A DNA stretch of 64,000 nucleotides. Origin: Oscillospiraceae bacterium. GTDB taxonomy: Bacteria > Bacillota > Clostridia > Oscillospirales > Oscillospiraceae. How positions within the stretch are numbered: the first letter of the stretch is position 1; each line of letters begins with the position of its first letter. The stretch lies in contig JAAWQM010000005.1 in assembly GCA_022800525.1 (NCBI GenBank), forward strand, positions 1 to 64,000. The letters run 5' to 3'. Positions 1 through 64,000 of this stretch are shown here, one piece after another. A program made the position numbers and the translations under genes. The notes beneath the pieces were generated by a model that saw only the letters and a program-made list of their open reading frames with translations, had not been told where the DNA came from and searched no databases.

Positions 1-117
1 GTCATTAAGGCGGTGGGATTGACTTTTTTTCAGCGGGGCCGCATTGATACGGGCTACTATTTCCGAGTAGGAAACGGCGGTGCTCACTTGATACTGGATA
101 GTAGACTTCATCAGAAG

Positions 118-148
118 ACCCCCTGAAACCGCAGGGTTTCGGGGGATT
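118..148 (+). terminator. Putative stem-loop terminator
   Basis: cccctgaaacc-gca-ggtttcgggg followed by atttt. Confidence 0.4.
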
Positions 149-204
149 TTCTGATGATAGCGGGGAAATGTTTCCCTTATTTTACCCTTATTGCGCAGTT
201 TCCA

Positions 205-384
205 TTAACCGGCGGCAATATTCTTGATGAAGCAATCCATCCGGTCAGCACTTTCTCTTTTCATCTGCTCGGTGACGTGACCGTAAACGTCCAGTGTAAA
301 GGCGGCGGTTGCATAGCCCAGATTGCCCTGCACCATTTTAATATCGTCCCCGCTCTTTATCGCTGCAACGGCGTAAGAGTGCCC
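205..384 (-). pseudogene. Tyrosine-type integrase, C-terminal remnant
   Basis: Minus-strand reading gives GHSYAVAAIKSGDDIKMVQGNLGYATAAFTLDVYGHVTEQMKRESADRMDCFIKNIAAG*, the catalytic C-terminus of tyrosine recombinases (HSYA, Y in LDVYGH). An in-frame stop (gaa taa ggg cac) lies directly upstream. Confidence 0.75.
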
Positions 385-507
385 TTATTCCTTTTCCACT
401 AAAAAACGGCCTTGAAATGGGGGCTGCGGGAGGGGGTGAGAAACCAGGGCAGCACTTCAAGGGCAAATTTTTTCGGATCACGAAGGGGGTCAAAAATGGG
501 TTCCTGG

Positions 508-1006
508 GGCATCACCATGAAAGCAAGCGACTATGACCTGGACCTGCTGGGGACTATCGCAGCCATTCAACTGAAAGCGGTGGACTTTTCCACCTTTAAT
601 GTAGCAGACGCCCTTGAAGTAATCAAGGCAGACATTATGGAGGGAATCAGAAAGAACCAATCGCGGCTGCTCTGTGGAGAATCTGGTTTTCTACTTCAGC
701 GAGAACTTTCCGAGGAATTTCACGCAAGGGGCGCTCCTGATCGCGGAGTGTCTGGCAGACTACTACCGTCCCGGGGAGCTGGCCGTCACCGAGTATGTTG
801 GCAAGCACTACAATCCGATTGAGCACCACATCCAAGAAGTTAGCGTTACGGATGCTGACTTGCGGCTTCTTCTGGAAGAATTTCGGAAGGTCCAGAACCC
901 GGAGCATGAGATGTATCAATCCTGGCTTGAGGATAGCGACCACGAAAAGTGGTTGGCGCATATCCGGGCCATCCAACAGAGCTTAAAGCAACACTTACTC
1001 AGCTGA
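508..1006 (+). pseudogene. Hypothetical mobile-element accessory protein, probably frameshifted
   Basis: MKASDYDLDLLGTIAAIQLKAVDFSTFNVADALEVIKADIMEGIRKNQ in one frame continues naturally as VENLVFYFSENFPRNFTQGALLIAECLADYYRPG...LKQHLLS in another frame from about 660. Confidence 0.4.
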
Positions 1007-1161
1007 CGAATCAATCAGTTGAGGGCGGGCTTTTTGTTTTTCTGCTCATTTCAAAAAAAGACAACCAGCCGCACGTTCACGCGCCGCCTCATATTCGTCA
1101 TAGGCGGCAAGTAATCCGATCAACGCCCGCTTGATCTGTTTTTCCCTGATTCGCTTATTCA

Positions 1162-1745
1162 TTACGGCCTCACGATTTCTTTTGTATGTGATATCTGGTC
1201 CATCGCAGCGATCTGCTGCATTTCCGCGTCTGTCAGTTCAAAGTCGAAAATCTCAAAGTTCTCCTGGATATGAGCTTCGTTGCTGGAACCGGGAATGGCA
1301 ATATTGCCAGCCTGGAGATGCCAGCGCAGGAGGACCTGTGCGGAGGTCTTGCCATGGGCCGCCGCAATGGAGGAAATTGTGGGGTCATTGAACAGCTCCT
1401 GCTTATGGCCCCGCCCGCCCAGGGGGAACCAGGATTCCAGAACGGCTCCGTACTGCTTCAGATGCTCCTTCATGGCGGTACTCTGGTAATGGGGGGCGTC
1501 TCGTTCTGGAGAAGCGCCGGGGTAATGGTGGTGGCGTTCACCAGCCGGTCAAAATCCTCCGCCGTGTAGTAGTTGGAAAGACCGATGGAGCGGAGTTTTC
1601 CCTCACTGACAGCCTGCTCCATGGCCTGATACGCCGCCACATCGGAAAAACCGGTATCCTCCACTGCCGCCATCGCAGGGACGCCCAATCCCATCGCTAA
1701 AGCGCACATCAAAACGAGGGAGAGCAGTTTTTTTAGTTGTTTCAT
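1162..1745 (-). pseudogene. Aldo/keto reductase, internally deleted and frameshifted, with N-terminal Sec signal peptide
   Basis: ORF 1470-1745 is a signal peptide (MKQLKKLLSLVLMCALAMGLGVPAMA) joined to AKR interior DVAAYQAMEQAVSEGKLRSIGLSNYY. ORF 1162-1473 is the C-terminal half in a second frame. The N-terminal barrel with catalytic D/Y/K/H is missing compared with the neighbour at 1838-2872. Confidence 0.85.
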
Positions 1746-1837
1746 AGGATTTTCTCACTTTCAAAAAATATCATCTACAGTTGCGTATCAAAGTGCAGGC
1801 AACAGATTCCGCAGGGGGTACATCCTTCCCGCCTTGT

Positions 1838-2872
1838 TTAATAGTTTGCAAACCGCTCATTTTTGTCCAGGGCAGTCATCTGCTCCATTTCTTCATCGGT
1901 CAGGTTGAAGTCGAAAACTTCAAAGTTCTCCCGGATGTGGTCCTCATTGCTGGAGCCTGGGATAGCGATATTACCTGCCTGCAAATGCCAGCGCAGTATA
2001 ACCTGTGCGGAGGTCTTTCCGTGGGCGGCGGCAATGGCGGAAATGGTTTCATCACCGAACAGCGTCCGTGTGTTTCCACGCCCGCCCAGGGGAAACCAGC
2101 TTTCCATGACCGTGCCGTACTGAGCCAGATGCTCCTTCATCTCTGTACTCTGGTGGTAAGGGTGCGTCTCATTCTGCATGAGCGCCGGGGTAATGGAAGT
2201 GGCGTTCATCAGCCGGTCAAAGTCCTCTGGGGTGTAGTAGTTGGAGAGGCCAATGGAGCGGAGCTTACCATCTTCTACCGCCTGCTCCATAGCCTGATAT
2301 GCCGCTACATCGTTGCTGGGCTGGGAGTGGTGCAGGATCATCAGGTCGATGTAGTCCAGGCCCAAGCGCTCCAGGGAGCGGTCAATCGCATCCGCTCCGT
2401 TGTCGTAATCATCTGTCCACATTTTTGTGGTTACGAAGATTTCTTCACGGGTCACAAGGCCCTCGTCAATGGCCCTCTGGATTCCCCGGCCCACACCCTG
2501 CTCGTTGCCGTAGATACGGGCGGTGTCAATGAGCCGGTAGCCATCCCGCAACGCCCAATAGACGGAATTTTCTGCCTGATCGTTGCTGAGACGGAACGTT
2601 CCGATACCAAGGATAGGCATTTCAATTCCATTGTTCAGCAAGACCACGCCACGCTCCAGGTCGAAGCCGGAAGAAGTGGTTTCGCCGCTGTCGCTGACGG
2701 TGGGCGGTTCCACGGCAGTGTTGTCAGCCGCTGCCCCCTCGCTGGAGGCAGGCGTCTGCACGGATGCTGCCGGAATATTCCCTGGAGTATCATCTGCGTT
2801 CCCAGCACCGCAGCCCGTAAGCAGCAGGCAGAACACCGCCGCAATCAGTAAAATAGCTTTTCTCATACGCAA
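1838..2872 (-). CDS. Aldo/keto reductase, predicted lipoprotein
   Basis: Lipobox MRMRKAILLIAAVFCLLLTGCGAG, then a complete AKR barrel with LIDTARIYGNE, VTTKMW and LMILHHSQPS (D, Y, K, H tetrad). Confidence 0.9.
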   Translation of the reverse strand: MRMRKAILLIAAVFCLLLTGCGAGNADDTPGNIPAASVQTPASSEGAAADNTAVEPPTVSDSGETTSSGFDLERGVVLLNNGIEMPILGIGTFRLSNDQAENSVYWALRDGYRLIDTARIYGNEQGVGRGIQRAIDEGLVTREEIFVTTKMWTDDYDNGADAIDRSLERLGLDYIDLMILHHSQPSNDVAAYQAMEQAVEDGKLRSIGLSNYYTPEDFDRLMNATSITPALMQNETHPYHQSTEMKEHLAQYGTVMESWFPLGGRGNTRTLFGDETISAIAAAHGKTSAQVILRWHLQAGNIAIPGSSNEDHIRENFEVFDFNLTDEEMEQMTALDKNERFANY

Positions 2873-2879
2873 TCGTCTC

Positions 2880-3653
2880 CTATTCTATCAACAAGGTTTC
2901 CCCCATGTCTAAAATCAGCCGGTTCTCCACATCGAACTGCTCCGCCACCGTCCGGTCGAAGAAAATATCGTTCCTGGCTGTCACATGATAGGGAATGTTG
3001 TGCGTGGCTCCTACCAGCCGGGCGGCCTCTGCTGCTTCCTCCAGGCCCATGTTGAACACACCGTCACAGCAGAAGAAGGCATAGTCGATCTCCTTCTCCG
3101 CCATGTCCGCCATTTGCTCTGTGGTGGAGGTGTCCCCGGTCACATATATGGAGCACCCATTGGAGAAGGTCAGCACATAGCCCACGCACTCACCCATATC
3201 ATGCCAGCGGTTATACCCGGCCTCTACCGCCTCCACGGTGACATAACTCAAGTCAAATACCAGATGTTCCCCGTTTTGGATCGCTTCTTTCCAGGTGATG
3301 ATCCGGCAATCTGGATTCCGGTTTTCGATACGGTCTACACCGTTGTGGTCGTAATGGGAATGGGTTACGAGAATCAAATCGGCAGGCAGATCATACCCCT
3401 CACCCACATAAGGATCGACGTAGATCACCTTGCCCTCGTCGGTCACAATGCGAATACTGGCCTGCCCCTGGTAGAGCAGTTCTGCCGGACCGGGAACAGT
3501 CTCCGCCGGTTCATCCTGCTCTGTCTGAACAGACTGCACTTGGGCAGGAAGCTCTATTTCAGCGGGAGATGGAGCCTGCGGGAAACCGCAGGCGGAGAAC
3601 AGCACAAAAGGAATCAGCAAGAGAGACAGCATCATCATTCGTTCCTTCTTCAC
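2880..3653 (-). CDS. MBL-fold metal-dependent hydrolase, predicted lipoprotein
   Basis: Lipobox LLLIPFVLFSACG; metallo-beta-lactamase motif THSHYDHNGVD; YVTGDTSTTEQ. Confidence 0.8.
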   Translation of the reverse strand: MKKERMMMLSLLLIPFVLFSACGFPQAPSPAEIELPAQVQSVQTEQDEPAETVPGPAELLYQGQASIRIVTDEGKVIYVDPYVGEGYDLPADLILVTHSHYDHNGVDRIENRNPDCRIITWKEAIQNGEHLVFDLSYVTVEAVEAGYNRWHDMGECVGYVLTFSNGCSIYVTGDTSTTEQMADMAEKEIDYAFFCCDGVFNMGLEEAAEAARLVGATHNIPYHVTARNDIFFDRTVAEQFDVENRLILDMGETLLIE

Positions 3654-3667
3654 AAAATTTGAACTCC

Positions 3668-4111
3668 TTATAAATTCTGGCGTTTCAGCAGCTTGGCAGA
3701 GTAATAACCAGCCATAGCAAACAACGCCATGACAGCAACATAATCCAACACAAAGTAAATGAGCGGCTGGCTGAAATCGAAGAACACAAATTGATTTCTC
3801 AGAAGCAGATAGCTTCCAATTTCCCGCCGGATAAAGATCAGAATGCCCCAGATTCCCAGCAGCGCGGCGATTACGCGCAGGATGGTTGTCCGGGTGGCGG
3901 ATTTGCTCTTGATGTTTACCGCTTTACGGAGCATTCCTATGATTGCCCCACCGTGCAGCCCAGCATGAAAACTCATCAGAATCACCCCCCAATAGGACGC
4001 CGGCAGGTGAACTGTTCTGGTCAATGCCATTCCAGACACGACCTCCAGAAAGGCAAAAACATGACGCGACATAAGAATCCCGCTGCCAGGCAGGGCAATC
4101 ATGTCTGCCAA
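3668..4111 (-). CDS. Integral membrane protein, DUF4405-like, possibly 5'-frameshifted
   Basis: Hydrophobic with SYWGVILMSFHAGLHGGAIIG. The track ORF starts at TTG. An upstream piece in another frame (MDASIEKKGMSRTQQIRIAVDFSMVILLPLLMAYS) looks like its N-terminus. Confidence 0.5.
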   Translation of the reverse strand: MADMIALPGSGILMSRHVFAFLEVVSGMALTRTVHLPASYWGVILMSFHAGLHGGAIIGMLRKAVNIKSKSATRTTILRVIAALLGIWGILIFIRREIGSYLLLRNQFVFFDFSQPLIYFVLDYVAVMALFAMAGYYSAKLLKRQNL

Positions 4112-4271
4112 CAGGAGTAGGCCATCAACAGCGGCAGCAGAATCACCATAGAAAAATCCACGGCTATTCTAATCTGCTGTGTTCGGGACATCCCTTTTTT
4201 CTCTATGGACGCATCCATTGTTCATCAACCTCCACATTAGCAAATTGCCTGCATTTCAAATGCAAAGGGAG

Positions 4272-4739
4272 TTAACGCTCATAGCGCAGGACCACACCGT
4301 TTCCCGCAATCTGACGCACCTCTTTCTTGCCTGCGAACAGGTAGGGAATTCCCAGATCGTCCAGATAAGCCAAAAATTCCGGCGGGACCTGCTCTGTCAA
4401 AACTTCTATCATCAAATTGCTCTGTCCGCCATAGGACATCATCGCGCTTTCCCAGCGCAGCTTGCCATACCGGTCAAAGGCTGCACAAAGGCCGCTTCCC
4501 TCCGGCGGCTGAATCACCTCATCTTCATACTTGACCGGCACATCCCTATATTTGGAGAAGTCCACATCCATGTCCATCTGAGAAGTCGCCCGCCCGCAGC
4601 CATAGGCCCGGGCATATTTGTAAATCAGACGGTCGTATTCCATGCCAGCCAATTCATAGTCCTTATTGCCATCCCAATCAATGACGATTTTTCCGTCAAT
4701 GGTTGTCATCATGTGGCAGATCACTTTTGCTCGATCCAT
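4272..4739 (-). pseudogene. RibD C-terminal/dihydrofolate-reductase-like protein, apparently internally deleted
   Basis: MDRAKVICHMMTTIDGKIVIDWDG...GYLFAGKKEV then directly QIAGNGVVLRYER*. The usual LLEGG-containing segment is absent. Confidence 0.6.
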
Positions 4740-4807
4740 GATGAGCCTTCTTATCAATGCTTTCTTTTCCATCCTGCGAGGGGACAATCTCGCGATTTGA
4801 TTTCATG

Positions 4808-5291
4808 TCATTTGCCACTGGTGGAGCTTCTGAAACCCAATTCCTCCAGCCAGTGTGTGACATCACTCCCGGCGGAATCCACATTGGAGCCGCGTATGGC
4901 AAGTCCCTCCAGTAGTTCAGCATCTGGAATCAGTTCCGTAATGTCACTCTCGCTGCGTCCAAGGGCGCTTCCCTCATGGGTGCAGAACGGAATGACCGTC
5001 TTGCCAGAGAAATCATAGCTTTCCAAAAAGGTGAACATCGTCATAGGCATAGTTCCCCACCAGTTTGGATAACCGATGAAAACCGTATCGTAGTCATCCA
5101 TATTTTCCACAGAGGATGACAGCTCTGGCCTTGCGTCCATCGTCCTGTTCTTGACGGGCCTGGGCAATCAGATCGTTATATTCGTCTGGGTAAACCGTAG
5201 TTGTTTCCACTTGGAACAGATCGCCGCCAGTGTATCCGGCAATCATATTGGCGATGGTTTCGGTATTCCCTGTATGGGAAAAGTACGCCAC
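4808..5291 (-). pseudogene. Flavodoxin, frameshifted
   Basis: FMN-loop piece AYFSHTGNTETIANMIAGYTGGDLFQVETTTVYPDEYNDLIAQARQEQ (5094-5291) continues in another frame as ARPELSSSVENMDDYDTVFIGYPNWWGTMPMTMFTFLESYDFSGKTVIPFCTHEGSALG (4808-5167). Confidence 0.85.
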
Positions 5292-5321
5292 CAGGATGCC
5301 AAGCTGCTTGTAACTCCATCT

Positions 5322-6290
5322 TTATCTCGTAAACCCCCTGTGTCCATATACTTTACATTGATTGAGCGCAGCCTCCAGAGAGCAGAACTCCTCGTCCGTC
5401 AGCTCTACCAGAGAGGCGTCCAGATTCTCGATGATTCGTTCTTTATTCTTGGAACCGGGGATCGGGACCACATTGGGATACTTGTGCAGCATCCAGACCA
5501 GGGAGATCTGGGCGGGAGTAGCCTGCTTCTTATCTGCGTACTGCTTCAAAAGATCAATGATAGGCTGATTCCCGGCAATGTTGGCTTTGCTCAACTGCGG
5601 CACCCAATTCCGAACATCATTGTTCCGCTCGAAATTTGTCTCTGTGGTGATCTTTCCGGACAGCAGGCCGCTGGCGATGGGAGAAAAGGGTACCATGCCG
5701 ATCTCATGCTCCAGGCAGTAAGGGATCACCGCTTTTTCCACATCCCGCTCCACCATGGAGTAAATGTTCTGGATGGCGGTGAGAGGCGTGACCCGCTGGG
5801 CGCGCTCGATCACACCCACGTCCACCTGAGACAATCCCCAGCCGCGAATGAGGCCGTCCTCGATCAGCAGGCCCATGGCCTCCGCTACCTCCTCCACAGA
5901 GACACCTCCAGTACGGTGAAGGTAGTACAAGTCCACCATATCGGTCTGAAGCCATTCCATGGATGCCTCCAGATGCCGGCGAACTGCATCATAGACGGAG
6001 CCGGCCCTGCGCACCTCTGACCGATCCAGAAACAGTTTGGTAGCCAGAACCACACCCTGCCGGACGTCCCGCAGAGCTTTGCCCACGATACGCTCGTTGT
6101 GTCCGGTACCGGACAGATTTGGACTGTAGATCTCAGCTGTGTCAAAGAACGTACAGCCGTGCCGGTAGGCATTCTGGATCGCCTCAACGCTGTATGTTTC
6201 CGGGGGAATCTGACCATATCCATGGGAAAAGGCCATACAGCCCATGCCTACCGCTGATACAGTCAATTCACCGATTTTTCTTGTTTTCAT
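5322..6290 (-). CDS. Aldo/keto reductase
   Basis: MKTRKIGELTVSAVGMGCMAFSHGYG; FFDTAEIYSPN; LATKLF; VDLYYLHRTGG; IPGSKNKERI. Confidence 0.95.
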   Translation of the reverse strand: MKTRKIGELTVSAVGMGCMAFSHGYGQIPPETYSVEAIQNAYRHGCTFFDTAEIYSPNLSGTGHNERIVGKALRDVRQGVVLATKLFLDRSEVRRAGSVYDAVRRHLEASMEWLQTDMVDLYYLHRTGGVSVEEVAEAMGLLIEDGLIRGWGLSQVDVGVIERAQRVTPLTAIQNIYSMVERDVEKAVIPYCLEHEIGMVPFSPIASGLLSGKITTETNFERNNDVRNWVPQLSKANIAGNQPIIDLLKQYADKKQATPAQISLVWMLHKYPNVVPIPGSKNKERIIENLDASLVELTDEEFCSLEAALNQCKVYGHRGFTR

Positions 6291-7174
6291 GTTCCCTCCC
6301 CGCCGCTTTGGACGTTGGTCAAAAAGTTTGTAATATAGGACACTGCCAGCTCAAAATCCTCGCCCAGATAGCCGTGATCTGCGCCTTGAATGACATGATA
6401 CTCTACATTGTCCACGGTTTCTGCCAGTCGGTCAGAGTAGGTAATCGGGATGATGGAATCCCGGCTGCCGTGAATCAACAGGATGTTTTTCCCATATTCC
6501 TGGATCAGCGCATAAGGCTCCTGATCCCACATATCCACAAAATACCGCTGGCCCAGCCTCATTCCAAGCAGCCGGTATGTTTCTGGAACTTCTTCCGGCG
6601 AATCAAACATTGCATGAACATCGTCATAGAGAGAAAACCCTGGATAGACCAGGATAATCGCCCGGATTTCATCCTGGTGTTCAGCCACTGTAATTGCAGT
6701 GACCAGACCGCCTTGGCTGTTCCCCATTAGATAAATGGAATCCGCATCTACAAAGTCCCACGTCTGTACTTCGGCCAGCACAGCCTCCAGGTCTGCTTTC
6801 TCTGTCAAAACCGACATACCCAGCACATCACCATCGCTCCGGCTTCCATAGCCTCCGCCGCAGAAATCAAAGCAGACGGTTACATAGCCCGCCTCGGCCA
6901 GCGCTTCTCCGTATCCTTTCACTCGGTCCAGGGTCGCGCCCAGCTCATGGGAGAGGATCACCACAGGCATCTTTCCTTCCACGCCAGCGGGGACATGGGC
7001 TATCCCATAAATGTCCATTCCGTCCCGGTCAACATGGATTTCCCTGGTTTCGTACACTCCAATGGCTGTCACCGCCGGAGCCGCTTGAGTTGGGGTGTTT
7101 TGTTCGCTCATACATCCACACAAAAGAGACACCAGACACATGGCGGCTGTCATCATCACTTCGATACCCTTCAT
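6287..7174 (-). CDS. Alpha/beta hydrolase, predicted lipoprotein
   Basis: Lipobox MKGIEVMMTAAMCLVSLLCGCMS; nucleophile motif GNSQGG; LLIHGSRDSIIP; ADHGY. Start chosen at 7174 within the longer ORF ending 7225. Confidence 0.85.
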   Translation of the reverse strand: MKGIEVMMTAAMCLVSLLCGCMSEQNTPTQAAPAVTAIGVYETREIHVDRDGMDIYGIAHVPAGVEGKMPVVILSHELGATLDRVKGYGEALAEAGYVTVCFDFCGGGYGSRSDGDVLGMSVLTEKADLEAVLAEVQTWDFVDADSIYLMGNSQGGLVTAITVAEHQDEIRAIILVYPGFSLYDDVHAMFDSPEEVPETYRLLGMRLGQRYFVDMWDQEPYALIQEYGKNILLIHGSRDSIIPITYSDRLAETVDNVEYHVIQGADHGYLGEDFELAVSYITNFLTNVQSGGEGT

Positions 7175-7178
7175 CGTC

Positions 7179-8135
7179 TCATTCCTTACCGCTGAACGCA
7201 TCCAGCGCCCGGCCGATCTCGGCAATCTCCGCCGCAGTCAGGTGTACCTCCGCCGCGCCGCCGTTCTCAATCATGCGCTCCATTTTTCGGGTGCCGGGGA
7301 TGGGGACGATCCACGGCTTCTTTCCCATAAGCCACGCCAGAGAGATTTGCGCGGGTGCAGCGTGCTTCTCCGCCGCTTTGGACTGAATCAGATCCAACAC
7401 CGCCTGATGCCTGCGGATGCCGTCCTCCGTAAAGAGTTCCATCCGTCCCCGCCAATCTCCCTCCGGGAACACCGCATTTTTATCATAGGCAGCGGTGAGG
7501 AACCCTTTCGCCAATGGACAGTGAGTGACCAGTCCGATGTTCAGTTCCTCCAATACCGGGAACAGGTTCTCTGTATCCCGCTCCAGCATGGAATAGATAT
7601 TCTGGATCGCCGTCACCGGGCAGACCGCATGGGCGCGGCGAATGATATCTTCTGTCACTATAGAGAGGCCCCAATGGAGGATTTTTCCCTCCTGGATAAG
7701 CTGCCCCATCACCTCAGCAATATCCTCAATATGGCCGTCCGGATCATAGCGGTGCAGGTAATAGAGGTCAACATGGTCTGTCTGGAGCCGCCGCAGGGAA
7801 GTTTCCAGAGAGGCGCGGATTTTCTCAGGCCGGGTGTCGTAAAGGAATCCACCGCCGGGTTTGAAAGAGATGCCGAACTTGGTGGCGATCTTCACCTTGT
7901 CCCGATAGGGTTTCAGAGTGGTCCCCACCAAATCTTCGTTATGCTCGTCAGAGCCGTCATCACTGACATAGACCTCCGCCGTATCGAAGAAGGTGTAGCC
8001 CTGCTCCACCGCTCCCTGGATCACCTTAATCATTTCTGTTTTGTCAGCCGCCGCGCCGAAGGTGTGGGTCATACCCATACAGCCCAGGCCGACAGCGGAT
8101 ACTTCCAGACCGTTTCCTAAAATGCGTTTTTCCAT
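7179..8135 (-). CDS. Aldo/keto reductase
   Basis: MEKRILGNGLEVSAVGLGCMGMTHTFG; FFDTAEVY; IATKFG; VDLYYLHRYD; VPIPGTRK. Confidence 0.95.
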   Translation of the reverse strand: MEKRILGNGLEVSAVGLGCMGMTHTFGAAADKTEMIKVIQGAVEQGYTFFDTAEVYVSDDGSDEHNEDLVGTTLKPYRDKVKIATKFGISFKPGGGFLYDTRPEKIRASLETSLRRLQTDHVDLYYLHRYDPDGHIEDIAEVMGQLIQEGKILHWGLSIVTEDIIRRAHAVCPVTAIQNIYSMLERDTENLFPVLEELNIGLVTHCPLAKGFLTAAYDKNAVFPEGDWRGRMELFTEDGIRRHQAVLDLIQSKAAEKHAAPAQISLAWLMGKKPWIVPIPGTRKMERMIENGGAAEVHLTAAEIAEIGRALDAFSGKE

Positions 8136-8168
8136 ACCGTGTAATTTCCTTTCAAAATGACAGATGTT

Positions 8169-8995
8169 TTATATGACTTCAAACTGCGTCCACTTCCGGC
8201 TCCGGTAGCGGACTACAATCAGAATTGCCTTAATCAGCCAGTCGCCCACCATTGCGTATGCAATGCCGGTCACGCCCAGATGCAGCCACAGGCCGAACAG
8301 CACAGACAGAGCCACCCGGCAGATCACCGTGGCGAAAATGGAAGCAAGCATGGTGTAGAGAATATCCCCAGCCGCCCGCAGACCGTTGGAGAGGGAGAAC
8401 GCCAGGGGGCAGAGAATCGTATTCCCTACCGCATGAATCAGCACAAGCAGGATCACCAGCTGTTTTGCCTCGCCGGAAAGACTGTAAAGCATCAGCACCA
8501 GAGGCGTCAGCGCAAAAATAAGGATATTCCAGAGCGCTGAGCCGAAGTAGGTGATCCGCAGCAGCTTTTTGTTGTAATAGTCCGCCGCCTCCACGTCCCC
8601 CGCCCCCATGCACTGGCCGATCACGGTGACAAAGGCATATCCGAAGGCGATACAGAACAGAGAGGCCATAGACCAAAAGCTCTGGGCCACTTCGTTGGCG
8701 GCAATCTCCACCGTGCCAAAGAGGGCCACGATGCTGGACAGGGCCACCTTGGAGAGCTGAAACAGTCCGTTTTCCACGCTGCTGGGGAGGGCGATGTTCA
8801 GAATCCGCACACCGCCGCGTCCCCGGCATAGCTGAACATCAGCGTGTCCGCGATGCCTACCAGCATGGTCAGAAGCTGTTCCACAAGGATGGGCAGGATC
8901 AGCCGGAACAAGTCCCGGTTGGAAAAACGCTGGCGGTCTTTCTCAATCTGCTGTTTCGGCTCGAATACACCCGCAAGGGTATTTGAGAGGTTCAT
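8169..8995 (-). pseudogene. MATE family efflux transporter, internally deleted and frameshifted
   Basis: N-terminal piece RLILPILVEQLLTMLVGIADTLMFSYAGDAAV (8798-8995) joins out of frame to mid/C-terminal piece RILNIALPSSVENGLFQLSKVALSSIVALFG... (8169-8810). Combined length about 278 aa versus about 450 aa for the intact MATE at 9073-10428. Confidence 0.8.
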
Positions 8996-9017
8996 GCCAT
9001 CATACTCCTGTTATCTG

Positions 9018-9056
9018 AAAAACGGGGACAACCGCAAATCCGGCTGTCCCCGTTTT
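9018..9056 (-). terminator. Rho-independent terminator of the 15.6 to 9.0 kb operon
   Basis: aaaacggggaca (9019-9030) pairs perfectly with tgtccccgtttt (9045-9056); minus transcript ends in U5. Confidence 0.85.
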
Positions 9057-9072
9057 ACGGATATTTGCTTGA

Positions 9073-10428
9073 TTATGCTGCCTGTGGCTGCAACACAGCC
9101 AGTTTTCCCTGATAGGTATGGCCTACCATCATTGCCGCGATCACAAACCGCAGAACCTCCATAATGGGGAAGGCCAGCCATACCAGTACGGCGCTGCCGG
9201 TCAGAGACAGCAGCCACGCACTCAGCAGCAGGAACGCCGCCTGAGAGATTGCCACCACGAAACTGGCGGTTCCCTGGCCCAGCGCCTGCAAAAACCCGGA
9301 GAGAATCTGCGTACTGGTAGTCAGCACCAATGCCGCCGCAATCATGCGAAGCGCGGGGATGCCGATTTCCGACATAGCGGCGGAAGCGTTGAACATAGCA
9401 AGCAGTTGGCGGGGGAACAGCAGGAATATCAGCATACCGGCTGCCGCAATCACCAGATTGACCCGGAGGCTGACCCAAAGAGTATCCATAATACGCCGTT
9501 TTTCCCTTGCGCCGTAATTATAAGCGATGATGGAAATACCCGCGTTGCTCATTCCACTGGAGGGCATGACCACAAAGCTCTGGAGGCGAATAAAGATCAC
9601 ATAAATTCCTGGAGCCAGCGCCGACAGCTTCAGCAGGATATTATTCATACCAAAGGCCATCAGTGCGATCAGGCATTGACTTAATGCCACAGGGACGCCA
9701 ATCTTTACGATCTCGCCAATAACGGGCCAGTTGACAGCGAAGGAGGTTTTTGTGATGTGGATATTGTGGTTGAAACGGATGTTCAGGGCAAGCCCTGTCA
9801 AAGCCGCTACGGCCTGCGCCGTCACCGTTGCAATGCCAGCTCCGGCGATTCCCATAGCGGGACACCCCAGCCAGCCGAAAATCATAACAGGGTCAAGGAT
9901 GATATTGACAACTGCCCCGGTCAGCATGGGAATCATGGTCAGATCCGCCCGTCCAATAGCGGAGAGAAGCCGTTCCATGATGATCTGATGAAGGGCCGCG
10001 AACGAGAATACGCACAGCACCTCGCTGTAAGAGATGCACATCTCCAGAATTTCAGAAATGTCCGTTTGCGCTTGGTAGAAGGACGTCATGGCTGTCAGGC
10101 CCAAAATGGCAAACAGGATCATAACCACCCACAGCAGAAGGAATCCGTTTCCGGCGGTCAGATTGACGCCAGCCTGATCCTTTTCCCCCAGCTTTTTGGA
10201 AAGAACCGAGTTGACTCCTACGCCGATGCCGGTTCCCACGCCCAGCACCAGATACTGTACCGGCATACATAAGGAGATCGCTGTCAGGGCGTTGTCACCG
10301 AGCTGGGCAACATACAGACTATCCACCAAGCCGTACAGCACCTGCACCAGCATGGAGAAAATCAGCGGCATGGACATTTTCCGAAGCAGCCTGCCGACGG
10401 GCAGACTGCCCATGATATTTGCTTCCAT
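9073..10428 (-). CDS. MATE family efflux transporter
   Basis: 451 aa, 12-TM-like; MSMPLIFSMLVQVLYGLVDSLYVAQLGDNALTAISLCMPVQ. Confidence 0.9.
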   Translation of the reverse strand: MEANIMGSLPVGRLLRKMSMPLIFSMLVQVLYGLVDSLYVAQLGDNALTAISLCMPVQYLVLGVGTGIGVGVNSVLSKKLGEKDQAGVNLTAGNGFLLLWVVMILFAILGLTAMTSFYQAQTDISEILEMCISYSEVLCVFSFAALHQIIMERLLSAIGRADLTMIPMLTGAVVNIILDPVMIFGWLGCPAMGIAGAGIATVTAQAVAALTGLALNIRFNHNIHITKTSFAVNWPVIGEIVKIGVPVALSQCLIALMAFGMNNILLKLSALAPGIYVIFIRLQSFVVMPSSGMSNAGISIIAYNYGAREKRRIMDTLWVSLRVNLVIAAAGMLIFLLFPRQLLAMFNASAAMSEIGIPALRMIAAALVLTTSTQILSGFLQALGQGTASFVVAISQAAFLLLSAWLLSLTGSAVLVWLAFPIMEVLRFVIAAMMVGHTYQGKLAVLQPQAA

Positions 10429-11282
10429 CAGTCCTCCGGCCCCCAGCTGGTGAAGTTACGCTCCTGTTCTTCCAGAGTGGCGGTATAGTACCGCTTGCCG
10501 CAATCCAGCGCCTTGATCTGCGCCATCTCATCCCCGGTCAATTCAAAATTGAAAATGTTGAAGTTGTCACGAATGTGCTGGGGATTGGTGGACTTGGGGA
10601 AGATGATGGTTCCCTCCTGGATATGCCAGCGGAGGATGATCTGAGCGTTGGTCTTGCCGTATTTCTGGGCAAGCTGGGTAAAGAGCGGCTCATTCAGCAG
10701 CCCCGCGTCACCGTGGCCCAGGGGATACCACGCCTCCATCACGGTCCCGCAGGAGGCCACCCGCTCCTTCAAAGCCTTCTGCTGGAAGTAGGGATGCAGC
10801 TCCACCTGGAGAACAGCGGGCTTGATCTCGGCGGCGGCAATCACTTCCTCCAGCCTGTCGGATTCAAAGTTGCTCAGGCCGATGGCGCGGACCTTGCCCT
10901 GTGCCACGGCTTTCTCCATATCCTTCCACGCGCCCATGTAATCGCCCACCTGCTGGTGGAGCAGAAGCAGGTCGATATAGCCGATGTCCAGACGGGCCAG
11001 CATTTTGTCGATGCCCTCCATGGTTTTGCCCTCGCCGTACTCGCTGGGCCACAGTTTGGAAGTCACCCAAATTTCCTCACGGGGGATGCCGCTCTCCCGC
11101 ACGGCCTCGCCCACGCTGCGCTCGTTCTGATAGGCGTGAGCGGTGTCGATGTGGCGGTAGCCCAGCTTCAGCGCCTCCAGGCAGGCGTTCTTGGTTTCAT
11201 CACCGGCAGGGACCATGAAAACGCCCATGCCAAACTGGGGGATTTTCGCGCCGTTGTTCAGTGTGATAGTAGTCTGGTTCAT
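10428..11282 (-). CDS. Aldo/keto reductase (AKR5-like)
   Basis: NGAKIPQFGMGVFMVPAG; HIDTAHAYQNERSVG; VTSKLW; IDLLLLHQQVGDY; FPKSTNPQHIRDNFNIFNFEL. Confidence 0.95.
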   Translation of the reverse strand: MNQTTITLNNGAKIPQFGMGVFMVPAGDETKNACLEALKLGYRHIDTAHAYQNERSVGEAVRESGIPREEIWVTSKLWPSEYGEGKTMEGIDKMLARLDIGYIDLLLLHQQVGDYMGAWKDMEKAVAQGKVRAIGLSNFESDRLEEVIAAAEIKPAVLQVELHPYFQQKALKERVASCGTVMEAWYPLGHGDAGLLNEPLFTQLAQKYGKTNAQIILRWHIQEGTIIFPKSTNPQHIRDNFNIFNFELTGDEMAQIKALDCGKRYYTATLEEQERNFTSWGPED

Positions 11283-11298
11283 TTTAATTTCTCCTTGA

Positions 11299-12153
11299 TC
11301 AGTCATGGATTTTGATGTCCCGCAGCATTTTCGCCGAGGCGGGACTGTTGAAGGTGCTGCCGTACAAACCGGCCCCGGTGTCCAGGGCGGCGATGGCGGT
11401 CATATCCTCCGCAGAGAGGGTAAAGTCAAAAATGTTGATATTCTCCTCAATGCGCTTCTTGTGAACAGATTTGGGAATTGCGGCCACGCCCCGCTGGAGG
11501 TGCCAGCGCAAGATGACCTGGGCCACAGACTTGCCATATTTTCCGGCGATGGAAACCAGAATTTCGTTTTCAAAAATACCGTTTTTCGCTTCGGCCAGCG
11601 GCCCCCATGCCTCCAGCTGCACGCCGTACTGTTTGTGAACATCCTCCCGTTCAAATTGGGGGAAATATGGGTGCATCTCGATCTGGTTGACCATGGGCGC
11701 GATCTCGTTGAACTCCGCCAGATCGGCAAGCTGCGTATCGGTGAAGTTGCACACGCCAATGGCCCGGAGTGTTCCGGCCTTGTAAAGTTCCTCCATAGCC
11801 CGCCAGGAGCCGTACACATCGCCAAAGGGCTGGTGAATGAGGTAGAGGTCCAGATAGTCCAGGCCAAGCCGCTCCAGAGAGGCGGTCACGGCCTTTTTCG
11901 CGGCCTCATACCCCTGATCCTGGACCCACAGCTTTGTGGTGATAAACAATTCCTCACGGGGAACGCCGCTGCGCCGGATGGCCCGGCCCACAGCCGCCTC
12001 GTTGCTGTAGACCGCCGCTGTGTCGATGAGCCGGTAGCCCGCAGCCAATGCGTTATAAACGCTCTCCTCGCAGACCTCGCCCTCCGGCACCTGGAACACG
12101 CCGAAGCCCAGCAGCGGCATTTTGACGCCATTTTTCAGTGTTGTATATTCCAT
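11299..12153 (-). CDS. Aldo/keto reductase (AKR5-like)
   Basis: [61 protein letters not shown]. Confidence 0.95.
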
Positions 12154-12166
12154 AAAAGTTCCTCCT

Positions 12167-13270
12167 TTACATTTCAAAAGCGGTCTTGACTTCTTTTAAG
12201 AGCACTTGGATGGGCAATTTCTGGGGGCAGACTGTCTCACACTTCCCGCAGCCGGTACACGCGGATGCCTTACCAGCTTCAGCAGGGAAGTTGGCGTAAT
12301 AGACCATGCCGTTGGTGTATTTGTTCATCTGGCAGTGTTCGTTATACATATCGAAGTAGGCAGACATGGGGATGTGCAGGGGGCATTGTTCTGTGCAGGC
12401 ACCGCAGGCAGTACAGTCCACGGTGATCTTACTCCTGAGCGCGGCCGTCACCTGCTTCACGGTATCCTGCTCCGCACCGCTCAGAGGCTGGAAGTCCTTC
12501 ATATAGGAGGTGTTGTCCTCCACCTGCTCCATGTTGGACATACCGGACAGCACTACCAGCACATGGGGCAGGCTGGCCGCAAAACGGATACCCCAGGAGG
12601 CTGTGGAAAGATTCGGCTGTTCCTTGCGGTAGATCTGCTCCAGCTCTTCCGGCAGCTTCGCCAGAGAGCCACCCTTGACCGGCTCCATGACCACAACCTG
12701 TTTGCCATGCCTGACTGCGGTTTCATAGCACTTCCGGGCCTGGACGCTGTTGCTTTCCCAATCAAAGTAGTTGAGTTGGAGCTGCACATACTCCATCTCC
12801 GGGTGTTCCGTCAGGATACGGTCCAGCACTTCCGCACTGTCGTGGAAGGACAGCCCGATGTGCCGGGTCAGTCCCTCCGCTTTCAAAGCCGCCAGTTCCC
12901 CAAAAGCATCGGTCTGCTTCGCTGTCTCGTAGGTGGCGGCGTTGACGGCGTGGAGCCAATAGTAGTCTACATAGTCCGTCCCCAGCCGGGTCAGCTGCTC
13001 TTGGAAGAAACGGCGCACATCTGCCTTTTCCTTCACCAGAAAGACAGGCAGCTTGGTGGTGATGGTAAAGTGGTCACGGGGATGGCGGTCCACCAGAGCC
13101 TCCTTCAGCGCGGACTCGCTCATGCCGCCGTGGTAAACATAGGAGGTGTCGAAATAAGTAAACCCCTGTTCCAGAAAGCGGTCCACCATCTCCTTGAACC
13201 GCTCCGGATCGACCTTGGAATCATCCCCAAGCGTGGGGAGACGCATGGTACCAAATCCTAATTTTTTCAT
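12167..13270 (-). CDS. Aldo/keto reductase with C-terminal 4Fe-4S ferredoxin-like domain
   Basis: [28 protein letters not shown]-terminal [12 protein letters not shown] and [12 protein letters not shown]. Confidence 0.95.
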
Positions 13271-13285
13271 TTTGATATCCTCCGC

Positions 13286-13804
13286 TTATAGTTTGCTTTT
13301 CGCCCATTCTGCAATTTTGTCCTCGGAACTGCTCACACGAGAGCCGGTGAAGGAAGCGCCGCTGTCCACATCCGCGCCCTTGCAGATTTTCTGGATGTCC
13401 CGCACACTGTCACCGATGCCGCTGCCCTCGTTGGTGCAGAAGGGAATGATCCGCTTTCCGGTCCAGTCAAAGTGTTCCAGGAAGGTAAACAGTACCATGG
13501 GCATGGTGTTCCACCAGTTAGGGTAGCCCAGGAAAATAGTATCGTACTGCTCCAGCGCATCCGGGTACTGTTTGACCGGGACGCGGGTTCCAGCGTTCAG
13601 CTCCTGCTTGGCCTCGTTGATCAGGACCATGTGGTCCTCAGAGTAGTTCCGGTCAGCCTCGATCTCGAACAATTCTCCGCCCACAGCTTTTTGGATAAAC
13701 TCGGCGGCGATTTTCGTGTTGCCCTTTTCCTGATAGGCGATCTTCATACCGGGGCCAATTGTCTGGCCCTTCATGGAAAAATAAATCGTTAAAATGCCTG
13801 CCAT
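13286..13804 (-). CDS. Flavodoxin
   Basis: MAGILTIYFSMKGQTIGPGM...GNTKIAAEFIQ...YDTIFLGYPNWWNTMPMVLFTFLEHFDWTGKRIIPFCTNEGSG. Confidence 0.9.
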   Translation of the reverse strand: MAGILTIYFSMKGQTIGPGMKIAYQEKGNTKIAAEFIQKAVGGELFEIEADRNYSEDHMVLINEAKQELNAGTRVPVKQYPDALEQYDTIFLGYPNWWNTMPMVLFTFLEHFDWTGKRIIPFCTNEGSGIGDSVRDIQKICKGADVDSGASFTGSRVSSSEDKIAEWAKSKL

Positions 13805-13825
13805 TTTTGCTTCCTCCGCATACAT

Positions 13826-14692
13826 TCAGTGGATGTGGTAATTGCCAAACATTCGAGCCATCTCAGGGCTGTCATGTTCAAAGAACAATTCCTTTCCCTT
13901 GTCCATGCCGCCGATCTGTTTCATTTCCTCGGCAGTCAGCTCAAAATCCCAGATATCATAGTTTTCACGGATACGGGCCGGATTGGTGGACTTCGGAATG
14001 ACGGAAATCCCCCGCTGCACATCCCAGCGCAATATGACCTGAGCCGCTGTTTTGCCATGCTTTTTCCCAATGGATTCCAGCAGCTTGTTTCGGAAAATAT
14101 CGTTCCGCCCTTCCGCGAAAGGCGCCCATCCCTCCGGCTGAACGCCCAGGTTTTTCATCTCCTGAACAGCCGCTGCCTGCTGGTAAAAAGGATGGATCTC
14201 CACCTGACTGACATGGGGGATCACCCGGTTGTGCATGGACAAATCCACCAGCCGTCCAATGTTCAGATTGGACACACCAATGGCCCGTACTTTGCCCTCG
14301 CCCAGAAGCTCCTCCATAGCTCTCCACGCGCCGTAAATGTCGCCCAGGGGCTGATGGATCAGATAGAGATCCAGGTACTCCAGCCCCATATTTTGCAGGG
14401 AGGTTTCACAAGCCTGCTTTGCCCGTTCATAGCTGGCGTCCTGCACCCACAGCTTGGTGGTGACAAACAGCTCCTCCCGGTCCACGCCGCACTCCCGGAT
14501 GCCTCTGCCCACCGCTCCTTCGTTTCCGTAAATCGCGGCAGTGTCGATCATCCTGTAGCCGGTATCCACCGCCTCGCAGATGGCCCGGACACACTCGCTG
14601 CCATACATATGCATCACGCCCAAGCCCACCAGGGGCATCTCCACACCGTTGTGCAGGGTAGTCGTTTCCCTGATTGCGACCGCTTTCATCAT
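13826..14692 (-). CDS. Aldo/keto reductase (AKR5-like)
   Basis: [58 protein letters not shown]. Confidence 0.95.
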   Translation of the reverse strand: MMKAVAIRETTTLHNGVEMPLVGLGVMHMYGSECVRAICEAVDTGYRMIDTAAIYGNEGAVGRGIRECGVDREELFVTTKLWVQDASYERAKQACETSLQNMGLEYLDLYLIHQPLGDIYGAWRAMEELLGEGKVRAIGVSNLNIGRLVDLSMHNRVIPHVSQVEIHPFYQQAAAVQEMKNLGVQPEGWAPFAEGRNDIFRNKLLESIGKKHGKTAAQVILRWDVQRGISVIPKSTNPARIRENYDIWDFELTAEEMKQIGGMDKGKELFFEHDSPEMARMFGNYHIH

Positions 14693-14709
14693 TCTGCTCC
14701 CTTTCCGCT

Positions 14710-15570
14710 CTATGACCACGCACTGTCCGGGTCAAACCGCATTCCTCCACAGTAAGGAATGGCGTCAATCGCCGCCATATCCTCTGCCGGCAGCGCAAAG
14801 TCAAATACATCCGCATTCTCAATGATGTATTTTTCGTGGGTGGATTTGGGGAGCGGGACGATCTTTTTCTGGAGCAGCCAACGGATGCAGACTTGAGAAG
14901 TTGTTTTGCCATACTTTCCAGCGATCCGGGCCAATTCTCCGTTCCGCAGCACACCTCCGCTGCCCAGAGGACTCCATGCCTCCACGATAATATCATTGGC
15001 CTGGCAGTACGCCGCGCTTTCGATTTGGCCAAAGCCCGGATGATACTCTATTTGATTCACCATGGGCTTGATGTCACTGTCCTCTGTCAATGCCCGCACA
15101 TGATGGGCGAGAAAGTTACTGACACCGATGGCTCTGACCCTGCCCTCCCGGTACAACTGCTCAAAAGCCCGCCATGTGGAGCGGTTGATTTCCCGCCAGT
15201 CATCGTGCCAACGGGCCACGGCAGGCCAGTGGATCAGGTAGAGGTCCAGGTAATCCAGTCCCAGCTTTTTCATGGATTCATCAAATGCCCGCAGCGTTTT
15301 GTCATATCCCCTGTGGCTGTTCCAGACCTTTGTGCTGACGAATAGCTCCTCTCGCTTGACACCGAGATCGTGGACCGCGCGTTTGATCCCTTCCCCCAGG
15401 CCCTTTTCATTCATGTAACCTTCTGCGGTATCGAAGTTCCGATACCCTGCTTTTACTGCGGCAGCGACACATTTTGCTGTTTGGAATCCCGGTATCTGCC
15501 AAGTGCCAAAGCCGAGGGCTGGAATCTGGACGCCATTATGAAGTGTCAATGTTCCGGCAGTTTCGTTCAT
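14710..15570 (-). CDS. Aldo/keto reductase (AKR5-like)
   Basis: MNETAGTLTLHNGVQIPALGFGTWQIPG; NFDTAEGYMNEKGLG; VSTKVW; LDLYLIHWPAVARW. Start set at the Met behind aggaaggg. Confidence 0.95.
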   Translation of the reverse strand: MNETAGTLTLHNGVQIPALGFGTWQIPGFQTAKCVAAAVKAGYRNFDTAEGYMNEKGLGEGIKRAVHDLGVKREELFVSTKVWNSHRGYDKTLRAFDESMKKLGLDYLDLYLIHWPAVARWHDDWREINRSTWRAFEQLYREGRVRAIGVSNFLAHHVRALTEDSDIKPMVNQIEYHPGFGQIESAAYCQANDIIVEAWSPLGSGGVLRNGELARIAGKYGKTTSQVCIRWLLQKKIVPLPKSTHEKYIIENADVFDFALPAEDMAAIDAIPYCGGMRFDPDSAWS

Positions 15571-15619
15571 GCTGTGTTCACCCTTCCTTTTTCTGTTGGT
15601 GTTTTTCCTGTTAATCATG

Positions 15620-15648
15620 ATTATAGGCAGTAAGGGCTTGAATGTCTA
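15620..15648 (-). promoter_or_regulatory. Candidate sigma-A promoter for the AKR operon
   Basis: Minus strand TAGACA (15643-15648) - 17 nt - TATAAT (15620-15625). Confidence 0.6.
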
Positions 15649-15666
15649 ATCGAAAAATGTTATAGT
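15638..15666 (+). promoter_or_regulatory. Candidate sigma-A promoter for the LysR gene
   Basis: TTGAAT (15638-15643) - 17 nt - TATAGT (15661-15666). Confidence 0.5.
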
Positions 15667-15706
15667 TGATTTGATTTTTTTATAGCGATGAAAGTGGGGG
15701 ACTTCT

Positions 15707-16597
15707 ATGACAACGAAACAGATGGATTGTGCGCTGGAGCTGTCCCATACCCTGAACTTCAGCCGTGCAGCAGAGAATCTTTTTATCAGTCAGCCGGCGT
15801 TGACTTATCAGATTCAATGCCTGGAAAATGAAATCGGTTTCCGCCTGTTTGAGCGCACGGGGAAAGGGGCAGACTTGACGCCAGCAGGCGCACGCTTCTG
15901 CACAGAACTTCGGCGTATCCGAACAGAATTAAAAGTGGCTGTGGAACAAGGACAAAATATGAGCTCACAGTACAGCGAAGCGCTAAACGTCTGTATTCCG
16001 ATGCGCTCCTGTCTCTATTTCCTGCCGCAGATCACACAGCGCTTTGAAGCGGCGATGCCCCGTGTGGCACTGAATATCAAATTTTTATATGGCGAGGGCC
16101 GGGTGGATTTGTTTCTGCGTGGAGAGCAGGACATTTTATTTGCCAGAGAATCCGAGTTGAAACGCTTTTCCAGCGTACGCACAGCGCCGCTGTATGACAG
16201 TCATTTTTATATTGTCGTATGTACAGATGATCCCTTGGCCGAAAGGGAGACTCTAAGTGCGGATGACCTCGCTGGACGGACATTTATGGTAGGCGGCGGC
16301 TCCCCGGCGGAAATGATAGTGGTGCAAAACCGAATTGTTGGTTCCGGTCAAGTCCGGATTTTGAACTGCCCTGACCATGAAACGGCAATGGCAAATGTTG
16401 CCGCGCGAAAGGGGATCGTGATGTCTCCTGGTTTTGCCAACGACCACAACGGGGAATTTGTTTGGATTCCCTTCGACTGCTCTGAGCATATGAAATGTGT
16501 TTTGGGCTATCACAGGGATGATGTGCGGGAGAGCACAAGGTATTTTATTGAATTGGCGCAAGCTGCTTATACCTATGCAGGTGCAATCCCACTATAA
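15707..16597 (+). CDS. LysR family transcriptional regulator
   Basis: N-terminal HTH MTTKQMDCALELSHTLNFSRAAENLFISQPALTYQIQCLENEIGFRLFERTGKGADLTPAG. Confidence 0.95.
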   Translation: MTTKQMDCALELSHTLNFSRAAENLFISQPALTYQIQCLENEIGFRLFERTGKGADLTPAGARFCTELRRIRTELKVAVEQGQNMSSQYSEALNVCIPMRSCLYFLPQITQRFEAAMPRVALNIKFLYGEGRVDLFLRGEQDILFARESELKRFSSVRTAPLYDSHFYIVVCTDDPLAERETLSADDLAGRTFMVGGGSPAEMIVVQNRIVGSGQVRILNCPDHETAMANVAARKGIVMSPGFANDHNGEFVWIPFDCSEHMKCVLGYHRDDVRESTRYFIELAQAAYTYAGAIPL

Positions 16598-16604
16598 ATG
16601 AGCA

Positions 16605-16640
16605 ACGAGCGGCGAGTGTTCGACCTCGCCGCTCGTTTGT
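16605..16640 (+). terminator. Terminator downstream of LysR gene
   Basis: acgagcggcgag (16605-16616) and ctcgccgctcgt (16625-16636), perfect 12-bp stem, then ttgtt. Confidence 0.8.
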
Positions 16641-16745
16641 TGGTGTCCCTCTCGCCTGCTGGTTTGCACCAATAAGTCCCAAACAGACCAATTTTGCATC
16701 TAAAAAGAGGGCTTCAATGTATATCGCAGTTGCACGGAGAATGGC

Positions 16746-17115
16746 TCAGATCCCGCCATATGTGACCAGCAGGGTGATGGGGTTAATCACCATGATTTCC
16801 CGGCTCATTTTCTGAGCGTATCGTATAGTCGCTGCCGTCCCACCACTTTGCTCCCCGTTGTAAACGGCCAGCAAAGTGGCGGCGTGTTCCACCAAAAAAG
16901 CGGTTGCGGTCCAGCATACATTTTTCGTGGTAGTCCCGACTGACATAGACAACTGAATCGGCCCGCCCCAGGATGGTGCGATAAAGTTCCTGCGAGGAAA
17001 CTGACCGCTTCTCCGCCTGCGCTGTGCAGGGGAGGATACAGTGAAGTTTTATCTTGGGATTTTTCTCACGTAGGGCAAGCACGATCTCCGAACAGAAAAT
17101 GTCTGTCCCTTCGGC
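16746..17115 (-). pseudogene. DUF1273/YpsA-like SLOG-family protein, truncated and frameshifted
   Basis: GMAEGTDIFCSEIVLALREKNPKIKLHCILPCTAQAEK...YRTILGRADSVVYVSRDYHEKCMLDRNRF continues in another frame as FLVEHAATLLAVYNGEQSGGTAATIRYAQKMSREIMVINP. Confidence 0.7.
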
Positions 17116-17140
17116 CATACCGGATAAAAGAGGTTGTCCG

Positions 17141-17265
17141 AGTGCATGGCCTCCACCGGCAAGACCTACAAGAGCCACGCCGCCACCATCCGCCGCTGGG
17201 CCAAGGAGGACAGGCGCAAGGGCGGCATAACTGATTATTCGTGGAAGGAGGGCGAGAGGCTATGA
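17141..17265 (+). pseudogene. C-terminal remnant of a replication-initiator-like mobile element protein
   Basis: MASTGKTYKSHAATIRRWAKEDRRKGGITDYSWKEGERL* with no N-terminus. Confidence 0.4.
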
Positions 17266-17658
17266 ATGATTTTGACAGCGTCTTCAAACGCATCACCGTG
17301 ACCCGGCTGGAGCCTGGGGACTACACCAGAGAGGACGGGCTTTTGCACTGCGGCAAGTGCCGCACTTCGAAATAGTTTCGCATGGAGGCCCCGCCGCTGT
17401 GAACAGGAGCGTCTTGACCGGGAGGCGGCGGAGCAGGAGGCCCGCCGTCACCGGCAGGCCGTGGCTGATCTGAAACACAGGGGGCTTTACCGACCCGACG
17501 ATGAAAGATTGGAAGTTTGCCAACGACAATGGCAAATGCCCGCAGATGAAACACGCCCGGTTTTATGTCGAGAACTGGCCGGCCATTTTTCCGGCGAGAA
17601 CTTCCGCAGGGCCACCGCACAGGATAAGCTGGCACGTCTGAAAAATCTGATGGACTGA
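17262..17658 (+). pseudogene. DnaC-like helicase loader remnant, multiply frameshifted
   Basis: MNDFDSVFKRITVTRLEPGDYTREDGLLHCGKCRTSK* followed in other frames by CEQERLDREAAEQEARRHRQAVADLKHRG and MKDWKFANDNGKCPQMKHARFYVENW. Confidence 0.5.
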
Positions 17659-17670
17659 AAGGAGCCGCCT

Positions 17671-17875
17671 ATGACAAACAAACTTCCCCCGCTACCGCAG
17701 GCATGACCTTCCCCCAGCCCAAGCCGGACACCTCGCCCTCTATGGTAAAGAAAATCGGCAGGACCACCTACCTGGTGTGGGCGCATTGCAACGAAACCGG
17801 CACTGAAATGATAGAGGACAAGCGTATGCTCCGCGAGGAAGTCCGCCAGAGCTGTATTGCCGAATCTTGGAGGTG
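17671..17875 (+). pseudogene. TnpW-like small transposon-encoded protein remnant
   Basis: Frames spell MTNKLPPL..., MTFPQPKPDTSPSMVKKIGRTTYLVWAHCNETGTEMIEDKRMLREEVRQ. Confidence 0.45.
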
Positions 17876-17947
17876 AGCCGGCAGAGGTTTTATCCGTAGC
17901 TTTCCCAGCAGAATCGGCCCTGGAAGTACCAAGGGCTGGCAAATGCC

Positions 17948-18330
17948 ATGCGGGAGATCCATGACGAGGATGTCTGCAATGACACCTGCGGGCGAAAGCG
18001 GATGTACCAAGCGCTGCTGCTGAAGCGGCCGGAAGGCGCCGCCATCCCCAGTGGGCGGACGGTCTACCAGGTGATGAAAGAGATCGGCCTGGTCCACCAT
18101 CCGAAACGCAAGCCCAACAGCATCACCAAGGCAGACCGGGAGGCCAGAAAGTCGGATGATTTGCTGAAACAAGACTTTTCAGCGGACAAACCTCTGGAGA
18201 AGTGCGTCACCGGCATCACCGAACTGAAGGCGAAGGATGGAAAGCTGTATGTCTCAGCCATCTTCGACTGCTTCAATCTCACCGTCCTTGGGTCTGGTCA
18301 TGGATGACAACTTGAGGGCGGAGCTGTGTG
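17948..18330 (+). mobile_element. IS3-family transposase (orfB) fragment
   Basis: MREIHDEDVCNDTCGRKRMYQALLLKRPEGAAIPSGRTVYQVMKEIGLVHHPKRKPNSITKADREARKSDDLLKQDFSADKPLEKCVTGITELKAKDGKLYVSAIFDCFNLTVLG (HTH_21-like then rve start); truncated. Confidence 0.8.
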
Positions 18331-18384
18331 TGCGGACGCAGGACAGCGCGGCGCTGTCCTACCCTGCCCTGCCCTGCGGGGGGC

Positions 18385-18485
18385 CATTGCGTGCCCGCCG
18401 CACATCCTCTGCGTTCACCCAGCGGTAATAGCCGGCATGCGATACGCCGGCTCTCAAATATTCTAGGGATATACTCTCCGGACTG
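18385..18485 (-). mobile_element. Second IS3-like transposase fragment, opposite orientation
   Basis: Minus-strand reading gives ESISLEYLRAGVSHAGYYRWVNAEDVRRARNGPP, resembling the IS3 orfB N-terminal region (SxxGYYxW). Confidence 0.5.
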
Positions 18486-18516
18486 ATACCGCGCCAGTTT
18501 AATTTTCTCCCCCCAG

Positions 18517-19149
18517 TCAGTTTGCCCCTTCCAATTCCGCAAGATACCCTTGGTATACACTCATCACTTCCTGGCTGTAGTCTGTAGAGTGTGTCCCATT
18601 TTTTATGGCTGCTTTTGCGGCGCTGGGCCCCATGTTGTATGCCATTAAAATTGCATTGCTTTCCGGCTCAAAGCCGTAAAGGATTTCAAGCTCCTGAAGG
18701 TAATCAATCGCAACGGCGGCGCACTGCACCGGGTCCGTCAAATCAGTAACGCCAAGGACTTCCATCCGGTCCGTGTGCCAACGTGTGTTAATCTGCATGA
18801 TCCCGAGGCTGTTGCCGCCGTCTCCCGCTGTCTGCGGGTCGAATTTGCTTTCGTGTTCTGCAATCGCCATAATGAAGCAGAACAGAAAGGCGTCACACTC
18901 GCAGGCATCATATATTGCCCATTGCGCTTCGGCATCGAGGGGAATGTCCAGGGACTTGACTTGGCGCAATGAGCCGTCGTCGCTCCAGAGCTCCGTAGCT
19001 GAATCTGCCGGAAGATCGATTTCTTCCAGCCCTGTGGGAGCCTCCGTGATCGCTGCCTCCCAGGCTCTCAAAGCAGCGATCAAACAGAGAGCAAGGGCAG
19101 CGGAGACAACTGCTAATAGAACCTTGATCCTCTTTTCCACTCGCCACAC
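18517..19149 (-). CDS. Lytic transglycosylase (SLT domain)
   Basis: IMAIAEHESKFDPQTAGDGGNSLGIMQINTRWHTDRME...NAILMAYNMGPSAA; N-terminal TM. Confidence 0.85.
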   Translation of the reverse strand: MWRVEKRIKVLLAVVSAALALCLIAALRAWEAAITEAPTGLEEIDLPADSATELWSDDGSLRQVKSLDIPLDAEAQWAIYDACECDAFLFCFIMAIAEHESKFDPQTAGDGGNSLGIMQINTRWHTDRMEVLGVTDLTDPVQCAAVAIDYLQELEILYGFEPESNAILMAYNMGPSAAKAAIKNGTHSTDYSQEVMSVYQGYLAELEGAN

Positions 19150-19176
19150 CTCCTAATGATAATAGATTTGCGACCG

Positions 19177-19201
19177 AAGGCCCGGCAATTAGCCGGGCCT
19201 T
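19177..19201. terminator. Stem-loop, terminator-like
   Basis: aaggcccggc aatta gccgggcctt. Confidence 0.5.
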
Positions 19202-19408
19202 TTACCGCATTACCGCCAAGACGGTCAGAAATGCGGTCATTTTGTAGGGGGCATAATGCGCACCCCGACAGGTCAGGACGCAGTACCGAATTCTACTAAG
19301 AGAAGATGTATTTGAGCAAAGGGCGCAAATGAAAAGAGCTGGCTGTTCTTTTTCGTATCCCTATCTTACCACATTTTTTCTTGTTTGTGAATATGGCTCC
19401 TTACAATA

Positions 19409-19518
19409 TTTTGCACCTGCATGCAAATAAGGATCATAAGCTCTTCAGAAATCAGCGATGCGGCATGGGAACGACGGTATGCAGAGATGCGGTTACAGTA
19501 CGTAAAGCAGGTGCAAAA
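19409..19518. repeat. Perfect 12-bp inverted repeat upstream of resolvase gene
   Basis: ttttgcacctgc (19409-19420) and gcaggtgcaaaa (19507-19518). Confidence 0.6.
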
Positions 19519-19582
19519 ATGAGCTTTCTTCTGTAAAATACATCCAAAGCCCAACATTTTATAGATAGAAGGGAGTTTACAC

Positions 19583-20188
19583 ATGGAAGGCAACACTTAC
19601 GGCTACGTCCGGGTATCCACCCAGGAGCAGAACGAGGCGCGGCAGCTTACCGCCATGCGGGAATTTGGCGTGCTGGAGGAGCACATCGTTGTTGAACGGC
19701 TGTCGGGAAAGGATTTTAACCGTCCCCGCTATCAACGGCTGATCCGGAAATTGCAGCCGGAGGATGTACTGGTGGTCAAGAGCATTGACCGGCTGGGGCG
19801 GAATTATGACGAGATCCTGGAGCAGTGGGGTGCGATCACAAAAACACGCAAAGCAGCCATTGTTGTCCTGGACATGCCGCTGCTGGACACCCGGCAGGGG
19901 CGGGACCTGACCGGGACGCTGATTGCGGACATTGTACTCCAGCTGCTCAGCTATGTGGCGCAGACAGAGCGCGAATACCTCCGCCAGCGGCAGGCGGAGG
20001 GGATTGAGGCTGCGAGAGAGCGGGGCGTTCAGCTGGGAAGAGGACGGCTCGAACTTCCAAAGAAATTTTATACCTTGGCGGAACAATGGCGGAAGGGCGA
20101 TATATCATCCAGAAGCGCTGCGCAGCAGCTGGGGATATCCTATCAGACTTTTTTGCGCAGAGCCAAGGAACACTGCACAGGCCTGTAG
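19583..20188 (+). CDS. Serine recombinase / resolvase
   Basis: YGYVRVSTQEQNEARQ; VVKSIDRLGRNYDEIL; C-terminal HTH (SSRSAAQQLGISYQTFLRRAKEH). Confidence 0.95.
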   Translation: MEGNTYGYVRVSTQEQNEARQLTAMREFGVLEEHIVVERLSGKDFNRPRYQRLIRKLQPEDVLVVKSIDRLGRNYDEILEQWGAITKTRKAAIVVLDMPLLDTRQGRDLTGTLIADIVLQLLSYVAQTEREYLRQRQAEGIEAARERGVQLGRGRLELPKKFYTLAEQWRKGDISSRSAAQQLGISYQTFLRRAKEHCTGL

Positions 20189-20294
20189 AGCGGGAACAGG
20201 CTATCCAACAGAATCAAGGGGCTGTAAAAAACAGCCTGCGGCCTCTTTATTGTTCTCAGAGCGGATTGAACCGCTCGCAGGCATTCCTCCTGAT

Positions 20295-20416
20295 ATTCCT
20301 TCCGAACCGAAAGGTCGGAAGGAATCATTGCCATGTTTTTGCGGTTGCCCCGCCAGGGGCGAGCAAAATGGCTCAAATCGGATATATGATTTCCGAATTT
20401 TGAATTCGGAAGTAAT
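20295..20416. repeat. Dispersed palindromic repeat family A, copy 1
   Basis: attccttccga-accgaaagg-tcggaaggaat at left, central gccccgccaggggc, atttccgaatttt gaattcggaagt at right; same layout as 58377-58502. Confidence 0.7.
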
Positions 20417-20516
20417 AAAAACGCAGTCCTCTCGACTGTCCCCATATCTGTTTGCTCAAAAACTGAGGAGAGGGCTTCCTTATAAAGTCCTCTCCTTGGC
20501 CTTGTCCCTTTTTTGC

Positions 20517-20741
20517 TCAATCCCCCGGACCGGGATAGATGACCTTGCCGATGTTCCAGTTTCGGGCCACCCTGCGGGCGGCGTCCTGGCGTTCGGCCTC
20601 GTCCCGGTAGGACAGCTCGGCGGTGTGCGCCCCGCAGTCCACGCACTGGACATAGAGGCACCAGCCGCCCTCCTCCTCGATTACCCCCGCGCCGTGGCAG
20701 CAGGGGCAGTCCTGCAATTCAATATCCTTGAATGGGTCCAT
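20517..20741 (-). CDS. Lar-like zinc-ribbon (restriction alleviation family-like) small protein
   Basis: MDPFKDIELQDCPCCHGAGVIEEEGGWCLYVQCVDCGAHTAEL...ARNWN: CPxC...CxxCG then a conserved ARNWN-like end. Confidence 0.6.
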   Translation of the reverse strand: MDPFKDIELQDCPCCHGAGVIEEEGGWCLYVQCVDCGAHTAELSYRDEAERQDAARRVARNWNIGKVIYPGPGD

Positions 20742-20877
20742 ATCATGTCCTCCTTGGTTGGTAGGAGCAGTATACCATAAACCGGCCCGGAGGGCAAGCC
20801 CGGAGCCGGGACGCCCACGGTCATCAATTTCGCAATCGCGTCCATTTCCGCGCGGTGCAAAATTTTTCAGAGCAGGC

Positions 20878-22119
20878 TCACACTCTTCTCCACACCCCGA
20901 AGAGGCTCTTTTTGTAGCGCTTCAAAGCCTCTTTGGCCGGAGGATATTCTCCCGCCGCCTTCAGCAGATCCACGCCCCGCCGGATGTCCTCCTTCACGCC
21001 GATGCCCTCGGCGTACATCATGCCCAGGCCGTAGCTGCGGCAGATGGAGGGCTCCGCCTTCTCCAGCAGCATTTTGCCCAGCTGAGGGTCCTGTTCGCAG
21101 CCCAGACCCAGCAGATAACATGTGCCCAGCCCGTCCGCGCACCGCTTGCCGTCCGAGAGCTTGTAGGCGTCCGACATCAGCTGCACCGCCCGGGCGTAAT
21201 CCTGGGGCACGCCCTCCGCGCCTGCGAAGTATGCCCGCCCAGCCTGTTCCTTGGCGTAATCGCTCATTTTTCCGGCTTTTTCGTAGCACTCCACGGCCTT
21301 TTTCTGGTCCTTTGGAACGAGCTGCCCCTCCCAGCAGGCGTCGCCGATGATCACCCAGGCAGTCAGATGCCCGCCCTCCACGGCCTTCAGGGCGTACTGG
21401 TACCCCTCCTCCTTCTGGCCATTGCTGTAGTACAGGTCCACGGCGTACCTGTATTGCCAGTCCGGGTAACCCAGGTCCGCGCCGGTGCGCTCCCATTCCA
21501 GACCGGTCTTTTTGTCGGGCCGGACCAGGTCTCCCTCTCCAAACATATAATAGTTCACCAGATTCCGCCCGCCCCAGCCCATACCGCCCTGGTAGGCGCT
21601 TTCAAAGTAGGGCAGGCTTTTCTTCATTTGTTCCCGCATCCAGTCCTTCCAGGCGATCTGGCTTGGAAAGTCCTTCTCGCTGATGTTCTCAATCTCCATC
21701 ACGTCCAGGAAATAGTAGGTGTTGCCGATCATGTATTGGCAGAAGAGGCACCCCGCGTCCGCTTTCTCCTTCACGATCTCCCACGCCTCCCGGAGGCTGG
21801 CGAAGGACATGGCCTCCTGGAGAGCCGGGGTGAGCATTCCCAGCCGCATGGCTCCCAGCGCCGCCATGGCGCTGCCCCGGGTGATGGCCTCATGGAGCAT
21901 GGCGTTTGCCGCCGCCCGGTTCTCGGTGAAGGGGTGGAAGTCCCAGCTGTAGCAGGTTCCGGAGAAACAGCGGGAGAGGATATAATAGGCGTCCGGGTCG
22001 CCGGTGTTCTTGGCGGCCTGGAAGACCGCCTCAGCTGCCTGGCTGGCGCGTTTGCTGTCATAACAGTAGTAGATGTTCTCCAAAGCCTGCTCTACAACAT
22101 CGCTGAAATATTTTCCCAT
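20878..22119 (-). CDS. Sel1/tetratricopeptide-repeat protein
   Basis: Repeats such as ALKAVEGGHLTAWVIIGDACWEGQLVPKDQKKAVECYEKAG and GVPQDYARAVQLMSDAYKLSDGKRCADGLGTCYLLGLGC. Confidence 0.85.
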   Translation of the reverse strand: MGKYFSDVVEQALENIYYCYDSKRASQAAEAVFQAAKNTGDPDAYYILSRCFSGTCYSWDFHPFTENRAAANAMLHEAITRGSAMAALGAMRLGMLTPALQEAMSFASLREAWEIVKEKADAGCLFCQYMIGNTYYFLDVMEIENISEKDFPSQIAWKDWMREQMKKSLPYFESAYQGGMGWGGRNLVNYYMFGEGDLVRPDKKTGLEWERTGADLGYPDWQYRYAVDLYYSNGQKEEGYQYALKAVEGGHLTAWVIIGDACWEGQLVPKDQKKAVECYEKAGKMSDYAKEQAGRAYFAGAEGVPQDYARAVQLMSDAYKLSDGKRCADGLGTCYLLGLGCEQDPQLGKMLLEKAEPSICRSYGLGMMYAEGIGVKEDIRRGVDLLKAAGEYPPAKEALKRYKKSLFGVWRRV

Positions 22120-22137
22120 AGTTATCCTGATCTCCTA

Positions 22138-22445
22138 TTGAAAGCATGTCTCGACCGCCTCCCAGCCCTCGTTGGAGGACTGGAACATGCCGCCGTGAAA
22201 TTGCGCCAGCCAGAATCTGGCCTGGACCGGAGCGCTGGCGCGGCGGTAAGCGCGGGACGCCGCCGGACCTGAACGCCGCTGCCCTCCGAACGGAGCGCGG
22301 CCACCAGGAACATGCCCTCCTCCATGAGGGCGCAGTCCAGCCTGACCAGCGCCCTGAAGTCCGCCAGAGGCAGCGGCGCGGCGGGCTGGAGGCTGACATG
22401 CCAGGCTTCTTCCGATATGTAAGCCTCTCCGGCGTTTCCTCCTGC
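22138..22445 (-). pseudogene. Hypothetical protein, probable frameshift
   Basis: AGEAYISEEAWHVSLQPAAPLPLADFRALVRLDCALMEEGMFLVAALRSEGSGVQ in one frame, APVQARFWLAQFHGGMFQSSNEGWEAVETCFQ* in another. Confidence 0.45.
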
Positions 22446-22454
22446 CGTTCACGC

Positions 22455-23459
22455 TCATACCTCCGGAATCTCCCGGATGACCCGCCGCAGGTCCATCGCC
22501 ATGTCCTGTCCGCTGGGGACAAACCCGTACTTGGCAAAGTAGCCGCACAGCGTCTCCGGACAGGCCAGGACCACAGCCACCCGGCCCTTTGCCCTGGCGT
22601 ACTGCACCGCCTGTCCCAGAAGCTGGACGCCGTACCGCTGCCCCCGCAGGCCGGGAACCAGCTCGTACTCCGTGATCCGCAGGGCGTCCGGCCCGGTCTC
22701 CATGGACAGCCTGCCCGCCACGTCCTCGTCCAGCAGGGCCTCGGCGGACTTGCCCGTCTCATCCTCCCGGACCGTGCGGAACCAGAGGCCCGGCTCAGTG
22801 GCGGCATCGTCCTTGTGCCAGCTCTGGCGGCGGAAGGTGGAGATCCCGGCGGGCAGATGGCTGGCGTCATCCCGGAAAACCACCCGGATGTTATCGCCGT
22901 CCGCCTCCAGGAGGGAGACGGCGGTGTTGTCGCCGTGGCCGGTCTGTCCGATCTCCTCCAGGCTCATGCCCTCCAGGGTCCCCAGCAGGGTCCGCAGGGC
23001 CGCGCCGTGGCTGGCCGCGGCAACCGTTCCGCCGGGGTTTTCCGCCGCAATTTGGCGGATGCCCGTCAGGACCCGGTCCCGGACCTGGGCGAAGGTCTCC
23101 GCGCCCTCCACATGCCAGAGGTGGGGCCGCATATTGAAATCCACGTACATCCTCTTGTCCATGCGCTGGATCTCGCCCCAGGTCATCTGTTCCCAGACGC
23201 CCAGCCTGATCTCCCGCAGCAGGGGCATGGGGCGGAACGCCAGCCCCCGGGGGACGTAGAGGGCGGAGGCGGTGGTGTGGGCGCGGGTGAGATCGCTGCC
23301 GTAGACGGCGTCCAGGCGCTGGCCTTGGAAGCGGCGGCGGAGCCACGCCAGCTGGACGTAGCCCTGGGGGGTAATGACGCTGTCGTACTGGCCGTGGGCC
23401 ACGCGGAAGAGGTTGCCCTCGGCCTCTGCGTGGCGGACGAGGAAAATTTTTGTTGTCAT
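22455..23459 (-). CDS. Histidine phosphatase domain fused to GNAT-like acetyltransferase domain
   Basis: N-term FLVRHAEAEGN...SDLTRAHTTASAL...ASHGAALR; C-term ELVPGLRGQRYGVQLLGQAVQYARAKGRVAVVLACPETLCGYFAKYGFVPSG. Confidence 0.85.
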   Translation of the reverse strand: MTTKIFLVRHAEAEGNLFRVAHGQYDSVITPQGYVQLAWLRRRFQGQRLDAVYGSDLTRAHTTASALYVPRGLAFRPMPLLREIRLGVWEQMTWGEIQRMDKRMYVDFNMRPHLWHVEGAETFAQVRDRVLTGIRQIAAENPGGTVAAASHGAALRTLLGTLEGMSLEEIGQTGHGDNTAVSLLEADGDNIRVVFRDDASHLPAGISTFRRQSWHKDDAATEPGLWFRTVREDETGKSAEALLDEDVAGRLSMETGPDALRITEYELVPGLRGQRYGVQLLGQAVQYARAKGRVAVVLACPETLCGYFAKYGFVPSGQDMAMDLRRVIREIPEV

Positions 23460-23553
23460 GCAGGTTGCGCTCCCTTTCTTTGTGTAGGTTCTGTTATCTA
23501 CCGCCCATTATATATGATAGAGCGGTATTTGGCAAATAAAACAGCAGGCCGGC

Positions 23554-23668
23554 GCAGGGAAATCAGTTTTCAGCGCAGGAACCCGGCGGACAGGGGAATC
23601 CATGTAGGTGCGCCCCTACAAAGTCTGGCGCTGTTGGGGAGATGTTTCTTCTGAAAATTGATTTCCGC
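23554..23668. repeat. Dispersed repeat family B, copy 1
   Basis: gggaaatcagttttcag ... ctgaaaattgatttccgc terminal inverted repeats with internal tgtaggtgcgcccctaca. Confidence 0.65.
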
Positions 23669-23817
23669 GAGGCCGGAAGGCCGGTTTTCCCGACTGGAAG
23701 GATCAAGCTGAGGCGGCAAGAAAAAACAGACGGATTCCTGAAAATATAGTTTGCATTTTAACGATATTTCTGGTAGGATAGGGAGGTAATCATTTCATCA
23801 CAGGAGGCTGTCCTTAT

Positions 23818-24210
23818 ATGAAAAAGCTGGTTGTCAGTAAAGAGAATCCCTGCAAGGCTTGTCTCAGCTGCGTCCGGGCCTGTTCCGAGGCGTTCTATAA
23901 GACCTTCGACCCAGACCTGAGCTGCATCCGCATCATCGCCAAGCCTGACGGCGAGCCCAAGGTCCAGAACTGCATTATGTGCGGCAAGTGCGCGCGCACC
24001 TGCACCCACGACGCCATCTCCCAGAACGCCAAGGGCGTTTACATGATTGACAAGCGCAAGTGCGTCGGCTGCGGCGACTGTGTGAAGGCCTGCCCCATGC
24101 AGGTCATGGCCCTGCCCGCCGAAGAGGGGGCTAAGCCCAGCAAGTGCATCGCCTGCGGCATCTGCGCCAAGGCCTGCCCCATGGGGATTCTCTCCGTGGA
24201 GGAGAAGTAA
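23818..24210 (+). CDS. 4Fe-4S polyferredoxin
   Basis: CKACLSCVRACSE, CIMCGKCARTCTH, CVGCGDCVKACPM, CIACGICAKACPM. Confidence 0.95.
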   Translation: MKKLVVSKENPCKACLSCVRACSEAFYKTFDPDLSCIRIIAKPDGEPKVQNCIMCGKCARTCTHDAISQNAKGVYMIDKRKCVGCGDCVKACPMQVMALPAEEGAKPSKCIACGICAKACPMGILSVEEK

Positions 24211-24261
24211 CGTACATAACCGGCCGCTGCCCGCGGGGCGGATGGCGGCGGCTCTGCGCGC

Positions 24262-24297
24262 AAAGGAAGAGGAAGGGGCAGCCCTTCCTCTTCCTTT
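24262..24297 (+). terminator. Terminator downstream of ferredoxin
   Basis: aaaggaagaggaaggg-gcag-cccttcctcttccttt, perfect 16-bp stem. Confidence 0.8.
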
Positions 24298-24341
24298 ATG
24301 CCGCTGCCTGGGGTGGGAAGCCTCATTCCCATACGGCCCGC

Positions 24342-25442
24342 TTATTGCAGGGTAAGGTCCCCGTCCCCGATCCAGCCGGCCCGCCGGAACAGCAGCCCGA
24401 AGGCCCAGCACAGCGCCGCCGGAAGCACAAAGGAAATCAGGACCAGTCCCAGCCAGTCCATGGCCCCCGGCGTAATGGCGGCGGCTCCGTTGGCCAGAGC
24501 CTGGGGGCTGGGGGACAGCCACCCGGTCCACACGCCGATCTGGCCCACCAGCCCGCAGGTGCCCATACCGGAGGACACCGGCGGACCGTTCATCTCCAGA
24601 TGGAACACGCAGGTGGCGATGGGGCCGGTGACAGCGGAGGTCAGGATGGCGGGCAGCCAGATCCGGGGATTTTTCATAATGTTGCCCATTTGCAGCATGG
24701 AGGTGCCCAGCCCCTGGCTCACCAGCCCGCCCCAGCCGTTCTCCCGGAAGGACAGCACGGCGAAGCCCACCATGTTGGCGCAGCATCCCGCCACCGCCGC
24801 GCCTCCCGCCAGCCCGGTAAGGCTGAAGGCCGCGCAGATGGCGGCGGAGGAAATCGGCAGGGTCAGGGCGACGCCCACCAGAACGGAGACAACGATGCCC
24901 ATAAGGAAGGGCTGAAGGTCCGTAGCCCACATGATGAGGCTGCCGACGGCAGTGGCGGCGGTGCCGATAGAGGGAGCCCACCACGCGGACAGCCCTACGC
25001 CCACCAGGATTGTCGTCAGAGGCGTGACCAGGATGTCGATCCTGGTCTCCTTGCTGACGGCTTTGCCGCACTCGGCGGCGATGATGGCGATGAAAAGAAC
25101 GGCCAGCGGCCCGCCCGCCCCAGGCTGGTCGGGGATGAGGGTGGTAGACCCCAGCGCGTTGGCGGCGTAGCCCACAGTAGCCAGGGAGAAGAGGACCAGC
25201 GGCGGAGCCTGGAGGGCAAAGCCGATGGCTACAGCCATAGCCGCCCCGCTCATGGCGGAGGCATAGCCGCCCACATCCACGAGAAAGCCGAGTCCCAGCT
25301 GCTCGCCCAGGGTTTTGATGATGGTGCCGATGAGGAGGGAGCAGAAGAGGCCCTGCGCCATGGCGCTCAGGGCGTCGATGCCGTAGCGCCGGGCGGAAAA
25401 GCAGATGTTTTTGCGCTTCAGGAACGCGTCGAAGTTTTTCAT
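24342..25442 (-). CDS. PTS IIC-like membrane transporter (PTS_EIIC_2 type)
   Basis: Polytopic; DVGGYASAMSGAAMAVAIGFALQAPPLVLFSL...GGPLAVLFIAIIAAECGKAVSKETRIDILVTPL...GMGTCGLVGQIG. Confidence 0.7.
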   Translation of the reverse strand: MKNFDAFLKRKNICFSARRYGIDALSAMAQGLFCSLLIGTIIKTLGEQLGLGFLVDVGGYASAMSGAAMAVAIGFALQAPPLVLFSLATVGYAANALGSTTLIPDQPGAGGPLAVLFIAIIAAECGKAVSKETRIDILVTPLTTILVGVGLSAWWAPSIGTAATAVGSLIMWATDLQPFLMGIVVSVLVGVALTLPISSAAICAAFSLTGLAGGAAVAGCCANMVGFAVLSFRENGWGGLVSQGLGTSMLQMGNIMKNPRIWLPAILTSAVTGPIATCVFHLEMNGPPVSSGMGTCGLVGQIGVWTGWLSPSPQALANGAAAITPGAMDWLGLVLISFVLPAALCWAFGLLFRRAGWIGDGDLTLQ

Positions 25443-25601
25443 CGTCCTATGTACCTCGTTTATCAGTTTTGAAGGGAGCCAGCGCGATACCGCAGGTGTT
25501 ATTGTAATAGATCAGACCGGGAATTGTCAAGTGGCATGGCTGCAGGGCCCGGAGTCTCTGAACGTTTAACCGGCTAATTTCATGCGGCCGGGAAAAAACG
25601 G

Positions 25602-25630
25602 TTGACAAAACCGGGAATTGCGTATAATAT
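25602..25630 (+). promoter_or_regulatory. Promoter for ileS T-box leader
   Basis: TTGACA (25602-25607) - 17 nt - TAATAT (25625-25630). Confidence 0.7.
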
Positions 25631-25639
25631 GATACTGCT

Positions 25640-25900
25640 ATTATGGTGGAATGCGTGGATAAGGACGAGTAACCCGGCTGGCCTGCACAGAGAACCGCCC
25701 GCTTCGGTGGAAGGGCGGAGAGGCGTTCCGGGCGAATATCCCCTTGGAGCAGGCGGCTGAACGGCTTTCCGGCCTACTAGGTCCGCCCGGCAGTGACCGT
25801 TACCTCACAGCTTGAGCGGCTGGCTTGTCCGGCAAGAAGAGTGGTACCGCAGAGGTTGGAGCGCCTTTGTCTCTTTCGGGGGACAAGGGCGTTTTATTTG
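25640..25900 (+). ncRNA. T-box leader, isoleucine
   Basis: T-box motif AGAGTGGTACCGC (25838-25850); specifier context GGGCGAATATCCCC with ATC at 25738-25740; terminator cgcctttgtc...gacaagggcgtttt; ileS follows. Confidence 0.93.
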
Positions 25901-26010
25901 CGGAAAAGCTGTCCCCTCCTCCCGGGGGAACGCCCCGCCGGACCTGCCGGCAGGAACTGCCGAAGGGTCATTCTGGAATATCATCATTTTCTCACAGGAG
26001 GAATCTACCA

Positions 26011-28779
26011 ATGGATTACAACAAGACCATCAATCTCCCCAAGACAGATTTCCCCATGCGGGCGGGGCTGCCCAGCCGGGAACCCGCCATGCTGGAGCGC
26101 TGGCAGGAAATGGACCTCTATCATGAACTGCTGAAAAAAAACGAGGGCAAGCCCCTGTATTCCCTCCATGACGGCCCTCCGTTCTCCAACGGCGCGCTGC
26201 ATATGGGCCACGCCCTCAACAAATCCATCAAGGATTTTATGGTCCGTTCCGCCGCCATGCGGGGGTACTATACGCCCTATATCCCCGGCTGGGACAACCA
26301 CGGGATGCCCATTGAGTCCGCCATCATCAAGAAGAACAAGCTCAACCGCAAGAAAATGTCCGTGCCGGAGTTCCGTTCCGCCTGCCATGAGTTCGCTCAG
26401 CACTACGTGGACGTGCAGATGGAGGGCTTCAAGCGGCTGGGCGTTATCGGGGACTGGGAACACCCCTATCTGACGATGGACCCCGGCTTTGAGGCTGAGG
26501 AAGTGAAAATTTTTGGCGAGATGTTCAAGAAGGGCGTCATCTACAAGGGGCTGAAGCCTGTCTACTGGTGCCCCCACGACGAGACCGCCCTGGCCGAGGC
26601 GGAGATCGAGTACCAGGAGGACCCCGTCACCACCGTCTATGTCAAATTCCCCATGCGGAAGGATGACGGCAAGCTGGCTCATCTGGACCTTGCCAATCTC
26701 TTCTTTGTGATCTGGACTACCACCATCTGGACCCTGCCCGGCAACCTTGCCATCGCCCTGCATCCGGACGCCAGCTACGCCATTGTGAAGGCCCCCGGCG
26801 GCGAGAGCTATATCATGGCGGAGGCTCTGGTGGAGAAGGTGATGAAGCTGGGCGGCTTTGAGACCTGGGAGATTGTGGAGACCCACCCCGGCAGCTTCTT
26901 TGAGAACATGGAAGCTGGTCACCCGTTCCTGCCCAAGACCAGCCGTCTGGTGACAGCGGATTACGTCACGATGGATTCCGGTACGGGCTGTGTCCACACC
27001 GCCCCCGGCTTCGGCGCGGACGACTATCAGACCTGCAAGCGTTACGGCATGGAGATGGTGGTTCCTGTCAACGACCAGGGCCGCCACACGGAGTACGCCG
27101 GGAAATACGCCGGCATGACCACCGATGAGTCCAACCCGGTTATTCTGGCGGACATGAAGGAGAGCGGGGCCCTTTTCGCCAGCGAGGACATCGTCCACTC
27201 CTACCCCCACTGCTGGCGGTGCAAGCACCCCATCATCTTCCGGGCCACCCCCCAGTGGTTCTGCTCTGTGGATGCCTTCAAGGACGCCGCCGTGGCCGCC
27301 ACGGAGAACGTCCGCTGGCTGCCCGCCTGGGGCAAGGACCGCATGGTTTCCATGATCCAGGAGCGTTCCGACTGGTGCATTTCCCGCCAGCGGCGGTGGG
27401 GACTGCCTATCCCTGTGTTCTACTGCGAGGACTGCGGCAAGCCTGTCTGCGACGACGCGACCATCACGGCTGTCAGCAAGCTCTTTGCCGCGGAAGGCTC
27501 CAACGCGTGGTATGAGAAGGACGCGGCGGATATTCTGCCCGCCGGGTACAAGTGCCCCCACTGCGGCAGCGTCCACTTCACCAAGGAGGAGGACACTCTG
27601 GACGGCTGGTTCGACTCCGGCTCCACCCACTTCGCCTCCATGCAGAAGGATCAGGGCTTCTGGCCCGCCACCGTCTACATGGAGGGCCTGGACCAGTACC
27701 GCGGCTGGTTCCAGTCCTCTCTGCTGACCGCCGTAGGCGCCCTGGACAAGGGCGCGCCCTTCCAGGAGTGCGTCACCCACGGCTGGACCGTGGACGGCGA
27801 GGGCAAGGCCATGCACAAGAGCCTGGGCAACGGCATCGACCCCGCCGACATCTTCAAGAAGTACGGCGCGGATATGATCCGCCTCTGGGCCGGGTCCGCC
27901 GACTACCACGCGGACGTGCGCTGCTCCGACAACATTTTTAAGCAGCTGAGCCAGAGCTATCTGAAATTCCGCAACACCGCCCGGTACTGCCTGGGCAACC
28001 TGGACGGCTTTGACCCCAACAACCTGGTGAAACCCGAGGAAATCCTGGGACTGGACCGCTGGGTCATCGCCAAGCTCAATGAACTGATGCGCCGCTGCGA
28101 GACGGCCTATCAGAACTACGAATTCCACGTGGTCAGCCATGCTGTCAACGACTTCTGCGTGGTGGAGCTCTCCAGTTTCTATCTGGATATCATCAAGGAC
28201 CGCCTGTATTGCGATGAAAAGGACGGCCTGCCCCGGCGCAGCGCCCAGACGGCCCTGTGGCTCATTCTGGATACGATTACCAAGATTTTCGCACCTATCC
28301 TGGCCTTTACCTGCGATGAAATCTGGCAGGCCATGCCCCACCGCGAGGGCGATGACCCCCGGAATGTACTGCTCAACCAAATGAACAAGCCTTTCCTGGA
28401 GTACCAGTTCGACAAGGACAGAATGACGGCCTGGATGGAGTCCTATGAGGACCTCATTGAGCACCGGAACGCCGTGAATGCCGCCCTGGAGCAGGCCCGG
28501 AATGAGAAGAAGATTGGCAAGAGCCTGGAGGCTGCCATCAAGCTCCGTACGCCCTCCAACTGGCTGAAGGAGGATGAGGAGGGCTTGGCGGACCTGCTTA
28601 TCGTCTCCCAAGTGGAAGTCGATAACGGCAGCGAGCTTGAGGTCGAAGTCACCCCCGCACAGGGCGTCAAATGCGAGCGGTGCTGGAAGATTCTGCCCTC
28701 CGTGGGCCAGGACAGCGGGCATCCCACGCTCTGCGCCCGCTGCGCCAAAGTGGTCAAGGGGCTGAAGCTGGACCTCTGA
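26011..28779 (+). CDS. ileS: Isoleucyl-tRNA synthetase
   Basis: DGPPFSNGALHMGHALNKSIKDF (HIGH-type), KAMHKSLGN (KMSKS-type), C-terminal CERCWK...CARCAKVV zinc site. ORF extends upstream, but ATG 26011 follows aggaggaa. Confidence 0.98.
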   Translation: MDYNKTINLPKTDFPMRAGLPSREPAMLERWQEMDLYHELLKKNEGKPLYSLHDGPPFSNGALHMGHALNKSIKDFMVRSAAMRGYYTPYIPGWDNHGMPIESAIIKKNKLNRKKMSVPEFRSACHEFAQHYVDVQMEGFKRLGVIGDWEHPYLTMDPGFEAEEVKIFGEMFKKGVIYKGLKPVYWCPHDETALAEAEIEYQEDPVTTVYVKFPMRKDDGKLAHLDLANLFFVIWTTTIWTLPGNLAIALHPDASYAIVKAPGGESYIMAEALVEKVMKLGGFETWEIVETHPGSFFENMEAGHPFLPKTSRLVTADYVTMDSGTGCVHTAPGFGADDYQTCKRYGMEMVVPVNDQGRHTEYAGKYAGMTTDESNPVILADMKESGALFASEDIVHSYPHCWRCKHPIIFRATPQWFCSVDAFKDAAVAATENVRWLPAWGKDRMVSMIQERSDWCISRQRRWGLPIPVFYCEDCGKPVCDDATITAVSKLFAAEGSNAWYEKDAADILPAGYKCPHCGSVHFTKEEDTLDGWFDSGSTHFASMQKDQGFWPATVYMEGLDQYRGWFQSSLLTAVGALDKGAPFQECVTHGWTVDGEGKAMHKSLGNGIDPADIFKKYGADMIRLWAGSADYHADVRCSDNIFKQLSQSYLKFRNTARYCLGNLDGFDPNNLVKPEEILGLDRWVIAKLNELMRRCETAYQNYEFHVVSHAVNDFCVVELSSFYLDIIKDRLYCDEKDGLPRRSAQTALWLILDTITKIFAPILAFTCDEIWQAMPHREGDDPRNVLLNQMNKPFLEYQFDKDRMTAWMESYEDLIEHRNAVNAALEQARNEKKIGKSLEAAIKLRTPSNWLKEDEEGLADLLIVSQVEVDNGSELEVEVTPAQGVKCERCWKILPSVGQDSGHPTLCARCAKVVKGLKLDL

Positions 28780-28790
28780 CCGCGTATTGC

Positions 28791-28829
28791 GCCCGCCTGC
28801 CGGACCCCTGAAGCGTCCGGCAGGCGGGC
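28791..28829 (+). terminator. Terminator downstream of ileS
   Basis: gcccgcctgccgga ... tccggcaggcgggc, perfect 14-bp stem. Confidence 0.7.
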
Positions 28830-29043
28830 AGGTACATCTATGTCATGCGGCGCGCCGGTCACGCGGACGCCGGCAGTGGGAGACAGCCTTTTGTGGGAAG
28901 GAGCCGCGCCCCGCGGCCTGCGCTCTTGCCGCTTACAGTCATACTATGAAGGACGGGGGGCCGGGGTGCTTTGTCCCGCAATGGCCGGGGAGTCCTTGTC
29001 CGCCTGTTTTCCGCCCCAAAATTCAAGAAAAGGAAGTGCTCTC

Positions 29044-29688
29044 ATGATAAAGATCGCGCCCTCTATCCTCGCAGCGGATTTTGCAAATCTGGAGCGGGAT
29101 ATTTTTCGTGTCCGCGACGCGGACTATCTCCATGTGGACGTGATGGACGGGTTGTTCGTTCCCAATATCTCCATCGGACTGCCGGTGGTGGAGAGTGTGC
29201 GGAAGGTCACCGCCATGCCCCTGGACGTCCATCTGATGATCGACCGGCCTGTGCGGTACGTGGAGCGGTTCTGCAAGGCGGGGGCGGACATCGTCACAGT
29301 CCATGTGGAGGCGGATTCGGAGGAGAACACCCGCAAGGCTCTGGAGCTGATCCACAGCCAGGGCAGGCGGGCCGGAGTCGTGCTCAAGCCCAAAACTCCG
29401 GCGGAGGCCGCGCTGCCGTTTCTGGAGCGGTGCGATCTGGTGCTGGTGATGACTGTGGAGCCGGGCTTCGGCGGGCAGAGGTTCATGGAGGACATGATGC
29501 CCAAGCTGCGGCAGCTTCGGGAGTGGATCGACAGCCGCAAGCCGGACTGCGAGCTGGAGGTAGATGGGGGAATCGACCCGCTGACCTGCAAAACGGTGAT
29601 TGCCAATGGAGCCAACGTGCTGGTAGCAGGAAGCTCGGTATATAAAGCAGACAATATTCCTGACCGTATACGCGAATTAAGGGGGTAA
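29044..29688 (+). CDS. rpe: Ribulose-phosphate 3-epimerase
   Basis: MIKIAPSILAADFANLERDI; LHVDVMDGLFVPNISIG; MTVEPGFGGQRFM; EVDGGI. Confidence 0.97.
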   Translation: MIKIAPSILAADFANLERDIFRVRDADYLHVDVMDGLFVPNISIGLPVVESVRKVTAMPLDVHLMIDRPVRYVERFCKAGADIVTVHVEADSEENTRKALELIHSQGRRAGVVLKPKTPAEAALPFLERCDLVLVMTVEPGFGGQRFMEDMMPKLRQLREWIDSRKPDCELEVDGGIDPLTCKTVIANGANVLVAGSSVYKADNIPDRIRELRG

Positions 29689-29693
29689 GGCTG

Positions 29694-30293
29694 ATGGAGT
29701 ATTTTCCCGCGCCGCTGGAGAAGCTGGTGGAGCAGTTTGCGCGGCTGCCAGGGATCGGCGGCAAATCCGCGCAGCGGCTGGCGTTTCATGTGCTGGGGCT
29801 GAGCGAGGCGGAGGCGGAGGAGTTCGCCAACGCCATCCTGGAGGCGAAACGGAACGTCACCTGCTGCCCGGTGTGCCAGAACCTGACCGCCGGGGGACTT
29901 TGCCCGATCTGCGCTTCACCCAGGCGGGATGGGTCAACCATCTGCGTGGTGGCCGACGCAAGGGATCTGGCGGCGGTGGAGCGGGCCAGGGAATACAACG
30001 GCAGCTATCACGTGCTCCACGGCGTCATTTCGCCAATGAACCATGTGGGGCCAGACGACCTGGAGATCAAATCTCTGGTGGAACGGGTTTCCAGGGGCGG
30101 CATCCGGGAGGTCATCATGGCGACCAATCCCGACACCGAGGGGGAGGCGACCGCGATGTATATTGCGCGGCTGCTGAAGCCCTTCGATGTGCGGGTCACA
30201 CGGCTGGCCTACGGCATCCCCGTGGGCGGACACCTGGAATTTGCCGACGACGCCACGCTGATGCGGGCGCTGGAGGGCCGGAGAGAGCTGTGA
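29694..30293 (+). CDS. recR: Recombination protein RecR
   Basis: FARLPGIGGKSAQRLAFH; CCPVCQNLTAGGLCPIC; ATNPDTEGEATAMYIARLL. Confidence 0.97.
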   Translation: MEYFPAPLEKLVEQFARLPGIGGKSAQRLAFHVLGLSEAEAEEFANAILEAKRNVTCCPVCQNLTAGGLCPICASPRRDGSTICVVADARDLAAVERAREYNGSYHVLHGVISPMNHVGPDDLEIKSLVERVSRGGIREVIMATNPDTEGEATAMYIARLLKPFDVRVTRLAYGIPVGGHLEFADDATLMRALEGRREL

Positions 30294-30327
30294 CCATACA
30301 TGTTCGCAAGTTGAGGAGGACACGGAT

Positions 30328-32754
30328 TTGAAAGTATATGCCTATGAACGCGACCATCTGGCCGCACTGAGGAAGCAAAACGCGGGCTGCACGCTGTTCC
30401 TGCGGCGGAACGGGGATTTCCCGCTGGCCGGGCCGGGACAGATCGCCCTGTACGGCTCCGGCGCGCGCCGGACGGTCAAGGGCGGTACCGGCAGCGGCGA
30501 GGTCAACAGCCGATTCTTTACCACCGTTGAGCAGGGGCTGGCGGACGTGGGCTTCACGGTTACGACCGGCGACTGGCTGGATGGCTATGACGCAGCGTAC
30601 GCCCGGGCGCGGAAGAAATTTCACTGGGAGGTCAAGCGCCGGGCGTGGGCGCGCCGTACGCTGTCCGTGATAGACGCCTGGGGCGCGGTGATGCCGGAGC
30701 CGGAGTACCGTCTGCCCCTGGAGGGCGAGGGCGGCACGGCGGTCTACGTTCTCAGCCGGATTTCCGGCGAGGGGAGCGACCGCGCCCCTATGGAGGGCGA
30801 CATCCTGCTGACCCAGGCGGAGCGGCGGGACATCCTGTCTCTGCGGCGGCGGTATCAACGGTTTTTGCTGGTACTGAACACAGGCGGTCCGGTGGACCTG
30901 TCGCCGGTCATGGACGTGGAGAATATCCTTCTGCTGGGCCAGCTGGGTGTGGAAACGGGCGCTGTGCTGGCGGACATCATCCTGGGCAGGAGCTGTCCCA
31001 GCGGCAAGCTGGCGGCTACCTGGAGCGCATGGGAGGATTACTGCCACATCGGGGACGAGTGCGGCCAGGACGATACCCGCTACCGGGAAGGAATCTATGT
31101 GGGCTACCGGTATTTTGACTCCGTGGGCAAGCGGGCCCTGTTCCCCTTCGGCTATGGGCTGGGATATACCGATTTCTCCATGGAAGCTGGCGAGGTATCC
31201 GTGGAAGGCGGGGTGGTGACCGCCCGCGCGGCCGTGACCAACACCGGCGCTTTCGCAGGCCGCGAGGTGGTGCAGGTCTATGTCAGCGTGCCAGCCGGGA
31301 AGCTGGACGAGCCTTATCAGGAGCTGGCCGGATTTGTAAAAACCAGGGAGCTCAGGCCCGGTGAGACAGAGACGGCGGAGGTCCGTTTCTCCCTGGCGGA
31401 CCTTGCGGGCTATGACGAGGAAAACGCCTGCTGGCTATTGGAACGCGGCGGCTATACCGTCCGGGTCGGAAACAGCAGCGTGGATACCGTCGCCGCCGCC
31501 GTACTGCGGCTGGAGCGGGATGTTGTCACGTGGAAGGTGAAGAACGCCTGCGGCAAGCCGGACTTCACAGACTGGAAGCCGGAATCTCCAAGAGACCACG
31601 CGGTCCCCGACGGAACGCCGGTAATTGATGTTGCGCCGGAGTCCATCGCCACCGCCGCCGCCGTATACGGCCAGGAATACCCGGTTGACGATTTTATCCG
31701 CGGACTGTCTGACGAGGAGCTGTGTACCGTCAACACCGGCAGCTTCGATCCGAAGGGCGGCGTTGCAAGCATCATTGGCAGCGCAAGCAGTTCCGTGGCC
31801 GGGGCCGCGGGTGAAACCACCTCGATTCTGAAGGACAAGGGCTTCCCCGCCCTGGTCATGGCGGACGGTCCGGCTGGGCTGCGCCTCTCCAAGGTCTTCT
31901 ACCGGGATGAGAAGGGCGCGCACGCGGTGGGAACAGCTGTGCAGGAGAGCTTTCTGGAGTTCCTCCCCGGCGCGGCCCGGTGGGTCATGTCCAGGGCCGC
32001 GAGGCCCCCGAAGGGCGTGGTTCTCCGGCCTCAGTACGCCACCGCCATCCCGGCCGGCGCCTCCATCGCCCAGAGCTGGGACCTGGCGTTCGCCCGGATG
32101 TGCGGCGATATCGTGGGGGATGAGATGGTGCGTTTCGGCGTGCATCTCTGGCTGGCTCCGGCGCTGAATATCCACCGCTCCATCCGCTGCGGGCGGAATT
32201 TCGAGTATTTCAGTGAGGATCCGCTGCTCAGCGGACGCTTTGCGGCGGCGATGACCCAGGGCGTTCAGAGTCACCCGGGCTGCGGCGTCACCATCAAGCA
32301 CTACTGCGCCAACAATCAGGAGACCAACCGCTACAACAACAACAGCATGGTCAGCGAACGCGCCATGCGGGAGATTTATCTGAAGGGCTTCGGCATCTGT
32401 GTGAAGGAGAGCCAGCCTGCGGCGGCGATGACCAGCTACAACCTGCTCAACGGCGTACATACCAGCCAGCGGCGGGACATCATCGACGACGTCCTGCGCA
32501 GCGAGTTCGGCTTCCAGGGCATCGTCATGACCGACTGGATCGCCGGCGGCAGCTTCCTGAGCAAAAGCTCCAGGTATCCTGCGCCTCACGCGGGACTGGT
32601 AGCGGCTGCGGGCGGGGACCTCTTCATGCCGGGCTGCAGGAAGGACCTGATGGAGTGCATGGGGCTGCTGCGCTCCGGCGGGCTGTCCAGGCGGCAGCTT
32701 GAGATCAACGCCACACGGGTCTACCGGCTGTGTAAAAAGCTGAACGGCCAATAG
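30328..32754 (+). CDS. Glycoside hydrolase family 3 protein, domain-permuted
   Basis: GH3 C-terminal sandwich (SGKLAATW, YREGIYVGYRYFD, ALFPFGYGLGYTDF), then FnIII-like domain, then TIM-barrel motifs (ADGPAGLR, IKHYCANNQETNR, GFQGIVMTDW). Confidence 0.92.
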   Translation: MKVYAYERDHLAALRKQNAGCTLFLRRNGDFPLAGPGQIALYGSGARRTVKGGTGSGEVNSRFFTTVEQGLADVGFTVTTGDWLDGYDAAYARARKKFHWEVKRRAWARRTLSVIDAWGAVMPEPEYRLPLEGEGGTAVYVLSRISGEGSDRAPMEGDILLTQAERRDILSLRRRYQRFLLVLNTGGPVDLSPVMDVENILLLGQLGVETGAVLADIILGRSCPSGKLAATWSAWEDYCHIGDECGQDDTRYREGIYVGYRYFDSVGKRALFPFGYGLGYTDFSMEAGEVSVEGGVVTARAAVTNTGAFAGREVVQVYVSVPAGKLDEPYQELAGFVKTRELRPGETETAEVRFSLADLAGYDEENACWLLERGGYTVRVGNSSVDTVAAAVLRLERDVVTWKVKNACGKPDFTDWKPESPRDHAVPDGTPVIDVAPESIATAAAVYGQEYPVDDFIRGLSDEELCTVNTGSFDPKGGVASIIGSASSSVAGAAGETTSILKDKGFPALVMADGPAGLRLSKVFYRDEKGAHAVGTAVQESFLEFLPGAARWVMSRAARPPKGVVLRPQYATAIPAGASIAQSWDLAFARMCGDIVGDEMVRFGVHLWLAPALNIHRSIRCGRNFEYFSEDPLLSGRFAAAMTQGVQSHPGCGVTIKHYCANNQETNRYNNNSMVSERAMREIYLKGFGICVKESQPAAAMTSYNLLNGVHTSQRRDIIDDVLRSEFGFQGIVMTDWIAGGSFLSKSSRYPAPHAGLVAAAGGDLFMPGCRKDLMECMGLLRSGGLSRRQLEINATRVYRLCKKLNGQ

Positions 32755-32764
32755 CTGCACCCCA

Positions 32765-32803
32765 ATAGCAGGAGACCGGGGAATTTCCCCGGTCTCCTGC
32801 TAT
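32765..32803. terminator. Bidirectional terminator between GH3 and cysS
   Basis: atagcaggagaccgggg-aattt-ccccggtctcctgctat perfect palindrome. Confidence 0.85.
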
Positions 32804-32804
32804 T

Positions 32805-34256
32805 TCATACCCGTTTCCAGACTGCGCCATCTTTTGTGTCTGTGACTTCGATTCCCTGCGCTTTCAGCTCGTCGCGAATCCGGTCGGCCTCAGCGAAGTT
32901 TTTCGACTTCTTGGCCTCGGCCCGCTGGAGGACCAGGGCGTCAATGGCAGGGTCGCCCTCGCCGGTGATGACGATGCCGCCGGAGGCTGCGGAGGAGGCT
33001 TTGGCTTTGGCGTCCGCTTCCCGTCTGGCGGCGGACTTCTCCAGGAGGCTCAGCCCCAGGACCTGGTCGAAATCCGCCAAGATGGCCAGCTTGGTGGCAT
33101 CGTTGGCCTGGACCTTCAGCGCGTCATAGAGGGCTGTGACGCCAAGGGAGGTATTCAGGTCATTACCCAGGGCCTTGCGGAATTTTTCCTTCTGCGCGGC
33201 AAAGACGGATTGGTCGATTTCTCCGTCCTCCGGCTTCAGGGAGGCAATGCGGGCGATCAGCTTGTTATACGCGCCCTGGGCGTTGTCCAGGTTCTCCCAG
33301 GAGAACACCAGCGACTTGCGGTAGTGGCTCTGGAGGCAGAACAGGCGGTAGGACAACGGATCATACCCCTTATCCTCCAGCAGCGAGAGCGTGAGCTTTT
33401 CGCCTTTGCTCTTGCTCATCTTGCCGGCAGGCGTGTTCAGATGCAGCACATGCATCCACCAGCTGCACCATTTATGGCCCAGGTACGCCTCACTCTGCGC
33501 GATCTCGTTGGTGTGGTGGGGGAAGGCGTTGTCGATGCCGCCGCAGTGGATGTCCAGCTCCTCGCCCAAGTGCTTCATGGAGATGGCGGAGCATTCGATG
33601 TGCCAGCCGGGGTAGCCTACCCCCCAGGGAGAATCCCATTTGAGCGCCTGATCTTCGAACTTGGACTGGGTGAACCAGAGGACGAAATCGCTCTTGTTCC
33701 GCTTATTTCCGTCCTCCTCCACGCCTTCGCGGACGCCCACGGCAAGATCCTCGGCATCATGGTCGTTAAATACATAGTAGCGGTCCAGCTTGCTGGTGTC
33801 AAAATAGATGTTGCCGCCAGCCGGATAGGCATAGCCTGTATCCAGCAGCCTGGTAATAAGTCCGATATACTCATCAATGCAGTTGGTGGCAGGCTCCACC
33901 ACGTCGGGGCGTTTGATGTTCAGCTTGGCACAGTCGGCAAAAAAAGCGTCCGTGTAAAAATGGGCGATGTCCAGAATCGATTTGTTTTCCCGTTTAGCCC
34001 CCTTGAGCATCTTGTCCTCGCCGGTGTCGGCGTCGGAGGAGAGATGGCCCACATCGGTGATATTCATAACGCGCTTGACGTTGTAGCCCTCATAGCGCAG
34101 GAACTTCTCCAGCACATCCTCCATGAGATAGGAGCGCAGGTTGCCGATATGGGCATAGTCATAGACCGTGGGGCCGCAGGTATACATTTTTACGATGTTG
34201 GGGTGGTTGGGGACGAACTCGTCCTTGCGGCGGGTAGCGGAATTATACAGATACAT
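32805..34256 (-). CDS. cysS: Cysteinyl-tRNA synthetase
   Basis: VKMYTCGPTVYDYAHIGNLRSY; GWHIECSAIS; KMSKSKGEKLTL. Confidence 0.98.
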   Translation of the reverse strand: MYLYNSATRRKDEFVPNHPNIVKMYTCGPTVYDYAHIGNLRSYLMEDVLEKFLRYEGYNVKRVMNITDVGHLSSDADTGEDKMLKGAKRENKSILDIAHFYTDAFFADCAKLNIKRPDVVEPATNCIDEYIGLITRLLDTGYAYPAGGNIYFDTSKLDRYYVFNDHDAEDLAVGVREGVEEDGNKRNKSDFVLWFTQSKFEDQALKWDSPWGVGYPGWHIECSAISMKHLGEELDIHCGGIDNAFPHHTNEIAQSEAYLGHKWCSWWMHVLHLNTPAGKMSKSKGEKLTLSLLEDKGYDPLSYRLFCLQSHYRKSLVFSWENLDNAQGAYNKLIARIASLKPEDGEIDQSVFAAQKEKFRKALGNDLNTSLGVTALYDALKVQANDATKLAILADFDQVLGLSLLEKSAARREADAKAKASSAASGGIVITGEGDPAIDALVLQRAEAKKSKNFAEADRIRDELKAQGIEVTDTKDGAVWKRV

Positions 34257-34259
34257 AGG

Positions 34260-34907
34260 TCAATTCTCCTTCTTATTTTCAGCTTCTTGCAGCTTTTTCT
34301 CCAGCTCCTCCACCCGCTTTGTCAGGGCATCTATCTTTTGCAGGGTGGGGTTGACGATGCTGGTCTGGTCCACCTCATCGGCGTAGCGCCGGACCTTCTC
34401 GCCATTGACGCGGACGATCTGGGCGGGAACGCCCACGGCGGTGGCGTTGGCGGGAACGTCCTGGAGCACGACAGCACCGGCGGCGATGCGGGCGTTGTCA
34501 TGGATGGTGATGGGACCCAGCACACGGGCGCCCGCGCCCACCATCACATTATTCCCCAAAGTGGGGTGGCGTTTGCCCATATCCTTGCCGGTGCCGCCCA
34601 GGGTCACGCCCTGGTACAGCAGCACATCGTCGCCAATCTCCGCGGTCTCGCCAATCACGATGCCAGTGCCGTGGTCGATGACCAGACGCCGGCCGATGAC
34701 GGCTCCGGGATGAATCTCAATCCCGGTCCAGAAGCGGCTCCACTGGGATACGAACCGGGCCAGAAAGCACAGCTGATGGCGGTGCAGCCAGTGGGCGAAG
34801 CGGTAGCAAATAATAGCGTGGACACCGGCGTACAGCAGGAAGATCTCCAGCTTCCCCCGCGCCGCCGGGTCGCGGCGCTGGTAGGCGGTCAGGGTTTCGA
34901 TTAACAT
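34260..34907 (-). CDS. cysE: Serine O-acetyltransferase
   Basis: GIEIHPGAVIGRRLVIDHGTGIVIGETAEIGDDVLLYQGVTLGGTGKDMGKRHPTLGNNV hexapeptide repeats. Confidence 0.95.
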   Translation of the reverse strand: MLIETLTAYQRRDPAARGKLEIFLLYAGVHAIICYRFAHWLHRHQLCFLARFVSQWSRFWTGIEIHPGAVIGRRLVIDHGTGIVIGETAEIGDDVLLYQGVTLGGTGKDMGKRHPTLGNNVMVGAGARVLGPITIHDNARIAAGAVVLQDVPANATAVGVPAQIVRVNGEKVRRYADEVDQTSIVNPTLQKIDALTKRVEELEKKLQEAENKKEN

Positions 34908-34958
34908 AGGGTCGGTCCTTTACTGATGGTTTTAAGGGGCTGTGCGCACAGCGCGGAC

Positions 34959-35032
34959 AAAAGTTTGGGCCGCCTTTTCAAAGGCGGTGGGGTGCAGGGG
35001 CAAGGCCCCTGCCGGGTTTGGGCGGAGCCCAA
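34959..35032. repeat. Dispersed repeat family C, copy 1 (inverse orientation)
   Basis: aaaagtttgggccgccttttcaaaggcggtggggtgcaggggcaaggcccctgccgggtttgggcggagcccaac; reverse complement matches 53182-53258. Confidence 0.75.
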
Positions 35033-35040
35033 CGCTGCTT

Positions 35041-35268
35041 GCGCCAACAAAAAACGCCCTCCGTCCCACTGGACGGAGAGGCGCAGGGCGCGGTCCCACT
35101 CTCCTGTTTCACTCAAAGGGCCTCTATCGCTGCCCATGCGGAGGGCGCTGCCCCTCCCGCTCCCGGACGCACGTTCCCCACCGCTCCCAGAGGGCCGCTT
35201 TCAGCCAGCGGCGGCCCTTCTCTGCCAGATTGCCATGGGTACTCTTTCCGTTCCTCGCGGTTTTCATC
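35041..35268 (-). ncRNA. T-box leader, cysteine
   Basis: Minus strand: T-box motif AGAGTGGGACCGCG (plus cgcggtcccact 35089-35100); terminator cgcctctccgtcc-agtgg-gacggagggcgtttttt; specifier context GGAACGTGCGTCC, TGC at 35169-35171; cysE-cysS downstream. Confidence 0.88.
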
Positions 35269-35274
35269 CCCATT

Positions 35275-35303
35275 ATATTACCAGCAGCAGCGCCTCGTGT
35301 CAA
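35275..35303 (-). promoter_or_regulatory. Promoter for the Cys T-box/cysE-cysS operon
   Basis: Minus TTGACA (35298-35303) - 17 nt - TAATAT (35275-35280). Confidence 0.7.
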
Positions 35304-35568
35304 GAAGATTTCATAAAAGGTGAGGAGAAGAGGAGGAGAAGAGGTTCCGGAAAGCCCTGTGCCATGCTGGAAAATTTCGGAACAGAGCAGCCAGACGCGG
35401 AAAAAATCCTTGCCGGCAGCGGCTGGTATGTATTCCGCAATATGACGGACGAAAGCGATTGAAATCCAGGCAAAAAAAGGATGCCTGCGTGGATCAGGCT
35501 GTCTGGCGCTTATTTTCTCATTTCCTGGACATACTATGCCAAAGTATGCGGGAAAGGAGGGAAAAAAC

Positions 35569-36360
35569 ATGAAAAAGACATTCTGTCTGGTTTTTGCGGG
35601 CCTGTTTCTGATGCAGGCGGCGGCCTGCGCCCAGCCTATTGAGCCGGACCTGTCCGCCTACGGTACCGCCGCCCCGGCGGAGATTCCAATGGAGATACTG
35701 GGAGAGCTGGATGAGGAGACCCTGGCGGACCTGGTGGAGGAGCCCAAATATGTGGCCCTGACCTTCGACGACGGTCCCAGGGCGGACACCACGTCCGAGC
35801 TGCTGGACGGCCTGCTGGAAAGGGGGGCGGCGGCGACGTTCTTCGTCGTCGGGGAGCAGGTTCCCCATAACGAGTGCCTGATCCGGCGGATGAAGTCGGA
35901 GGGCCACCAGATCGGCAACCACACCTATTCCCACGTCCGCCTGAAGACAGCGGACAAGGACTCGGTGGTGGAGGAGATCCAGAAATCCGAGGTGCTGCTG
36001 CGGGAGGCGTCAGGGGAGGGCAGTTTCTGGCTGCGGCCGCCCTACGGGGCCATCGACAGCCAGAAGGCCAAGCTCATCAAAACACCGATGATCTACTGGT
36101 CGGTGGACCCCCAGGACTGGAAGCTGCTGGACAGCCAGAAGGTGGTGGACGCCGTACTGAGCACGGTCCAGCCGGGGGACATCATTCTGCTCCACGACTT
36201 CTATCCCACCAGTGTGGCGGCTGCGCTGGAGATTATTGACCGGCTGCGAGAGGACGGCTACGCCTTCGTCACAGTAGAGGAGCTGTTCCGTATCCAAGGG
36301 GTCACGCCCCAGCCGGGGGTGCTGTACGCCAGACCGGACCGGGTGCGGACGCTGAGTTGA
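35569..36360 (+). CDS. Polysaccharide deacetylase, exported
   Basis: Signal peptide MKKTFCLVFAGLFLMQAAACA; VALTFDDGPRADTT; HQIGNHTYSHVRL; RPPYGA; DIILLHD. Confidence 0.93.
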   Translation: MKKTFCLVFAGLFLMQAAACAQPIEPDLSAYGTAAPAEIPMEILGELDEETLADLVEEPKYVALTFDDGPRADTTSELLDGLLERGAAATFFVVGEQVPHNECLIRRMKSEGHQIGNHTYSHVRLKTADKDSVVEEIQKSEVLLREASGEGSFWLRPPYGAIDSQKAKLIKTPMIYWSVDPQDWKLLDSQKVVDAVLSTVQPGDIILLHDFYPTSVAAALEIIDRLREDGYAFVTVEELFRIQGVTPQPGVLYARPDRVRTLS

Positions 36361-36485
36361 ATGGCGGTTGAGGAAGCGGCGGCGGGATTCAACTGACCAT
36401 CCGTTGCGGAAAAGCGCAGGCTGTGTTACCATATAAGCGGGCCCGGAAAACGGAGGGACGCCTCTGAGAAATGAGGAACACGGCT

Positions 36486-37574
36486 ATGGAGATCGGAAAG
36501 AAGATTCAACATCTGAGACGGGCGAAAGGGCTCACGCAGGAGCAGGTGGCGGCGGCTCTGGGTATCACCGGCGCGGCGGTGAGCAAGTGGGAGACCAGCG
36601 CCGCCATACCGGATGTGCCGGCGCTGTGCCCGTTGGCCCGGCTGCTGGGGACGACGGTGGACGCCCTGCTGGATTTCCGTCCAGCACTGAGTATGGAGGA
36701 GATCAACGCCCTGCTGGAGGAACGGCGGAAGCTCTTTGAGGAAAACAAGGTGGAAGAAGCGGCGGCCTCCTGTGAGGCCCTGCTGCGAGAGTATCCGGAT
36801 GATCTGCGGCTGAAATGTGCGGTGGCAGGACTATACATCATGTATATGCCGTCGTTTTCCAATACAGATCGGATGGAACATCATATGAACCGGACAATCG
36901 CGCTGCTGAAGGAAAGCCGGAAAAGCGACGACCCGCCGCTGGCGGCAAACGCCCGGAGTATGCTGGTGAATCTCCATATCATGCGGGAGGAGCTGGACGA
37001 GGCGTTGGCTCTTCTGGATGAGGAACCGGCGGCGCAGACGAATGCGCGGATGGTGCGGGCCAACATCCTGCTGCGGAAGGGCGAGCTGGACAAGGCGGAA
37101 GAGCTGTACCAGACGGAGCTGTGGAGCGCGGGGCGGGATGTGACGCTGGCGCTGGTGGGGATGTACAATGCGGCCCGCCGCCGGAAGGACTGGACGCAGG
37201 CAATGGTATGCGTGGACACCGCGCTGGCGGCGGAGCGGGTTCTGCGCAGCGAGGAGCTGGGCGGGCTGACCGGTTCTCTGCACATGCTGCGGGCGGAGGT
37301 CCTGCTGGGGCAGGGGGAGCCGGAAGAGGCTATGAAGGCCCTGACGAAGTATGTGGACTGGAGTCTGGCTCAGTGGACGCGGCTGAACAGCGGCAAGGAG
37401 CTTCGCAGCGCGTTCTACGGCAGGCTGAACATGCGCAGCTCAGGCATGTCCGCCGGGTATCTGGCAAAGTATATCCGCGCGGCCCTGGAAGAGAGCGGGG
37501 AGCTGGCCCCCCTGCGCGGGCGGGAGGACTTCCGGACCCTGCTGGCGCGGCTGGCGGAGGCCGGAGGGGAATAA
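36486..37574 (+). CDS. XRE-family regulator with TPR-like C-terminus
   Basis: IGKKIQHLRRAKGLTQEQVAAALGITGAAVSKWETSAAIPDVPALCPLARLLGTTVDALL then helical repeats. Confidence 0.9.
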   Translation: MEIGKKIQHLRRAKGLTQEQVAAALGITGAAVSKWETSAAIPDVPALCPLARLLGTTVDALLDFRPALSMEEINALLEERRKLFEENKVEEAAASCEALLREYPDDLRLKCAVAGLYIMYMPSFSNTDRMEHHMNRTIALLKESRKSDDPPLAANARSMLVNLHIMREELDEALALLDEEPAAQTNARMVRANILLRKGELDKAEELYQTELWSAGRDVTLALVGMYNAARRRKDWTQAMVCVDTALAAERVLRSEELGGLTGSLHMLRAEVLLGQGEPEEAMKALTKYVDWSLAQWTRLNSGKELRSAFYGRLNMRSSGMSAGYLAKYIRAALEESGELAPLRGREDFRTLLARLAEAGGE

Positions 37575-37579
37575 AAAGC

Positions 37580-37612
37580 AGAAGCGCCCGCGTTCACAGC
37601 GCGGGCGCTTCT
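37580..37612. terminator. Bidirectional terminator
   Basis: agaagcgcccgcg ... cgcgggcgcttct between convergent genes. Confidence 0.85.
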
Positions 37613-37622
37613 GTCAGGGGAA

Positions 37623-37862
37623 TTATCCCCGGACGCTCAGAATGTTCAGCACCAGGGTCAGCACAATGAACACAGCGCCGATCCACTTGGTAGCCTTGGC
37701 CAGCTTGGCGTCAAAGGTCTTGGCCTTGCCCTTGGACATGAAGGTGTCGGCCACGCCGCCGATGGCGCCGGACAGACCGGCGCTCTTACCGGACTGGAAC
37801 AGCACCGCCAGAATGACCGCCAGACCGCACAGCAGCTGAAGGATCGTGATAAACAGGGTCAT
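37623..37862 (-). CDS. secG: Preprotein translocase subunit SecG
   Basis: MTLFITILQLLCGLAVILAVLFQSGKSAGLSGAIGGVADTFMSKGKAKTFDAKLAKATKW. Confidence 0.93.
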   Translation of the reverse strand: MTLFITILQLLCGLAVILAVLFQSGKSAGLSGAIGGVADTFMSKGKAKTFDAKLAKATKWIGAVFIVLTLVLNILSVRG

Positions 37863-38174
37863 GGGAACATACCTCCAAGAATTTGATGGAAGCGCCGATG
37901 CGCAAAATTCCATATCACAGGACTTACATCATAACACATCTTGTCCCGGATTGCAAGGGGGAAGGGCAGGAACAGGGCAAAAATTTTCGATAAAAATTGA
38001 CAATTTCCACACATATTACAAAACGGGACAACCGCCACCCGGCACGGTGATATGCAGCACCTCGCATTGCTGCTGGGCCTCGATAAGGATATTGATAGCC
38101 CGTTCGGTTTCTTGAAACAGATGCAGATACATTTTTTCCCAGTCTGTCATACCACCTCGCACCCCAGTCATTAT

Positions 38175-38205
38175 ATTACTTCCGACCTTTCGGTTCGGAA
38201 GTAAT
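38175..38205. repeat. Dispersed repeat family A, single hairpin
   Basis: attacttccga-cctttcggt-tcggaagtaat; loop is the reverse complement of the copy 1 loop accgaaagg. Confidence 0.6.
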
Positions 38206-38223
38206 AAATTGCTTTGATTTACA

Positions 38224-38665
38224 CTAGAATACCTCTAAGAGGTGATGCAAAGGGGCTTTTGCTATCTCGTCAGCGAAAGAGGTAGTCTCTTTTTTGTGGG
38301 GAAGGATTGCGGGATAATACTTTTCACAATACATTCTTTTGATTTTTAAGGCGGCGTACTTAGGTATTTCTTTAATATCGCCTAAAATTTCTTCTATTTG
38401 TTCAGCGGTATATAAAGGCTCGTCAAGCTCTGCCATTCTTTCACCTTGCTTCTGCCGCTTCTTTTTCTTCTGCAATTCCTCCCGCCGCTTCTGCTTCATT
38501 TCAGCGGTGAAAGGGATTTTTTCAGCGTCCAACTGTGGCAGATAAGTCGGGGCTTCCGCTCCCTTTTTCTTTCCAAGGCTTAATAGAGTGTTCAATCAGT
38601 GCTTTATTGTCCAGTCCCCGAAAGGGCATTTCTTGCCAGTGCTTGCGCTGTTTTTGTTCTGCCAT
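38224..38665 (-). pseudogene. Hypothetical accessory protein, frameshifted
   Basis: MAEQKQRKHWQEMPFRGLDNKALIEHSIKPWKEKGS in one frame; EAPTYLPQLDAEKIPFTAEMKQKRREELQKKKKRQKQGERMAELDEPLYTAEQIEEIL... in the other. Confidence 0.55.
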
Positions 38666-38766
38666 ATTTGTCGCCTCCTCTTTGTAGTATGGGTATAGTG
38701 TAAAGGTTTGCTATTGAATTATCAAGAGGAAAGGCGGCTTGTATTGATAATACAAGCCGCCTTATA

Positions 38767-39448
38767 TTATTCTACGATAATTGCATCATAATAATGCCCT
38801 TTGTATCCACCAACATTTTTAGCCGAAAATGTAATTTCCTTTCCTTTCCTTTCCTTGGTATTGACTGACATCAACGCTACTGTCAAAATAAACTAACCTT
38901 CGATATTCGAGATTACCACCTTCAGAAAACTCAACATTCCATGCACCGGGAAAACTATCATTTTTATTTTCTGGCGTTCCAGTATATTCATAAATATCTG
39001 TTACAAAATAGGCCGGATTTACTTCATAAACATATATATTTTGCGGAATACCAGGGGCTAATGGCTCCTCTGTAATTTCTGCTCCTGTATTTCCAACAAT
39101 AGTCACGAGTTGTCCGTTTTCTAAATTAGCAATATCTTCTACAGGAAGATAAACTTTGAAACGAACAATAGTATTTGATTCTATTTGAATATGGTCAGCA
39201 CATATTTCACGAATTAACCCTTTTATTGAAAGTGTCTTTCCGCAGTATGTTTGTGTTGCCCGTGCAATATTATTGGCTGTTTCTCCTGCTATTTTCGCCG
39301 CATCACATTCCGTTGCCTGCTCCAACATTTCCTCCTTTGTCATGCCGCCGCTGGGCGTGTTGGTGTCCCCTGCTCCGCTATCGCCGCCACAGGCCACCAG
39401 AGCGAGGGCCAGAGCCGCCGCAAGGATAAGGGCTAATAGTTTCTTCAT
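38767..39448 (-). CDS. Lipoprotein with OB-fold-like domain; C-terminal frame set by a (GGAAA)n tract
   Basis: Lipobox LALALVACGGD. As sequenced the ORF stops at 38819 (QGKERKGNYIFG*); the alternative frame EITFSAKNVGGYKGHYYDAIIVE* ends at 38767. Confidence 0.7.
38835..38854. repeat. Pentanucleotide tract (GGAAA)4 on minus strand
   Basis: Plus strand tttcc x4 directly within the 3' end of the lipoprotein ORF. Confidence 0.95.
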
Positions 39449-39586
39449 TGTGTCTACCTCCGTCTAATTTTGTTGTTCGCTGGGGTATTGCAATCATTTT
39501 AGTACAAATATTTATTAAAGTCAATAGTGAATATTTTTACTCTGCTACTCTTTAGGCATCATAATGCAAAAGGAGAAACGCAGACT

Positions 39587-39796
39587 ATGGAATACTACAT
39601 TAGCTATTTAAGAGGATTGAGAGAAGATAATGATTTAACCCAAAGAGAAGTAGCAGAGATATTAGGAACTTCACAGACTATGTATGCGAGATATGAGCGT
39701 GGAGCAAATGAACTCCCAATCAGGCACTTAATAGCACTATGCAAATACTACAATGTATCAGCAGATATTGTATTAGGGCTGAAAGGGAGAAGATAG
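39587..39796 (+). CDS. XRE-family small transcriptional regulator
   Basis: LRGLREDNDLTQREVAEILGTSQTMYARYERGANELPIRHLIALCKYYNVSADIVLGL. Confidence 0.9.
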   Translation: MEYYISYLRGLREDNDLTQREVAEILGTSQTMYARYERGANELPIRHLIALCKYYNVSADIVLGLKGRR

Positions 39797-39949
39797 AGAA
39801 AAGTCTGTAAAAGTTATATCTTTATAGACATATTGAAAACCCACAAAACGGCCCTGATTTTGTCTCTGCAAATTGTTCTTAATTTTTCAGACGCTTATGT
39901 TATACTCTTATTATCACAAGAGAGCAAAAGGAGAGTGTAACACATGGAA

Positions 39950-40032
39950 AGCCGGGGAGATTACCGCTCGCAAGGCTATGGGGCTAACAGGCACTACTCG
40001 CTGCACCTTTTACAAGCTGGCAAGGGAATAAG
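39950..40032 (+). pseudogene. Serine recombinase C-terminal HTH remnant
   Basis: KAGEITARKAMGLTGTTRCTFYKLARE* resembles resolvase C-terminal HTH (KAGEITARKAMxxxGxxxxTFYKxxxE). Confidence 0.55.
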
Positions 40033-40407
40033 GGCAAAAACTCCGGGCCGCCGATTTTCGGCGGCCCGTTCGCCATGTTATAGCAAGGTCAATGTTTCTG
40101 CCGCTGGTGACAAACGAAAGTAGTCGCAGGGGAAAGCACATCAGAGCGCACTGGTGAGGCTTTAAGCCTCATTTATGCGCCCTTATTTTTTGTAATTCAG
40201 CCTACCCTTGCTCGTTTTAAATACAGAAAATGAGTTCAAAAGCTGGCACAGGAAACACTTGAAAAATGACAGTAAATACAATACTTTTACAGAGCGGCAA
40301 TAGGGTATCTGAGAAAATTATAGAGACTACATGATAGCGACAGTTTGTGGTAAAAAAATTTTTATGATATAATATAAGAAAGTAAGAAGAAAGGAGGTAG
40401 AATAGCT

Positions 40408-40470
40408 ATGTCTTTACAAAGTTACTTGCCTATAATTGCGTTTATGAAAGAAAATAGAGATCATAAGTAG
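40408..40470 (+). CDS. Candidate 20-aa small protein
   Basis: MSLQSYLPIIAFMKENRDHK* behind aaaggaggt and TTGTGG-17-TATAAT. Confidence 0.35.
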   Translation: MSLQSYLPIIAFMKENRDHK

Positions 40471-40901
40471 CAAAATAACGCTATTTCTTATTATTAATAC
40501 AGAAAATAGCATGAAAATTTTAATATGGAACAGAACGAAAAATGAGCATTGATTTTGATAAAATGGGAAAAGAAATCTATAAAGAACTGGAAGAAAGCAT
40601 TTAGAAAGAGGCGGACAAGAGGCAATAAAGAGTAATAGGGCGGCGGCTCGCTCCGCTCGCCGCACCCTGAATTTTAGGTTGATTATCTGCAAAAGTGCTT
40701 ATCTTCTTATGTTTGAAGAGAAAATCAATCTTAAATTTTTCTAAATACGTTCTGTTGCAAGGCTTTTAGCAATTGTGCAAAACAGAGAATTTCACAGTAC
40801 GATTGTACCGCAATTATCCCACATCCGCAACAGATTGTTTATCGGAACCATGGAAATCAATTATGCGGTTTGCAGGGCGCCGTCAAGGGTGAATCGGGCG
40901 C

Positions 40902-41744
40902 TTACGCCTCGTTCTGGGCCGCGCGCAGGGCCGCGTCGTACAGCTCATTCCGGGCCAGACCGGTGTCGGCGGCCACCTGCCGCACAGCATCCTTCATCCG
41001 CTCGCCCCGCGCCCGGCGTGCCAGCACCAGCTCCACACCCTCTTCCAGGCTGACTGCCCCCTCCTCCGCCGGGGCGGCTCCGGAGACCACCAGGACATAC
41101 TCCCCCCGGGGCTCGTTTTCCTGGTAATAGGCCGCAGCCTGGGCCAGGGTGGTCCGGCGGGTCTCCTCATGGAGCTTGGTCAGCTCCCGGCACAGGGCGA
41201 TGGGACGGTCGCCAAAGGCGGTGCGCAGATCCTCCAGAGCGCTCCGCAGCCTGTGGGGGGCCTCGTAGAAGAGGATGGTGCGCTCCTCGCCCAGAAGGGC
41301 CTGGAGCCGCTCCCGCCGCTGGGCCCGGTTCACAGGCAGGAAGCCCTCGAAAACGAACCGGCCTGTAGGCAGGCCGCTGACGGCCAGAGCCGAAATCAGA
41401 GCGCAGCAGCCGGGGATGGACTGGACGGCCACGCCGTTTTCGGCGCACAGGCGGACCAGGTCCTCGCCGGGGTCGCTGACGGCGGGAGTGCCCGCGTCGG
41501 TAACCAGAGCGCAGTTCTCGCCGGACAGCAGCCGGGCAAGGACCGTCTGCCCGGCGGATGCCTTGTTGTGCTCGTGGTAGCTGACCATAGGCTTTTTCAG
41601 CCCCAGGTGGGACAGGAGCTTCATCGTCACCCGGGTGTCCTCGGCGGCGATGAAATCCGCCTGTGCCAGCGTGTCCGCCGCCCTCGGACTGAGGTCGCTG
41701 AGGTTGCCGATGGGGGTGGCGACCAGATATAGTGTTCCGCTCAT
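40902..41744 (-). CDS. rsmI: 16S rRNA 2'-O-methyltransferase RsmI
   Basis: GTLYLVATPIGNLSDLSPRA; AAEDTRVTMKLLSHLGL; VTDAGTPAVSDPG; LFYEAPHR. Confidence 0.97.
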   Translation of the reverse strand: MSGTLYLVATPIGNLSDLSPRAADTLAQADFIAAEDTRVTMKLLSHLGLKKPMVSYHEHNKASAGQTVLARLLSGENCALVTDAGTPAVSDPGEDLVRLCAENGVAVQSIPGCCALISALAVSGLPTGRFVFEGFLPVNRAQRRERLQALLGEERTILFYEAPHRLRSALEDLRTAFGDRPIALCRELTKLHEETRRTTLAQAAAYYQENEPRGEYVLVVSGAAPAEEGAVSLEEGVELVLARRARGERMKDAVRQVAADTGLARNELYDAALRAAQNEA

Positions 41745-41835
41745 AGCGCGCCTCCTTGCTTTTTGGGGAGATTATAGCATAAAACGGTGAGGGAAGCAAC
41801 CTTGCCATGACGGAGGAAATCATTTTTCAGACACG

Positions 41836-41877
41836 AAACCCCTGTGGACGCGCACATGGTGCGCCCCACAGGGGTTT
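41836..41877. terminator. Two-level palindromic stem-loop
   Basis: aaacccctgtgg ... ccacaggggttt enclosing gcgcac-atg-gtgcgc. Confidence 0.6.
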
Positions 41878-41903
41878 TCCATTGAATGCAGAGTCCGCAG
41901 AGC

Positions 41904-42110
41904 TCAGGCGCCGTATTCCGCGTTTCCCCGCGCCCTGTTGCTCCATAGTCCCCTTACGGCGCAGTACGCCGCACCCGGCAGGGCCAGCAGCATGACAACC
42001 CCCGCGCTCCTGACCGTCCAGTCCGGCAGCGGGATCTCCATCATGTTCACCGCCATCACCAGAAGAGCCGGGACAAGGGCGCAAAAGCTGATGCTCCTCG
42101 CTTTTTTCAT
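41904..42110 (-). CDS. Small membrane protein
   Basis: MKKARSISFCALVPALLVMAVNMMEIPLPDWTVRSAGVVMLLALPGAAYCAVRGLWSN; last gene of the PadR operon. Confidence 0.6.
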   Translation of the reverse strand: MKKARSISFCALVPALLVMAVNMMEIPLPDWTVRSAGVVMLLALPGAAYCAVRGLWSNRARGNAEYGA

Positions 42111-42123
42111 TGTCTTCTCCTCT

Positions 42124-42651
42124 CTACCGGTTCTGCCGTTCCAGCTCCTTGATTTTCCAGGAGCACTGCCACACGGCCCGCAGCATCACCGCCAGTATCA
42201 CAACATAGCCCCCCACCAGTCCCCGGGAGAACATATCCTCCGGAAACTGGAACAGCAGGTTCCAGGCGCTGAATGAGCACAGGAACACGATGCAAAGAGC
42301 CCAGATGAACATCTTCCGGATACGCTGGTACAGCTCGATCTTGGAAGCCGCGTCGGTATAAGCCTCGAAGGGACCGTCCTCGGCCCGCTTGCGGAGATAC
42401 ACCCACCTCCCCCACCGCTGCAAAACCTCCACGCCCATCTCGTTCATGAAGATCACATAGTCCTCGTAGTTCCTGGCGAAGATGCCCTTCCCCGGCAGGA
42501 GGTCGATCTGATAGATGTACTCCCCTGGCTGGCTGGGGACAAAGGTGACGATCCCCGCAAAGAAGCTGGACATAGCCCAGCCGCGCTGGGCATAGTCGTT
42601 GAGCCAGTCCTGCTCCTCGTCCGTGTCAAAGGTGAATTTCCAACGGATCAT
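42124..42651 (-). CDS. DUF2812 domain protein
   Basis: MIRWKFTFDTDEEQDWLNDYAQRGWAMSSFFAGIVTFVPSQPGEYIYQIDLL, C-terminal TMs; overlaps the PadR gene. Confidence 0.85.
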   Translation of the reverse strand: MIRWKFTFDTDEEQDWLNDYAQRGWAMSSFFAGIVTFVPSQPGEYIYQIDLLPGKGIFARNYEDYVIFMNEMGVEVLQRWGRWVYLRKRAEDGPFEAYTDAASKIELYQRIRKMFIWALCIVFLCSFSAWNLLFQFPEDMFSRGLVGGYVVILAVMLRAVWQCSWKIKELERQNR

Positions 42652-42968
42652 GTCCCGCCCTCCATTTTCTCGCCGTTCCGCACCAGCTCACGCAGCCGCC
42701 GCAGCTCCTCCGCAAAGACCGCGCGGCCTGCGTCGGTGATGATATATTCCTTCTTTTTCCGGGACCCCAGCTCCGCGCTGTAGAGGACGATCCAACCCTT
42801 TTCCAGCAGGGAGTTGATGGCTCCATACAGGGTCCCCGGCCCCAGGTTCACCCGTCCGCCGGTCATCCCGGCCACCTCCAGGATGATGCCGTAGCCGTGG
42901 ATAGGCTGGCGGGTGGCCAGAAGGATGTAGAACAGGGCCTCGGTGAGCGGCTGGTTTTTATTCTCCAC
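42648..42968 (-). CDS. PadR family transcriptional regulator
   Basis: ALFYILLATRQPIHGYGIILEVAGMTGGRVNLGPGTLYGAINSLLEKGWI. Confidence 0.93.
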   Translation of the reverse strand: MENKNQPLTEALFYILLATRQPIHGYGIILEVAGMTGGRVNLGPGTLYGAINSLLEKGWIVLYSAELGSRKKKEYIITDAGRAVFAEELRRLRELVRNGEKMEGGT

Positions 42969-43161
42969 GGCGTTTCCGCTTCCTCAGCTTCCGCCAGGCC
43001 TCCGCAGGCAGCAGTCCCGTCAGCATGAGCGCCGCGCCCAGTCCCAGCAGCAGCCCCAGCAGGAACTCCGGCGGGGAGGGCAGCAGGTTGTTGAGGGCCA
43101 GGTAGGCCGCCGCCAACAGCCCGCCGGCGGCAGCGAACCATCTCTGCTTTTCTGTGTTCAT
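42958..43161 (-). CDS. Small membrane protein
   Basis: FAAAGGLLAAAYLALNNLLPSPPEFLLGLLLGLGAALMLTGLL; overlaps PadR start. Confidence 0.6.
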   Translation of the reverse strand: MNTEKQRWFAAAGGLLAAAYLALNNLLPSPPEFLLGLLLGLGAALMLTGLLPAEAWRKLRKRKRRGE

Positions 43162-43185
43162 TGTGACGCACTCCTATCTGTAACC

Positions 43186-43219
43186 TGATATATCGTATGT
43201 CGATGTAATCAATATATCA
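43186..43219. promoter_or_regulatory. Candidate PadR operator dyad
   Basis: tgatatat - 18 nt - atatatca upstream of the operon. Confidence 0.45.
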
Positions 43220-43255
43220 CACGCCGTCAGGTTTGTCAAGGGGCGTTTACAAAAT

Positions 43256-43380
43256 GCGGGGAAATCAATTTCCGGAAGAGCCATCTTTCAAACCGCGCCA
43301 GACTGTGCAGGGGCGCACAATGTGCGCCCCTGCACGGATTCTGCTGTTCGCAGGTCCCTGCGCTGAAAATTGATTTCCGC
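43256..43380. repeat. Dispersed repeat family B, copy 2
   Basis: gcggggaaatcaattt ... gaaaattgatttccgc with central tgcaggggcgcacaatgtgcgcccctgca (43306-43334). Confidence 0.75.
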
Positions 43381-43711
43381 AGCCCCCAGAAAATTTATGT
43401 ATACTTTTTGAAAAAGCTGTGGTATACTATGTTAAATTGGTTCCTTGCGCAGTACGGCGCAGGACCCTGACGTTGTTTTTCCCAGGCCGTTGCGGGCGGG
43501 CCTGTGATAAAAATATTCCGTAGCCGGGCGGTCCCTTGGTATAGCCGCTTCCGGACTGCGGTACGCGAAAAGCCATTTCGGCCAAAGCGGGAGAGGCCCC
43601 TGTACGGCCCACGATGTGAGGTGCGGTCAGAAAAGGGCGTCCTTCCCGTCTGTTTGCGTTGCGCTTTTCTTACGTAAAAATCTTTATTTGAACAAAAAGG
43701 AGACATTTATT

Positions 43712-45367
43712 TTGGCAGAAAAAATGAAAATTATCCCTCTTGGCGGTCTTAACGAGATCGGCAAGAATATGACCGTTTACGAACACGGCGGCGAGATCAT
43801 CGTGGTGGACTGCGGCATGGGCTTCCCCGACGGGGACATGTACGGCATCGACCTGGTGATTCCCGACGTGACCTACCTGGTGAAAAACAGGGCCCGCATC
43901 CGGGGGTTGTTCATCACCCACGGACATGAGGACCATATCGGCTCCATTCCCTATGTCCTCAAGCAGGTGAATATGCCGGTGTACTGCACGCGGCTGACGG
44001 CGGGGCTTATCAAGCTGAAGCTGGAGGAGCACGGCCTGACCAAGCAGACCAAACTCGTCACCGTGGAGGCCGGGGAGATGATCCGGGTGGGCAAGTTCTA
44101 CGTGGAATTCATCCACGTCAACCACTCCATCGCGGACTCCGTGGCCTTCGCCATCCACACCAGCATGGGCGTCATCGTCCACACCGGCGACTTCAAGATC
44201 GACTCCACCCCCATCGACGGGGACGTGATCGACCTGGGCCGCTTCGGCGAGCTGGGGAAGGAGGGCGTGCTGGCCCTGCTGGCGGACTCCACCAACGTGG
44301 AGCGCTCCGGCTACACCATGAGCGAATCCATTGTGGGCAAAACCTTTGACCGGCTGTTCAACGGCTGCAAGCAGCGGATCATCGTCACCACCTTCGCCTC
44401 CAATGTCCACCGCATCCAGCAAGTCATTGACGCGGCGGCGGCCTGTGGGCGGAAGGTGGCCGTCACGGGCCGCAGCATGGAAAATATCATGCGGGTGGCT
44501 ACGGAGCTGGGTTATATGAAGCTGCCCAAAAACACGGTGGTGGACGTGAACAAGATCAAATCCCTGCCCATGGACCAGCAGGTCATCGTCACCACCGGCA
44601 GCCAGGGGGAGGAGATGAGCGCCCTGTACCGCATGGCCTTCTCCCAGCACCGGCAGATCGATGTGGGGCCCGGCGACCGGGTCATCATCTCCGCCAGCGC
44701 CATCCCCGGCAATGAGAAAACCATCGGCCGGGTCATCAACGAGCTGTTCCGCAAGGGCGTGGACGTGATTTACGACAAGTCCGATCCCCTCCATGTGTCC
44801 GGCCACGCCTGCCAGGAGGAGCTGAAGATCATCCACGCCCTGACCCGGCCCCGGTTCTTCATCCCCCTCCACGGCGAGCAGAGGATGCTCCGCCGCCATA
44901 TGGAGCTGGCCATGGAGATGGGCATGGACCGGAAGCACATCGTCCTGGCGGACATCGGCAGCGTCATCGAGCTGACCAACAAGAACATCAAGATTGCGGA
45001 GACGCCCGCCCCCTCCGGGTCGGTGCTGGTGGACGGCAGCGGCGTGGGCGACGTGGGGGCCGTGGTCCTGCGGGACCGGAAGATTCTGGCGGAGGACGGC
45101 ATGGTGGTCGTGATTCTGAACATCCAGCACGGCCAGCTTCTCAACGAGCCGGAGATCATCACCCGGGGGTTCATCTATGTGAAGGAGAGCGTGGACCTGA
45201 TGCGGGAGCTGGCGGAGGTGGCCAACTCCGCCGCGCTGTCGGCCCTGGGCAAGGGCGGGCGCGACGCGGCGGAGCTGAAGGGCTCGGTGAAGTCCGCCAT
45301 CAGCGGGTATTTGTTCAAGCACACCAAGCGCAGCCCCATGGTCATCCCGGTGGTGAACCGGCTGTGA
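43712..45367 (+). CDS. rnj: Ribonuclease J
   Basis: IPLGGLNEIGKNMTVYEHGGEIIVVDCGMGFP; FITHGHEDHIGSIPYVL; TSMGVIVHTGDFKID; beta-CASP VTTGSQGEEMSAL. TTG start behind aaaaggaga. Confidence 0.96.
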   Translation: MAEKMKIIPLGGLNEIGKNMTVYEHGGEIIVVDCGMGFPDGDMYGIDLVIPDVTYLVKNRARIRGLFITHGHEDHIGSIPYVLKQVNMPVYCTRLTAGLIKLKLEEHGLTKQTKLVTVEAGEMIRVGKFYVEFIHVNHSIADSVAFAIHTSMGVIVHTGDFKIDSTPIDGDVIDLGRFGELGKEGVLALLADSTNVERSGYTMSESIVGKTFDRLFNGCKQRIIVTTFASNVHRIQQVIDAAAACGRKVAVTGRSMENIMRVATELGYMKLPKNTVVDVNKIKSLPMDQQVIVTTGSQGEEMSALYRMAFSQHRQIDVGPGDRVIISASAIPGNEKTIGRVINELFRKGVDVIYDKSDPLHVSGHACQEELKIIHALTRPRFFIPLHGEQRMLRRHMELAMEMGMDRKHIVLADIGSVIELTNKNIKIAETPAPSGSVLVDGSGVGDVGAVVLRDRKILAEDGMVVVILNIQHGQLLNEPEIITRGFIYVKESVDLMRELAEVANSAALSALGKGGRDAAELKGSVKSAISGYLFKHTKRSPMVIPVVNRL

Positions 45368-45626
45368 CAGGGGCGGATGATATCCGGATGTATCAGGCCA
45401 GAATATGCTGCCTCAGAACACCCCCATTGCAGGCTCTCCCCCATTAACAGGCCGGCAGGCGGAGTTGGAATATTACCAAGCCTTTGGATCAGATGCCCGC
45501 AGGACTTTTTGTTCACGGGGCGCCGCAGCTCTTCATTTGCAGGTGTGTCCGGGAATCCCCCGCCGAGGTCATGCCGGAGGCATCACCGAGAAGGGAGTCC
45601 GGAACCGTAGGTCCTGGTGTGTTTTT

Positions 45627-45728
45627 GGTTACTTTTTGCACAAGCAAAAAGTAACCGCCCGTCCGGGGCGCGCAGCCCCGGGGTAACGAATGGAACCAAC
45701 TAGCCGTGCGCCGCGCAGCGGCGCACGG
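45627..45728. repeat. Three consecutive perfect hairpins upstream of mgtE
   Basis: ggttactttttgc-acaa-gcaaaaagtaacc; ccggggc-gcgca-gccccgg with irregular loop; ccgtgcgccg-cgcag-cggcgcacgg. Confidence 0.6.
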
Positions 45729-45748
45729 AAAAAGAAAGGAGGAGCGCC

Positions 45749-47134
45749 ATGTTGGATTTGGAAAACAGCCGCGTCATGGAAGAAATAGAGGAATTATCCC
45801 AACGAAAGCGATGGCATGACATCCGGGACATGCTGCTCCCCTTCGAGCCCGCGGACATCGCCGCCATCCTGGCGGAGATGCAGTCGGACCGGCTCCCCCT
45901 CCTCTACCGCCTGCTGCCCAAGGAGCTGGCGGCGGAGGCTTTCGTGGAGATGGACCCTGAGGAGCAGGAGCTGCTTATCCGGACCTTCTCCGACGCCGAG
46001 CTGAAGGAGGTGCTGGACGAGCTGTACGTGGACGACACGGTGGACCTCATCGAGGAGATGCCCGCGTCCGTGGTCAAGCGCATCCTGCGCCACACCGACC
46101 CGGAGACCCGCCGCAGCGTCAACGAAATCCTCAAATATCCCGAGGACTCCGCCGGGTCCATCATGACTACCGAGTTTGTGGACCTGAAACGGGACATGAC
46201 CGTGGAGGACGCCATCAAGCGCATCCGCCGCACCGGCGTGGACAAGGAGACCATCAACATCTGCTACGTCACTGACACCAGCCGCCATCTGCTGGGGCTG
46301 GTGTCCATCCGGACCCTGCTGCTGGCGGAGCAGGACGACGTGATTGAGGACATCATGGAGACCAACGTCGTCGCCGCCTCCACCATGGACGACCGGGAGG
46401 ACGTGGCCCAGGATTTGAGCAAGTACGACTTCCTGGCGATGCCAATTGTGGACGACGAGCGCAGGCTGGTGGGCATCGTCACCATCGACGACGCCATTGA
46501 CGTCATTGAGGAGGAGGCCACCGAGGACTTTGAGCACATCGCCGGCATGACCCACTCGGACAAGCCCTACCTGCGCGCCGGCGTGTGGGAGACGGTGAAG
46601 AGCCGCATCCCGTGGCTGCTGCTGCTGATGCTGTCCGCCACCTTCACCGGAATGGTCATTGCCAGCTTTGAGGACGCTCTGGCGGCCTGCTCGGTGCTGA
46701 CGGTGTTTATCCCCATGCTCATGGACACCGGCGGCAACTCCGGCAACCAGTCCAGCGTGGCCCTCATCCGCTCCCTGAGCCTGGACGAGGTCCATTTCAG
46801 CGACCTGTTCGCCGTTCTATGGAAGGAGATCCGGGTGGCGGTGACCTGCGGAGCGATCCTGGCGGCGTGCAACTTCGCGAAACTGATGCTGGTCGACCGG
46901 CTGCTGCTGCAAAACGCGGATATCACCATGCCGGTGGCGGCGGTGATCTGCCTGACGCTGGTCTTCACTGTGTTCTGCGCCAAGATCGTAGGATGCCTGA
47001 TGCCCATGATCTCGGACAGGCTGAAGCTGGACCCGGCCGTGGTGGCGGGGCCCTTCATCACCACCATTGTGGACGTGCTGAGCCTGCTGATTTATTTCCG
47101 CTTCGCCTCGTGGGTGCTGGGAATCCAGGCGTGA
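45749..47134 (+). CDS. mgtE: Magnesium transporter MgtE
   Basis: N-domain, two CBS-like regions (SAGSIMTTEFVDLKRDMTVEDAIKRIR), C-term TMs with DTGGNSGNQSS. Confidence 0.96.
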   Translation: MLDLENSRVMEEIEELSQRKRWHDIRDMLLPFEPADIAAILAEMQSDRLPLLYRLLPKELAAEAFVEMDPEEQELLIRTFSDAELKEVLDELYVDDTVDLIEEMPASVVKRILRHTDPETRRSVNEILKYPEDSAGSIMTTEFVDLKRDMTVEDAIKRIRRTGVDKETINICYVTDTSRHLLGLVSIRTLLLAEQDDVIEDIMETNVVAASTMDDREDVAQDLSKYDFLAMPIVDDERRLVGIVTIDDAIDVIEEEATEDFEHIAGMTHSDKPYLRAGVWETVKSRIPWLLLLMLSATFTGMVIASFEDALAACSVLTVFIPMLMDTGGNSGNQSSVALIRSLSLDEVHFSDLFAVLWKEIRVAVTCGAILAACNFAKLMLVDRLLLQNADITMPVAAVICLTLVFTVFCAKIVGCLMPMISDRLKLDPAVVAGPFITTIVDVLSLLIYFRFASWVLGIQA

Positions 47135-47136
47135 CT

Positions 47137-47191
47137 GCGGAAATCCGTTCCGTCCCAACAGGGCGGCGTTTCCGGAAAATGATTTCCCCGC
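47137..47191. repeat. Dispersed repeat family B, short form
   Basis: gcggaaatccgtt ... aaaatgatttccccgc without the central palindrome. Confidence 0.45.
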
Positions 47192-47270
47192 CGGGACGGA
47201 AAAAAATGTTGTAATTTTCGCCGGTCTGTACTATACTAAAGGGGCAACTTTGATATTGGGAGGTCCTAAC

Positions 47271-47456
47271 ATGAAGAGTACATGGCGTTTTGTAATGAAG
47301 ATCGTCGGCCTGTCCCTGGCGTTAGCGGGCCTGATCTGCCTGGTGATCGGGTGCTGGGATAAGCTGGCCGAGGACGCCGCTTCGGTGGCCGGCCGCCTGC
47401 ACAGCAGGCGCTGCCCCGAGTTTGACGATTACGACGACGATCTGCTCTGCGAGTAA
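47271..47456 (+). CDS. Small single-TM protein
   Basis: MKSTWRFVMKIVGLSLALAGLICLVIGCWDKLAEDAASVAGRLHSRRCPEFDDYDDDLLCE; aggtcctaac upstream. Confidence 0.6.
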   Translation: MKSTWRFVMKIVGLSLALAGLICLVIGCWDKLAEDAASVAGRLHSRRCPEFDDYDDDLLCE

Positions 47457-47504
47457 TGTAGCCGCAGCCGGCGCCTGGGGGCGCGGGCTCTGAAGCGGCG
47501 CGGG

Positions 47505-47546
47505 AAGGACAGCCCCGGGGCGTAATGCCTGCGGGGCTGTCCTTTT
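47505..47546. terminator. Bidirectional terminator
   Basis: aaggacagccccg ... cggggctgtcctttt. Confidence 0.8.
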
Positions 47547-48309
47547 ATGTTTCCCTGGCCTCCCTGGGCGTTTCGTCCAGGAAGACGGCGCGGAAATGCT
47601 CCGTCAGCGCAGCGGGCGGCTCCGCCAGCAGGCGGCAGGCCAGCCCGGCCTGCTCCGCCCGGACCTGGAGCAGCCCGTCTTCGCCCCGCAGCCGCAGGCG
47701 GAAGTCGGACAGCCCCAGAGCCATCAGCGCGGCCTCGCCCTCCGCCACCCGGCGCAGGTTCTCCGCTGTGATGGGGGTCCCGGCGGGGATGCGGGTGGCC
47801 AGACAGGCGTAGGAGGGCTTGTCCCACACCGGCAGCCTGGCCTCCCGCGACAGGCGGCGGATGTCCGCTTTGGTGACGCCGCACTCCCGCAGGGGGGAAC
47901 GGACGCCCAGCTCCCGCAGGGCCCGCATCCCCGGGCGGTCCTCCGCGTCGTCAGAAGCGTTGCTGCCGTCCAGCAGCAGAGGGAAGCCGTCCCTGCGGGC
48001 GGCCTCCAGGAGCAGGGTGAACAACGCCCGCTTGCAGGAATAGCACCGGTCCGGCGGGTTGGCGGCGGCCTCCGGGACCGTGAGGATATCGAAATCAATG
48101 ACCGTCAGCTCCGCCCCGATCCGCCCGGCGGTCTCCCGGGCGTCGGCCAGCTCAAAGTCCGGCTGGAAGGGCGTATGGACAAAGTACGCGGCGGTCCTCT
48201 CCGCCCAGGCCGCCGCCTCATGGAGCAGCCACGCGGAGTCCACGCCTCCGGAAAAGGCCACCGCCGCGGCAGGGTGCTCCTGAAAAAATTCTTGGATGGT
48301 CATGGTCAC
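47545..48309 (-). CDS. larE: LarE-like ATP-dependent sacrificial sulfur transferase
   Basis: AVAFSGGVDSAWLL PP-loop; DRCYSCKRALF; PSYACLATRIPAGTPIT. Confidence 0.9.
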   Translation of the reverse strand: MTMTIQEFFQEHPAAAVAFSGGVDSAWLLHEAAAWAERTAAYFVHTPFQPDFELADARETAGRIGAELTVIDFDILTVPEAAANPPDRCYSCKRALFTLLLEAARRDGFPLLLDGSNASDDAEDRPGMRALRELGVRSPLRECGVTKADIRRLSREARLPVWDKPSYACLATRIPAGTPITAENLRRVAEGEAALMALGLSDFRLRLRGEDGLLQVRAEQAGLACRLLAEPPAALTEHFRAVFLDETPREARET

Positions 48310-48334
48310 TCCCCCGTAATTTTCTTTTTTTGCC

Positions 48335-49165
48335 CTATTGCGCCTCCATGATGGACAGCGCCGCGCCGATGGAGGTGGCGTAGGCGGCGTTCTCAGGGAT
48401 GATGAACCGGATGCCGTGGAGCCGGGTGAAGAGGTCGAAGCAGGCCCGCGCCTGGGGCAGGTTGGACATGAAGCCCGTCAGCACCGCCGTCCCGCACCCG
48501 CAGGCCCGGCAGGACATGACCGCCGTGGTGCCGATGGACTGGAGGACCATATTCACCACCCCGGCGGCAAAGTCGCCGGGAGTGGCGTCGTCGGACACAT
48601 TGCCGAAATTGGCGGCGGTGATGTCCAGCGGCAGGGAGGGGTGGCTGTTCCGTGTCAGGTCGCCCACGGTCAGGTCCACCCGCGTCACGTCCCCCTCGGC
48701 GGCCAGCTTCATGATCTGGGCGTACTTTCTTGTGCCGCACAGCCGGGAGCACAGCCCCGCCAGGGAGCCGCCCCCCACCCCGGAGCCGCACAGGTGCTGT
48801 ACCGGCCTGCCCCGCTCCGCCCGGATGAAGGCGGTACCGGTGCCCATGCTGACCACCACCGCCAGCTCCTGGCCGCTGAGGGCCAGTCCGCCCGTGCCCA
48901 CGGCGGTGAATTCCTCCACCTTCTCCGTGGGGATGCCGTAGATGTCCTCGTCCACATAGGAGGCGCCCACCCCGGTCAGGGCGATCCGGGACACGTCCCC
49001 CAGCTGGAGGAGGTTGGTATGCAGGAAGTTCCCCATTGCCCCGTACAGGGAGGTGATGGGGTCCTGGGCCTGGACCCGGTGCATGGCGATGGCGCCGCCG
49101 TCTGAACGTAGCCCCACGATCTTGGTGGTGGAGCCGCCGATGTCGATTCCTAAAATAACAGACAT
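48335..49165 (-). CDS. coaW: Type II pantothenate kinase-like protein
   Basis: ILGIDIGGSTTKIVGL; VSMGTGTAFI; CGSGVGGGSLAGL; LTGFMSNLP. Confidence 0.85.
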   Translation of the reverse strand: MSVILGIDIGGSTTKIVGLRSDGGAIAMHRVQAQDPITSLYGAMGNFLHTNLLQLGDVSRIALTGVGASYVDEDIYGIPTEKVEEFTAVGTGGLALSGQELAVVVSMGTGTAFIRAERGRPVQHLCGSGVGGGSLAGLCSRLCGTRKYAQIMKLAAEGDVTRVDLTVGDLTRNSHPSLPLDITAANFGNVSDDATPGDFAAGVVNMVLQSIGTTAVMSCRACGCGTAVLTGFMSNLPQARACFDLFTRLHGIRFIIPENAAYATSIGAALSIMEAQ

Positions 49166-49371
49166 GATAACCTCCGCGCGCGATTCAGAATGCGCCGTCC
49201 CCCGGGGGACGGCGGTCTCCCCCTATATTAAGAGACGGGGCGGGGATTGTCAATCGTGATTTCTATGGAATTCCAACAGTTCTGTTTGACTTTTCTCTCC
49301 ATTGGGGATACAATAGGGGAAATGGGAAGCCGTGAATGCGGCTTCACGAGTGTTGCAGGAGGAGAGGCGTC

Positions 49372-50166
49372 ATGCTGTATTCTGACAGTCCCCGCGTTCA
49401 TTACGACAAGTCCCAGCTGGCCGAGGTGATCTGCCAGCTGCGTTTTCCCGCCATTCTGTCCATCGGGGCCAAGGACCCGGTGGATTTTCAGGACGCCGTC
49501 CGGGGCATGTTTCCCCGCTACGCCGCCCGGGAGGAGCAGCCCGGCGCGCGGATCACCGGCATGGGCACCCCCAACGCCAAGCTGGAGTCCCCCAAGCCGG
49601 TGACCAACCACAACTTCATCTCCGCCGACGGGCGCTGGAAGCTGAATCTGACCAGCGCCTTCATCTCCCTGTCCACCGTGGCCTACCCCGGCTGGGAGGA
49701 CTTCGGCAAGCAGCTGGACCTGCCCCTGGCCCGGTTTATCCACATCTACAAGCCCGCCTTCTTTGAGCGCATCGGCCTGCGGTATGTGAACCTCATCTCC
49801 CGCAAGGCCCTGGAGCTGGAGGAGGAGCCCTGGCGGGAGCTGATCGCCGCGCCCTACCTGGGCGTGCTGGCGGAGGAGGACGTGGACGAGCGCACCGCCC
49901 GCAAGTGCTCCCTTGACGTGGAGCTGAACCTGGACAGCTCCTGCCGCGTGAAGCTCCACGCCGGCCCCGGCATGATGAAGCAGAACGGCCCCAACGCCCC
50001 CCAGGATCCGGAGGTGAAGTTCGTGCTGGACATGGACCTCTTCATGGGCGGGCAGATCGACCCCCGCATGGCCGCCGCCGGGCTGGAGACCCTCCATGGC
50101 CACTCCACCCCCCTGTTCCAGGGCGCCATTACAGACAAGCTGCATTCCGCGCTGGAGCCCAGATAG
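49372..50166 (+). CDS. TIGR04255-like family protein
   Basis: HYDKSQLAEVICQLRFPAILSI...KLNLTSAFISLSTVAYPGWEDFGKQLDLPLARFIHIYKPAFFERIGLRYVN. Confidence 0.8.
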   Translation: MLYSDSPRVHYDKSQLAEVICQLRFPAILSIGAKDPVDFQDAVRGMFPRYAAREEQPGARITGMGTPNAKLESPKPVTNHNFISADGRWKLNLTSAFISLSTVAYPGWEDFGKQLDLPLARFIHIYKPAFFERIGLRYVNLISRKALELEEEPWRELIAAPYLGVLAEEDVDERTARKCSLDVELNLDSSCRVKLHAGPGMMKQNGPNAPQDPEVKFVLDMDLFMGGQIDPRMAAAGLETLHGHSTPLFQGAITDKLHSALEPR

Positions 50167-50184
50167 AAGGGAGGAGATACGAAT

Positions 50185-50517
50185 ATGGCAGTTACAGTCA
50201 ACATTTATTATACCGGAGAGAATGGAAGCGCACGGAAATTCGCGGAGGAGATGACCGCCGGCGGGATTGTTCAGCAGATCCGTGCGGGGGCGGGGAATGA
50301 GCGGTATGAATACTTCTTCCCTATGGAGGACCCGGAAACCGTGCTGCTCATCGACAGCTGGAGGGACCAGCAGGCCATTGACGCCCACCACGCCTCGCCG
50401 GTGATGGCGGAGATCGTCCGGCTGCGGGACAAGTACCAGCTGCGCATGAGGGTGGAGCGGTACGTCTCGGACGCGGCGGGCATCCCCAGGGAGGATGAAA
50501 AGTTCATCCGGACGTAA
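50185..50517 (+). CDS. Antibiotic biosynthesis monooxygenase-like (ABM) protein
   Basis: MAVTVNIYYTGENGSARKFAEEM...ERYEYFFPMEDPETVLLIDSWRDQQAIDAHHASPVMAEI. Confidence 0.8.
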   Translation: MAVTVNIYYTGENGSARKFAEEMTAGGIVQQIRAGAGNERYEYFFPMEDPETVLLIDSWRDQQAIDAHHASPVMAEIVRLRDKYQLRMRVERYVSDAAGIPREDEKFIRT

Positions 50518-50623
50518 GGGAAAAATCCCCCTTGACAGGACCGCCCGGCCTATGGTATAGATGGTACTGAGACCGGCGCGGGGAGACTGCGCCGCAGCAT
50601 GAGCGAAGAGGAGTTAGTTTCAA

Positions 50624-51481
50624 ATGGCAAACGTAGCGATTGTCACCGACAGCAACAGCGGCATCACCCAGGCCGCCGCCAGGGAGCTGGGCATCCGGGT
50701 ACTGCCCATGCCCTTCTATATCAACGAGGAGCTGTTCTTTGAGGATATCACCCTCACCCAGGAGGAATTCTACCGCCGTCTGGCGGAGAACGCCGACATC
50801 TCCACCTCACAGCCATCCCCCGGCGATGTCACCGACCTGTGGGACCAGATGCTGGAGTCCTATGACCAGGTGGTCTACATCCCCATGTCCAGCGGCCTGT
50901 CCGCCTCCTGTGAGACAGCCCTGATGCTGGCGAACGAGTACAAGGGCAGGGTCTTTGTGACGGACAACCAGCGCATCTCCATCACCCAGCGGCAGAGCGT
51001 GCTGGACGCGCTGGAGATGGCCCGGGACGGACTGGACGGTCAGGCCATCCACGACACGCTCATGCGGGAGCGGCTGGAGGCCAGCATTTACATCACTGTG
51101 GACACCCTGAAGTACCTGAAGAAGGGCGGGCGGGTCACCGCTGCCGGGGCTGCCATCGGCACGGTTCTGAACATCAAGCCCGTGCTTCAGATCCAGGGCC
51201 AGAAGCTGGACGCCTTCGCAAAGGCCAGGGGCTGGAAGAGCGCCAAGAAGATCATGCTGGACGCCATGGAGAAGGACCTCACGGAGCGCTTCGCCGGACA
51301 GCAGGTCCATCTGTCGGCGGCCTACACCTGCTCCGAGGAGGAAGCGCTGGAGTGGCGGCGGGAGATCGAGGCCCGCTTCCCCGGCTATGCGCTGCATATG
51401 GATAAGCTGTCTCTGAGCGTGGCCTGCCACATCGGGGCCGGGTCCATGGCGGTGGCGTGCAGCCGGGTGGTGCGGCGCTGA
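50624..51481 (+). CDS. DegV family fatty-acid-binding protein
   Basis: VAIVTDSNSGITQAAARELGIRVLPMPFYI; TSQPSPGD; DTLKYLKKGGRV. Confidence 0.95.
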   Translation: MANVAIVTDSNSGITQAAARELGIRVLPMPFYINEELFFEDITLTQEEFYRRLAENADISTSQPSPGDVTDLWDQMLESYDQVVYIPMSSGLSASCETALMLANEYKGRVFVTDNQRISITQRQSVLDALEMARDGLDGQAIHDTLMRERLEASIYITVDTLKYLKKGGRVTAAGAAIGTVLNIKPVLQIQGQKLDAFAKARGWKSAKKIMLDAMEKDLTERFAGQQVHLSAAYTCSEEEALEWRREIEARFPGYALHMDKLSLSVACHIGAGSMAVACSRVVRR

Positions 51482-51527
51482 CCGGACCGGTGACGGCAGG
51501 AAAAATCGGGAGAAAGGAAAGACAACC

Positions 51528-52196
51528 ATGATTGACGTATTTGACATTATGGGGCCCATTATGGTTGGGCCGTCCAGCTCCCATACCGCGGGGGCGGTGC
51601 GGATTGGCAGAATGGCCCGGACCCTGCTGGGAGACGAGCCGGTGAAGGCGGTCCTTCTCCTCCACGGCTCCTTCGCCGAGACCGGCGTGGGCCACGGCAC
51701 GGACAAGGCCCTGATAGCGGGACTGCTGGGCATGGCAACCGACGACCTGGACATCCCCAACAGCTTCGAAATCGCGGAGGAGAGGGGCCTGAAGTTCTCC
51801 TTTGACGAGGTGGACCTGCGGGAGGCCCATCCCAACAGCGTGAAGATGGAGGTCACCGGGGCCTCCGGGCGGCGGATGAAGATGCAGGCCAGCTCCATCG
51901 GCGGCGGGCGCATCTCGGTGGACAAGCTGGACGGCGTGTGGGTCAGCTTTTCCGGCGATTACCACACCCTCATCATCCAGAATATGGACAACCAGAGCAA
52001 TCTGGCCGACGTGACCACCGCCCTGTCCCTGGCGCGGGTGAACGTGGCCAACATGAGTATGCACCGCAGCGTCAAGGGCGGCAACGTCATGATGATCGTC
52101 GAGACCGACGATCCCATCCCCGGATACATCGTGGAGCTGCTGGAGAAGCAGCCCGGCATCTTGCAGGTCATCCACTACAGGAAGGAGGAGGAATGA
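51528..52196 (+). CDS. sdaAB: L-serine ammonia-lyase, beta subunit
   Basis: VFDIMGPIMVGPSSSHTAGAVRIG; C-terminal ACT-like domain. Confidence 0.96.
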   Translation: MIDVFDIMGPIMVGPSSSHTAGAVRIGRMARTLLGDEPVKAVLLLHGSFAETGVGHGTDKALIAGLLGMATDDLDIPNSFEIAEERGLKFSFDEVDLREAHPNSVKMEVTGASGRRMKMQASSIGGGRISVDKLDGVWVSFSGDYHTLIIQNMDNQSNLADVTTALSLARVNVANMSMHRSVKGGNVMMIVETDDPIPGYIVELLEKQPGILQVIHYRKEEE

Positions 52197-52197
52197 G

Positions 52198-53148
52198 ATG
52201 AATCTGGATTCCATGCAGGACATCTCCGCCGCCGCCCGGCGGGAGGGGAAGAAGTTCTGGGAGATCATCCTGGAGACGGACATGGCCAACCGGGGCGTGT
52301 CCAGGGGCGCGTCCCTGGACAAGATGGCCCAGGCGTGGCACGTCATGCGGGAGGCCAGCGAGGTCTACACCGGCGAGCGCCGCAGCCTCAGCGGTCTGGC
52401 CGGAGGCCAGGGCAAGCTGATGCACGAGTACGCCGCCAAGGACCCCATCGGCGGGGAGTTCTTGGCCCAGGTCATTGCCGAGGCCCTGTCCATGGGCGAG
52501 AGCAACGCCTGTATGCGCCGGGTGGTGGCGGCCCCCACGGCGGGAGCCTGCGGCGTGATGCCTGCGGTCCTGATTCCACTCTACTGGCGGGAGAACCTGT
52601 CTGAGGAGAAGATGCTGGAGGCCATGTTTACCGCCAGCGGCATCGGCGCGGTCATCGCCTTCCGGGCCAGCATCTCCGGCGCGGCCGGCGGGTGTCAGGC
52701 CGAGATCGGCAGCGCCTCCGCCATGGCGGCGGGCGCGCTGGTCCACCTCCGGGGCGGCGGCGCGGAGCAGATCTGCCATGCGGTGGCGATGGCGCTGAAG
52801 AACCTGATGGGGCTTGTGTGCGACCCCGTGGCCGGGCTGGTGGAGGTGCCCTGCATCAAGCGCAACGTCATCGGCGCGGTCAATGCGATCTCCGCGGCGG
52901 ACATGGCCCTGGCGGGCATTGAGAGCCGCATCCCGGTGGACGAGGTCATTGACGCCATGGACGAGGTGGGCCGCCGACTGCCGATGGAGCTCAAGGAGAC
53001 CGCCCTGGGCGGGCTGGCCAACACGCCCACGGGCCGCCGTATCAAGTCCCGCATGGCCAGCGGCAAGAAGAAGCAGCGCATCCTGACCATCAAGGACGCC
53101 CGGTGGAAGCTGGAGAAGCAGGAGCCGCCGGAGACCGAGAATACATAG
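52198..53148 (+). CDS. sdaAA: L-serine ammonia-lyase, alpha subunit
   Basis: GGQGKLMHEYAAK; APTAGACGVMPAV; AAGGCQAEIGSASAMAAGAL; CDPVAGLVEVPCIKRN. Confidence 0.96.
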   Translation: MNLDSMQDISAAARREGKKFWEIILETDMANRGVSRGASLDKMAQAWHVMREASEVYTGERRSLSGLAGGQGKLMHEYAAKDPIGGEFLAQVIAEALSMGESNACMRRVVAAPTAGACGVMPAVLIPLYWRENLSEEKMLEAMFTASGIGAVIAFRASISGAAGGCQAEIGSASAMAAGALVHLRGGGAEQICHAVAMALKNLMGLVCDPVAGLVEVPCIKRNVIGAVNAISAADMALAGIESRIPVDEVIDAMDEVGRRLPMELKETALGGLANTPTGRRIKSRMASGKKKQRILTIKDARWKLEKQEPPETENT

Positions 53149-53181
53149 GGGTAGTGCTGATATGGTGAAGAACAAATGGGT

Positions 53182-53258
53182 GTTGGGCTTTGCCCAAACC
53201 CACCAGGGGCTTTGCCCCTGGACCCCACCGCCCTTTGAAAAGGGCGGCCCTAAACTTT
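53182..53258. repeat. Dispersed repeat family C, copy 2
   Basis: gttgggctttgcccaaacccaccaggggctttgcccctggaccccaccgccctttgaaaagggcggccctaaacttt. Confidence 0.75.
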
Positions 53259-53383
53259 ATTTGTTTTCTGGAGATACAGCAATTTGAGGAGAGACAGGCG
53301 GAGGCGTCGCAGGCGCTTCCGCCTGTTTTGCCGCCCCGCGCCGGAAAAAATTTTTTCCACCCCCTTGACAAACGGCCTGGAAT

Positions 53384-53417
53384 GTATTATTGTATTAATT
53401 GCCTAATACAGTAATAC
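53384..53417. promoter_or_regulatory. Candidate GntR (YtrA-type) autoregulatory operator
   Basis: gtattattgtatta-attgcc-taatacagtaatac, 14-bp arms with one mismatch; overlaps the -10 of TTGACA(53365)-17-TATTGT. Confidence 0.7.
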
Positions 53418-53432
53418 GAAAGGAGGGCCGCT

Positions 53433-53798
53433 ATGGACTGGGAATTCACCGGCGACCGCCCCATCTGGCAGCAGATCATTGACCAGCTTACCCTGCGCAT
53501 CCTGAAGGGAGAGTACGCTCCCGGCGAACGGCTCCCCGGCGTGCGGGAGCTGGCCGCCCAGGCCGGGGTCAACCCCAATACCATGCAGCGGGCCATGGCC
53601 CAGCTGGAGGCTGACGGCCTGGCCACAGGCAGCCGCACGTCGGGACGCACCGTCACACGGGACGCCGCCGTCATCGAGGCAGCCGCCAAGGCCCGCGCCA
53701 GGGCTGCCGTGCTGCAATGCCTGCGGATCCTGGGCGAACTGGGCTACACGCCGGAGGACGCATATGTGTTTATCAAGGAGGAATTAAATCATGAATGA
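53433..53798 (+). CDS. GntR family regulator (YtrA-like)
   Basis: PIWQQIIDQLTLRILKGEYAPGERLPGVRELAAQAGVNPNTMQRAMAQLEADGLATG. Confidence 0.93.
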   Translation: MDWEFTGDRPIWQQIIDQLTLRILKGEYAPGERLPGVRELAAQAGVNPNTMQRAMAQLEADGLATGSRTSGRTVTRDAAVIEAAAKARARAAVLQCLRILGELGYTPEDAYVFIKEELNHE

Positions 53799-54516
53799 TA
53801 CGCTCGTCACCTGTACCGCGCTGAGCAAGCGGTACGGCATGAAGCAGGCCCTGCGGGGCGTGGACCTGGAGCTGGGCCGGGGCCGCATCGTGGGACTGCT
53901 GGGCCCCAACGGCAGCGGCAAGACCACCCTTATCAAAATCCTGACGGGACTGCTCCAGCCCAGCGAGGGGGCCGTCCTAGTGGACGGACAGAACATCGGG
54001 CCGTACACCAAGTCCATCATCAGCTACCTGCCCGACCGGATGTACTTCGCTGACTGGATGAAGGCCACGGACCTCTTCGACCTCTTCGCGGACTTCTACC
54101 CCGACTTCGACCGGGTGAGGGCCATGGGCATGTGCGCCAGCCTGGGCGTGACCCCCAGCGACCGGCTCAAGAGCATGTCCAAGGGTACCAAGGAGAAGGT
54201 CCAGCTGGTGCTGGTCATGGCGAGGAAGGCCCAGCTCTATCTGCTGGATGAGCCCATCGCGGGGGTGGACCCCGCCGCCCGGGACTTCATCCTCTCCACC
54301 ATCCTCACCAACTACAACGAGGACGGCACCGTCCTCATCTCCACCCACCTCATCAGCGACATTGAGAAGGTCCTGGACGAGGCCATTTTCCTCAAGGAGG
54401 GCCAGATCACCCTCCACGACACCGTGGACGGCATCCGGGAGCGGGAGGGCAAGAGTGTGGACGCCCTGTTCCGGGAGGTCTTCCGGGCCCATAACTTTGA
54501 AGGAGGCGCATTCTGA
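53791..54516 (+). CDS. ABC transporter ATP-binding protein
   Basis: GLLGPNGSGKTTLIKILTG; LYLLDEPIAGVDPAARD. Confidence 0.95.
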   Translation: MNDTLVTCTALSKRYGMKQALRGVDLELGRGRIVGLLGPNGSGKTTLIKILTGLLQPSEGAVLVDGQNIGPYTKSIISYLPDRMYFADWMKATDLFDLFADFYPDFDRVRAMGMCASLGVTPSDRLKSMSKGTKEKVQLVLVMARKAQLYLLDEPIAGVDPAARDFILSTILTNYNEDGTVLISTHLISDIEKVLDEAIFLKEGQITLHDTVDGIREREGKSVDALFREVFRAHNFEGGAF

Positions 54517-55310
54517 TGTTCGGCAAGCTACTGAAATACGATTTCCGGTCCATGCTCAAGCAGTTCGCGTTCATCTGGCCCGCCGCACTGGCCCTGGCCC
54601 TGGTGAACCGCTTCACCATCGACGGCCTGGACAGCTCCAGCGGCGTGGGGGAGACCACCGCCGGGATTACCATGCTGGTCTATATGGCCATCCTCATGGC
54701 CATGTTCATCACCGCCCTGGTGTTCACCATCCAGCGGTTCTACAAGGGTCTGCTGGGGGACGAGGGGTATCTCATGCACACCCTGCCGGTGAAGCCCTGG
54801 CAGCTCATCGGCGCCAAGCTGCTGTGCGCGGTGGTCACCACCTTCCTCAGCGTCGTGGTGGCGGTGCTGTCCATCCTGCTGATCGTCCCCTGGGATCAGG
54901 CGGACCTCCAGGCGCTGTTCCAGGGGCTGGGGTACATCTTCTCCCACTGGAACGTCCAGGCTACCCACGGCATCATCGGCTTGCTGGAGTTCTGCCTGAT
55001 GATGATGACGTCCTTCGCCGTGGGCTATCTCCAGCTCTACCTGTCCATGAGCATCGGGCACCTGTTCAACAAGAACCGCGTCGCCATGAGCGTCATCGCC
55101 TTTATCGCCATCAACGCCGTCCTGAGCGCCGTGAGCAACGTCCTCCTGTCCCCCATCTTCGACACGCTCTCCAGAATCATCCGCAATATGAGCGGCACAG
55201 CCAGCTTCCACTCCGCCATGTGGAGCGCCATGGCCGGGGAACTGGTCCTGTGTGCTGTCTTCTTCGCGGGGACAGATTTCATCCTGCGGAAGAAGCTGAA
55301 TCTGGAGTAA
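54516..55310 (+). CDS. ABC transporter permease
   Basis: Polytopic; MFGKLLKYDFRSMLKQFAFIWPAALALAL; overlaps the ATPase stop. Confidence 0.85.
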   Translation: MFGKLLKYDFRSMLKQFAFIWPAALALALVNRFTIDGLDSSSGVGETTAGITMLVYMAILMAMFITALVFTIQRFYKGLLGDEGYLMHTLPVKPWQLIGAKLLCAVVTTFLSVVVAVLSILLIVPWDQADLQALFQGLGYIFSHWNVQATHGIIGLLEFCLMMMTSFAVGYLQLYLSMSIGHLFNKNRVAMSVIAFIAINAVLSAVSNVLLSPIFDTLSRIIRNMSGTASFHSAMWSAMAGELVLCAVFFAGTDFILRKKLNLE

Positions 55311-55321
55311 GGGGGATTGAT

Positions 55322-55777
55322 ATGAAAAAACGTATTTCGCTGCCCGTCGCGGCCCTGCTGTGCCTGGCGCTGCTGGCGGGATGCAGGACCCTGGTTCCCG
55401 GCCTGACCACCGGCTTCAGCGGCGAGGATTTTTCCAAGGCCCAGAGAATAGTTGTCTCCGACGCGGAGGGGACGGAGAAGGCCGTCCTGACGGAGGAGGA
55501 TGAAATCAACGCCTTTGTGGATGCGGTGAACGTAGGCGGCTGGCATTTCTCCGAGCTGCCGGAGGAGCTGACGAAGGCGGGAGGCTTCACCCTCTGGCAG
55601 AAGGAGACCATTACGGCCCTCTTCGGCCTCTTCGGCGGGGAGGCGAGGGAGAATGAAATCTGTACCTTCCGCGTCTACGCCGACGGGGACTATCTGACCA
55701 TCGAGACCGGGGTGATGGATTTTTCCTTCGCCATCCCCCAGGAGACGGCGGACTACCTGCGCGGCCTGACGGCCTGA
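55322..55777 (+). CDS. Lipoprotein of unknown function
   Basis: Lipobox ALLCLALLAGCRTL; last gene of the GntR-ABC operon. Confidence 0.75.
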   Translation: MKKRISLPVAALLCLALLAGCRTLVPGLTTGFSGEDFSKAQRIVVSDAEGTEKAVLTEEDEINAFVDAVNVGGWHFSELPEELTKAGGFTLWQKETITALFGLFGGEARENEICTFRVYADGDYLTIETGVMDFSFAIPQETADYLRGLTA

Positions 55778-55804
55778 CCGCAAAAAACAAAAATGGTTTT
55801 CTCT

Positions 55805-55842
55805 AGGGGAGCGGGGGCCTTACGGCCCCCGCTCCCCTAAAA
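55805..55842. terminator. Terminator of GntR-ABC operon
   Basis: aggggagcgggggcc-ttac-ggcccccgctcccct. Confidence 0.8.
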
Positions 55843-55974
55843 GATCTTTGTCTTATTCTTTGTCTTGGCTTTTTCGGCTTTCTGAAAAAGCCGCGGCTTT
55901 TGGGGTGCAGAAATACGTGCAGCTTTCAGAGGAATCCTGCGCGATATGAGGCGTTCTCCGTGGCCCGGAAATCC

Positions 55975-56003
55975 TGCAGGGGCGCACATTGTGCGCCCCT
56001 GCA
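55975..56003. repeat. 29-bp palindrome shared with family B centre
   Basis: tgcaggggcgcacattgtgcgcccctgca is the exact reverse complement of 43306-43334. Confidence 0.8.
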
Positions 56004-56034
56004 AAGGCTGGTGGGGGAATACGCCGCCCTGCCG

Positions 56035-56853
56035 TCATACGCTGACCGGAAAATCAAACTGCCTGCCCAGCCAGCGTTTGCACAGCGGAACCCAGGAGGC
56101 CAGATGGGGGTGGGACTCCACAGCCTCTGCGGTCCCCAAGCCCAGGCCGTGCCGTCCCTCCGCAAAGAGGTGCAGCTCGCAGGGGACGCCGCAGCGCCGC
56201 AGCGCCTGGACAAATTCCAGGGAGTTTTCCACTGGCACGTGCTCGTCGGCCATGGTGGACCATACGAAGCAGGGCGGCGTGTCCGCGCGCGCCTGACTGG
56301 TCAGGTCAAAGGGGGATGGGTCCCCCTCCCCCGCCAGACACCGCCTGGAGTTCTGGTGCGCGTAGGGGCCTGTCATCCTTGTAGCGGGATACGCCAGCAC
56401 CGCCGCGTCCGGACGGTTCCGCCGGTCCGCAGCGCCCAGGCGGGCCTTCAGCTCGGGCCGGTCCCACAAAACCGCGCAGGACCCCGCCAGATGCCCTCCG
56501 GCGGAAAAGCCCATCACCGCCACCCGGCCAGGGCTGACGTTCCACTCCCCGGCGTGCTCCCGAATCAGGCGCAGCGCCTGGGACGCCTGGGCCAGGGGTG
56601 TCCATCCCAGGGGCTGGGGACAGGCGGGGTCCCACAGGGAGTAGGTCAGGAGAAAGGTGTGGAACCCGGCGGCGAAAAATTCCCAGGCCACCGGGTCCCC
56701 CTCGTGCTCCACCAGCTTCCGGTATCCTCCGCCCGGGATGACCAGGATGGCGGGGCGGGGACCGCGATGGATATACGAGTTGTCTGGGTCATGGAGATAC
56801 CCGGTCAGCCCCCCGCCCTCCGGCGTGAGGGGCGCGAAGTCAACTCTTCTCAT
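56035..56853 (-). CDS. Alpha/beta hydrolase (acetyl-esterase-like)
   Basis: AILVIPGGGYRKLVEHEGDPVA; VMGFSAGGHLAGS; LFAEGRHGLGLG. Confidence 0.9.
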   Translation of the reverse strand: MRRVDFAPLTPEGGGLTGYLHDPDNSYIHRGPRPAILVIPGGGYRKLVEHEGDPVAWEFFAAGFHTFLLTYSLWDPACPQPLGWTPLAQASQALRLIREHAGEWNVSPGRVAVMGFSAGGHLAGSCAVLWDRPELKARLGAADRRNRPDAAVLAYPATRMTGPYAHQNSRRCLAGEGDPSPFDLTSQARADTPPCFVWSTMADEHVPVENSLEFVQALRRCGVPCELHLFAEGRHGLGLGTAEAVESHPHLASWVPLCKRWLGRQFDFPVSV

Positions 56854-57526
56854 TCCGCCCCTCCTCAAAGAACGTCGGGACAACCTCCGCCAGCGCGTCC
56901 GCCAGACGGCGGTGAGAATCCGGCATCCAGTGCAGCCCGTCCGCGTCACTGGGCTGGGCGTACAGGGCCGCGTCCAGAAACCGGCAGCCCAGCTCCTCCG
57001 CCGCGCGGCGGTAGACCCCGGCGAACTGGCGGGACAGCGCCTCGCCCGCCTCGCCGCCCAGCTTGGGGTAGACCTCCCTGCGGCCCAGCGCCTCCTTGAT
57101 CCAGGCGGGGGCGATGACCAGAACGGGCGGCGGCGTATTGCCCCGTCCGCACTTGGGCGTGGCCTGCACGGTCTCCACCAGCCTGCGGATGCCGTCCCCC
57201 AGGCGCTCCTCCGCCGGGTGGAGGCAGGCGTGGAGATCGTTGCTCCCCAGCATGATAATCACCAGATCCAACGGCCGGTGGCTGAGCAGGCAGGGCTGGA
57301 GGTAGGGCAGGCCGTTCCGGTACGGCTCGCCGGGGAAGTCATAGATAGTGGTGCGTCCCCCCAGCCCCTCCTCGATGATGTGGTAATCCGGCCCCAGCAG
57401 GGCGGCCAGGCGGCCCGTCCAGCGCACGTCCATATCGTAGCGGTCCGACGGGACGCCCAGGTCCTTCCACCGGGGGACGCAGCCCCAGGTGTTGGAGTCT
57501 CCATAGCACAGAATCTCTTTCTTCAT
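56840..57526 (-). CDS. SGNH/GDSL hydrolase
   Basis: ILCYGDSNTWGCVP; EEGLGGRTT; IIMLGSNDLH; HWMPDSHRRLADAL. Confidence 0.92.
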   Translation of the reverse strand: MKKEILCYGDSNTWGCVPRWKDLGVPSDRYDMDVRWTGRLAALLGPDYHIIEEGLGGRTTIYDFPGEPYRNGLPYLQPCLLSHRPLDLVIIMLGSNDLHACLHPAEERLGDGIRRLVETVQATPKCGRGNTPPPVLVIAPAWIKEALGRREVYPKLGGEAGEALSRQFAGVYRRAAEELGCRFLDAALYAQPSDADGLHWMPDSHRRLADALAEVVPTFFEEGRNEKS

Positions 57527-57583
57527 ACAGCAAAATCCTCCTGTAAAGCGCCGCCCCCAGCCGGAAGCGGCGCATGATCTGAA

Positions 57584-58300
57584 TTACAGCCGAATCTTCA
57601 AAATGAACTCATTGCGGCTGGCGGGATAGTAGCTCTCGCAGTATTCCACCAGCTCATCATCCATGTCCCGGGTATAGGACACGATGGTCAACGCAGGCGC
57701 GCCCCCCTCCACGCACATGAGGCGGCTGGAACGGGCGTCCAGGGAGGTGACGTTGATATGCTTTTCCGTGTACTTCTTCGCCATCCCATGCTCCGACATG
57801 GCCTGATGGACGGAAATGGAGCCGAAGTCGTAGTTCTGGAGGAAGCTGAGCTTCATGGTGTAGTAGGATGTGGTCAGCACAATGGGGCCCTCGTCGATAT
57901 GGTCCTTCCGGTAACGCAGGCGGGTGAGCTTGATCACGGAGCTGTCCGGAGGGAGCTGGAGCTTGGCGCGAATCCGCTCATCGGCCTGCATGACGCGGAA
58001 CTCCAGGACCTCTGTCTCGATCACCTCTCCCCGGCGGTGCATCTCCTCAGCAAAGCTCTCAATGAACACTGTGGACTCCTCCACCCGCTGGGGTGTGGTG
58101 ACAAAGGTGCCCCGCCCCTTCACGCGGATCAGGTACCCGTCATTGACCAGACTCAAAAGCGCTGTCCGCACGGAGGCACGGCTGACGCCGAACTGCTCGC
58201 ACAGCTCCATCTCCGTCGGCAGCAGATGGCCCACCGGCCACTGGCCGCTCTCTATATTTGTCATGACATACTCCGATATCTGGGTATGAAGCGGTTTCAT
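57584..58300 (-). CDS. GntR family regulator with UTRA domain
   Basis: PLHTQISEYVMTNIESGQWPVGHLLPTEMELCEQFGVSRASVRTALLSLVNDGYLIRVKGRGTFV. Confidence 0.94.
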   Translation of the reverse strand: MKPLHTQISEYVMTNIESGQWPVGHLLPTEMELCEQFGVSRASVRTALLSLVNDGYLIRVKGRGTFVTTPQRVEESTVFIESFAEEMHRRGEVIETEVLEFRVMQADERIRAKLQLPPDSSVIKLTRLRYRKDHIDEGPIVLTTSYYTMKLSFLQNYDFGSISVHQAMSEHGMAKKYTEKHINVTSLDARSSRLMCVEGGAPALTIVSYTRDMDDELVEYCESYYPASRNEFILKIRL

Positions 58301-58331
58301 GATTCACCTCGTTTTGCCCCTGAACAGCGTA

Positions 58332-58358
58332 TCAGGCGGGGGAAATTTTCCCGCCTGA
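58332..58358. promoter_or_regulatory. Palindrome in the GntR / FAD-oxidoreductase divergent intergenic region
   Basis: tcaggcggg-ggaaatttt-cccgcctga, 9-bp perfect arms. Confidence 0.45.
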
Positions 58359-58376
58359 AGGGCATTTTTTAATAAT

Positions 58377-58502
58377 ATTACTTCCAAACCGAATGGCCGG
58401 AAGCAATATTTGTCATACTTTGCAGTTGCCGTCCCTTGGGCGGCGGGCAAAGCGGCTCAAATCAAACGTATTATTTCCGAATTTCATATTCAGAAATAAT
58501 AT
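58377..58502. repeat. Dispersed repeat family A, copy 2
   Basis: attacttccaaaccgaatggccggaagcaat ... ttgccgtcccttgggcggcgggcaaagcggctcaaat ... tattatttccgaatttcatattcagaaataata. Confidence 0.65.
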
Positions 58503-58672
58503 ATCATAGAAGCGGAGAGGATGTCAAACACTTTCTGCCATATTTCAAACAATTCCCGGTTTTTTCTCCCTTTGTCCGGCTATGTCCTGTCAAATACAGC
58601 AAAAACCCGGTGAAGTTTTTGTGAATATCCCCGAAATGTTCCTACAAAGATTGGAAAATAGGCCAAAATGTA

Positions 58673-58701
58673 TTGACATTTCTGGAAAACTCTGCTAAAC
58701 T
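58673..58701 (+). promoter_or_regulatory. Promoter of FAD-oxidoreductase/ABC operon
   Basis: TTGACA (58673-58678) - 17 nt - TAAACT (58696-58701). Confidence 0.6.
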
Positions 58702-58747
58702 TCACACCACAAGCGAAACATGTATGCAGTTTGAGGGGGAAAAAGAG

Positions 58748-60619
58748 ATGGGCGTACGCAGCAAATGGAGGGACGAAGCCTTTGACGTCGTCGTGGTAGG
58801 CGGCGGAATGACAGGGCTGTGCGCGGCGCTGGCCAGCGCCCGGGAGGGCGTCCGGACGGCGCTAATCCACAACCGGTCCGTGCTGGGGGGCAACGCCAGC
58901 TCGGAAATCCGGATGCACATCTGCGGCGCGGACGCCAATCAGTTCAAGCGCAACGCCGCAGAGACCGGCATCATCCATGAGATCCTTCTGGAGAACAAGG
59001 CCCATAACGACTATTACAATTATTCCATCTGGGACAGCGTCCTGCTTCAGACCGTATACCGCCAGAAGGGCCTGACCCTGTTCCTCAACACGAACATGGA
59101 GGACGCGGACCTGGAGACGGACCGGATCAGGCAGATCCTCTGCTACCAGAGCACAACGGAGACCCATCTGTGTATCACGGGACAGGTGTTCATCGACTGC
59201 ACCGGCAACGGGACCCTGGGCTATTTCGCCGGGGCGGACTTCCGCACGGGCAGCGAGGGCCGCTCCGAATTTCAGGAGCCGGACGCTCCCGAGGAGCCCA
59301 ACGGCGACCGTATGGGCAACACGCTGCTGTTCAAGGCGGTGAACCGGGGCCATCCGGTTCCCTTCCGCACGCCGGACTGGGTGCGGCATTTTTCCGAGGA
59401 CGACCTGAAGCTCCGGGGCCACGGCAACCACAAGCCCCTGCTGCTGTGCCCCACTGACATCAACTACACCAACCAGAAGGAGGCCCCCGGCGAGAAGAAG
59501 GCGTTCGACTGCTACGGCCTGGACTACGGCTACTGGTGGATTGAGCTGCCCGGCAAGGGCCCGGACATCATCGACGAGTATGAGACCATCCGGGACGAGC
59601 TGGTGCGGTGTGTCTACGGCGTGTGGGACCACCTGAAAAACAGCGGCGACCACGGGGCGGAGGACTACGACCTGCAATGGGTGGGGATGCTCCCCGGCAT
59701 CCGGGAGAGCCGCCGCCTTATGGGGGACTACATACTGACGGAAAATGACGTCCTCGCCAACCGGATCTTTCCCGACGCGGTGGCCTACGGGGGCTGGCCC
59801 ATTGACAACCACACCCCCGGCGGGCTGGACGACAAGGACGTGATGCCCTCCACGGTCCGGCACTTCCCGGGGCTGTATACCATCCCCTATCGCTGCTATT
59901 GCAGCGGTAGGATTTCCAACCTGATGCAGGCGGGGCGGATTCTCAGCGCCTCCAAGCTGGCCATGGCCAGCTCGCGGGTGATGGGCACCTGCTCCGTAGG
60001 CGGCCAGGCGGCGGGCACGGCGGCGGCCATGTGCGTCCAGTACGGCTGCCAGCCCCGCCAGGTCGGGGAACGGATCGGGGAGCTCCAGCAGCGGCTGCTG
60101 CGCAGCGACTGCTATATCCCCGGATTCGTCAACCAGGACGCCGGAGATCTGGCCCGGCGGGCCAGGGCGGAAGCGTCCAGCTGTCTGGAGGGACACCCGG
60201 CGGACAAGGTGCTCAACGGCGTCTCCCGGGATACGGAGGAGGCGGTCAACTGCTGGGAGTCCGACGGCATCAGGGCGGAGGGGGAAACCCTGACCCTGCG
60301 CCTGGACCGGCCCGCCCGGCTGGGACAGGTGCGCCTGACCTTCGACTCCAACCTGAACCGGGCCATCAAGATCACCCTCTCCGCCAAGCGGATGGCCCAG
60401 CAGCAGGCCGGCCCCCCCCGGGAGCTGGTGAAGGACTACGAGGTCCGGCTGGTACGGGACGGCGAAGCCGCGGCCTCAAGGCGCGTGGAGGGCAACTACC
60501 AGCGGCTGAACGTGCTGGACTTCCCGGAAAAGCCCCTGTGCGACACAGTTGAGATCCGGATCTCCGCTACCAACGGATACCCCAACGCGCGGATCTTTGA
60601 GGTGCGGGCATACGAGTGA
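58748..60619 (+). CDS. FAD-dependent oxidoreductase (PF12831-like)
   Basis: FDVVVVGGGMTGLCAALASAREGVRTALIHNRSVLGGNASSEIRMHICGA; VFIDCTGNGTLGYFAGADFRTG. Confidence 0.92.
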   Translation: MGVRSKWRDEAFDVVVVGGGMTGLCAALASAREGVRTALIHNRSVLGGNASSEIRMHICGADANQFKRNAAETGIIHEILLENKAHNDYYNYSIWDSVLLQTVYRQKGLTLFLNTNMEDADLETDRIRQILCYQSTTETHLCITGQVFIDCTGNGTLGYFAGADFRTGSEGRSEFQEPDAPEEPNGDRMGNTLLFKAVNRGHPVPFRTPDWVRHFSEDDLKLRGHGNHKPLLLCPTDINYTNQKEAPGEKKAFDCYGLDYGYWWIELPGKGPDIIDEYETIRDELVRCVYGVWDHLKNSGDHGAEDYDLQWVGMLPGIRESRRLMGDYILTENDVLANRIFPDAVAYGGWPIDNHTPGGLDDKDVMPSTVRHFPGLYTIPYRCYCSGRISNLMQAGRILSASKLAMASSRVMGTCSVGGQAAGTAAAMCVQYGCQPRQVGERIGELQQRLLRSDCYIPGFVNQDAGDLARRARAEASSCLEGHPADKVLNGVSRDTEEAVNCWESDGIRAEGETLTLRLDRPARLGQVRLTFDSNLNRAIKITLSAKRMAQQQAGPPRELVKDYEVRLVRDGEAAASRRVEGNYQRLNVLDFPEKPLCDTVEIRISATNGYPNARIFEVRAYE

Positions 60620-60682
60620 GGCGGGAGCCCCGCTCTTTGGATACCAAATCATGCCAAATATATCAGAAAGGGACAAATCAAG

Positions 60683-62110
60683 ATGAAAAAGAGATGGATC
60701 GCGCTTCTTCTGGCTGCTGTGATGACGCTGAGCCTCGCGGCCTGCGGCGGAGACAATCAGCCTGACACCCCTGCGGAAAACACCCCCACAGATAATTCCC
60801 CCGCCGCCCCCTCTGAGGGCGACAAGACGCCCGATACGCCCAAGGAGACCGTCACTCTGCAGATGTGGGGCGGCGTCCAGGGCGAGTACGGCTATGACGC
60901 GCTGGTGGAGGACTTCAACAAGGAGTTTGCCGATAAGGGCGTCCAGATTGAGTACACCCGGTACGTCAACAACGCCGACGGAAACCTGCAGCTGGACACC
61001 TACCTGTCCGCCGGCAGCGACATTGACATCTTCATGTGCTACGGCGGAACCACCCGCTACTACAACCGCGTGGACGCGGGGCTGTGCCTGGATCTGACCG
61101 ACGAGCTGGCCAGCCGGGGCTTCGACCCCGCCGAGGAGCTGGGCGCCACCAACGTGGCCCCCTACGCCATCGACGGACGCTTCTACGCCATGCCCACCAA
61201 GACCGACAACAAGGCGTGGATGATGGTCAACGCCGATATGTTCCAGGAGGCCGGCATCGACCTGCCTCTGGAGGGCTGGACCTACGCCGAGTTCGCCGAC
61301 GCCTGCCAGAAGCTGACCAAGGGCGAGGGCCTGGACAAGACCTACGCGGTGCGCTTCTGCTTCGCCGACACCAAGGATTATCTCCGCGCCGGTATGGGCA
61401 GCCCCCTGGGCATCAACAGCATCTATAAGGACGGTGCGGCGGAGACCAACTTCGACAGCGACATCTGGAAGAACGGCGTGCAGCTGCTGGTGGACATGGT
61501 GGACGCCGGATACGCCTACGGCTGGGACGACGAGGTTGCCGACGACATCTCCTTCGCCAACTCCTTCCTGGAGGGCAAGTGCGCCATGAGCCTGGGCGTG
61601 GCCAACATCCGCGTGGCCCGCGACCTGGAGACCTATCCCCACGACTTCCAGACCGCCCTGGTGCCCTTCCCCATGCCCGATGAGAGCTACATGGACCGCG
61701 CCGACCACGGCATCATGTCCGACGCGGGCGACCTGATTGTGGTCAACTCCAAGACCAAGTATCCCCAGGAGTGCATCGACTTCATTGTCTGGTACATCCA
61801 GGGCGGAATGGCTCCCCTGGCCTCCGGCGGACGCATCCCCCTGTGGTCCGGCTTTGACAAGTCCAGCATCGTGGACGCGGTCAACGAGGGCACCACGGAC
61901 GCCATCCCCGGCGGCGCGTTCAATGCGGATTCCCTGAAGGCGTATCTGTCCATCGGCACCGGCTTTGACGAGTCCATCCTGGTCACGGACAAGGACGCCG
62001 AGATCGAGACCATTTTCGACGAGGAGCTCCAGGCCATCATGTACGGTCAGAAGACCGTGGAGCAGGGCCTGTCCGACATGAAGAGCCGTTCCGACGCGCT
62101 GCTGAAATAA
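60683..62110 (+). CDS. Carbohydrate ABC transporter solute-binding lipoprotein
   Basis: LSLAACGGDNQ lipobox; VTLQMWGGVQGEYGYDALVEDFNKEFADKG. Confidence 0.93.
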   Translation: MKKRWIALLLAAVMTLSLAACGGDNQPDTPAENTPTDNSPAAPSEGDKTPDTPKETVTLQMWGGVQGEYGYDALVEDFNKEFADKGVQIEYTRYVNNADGNLQLDTYLSAGSDIDIFMCYGGTTRYYNRVDAGLCLDLTDELASRGFDPAEELGATNVAPYAIDGRFYAMPTKTDNKAWMMVNADMFQEAGIDLPLEGWTYAEFADACQKLTKGEGLDKTYAVRFCFADTKDYLRAGMGSPLGINSIYKDGAAETNFDSDIWKNGVQLLVDMVDAGYAYGWDDEVADDISFANSFLEGKCAMSLGVANIRVARDLETYPHDFQTALVPFPMPDESYMDRADHGIMSDAGDLIVVNSKTKYPQECIDFIVWYIQGGMAPLASGGRIPLWSGFDKSSIVDAVNEGTTDAIPGGAFNADSLKAYLSIGTGFDESILVTDKDAEIETIFDEELQAIMYGQKTVEQGLSDMKSRSDALLK

Positions 62111-62150
62111 AACGCATCCTGGTCCCCGGTCCTCGGGCCGCGGATCGCTG

Positions 62151-62183
62151 CCTGGAGCGGCGAAAAACGCGCGCCGCTCCAGG
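62151..62183 (+). promoter_or_regulatory. Intercistronic stem-loop after SBP gene
   Basis: cctggagcggcg-aaaaacgcg-cgccgctccagg, 12-bp stem. Confidence 0.65.
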
Positions 62184-62260
62184 CTGTTGTTTTCCAGCAC
62201 CGGAAAAAACGTCCCTGCCGCTTTTTCTCTCTGAACGCACAACCTTAGGAAGGAGATTCT

Positions 62261-63181
62261 ATGGCTCAACAATACTCTACCAAGCAGCTGCGCGCCAGCG
62301 CCCGGCAGCGCCGCGCCCACCCAAATCTGGTTGCGGGCACGTTCCTGCTGCCCAGTCTGGTGGGCCTGGTCTGCTTCAGCGTGGTCCCCATGCTGTTTTC
62401 CCTCTTCATCAGCTTTACAGACTGGAACTTCCTGAAGGGCATCGGGAACTGGGACATGGTGGGGCTGAAGAACTTCATCGACCTGTGGTCCGACGAGTGG
62501 TTCACCGCCTCCCTGGTCAACACCATCATTTTCACCGTCGTCACCGTGCCTATCGGCCTGTTCCTGGCCGTGGTGCTGGCGGTGCTCATCGACAGCTTCT
62601 GCGCCAGGAAGCTCCAGGGGCTGGTGCGCATCACCATGTATATGCCGAAGATCTGCAACATCGTGGCCTCCTCGGCGGTGTGGATTATGCTCTACTCCTC
62701 CTACGGCCCCTTCACCCAGCTGATGCGGACCCTGGGCTGGGACGACCCGCCCCGCTTCCTGGTCAGCTACACCTGGGCCCTGCCGGCGGTGATGCTCATG
62801 TGCATCTGGAGCAGCCTGGGCTATCAGGTCTTTATCTACAGCGCCTCCCTCACCGCCCTGCCCAAGGACCTCTACGAGGCGGCGGACTTGGACGGCGTCA
62901 ACGGCATCCAGCGGTTTTTCTACATTACCCTGCCCCAGCTGAAGCCCACCACCTTCTTTCTGACCATCACAGGCATCATCAGCTCCTTCAAGGTCTTCGG
63001 CCAGATCAACGTCATGACCCAGGGCGGGCCGGGCACCTCCACCTACACGCTGGTGTACTACATCTACAAGCAGGCCTTCAGCTACTATAACATGGGCTAC
63101 GCCTCGGCGGTAGCCATGATCCTCTTCCTGCTGCTGCTGTGCGTCACAGTGGTCCAGTGGAAGCACAACAAAGAAGATTAG
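62261..63181 (+). CDS. Carbohydrate ABC transporter permease (MalF/UgpA type)
   Basis: FLLPSLVGLVCFSVVPMLFSLFISFTDWNF; EAADLDGVNGIQRFFYITLPQLKPT. Confidence 0.95.
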   Translation: MAQQYSTKQLRASARQRRAHPNLVAGTFLLPSLVGLVCFSVVPMLFSLFISFTDWNFLKGIGNWDMVGLKNFIDLWSDEWFTASLVNTIIFTVVTVPIGLFLAVVLAVLIDSFCARKLQGLVRITMYMPKICNIVASSAVWIMLYSSYGPFTQLMRTLGWDDPPRFLVSYTWALPAVMLMCIWSSLGYQVFIYSASLTALPKDLYEAADLDGVNGIQRFFYITLPQLKPTTFFLTITGIISSFKVFGQINVMTQGGPGTSTYTLVYYIYKQAFSYYNMGYASAVAMILFLLLLCVTVVQWKHNKED

Positions 63182-63195
63182 GGAGGTGACCGGAG

Positions 63196-64000
63196 ATGAA
63201 CGCCGCGGCAAACGCAAAACAAACCAGGGAGGGCCCCCGGCTGACCATGCGCCAGCGCCAGCTCCCCGGCAAGGTCATCATGACCATCCTGCTGGTGGGC
63301 TTCGCCGTCCTGATGATCGTGCCCTTTATCTGGATGGTCTCCTCCTCCTTCAAGGCGGAGCGGGAGGTCATGACCATCCCCATCCAATGGATTCCCCAGA
63401 ACCCCAGCTGGGACAACTACAAGGTGGTGCTCCACATCGACACCAACAAGAAGGATTACCATTTCCTGCTGTCCTACTGGAATTCCATCAAGGTCTCCGT
63501 GCTGAACACGCTGGTCAGCGTGGCCACCGCCGCCACAGCGGGCTACGCCTTCGCCAAACTGCGCTTCAAGGGCTCCAACATCCTGTTTCTGGTCTATCTG
63601 GCGCAGATGATGGTCCCCTCGCAGCTGACCCTGATTCCCCGGTTCGTCATGTTCTCCGCCCTGGAGCTGACCAACACCCATTTCTCCATCATCGCCCCCA
63701 AGCTCATCGCCGTGTCCGCCACCTTCATGATGCGGCAGGCATTCCTGAGCGTCCCCAACGACCTGCGGGAGTCGGCCATGATCGACGGCGCGGGCGAGTG
63801 GCGTATCTGGGGCCAGATCATGATTCCCTCCGTGAAGCCCACCTTGGCCGCCCTGGCCACGGTTCAGTTCCTGGACAGCTGGAACAGCTATCTGGACCCC
63901 CTGGTATTCCTGTCCGACTGGCGGCTGCGGACGCTGCCCATTGCGCTCAACCAGTTTGTCAGCGAGGAGGGCGCGCAGTACAATCTGATTACCGCCGCCT
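63196..64000 (+). CDS. Carbohydrate ABC transporter permease (MalG/UgpE type), cut by window end
   Basis: Open reading from ATG 63196 to the window edge: LVGFAVLMIVPFIWMVSSSFKAEREVM; ESAMIDGAGEWRIWGQIMIPSVKPTLAALA. Not in the ORF track because no stop is present. Confidence 0.93.
   Translation, partial: MNAAANAKQTREGPRLTMRQRQLPGKVIMTILLVGFAVLMIVPFIWMVSSSFKAEREVMTIPIQWIPQNPSWDNYKVVLHIDTNKKDYHFLLSYWNSIKVSVLNTLVSVATAATAGYAFAKLRFKGSNILFLVYLAQMMVPSQLTLIPRFVMFSALELTNTHFSIIAPKLIAVSATFMMRQAFLSVPNDLRESAMIDGAGEWRIWGQIMIPSVKPTLAALATVQFLDSWNSYLDPLVFLSDWRLRTLPIALNQFVSEEGAQYNLITAA

Follow-up and report, generated by a model that had tools for sequence, protein, structure and literature searches.

A probable recent GGAAA repeat expansion truncates an OB-fold lipoprotein gene in a decaying mobile element of an Oscillospiraceae bacterium

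A lipoprotein gene in a 64,000-nucleotide stretch of DNA from an Oscillospiraceae bacterium (GCA_022800525.1, contig JAAWQM010000005.1, positions 1 to 64,000; hereafter the window) is cut short at a perfect (GGAAA)4 tract. We put at roughly three in four the probability that this is a recent, gene-breaking repeat expansion, that is, a fresh pseudogene in an already decaying element and no evolved contingency locus. In the proposed course of events, a chance two-copy GGAAA run in codons for Gly-Lys-Glu would have grown by two units (+10 bp), either by replication slippage or by a single 10-bp tandem duplication. The resulting frame shift would have swapped the last ~22 residues of an OB-fold lipoprotein for a short nonsense tail, and loss of function would be expected to follow.

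Results

The tract lies on the minus strand. Its (GGAAA)4 core (38854..38835), which an earlier note made from the sequence had reported, is borne out by the sequence and by TRF, and with two further matching bases it forms a 22-bp period-5 run (TRF: 38835–38856, 4.4 copies, 100% match). When the whole genome was searched with the 20-mer, allowing up to one mismatch, it was matched at the tract only. A first-order Markov simulation built from the dinucleotides of the window itself gave an expectation of 0 to ~0.003 period-5 runs of at least 20 bp per 64 kb, and 20 Mb of simulated sequence contained no period-5 run of 22 bp or more. A chance repeat is thereby ruled out.

The tandem repeat sits in-frame in the lipoprotein gene (38819..39448, minus strand), and its copy number sets the reading frame, as in a contingency locus. 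With four copies, as sequenced, the gene encodes a truncated protein of 209 residues ending in QGKERKGNYIFG; this form keeps an undamaged first OB domain, and no further lesion affects the open reading frame. Two copies would give 223 residues ending in QGKEITFSAKNVGGYKGHYYDAIIVE, and five copies 228 residues with the same tail. Copy numbers of two, five and eight open the tail EITFSAKNVGGYKGHYYDAIIVE, with its stop codon at 38769–38767, while four and seven copies lead to GNYIFG. Three copies give 223 residues with a third, non-homologous tail, and the tail read at three and six copies resembles nothing found in the analysis. The frame arithmetic of the earlier note, by which the loss of ten bases or the gain of five opens one and the same tail ending at 38767, proved exact at every repeat number tested. 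In every close orthologue the C-terminus is homologous to the out-of-frame continuation (38767..38834, minus strand; EITFSAK...DAIIVE), as judged from the orthologue alignment, frame arithmetic and dN/dS, and the continuation contains no additional lesion.

A genome scan identified three close orthologues (43–72% identity): L005 from Flintibacter muris, L006 from an uncultured Firmicutes MAG and L007 from a chicken-gut MAG. Their C-termini read EITFSAK...DAVIIE, EITFSAK...DAVIVE and EITFTAK...DAIIIETGE, respectively, and more distant homologues likewise extend beyond the truncation point. None of the three ends in KGNYIFG, the finding that the earlier note had named as contrary to its reading, and a real alternative C-terminus was ruled out, as no close orthologue has such an ending. 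The GGAAA tandem repeat is absent from all three (the L005 sequence at the position of the tract is GAGGGGAAAGAAATT), and the tract is thus not kept in the orthologues. Since the orthologues end in the tail and lack the repeat, the window allele reads as a lineage-specific frameshift of +10 bp, or two repeat units, relative to the family.

The dN/dS ratio of the body was 0.235 for the window against L005 and 0.295 against L006, and that of the tail, which comprises only 21 codons, was 0.225 and 0.166, respectively. These low values point to selection on both tail and body until recently, and therefore suggest that the break is recent. The restored tail had been said to look like real protein, and its conservation in the three orthologues, with a dN/dS of about 0.2, bears this out. 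A conserved tail is to be expected after a recent break and equally with a working switch, and dN/dS does not decide between them.

To place the lost residues in the fold, we used an AlphaFold2 model of the intact L005 protein (five sequences; mean pLDDT 78.4), in which the first 46 residues are disordered and most of residues 51–230 score about 83–94. The second OB-like domain comprises strands 150–163/166–175, 182–186 and 193–198, a short helix, and strands 211–219 and 223–229. The frameshift falls at residues 209–211, so that the second barrel loses both of its final strands. The loss of two strands from a small closed barrel should, on the model, unfold the second domain, and the truncated product, missing these strands, is probably unstable or inactive.

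The architecture of the protein is that of a lipobox signal peptide (LVAC) followed by an OB fold, with an OB-like strand order in the AlphaFold2 model. A Foldseek search matched OB-fold proteins, including the Klebsiella lipoprotein 3f1z (TM score by target about 0.6), in agreement with a weak match to the tRNA_anti-like OB-fold lipoprotein family PF12869, for which the window protein scores 22.9 bits, just under the gathering cut-off of 23.5. A relative with the same leader (L097) clears this cut-off at 28.3 bits. Unlike the PF12869 lipoproteins such as 3f1z, the window type has two OB-like domains rather than one, and sequence identity is very low (12–14%). Matches of the lipoprotein to NCBIfam were dismissed as signal-peptide noise, and PADLOC returned no match to known defence families. 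Against PHROG, the L005 protein gave a weak match (phrog_8545, E 0.0027).

Host genes flank the AT-rich island that holds the gene (~2.8 kb, 37950..40800; GC 0.32–0.49 against a background of ~0.60), and the GC profile together with comparison to L093, a more complete version of the element from a congeneric genome (G024), marks the island as a mobile-element remnant. L093 served as the reference for lesions. The mobile-element gene adjoining the lipoprotein (MAEQKQRKHW..., 38224..38664, minus strand) carries a +1 frameshift near 38590 and an altered 3' end relative to the intact 145-residue copy in L093. On the plus strand, a divergent Cro/C1-type HTH gene (39527..39796, likely start about 39587) matches HTH_3 at 8e-14 and is RstR-like below the cut-off. 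It is accompanied by a resolvase remnant (39944..40031, plus strand) in which, compared with the intact 198-residue resolvase of L093, a 509-bp deletion has fused the start codon to the C-terminal HTH. The ends of this deletion are exact 10-bp direct repeats, TGGAAAGCCG (window 39944–40119 against L093 3814–4500), making it a clean example of repeat-mediated deletion. Beside it, about 490 bp are missing or were never there, and the window contains no counterpart of the L093 integrase. The MAG of L006 holds another copy of the lipoprotein module (L009, 1629–2206), which has a frameshift in the signal peptide and a shortened body. The lesions in the resolvase, the MAEQK gene and L009 indicate that indels are common in the element and not confined to the repeat. 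These neighbouring lesions do not prove relaxed selection on the lipoprotein, whose own dN/dS points to selection until recently. The island DNA gave only one match, of 131 bases over the HTH region (MT838489), and none in plasmids; with the lipoprotein likewise unmatched in phage, plasmid and IMG/VR collections, a phage or plasmid source was rejected.

The 5' end of the lipoprotein gene belongs to a GC-rich leader block of ~140 bp (39345..39484, minus strand) that includes the ribosome-binding site, the signal peptide and the first mature codons, with a GC content of about 0.66–0.72 versus 0.3–0.4 in the body. Across several genera this leader is 82–96% identical in DNA in front of unrelated bodies. 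The loci listed with it are the window, L005, L006, L008, L009 and L091–L097, and the bodies behind it include a family of 354–364 residues (L094, L095, L096), a 239-residue protein (L093) and the OB-fold type (L005, L006, L008, L097); for a further protein of 266–274 residues in L096, the leader match is 78% over 83 bp. Between the window and L005, differences affect 1 of 27 synonymous sites in the leader, compared with 51 of 104 for the body (Fisher p 5e-6), with dS values of 0.038 and 0.807, respectively. A terminator-like inverted repeat (38731..38763, minus strand), detected as a self match on the opposite strand and by DNA comparison, also follows relatives with other bodies, and is common to the window and L093 (86%) although the L093 body is unrelated.

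A divergent HTH gene is present upstream in several copies of the module, and the encoded proteins are mostly 19–43% identical, with 89% between L093 and L006. L005 and L095 share the same chromosomal neighbours (exodeoxyribonuclease-like and metF-like, named from sequence) and have different HTH genes and bodies. Recombination in which bodies and regulators are swapped while the leader is conserved accounts best for this pattern. The promoter region that separates the HTH gene from the lipoprotein (window 39488–39551) matches many family genomes with 78–96% identity over 27–69 bp, and this segment is perhaps an HTH-specific operator moving together with its regulator gene. A literature search for shared lipoprotein leaders found no fitting account.

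Discussion

The tract had been proposed in the earlier note to be a phase-variable contingency locus, at which gain and loss of units would switch the lipoprotein between full-length (two, five or eight copies) and truncated forms. Such a switch would account for a perfect tract far beyond chance in a surface lipoprotein gene, and for the intact tails in the other frame and the still conserved tail. The (CTCTT)n tract of Neisseria opa is likewise a perfect in-frame pentanucleotide repeat in a surface protein gene, with the frame set by copy number. The opa repeat sits in the signal-peptide region, whereas the tract in the window is at the 3' end of its gene, where the off state still yields most of the protein; it also differs from opa in its four copies and its absence from orthologues. 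For pentanucleotides, genome surveys of phase variation in Neisseria and Campylobacter apply a cut-off of five copies (PMC5953494, PMC6321876), and opa loci with 1–4 copies were scored as non-variable in the Neisseria study (PMC5953494). The window tract, one unit short, thus falls below the hypermutable copy number.

The genomic background also argues against a switch. In a partial genome sample of about 387 kb used for repeat statistics, there was no homopolymer of at least 9, neither dinucleotide runs of 10 bp nor tetranucleotide runs of 14 bp occurred, and at the thresholds used the only frame-shifting repeats of at least 20 bp were the tract and one 8-mer with 2.5 copies. This repeat-poor profile, in what is a partial sample, is not like that of a genome using such switches. 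Elsewhere in the same genome (L100, G000 C3, 752–779), a perfect 6-bp repeat, (TCTTAT)4.7, spans 28 bp and would not shift the frame. Viral contigs had no match to the tract flanks and yielded no other tract alleles. Given the copy number, the orthologues without the tract, the repeat-poor sample and a decaying host element that bears two or more further clear lesions, we infer that regular switching is absent and regard phase variation as unlikely.

A sequencing or assembly artefact, with a true allele of two copies, is less probable still. The genome is a draft in 112 contigs, and the adjoining gene also has a 1-base indel. However, a tract of 22 bp is shorter than a normal read and should pose no problem for assembly, insertions of 10 bp are not typical of short-read errors, and the 509-bp deletion in the resolvase demonstrates genuine decay of the island. 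Least probable of all is that the 209-residue form works in this lineage, as its intact first OB domain and otherwise undamaged reading frame might allow, or that translational or transcriptional frameshifting restores the tail, since the tail strands occur in all close homologues and are the last of a closed barrel, and by eye the tract has no slippery heptamer or long homopolymer.

A one-off expansion therefore remains the preferred explanation, and what counts against it is that a single step of +10 is less usual than one of +5. Of the earlier proposal that slippage truncated the lipoprotein, the cutting of the C-terminus by a change in repeat number stands; the route may have been slippage or a 10-bp tandem duplication. 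The tract itself would then be an ordinary gene-breaking repeat expansion, and it carries a caution: calling a contingency locus takes more than a perfect tandem repeat and an intact alternative frame.

As to the element, we tentatively propose, as a possibility we hold with less than even confidence, that gut Oscillospiraceae carry a mobile-element module whose Cro/C1-type regulator and lipoprotein body are swapped by recombination around a fixed 140-bp leader and a shared terminator. Such a module could supply interchangeable surface proteins, possibly excluding phages or rival elements, and a frameshift by repeat expansion may be one way of shedding such a protein. Surface exclusion as its function is a guess, for which the Ltp-type superinfection-exclusion lipoproteins (Streptococcus thermophilus phage TP-J34; PMC3952083) offer a parallel: they too are small surface lipoproteins of a mobile element, with a lipid anchor, a spacer and a functional domain, encoded near a repressor-type gene. 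The domain differs, however, and the PHROG match, obtained with the L005 protein, is weak. The mosaic lipoprotein module that mobile elements of gut Clostridia carry, its leader conserved and its bodies and regulators exchanged, merits a study of its own.
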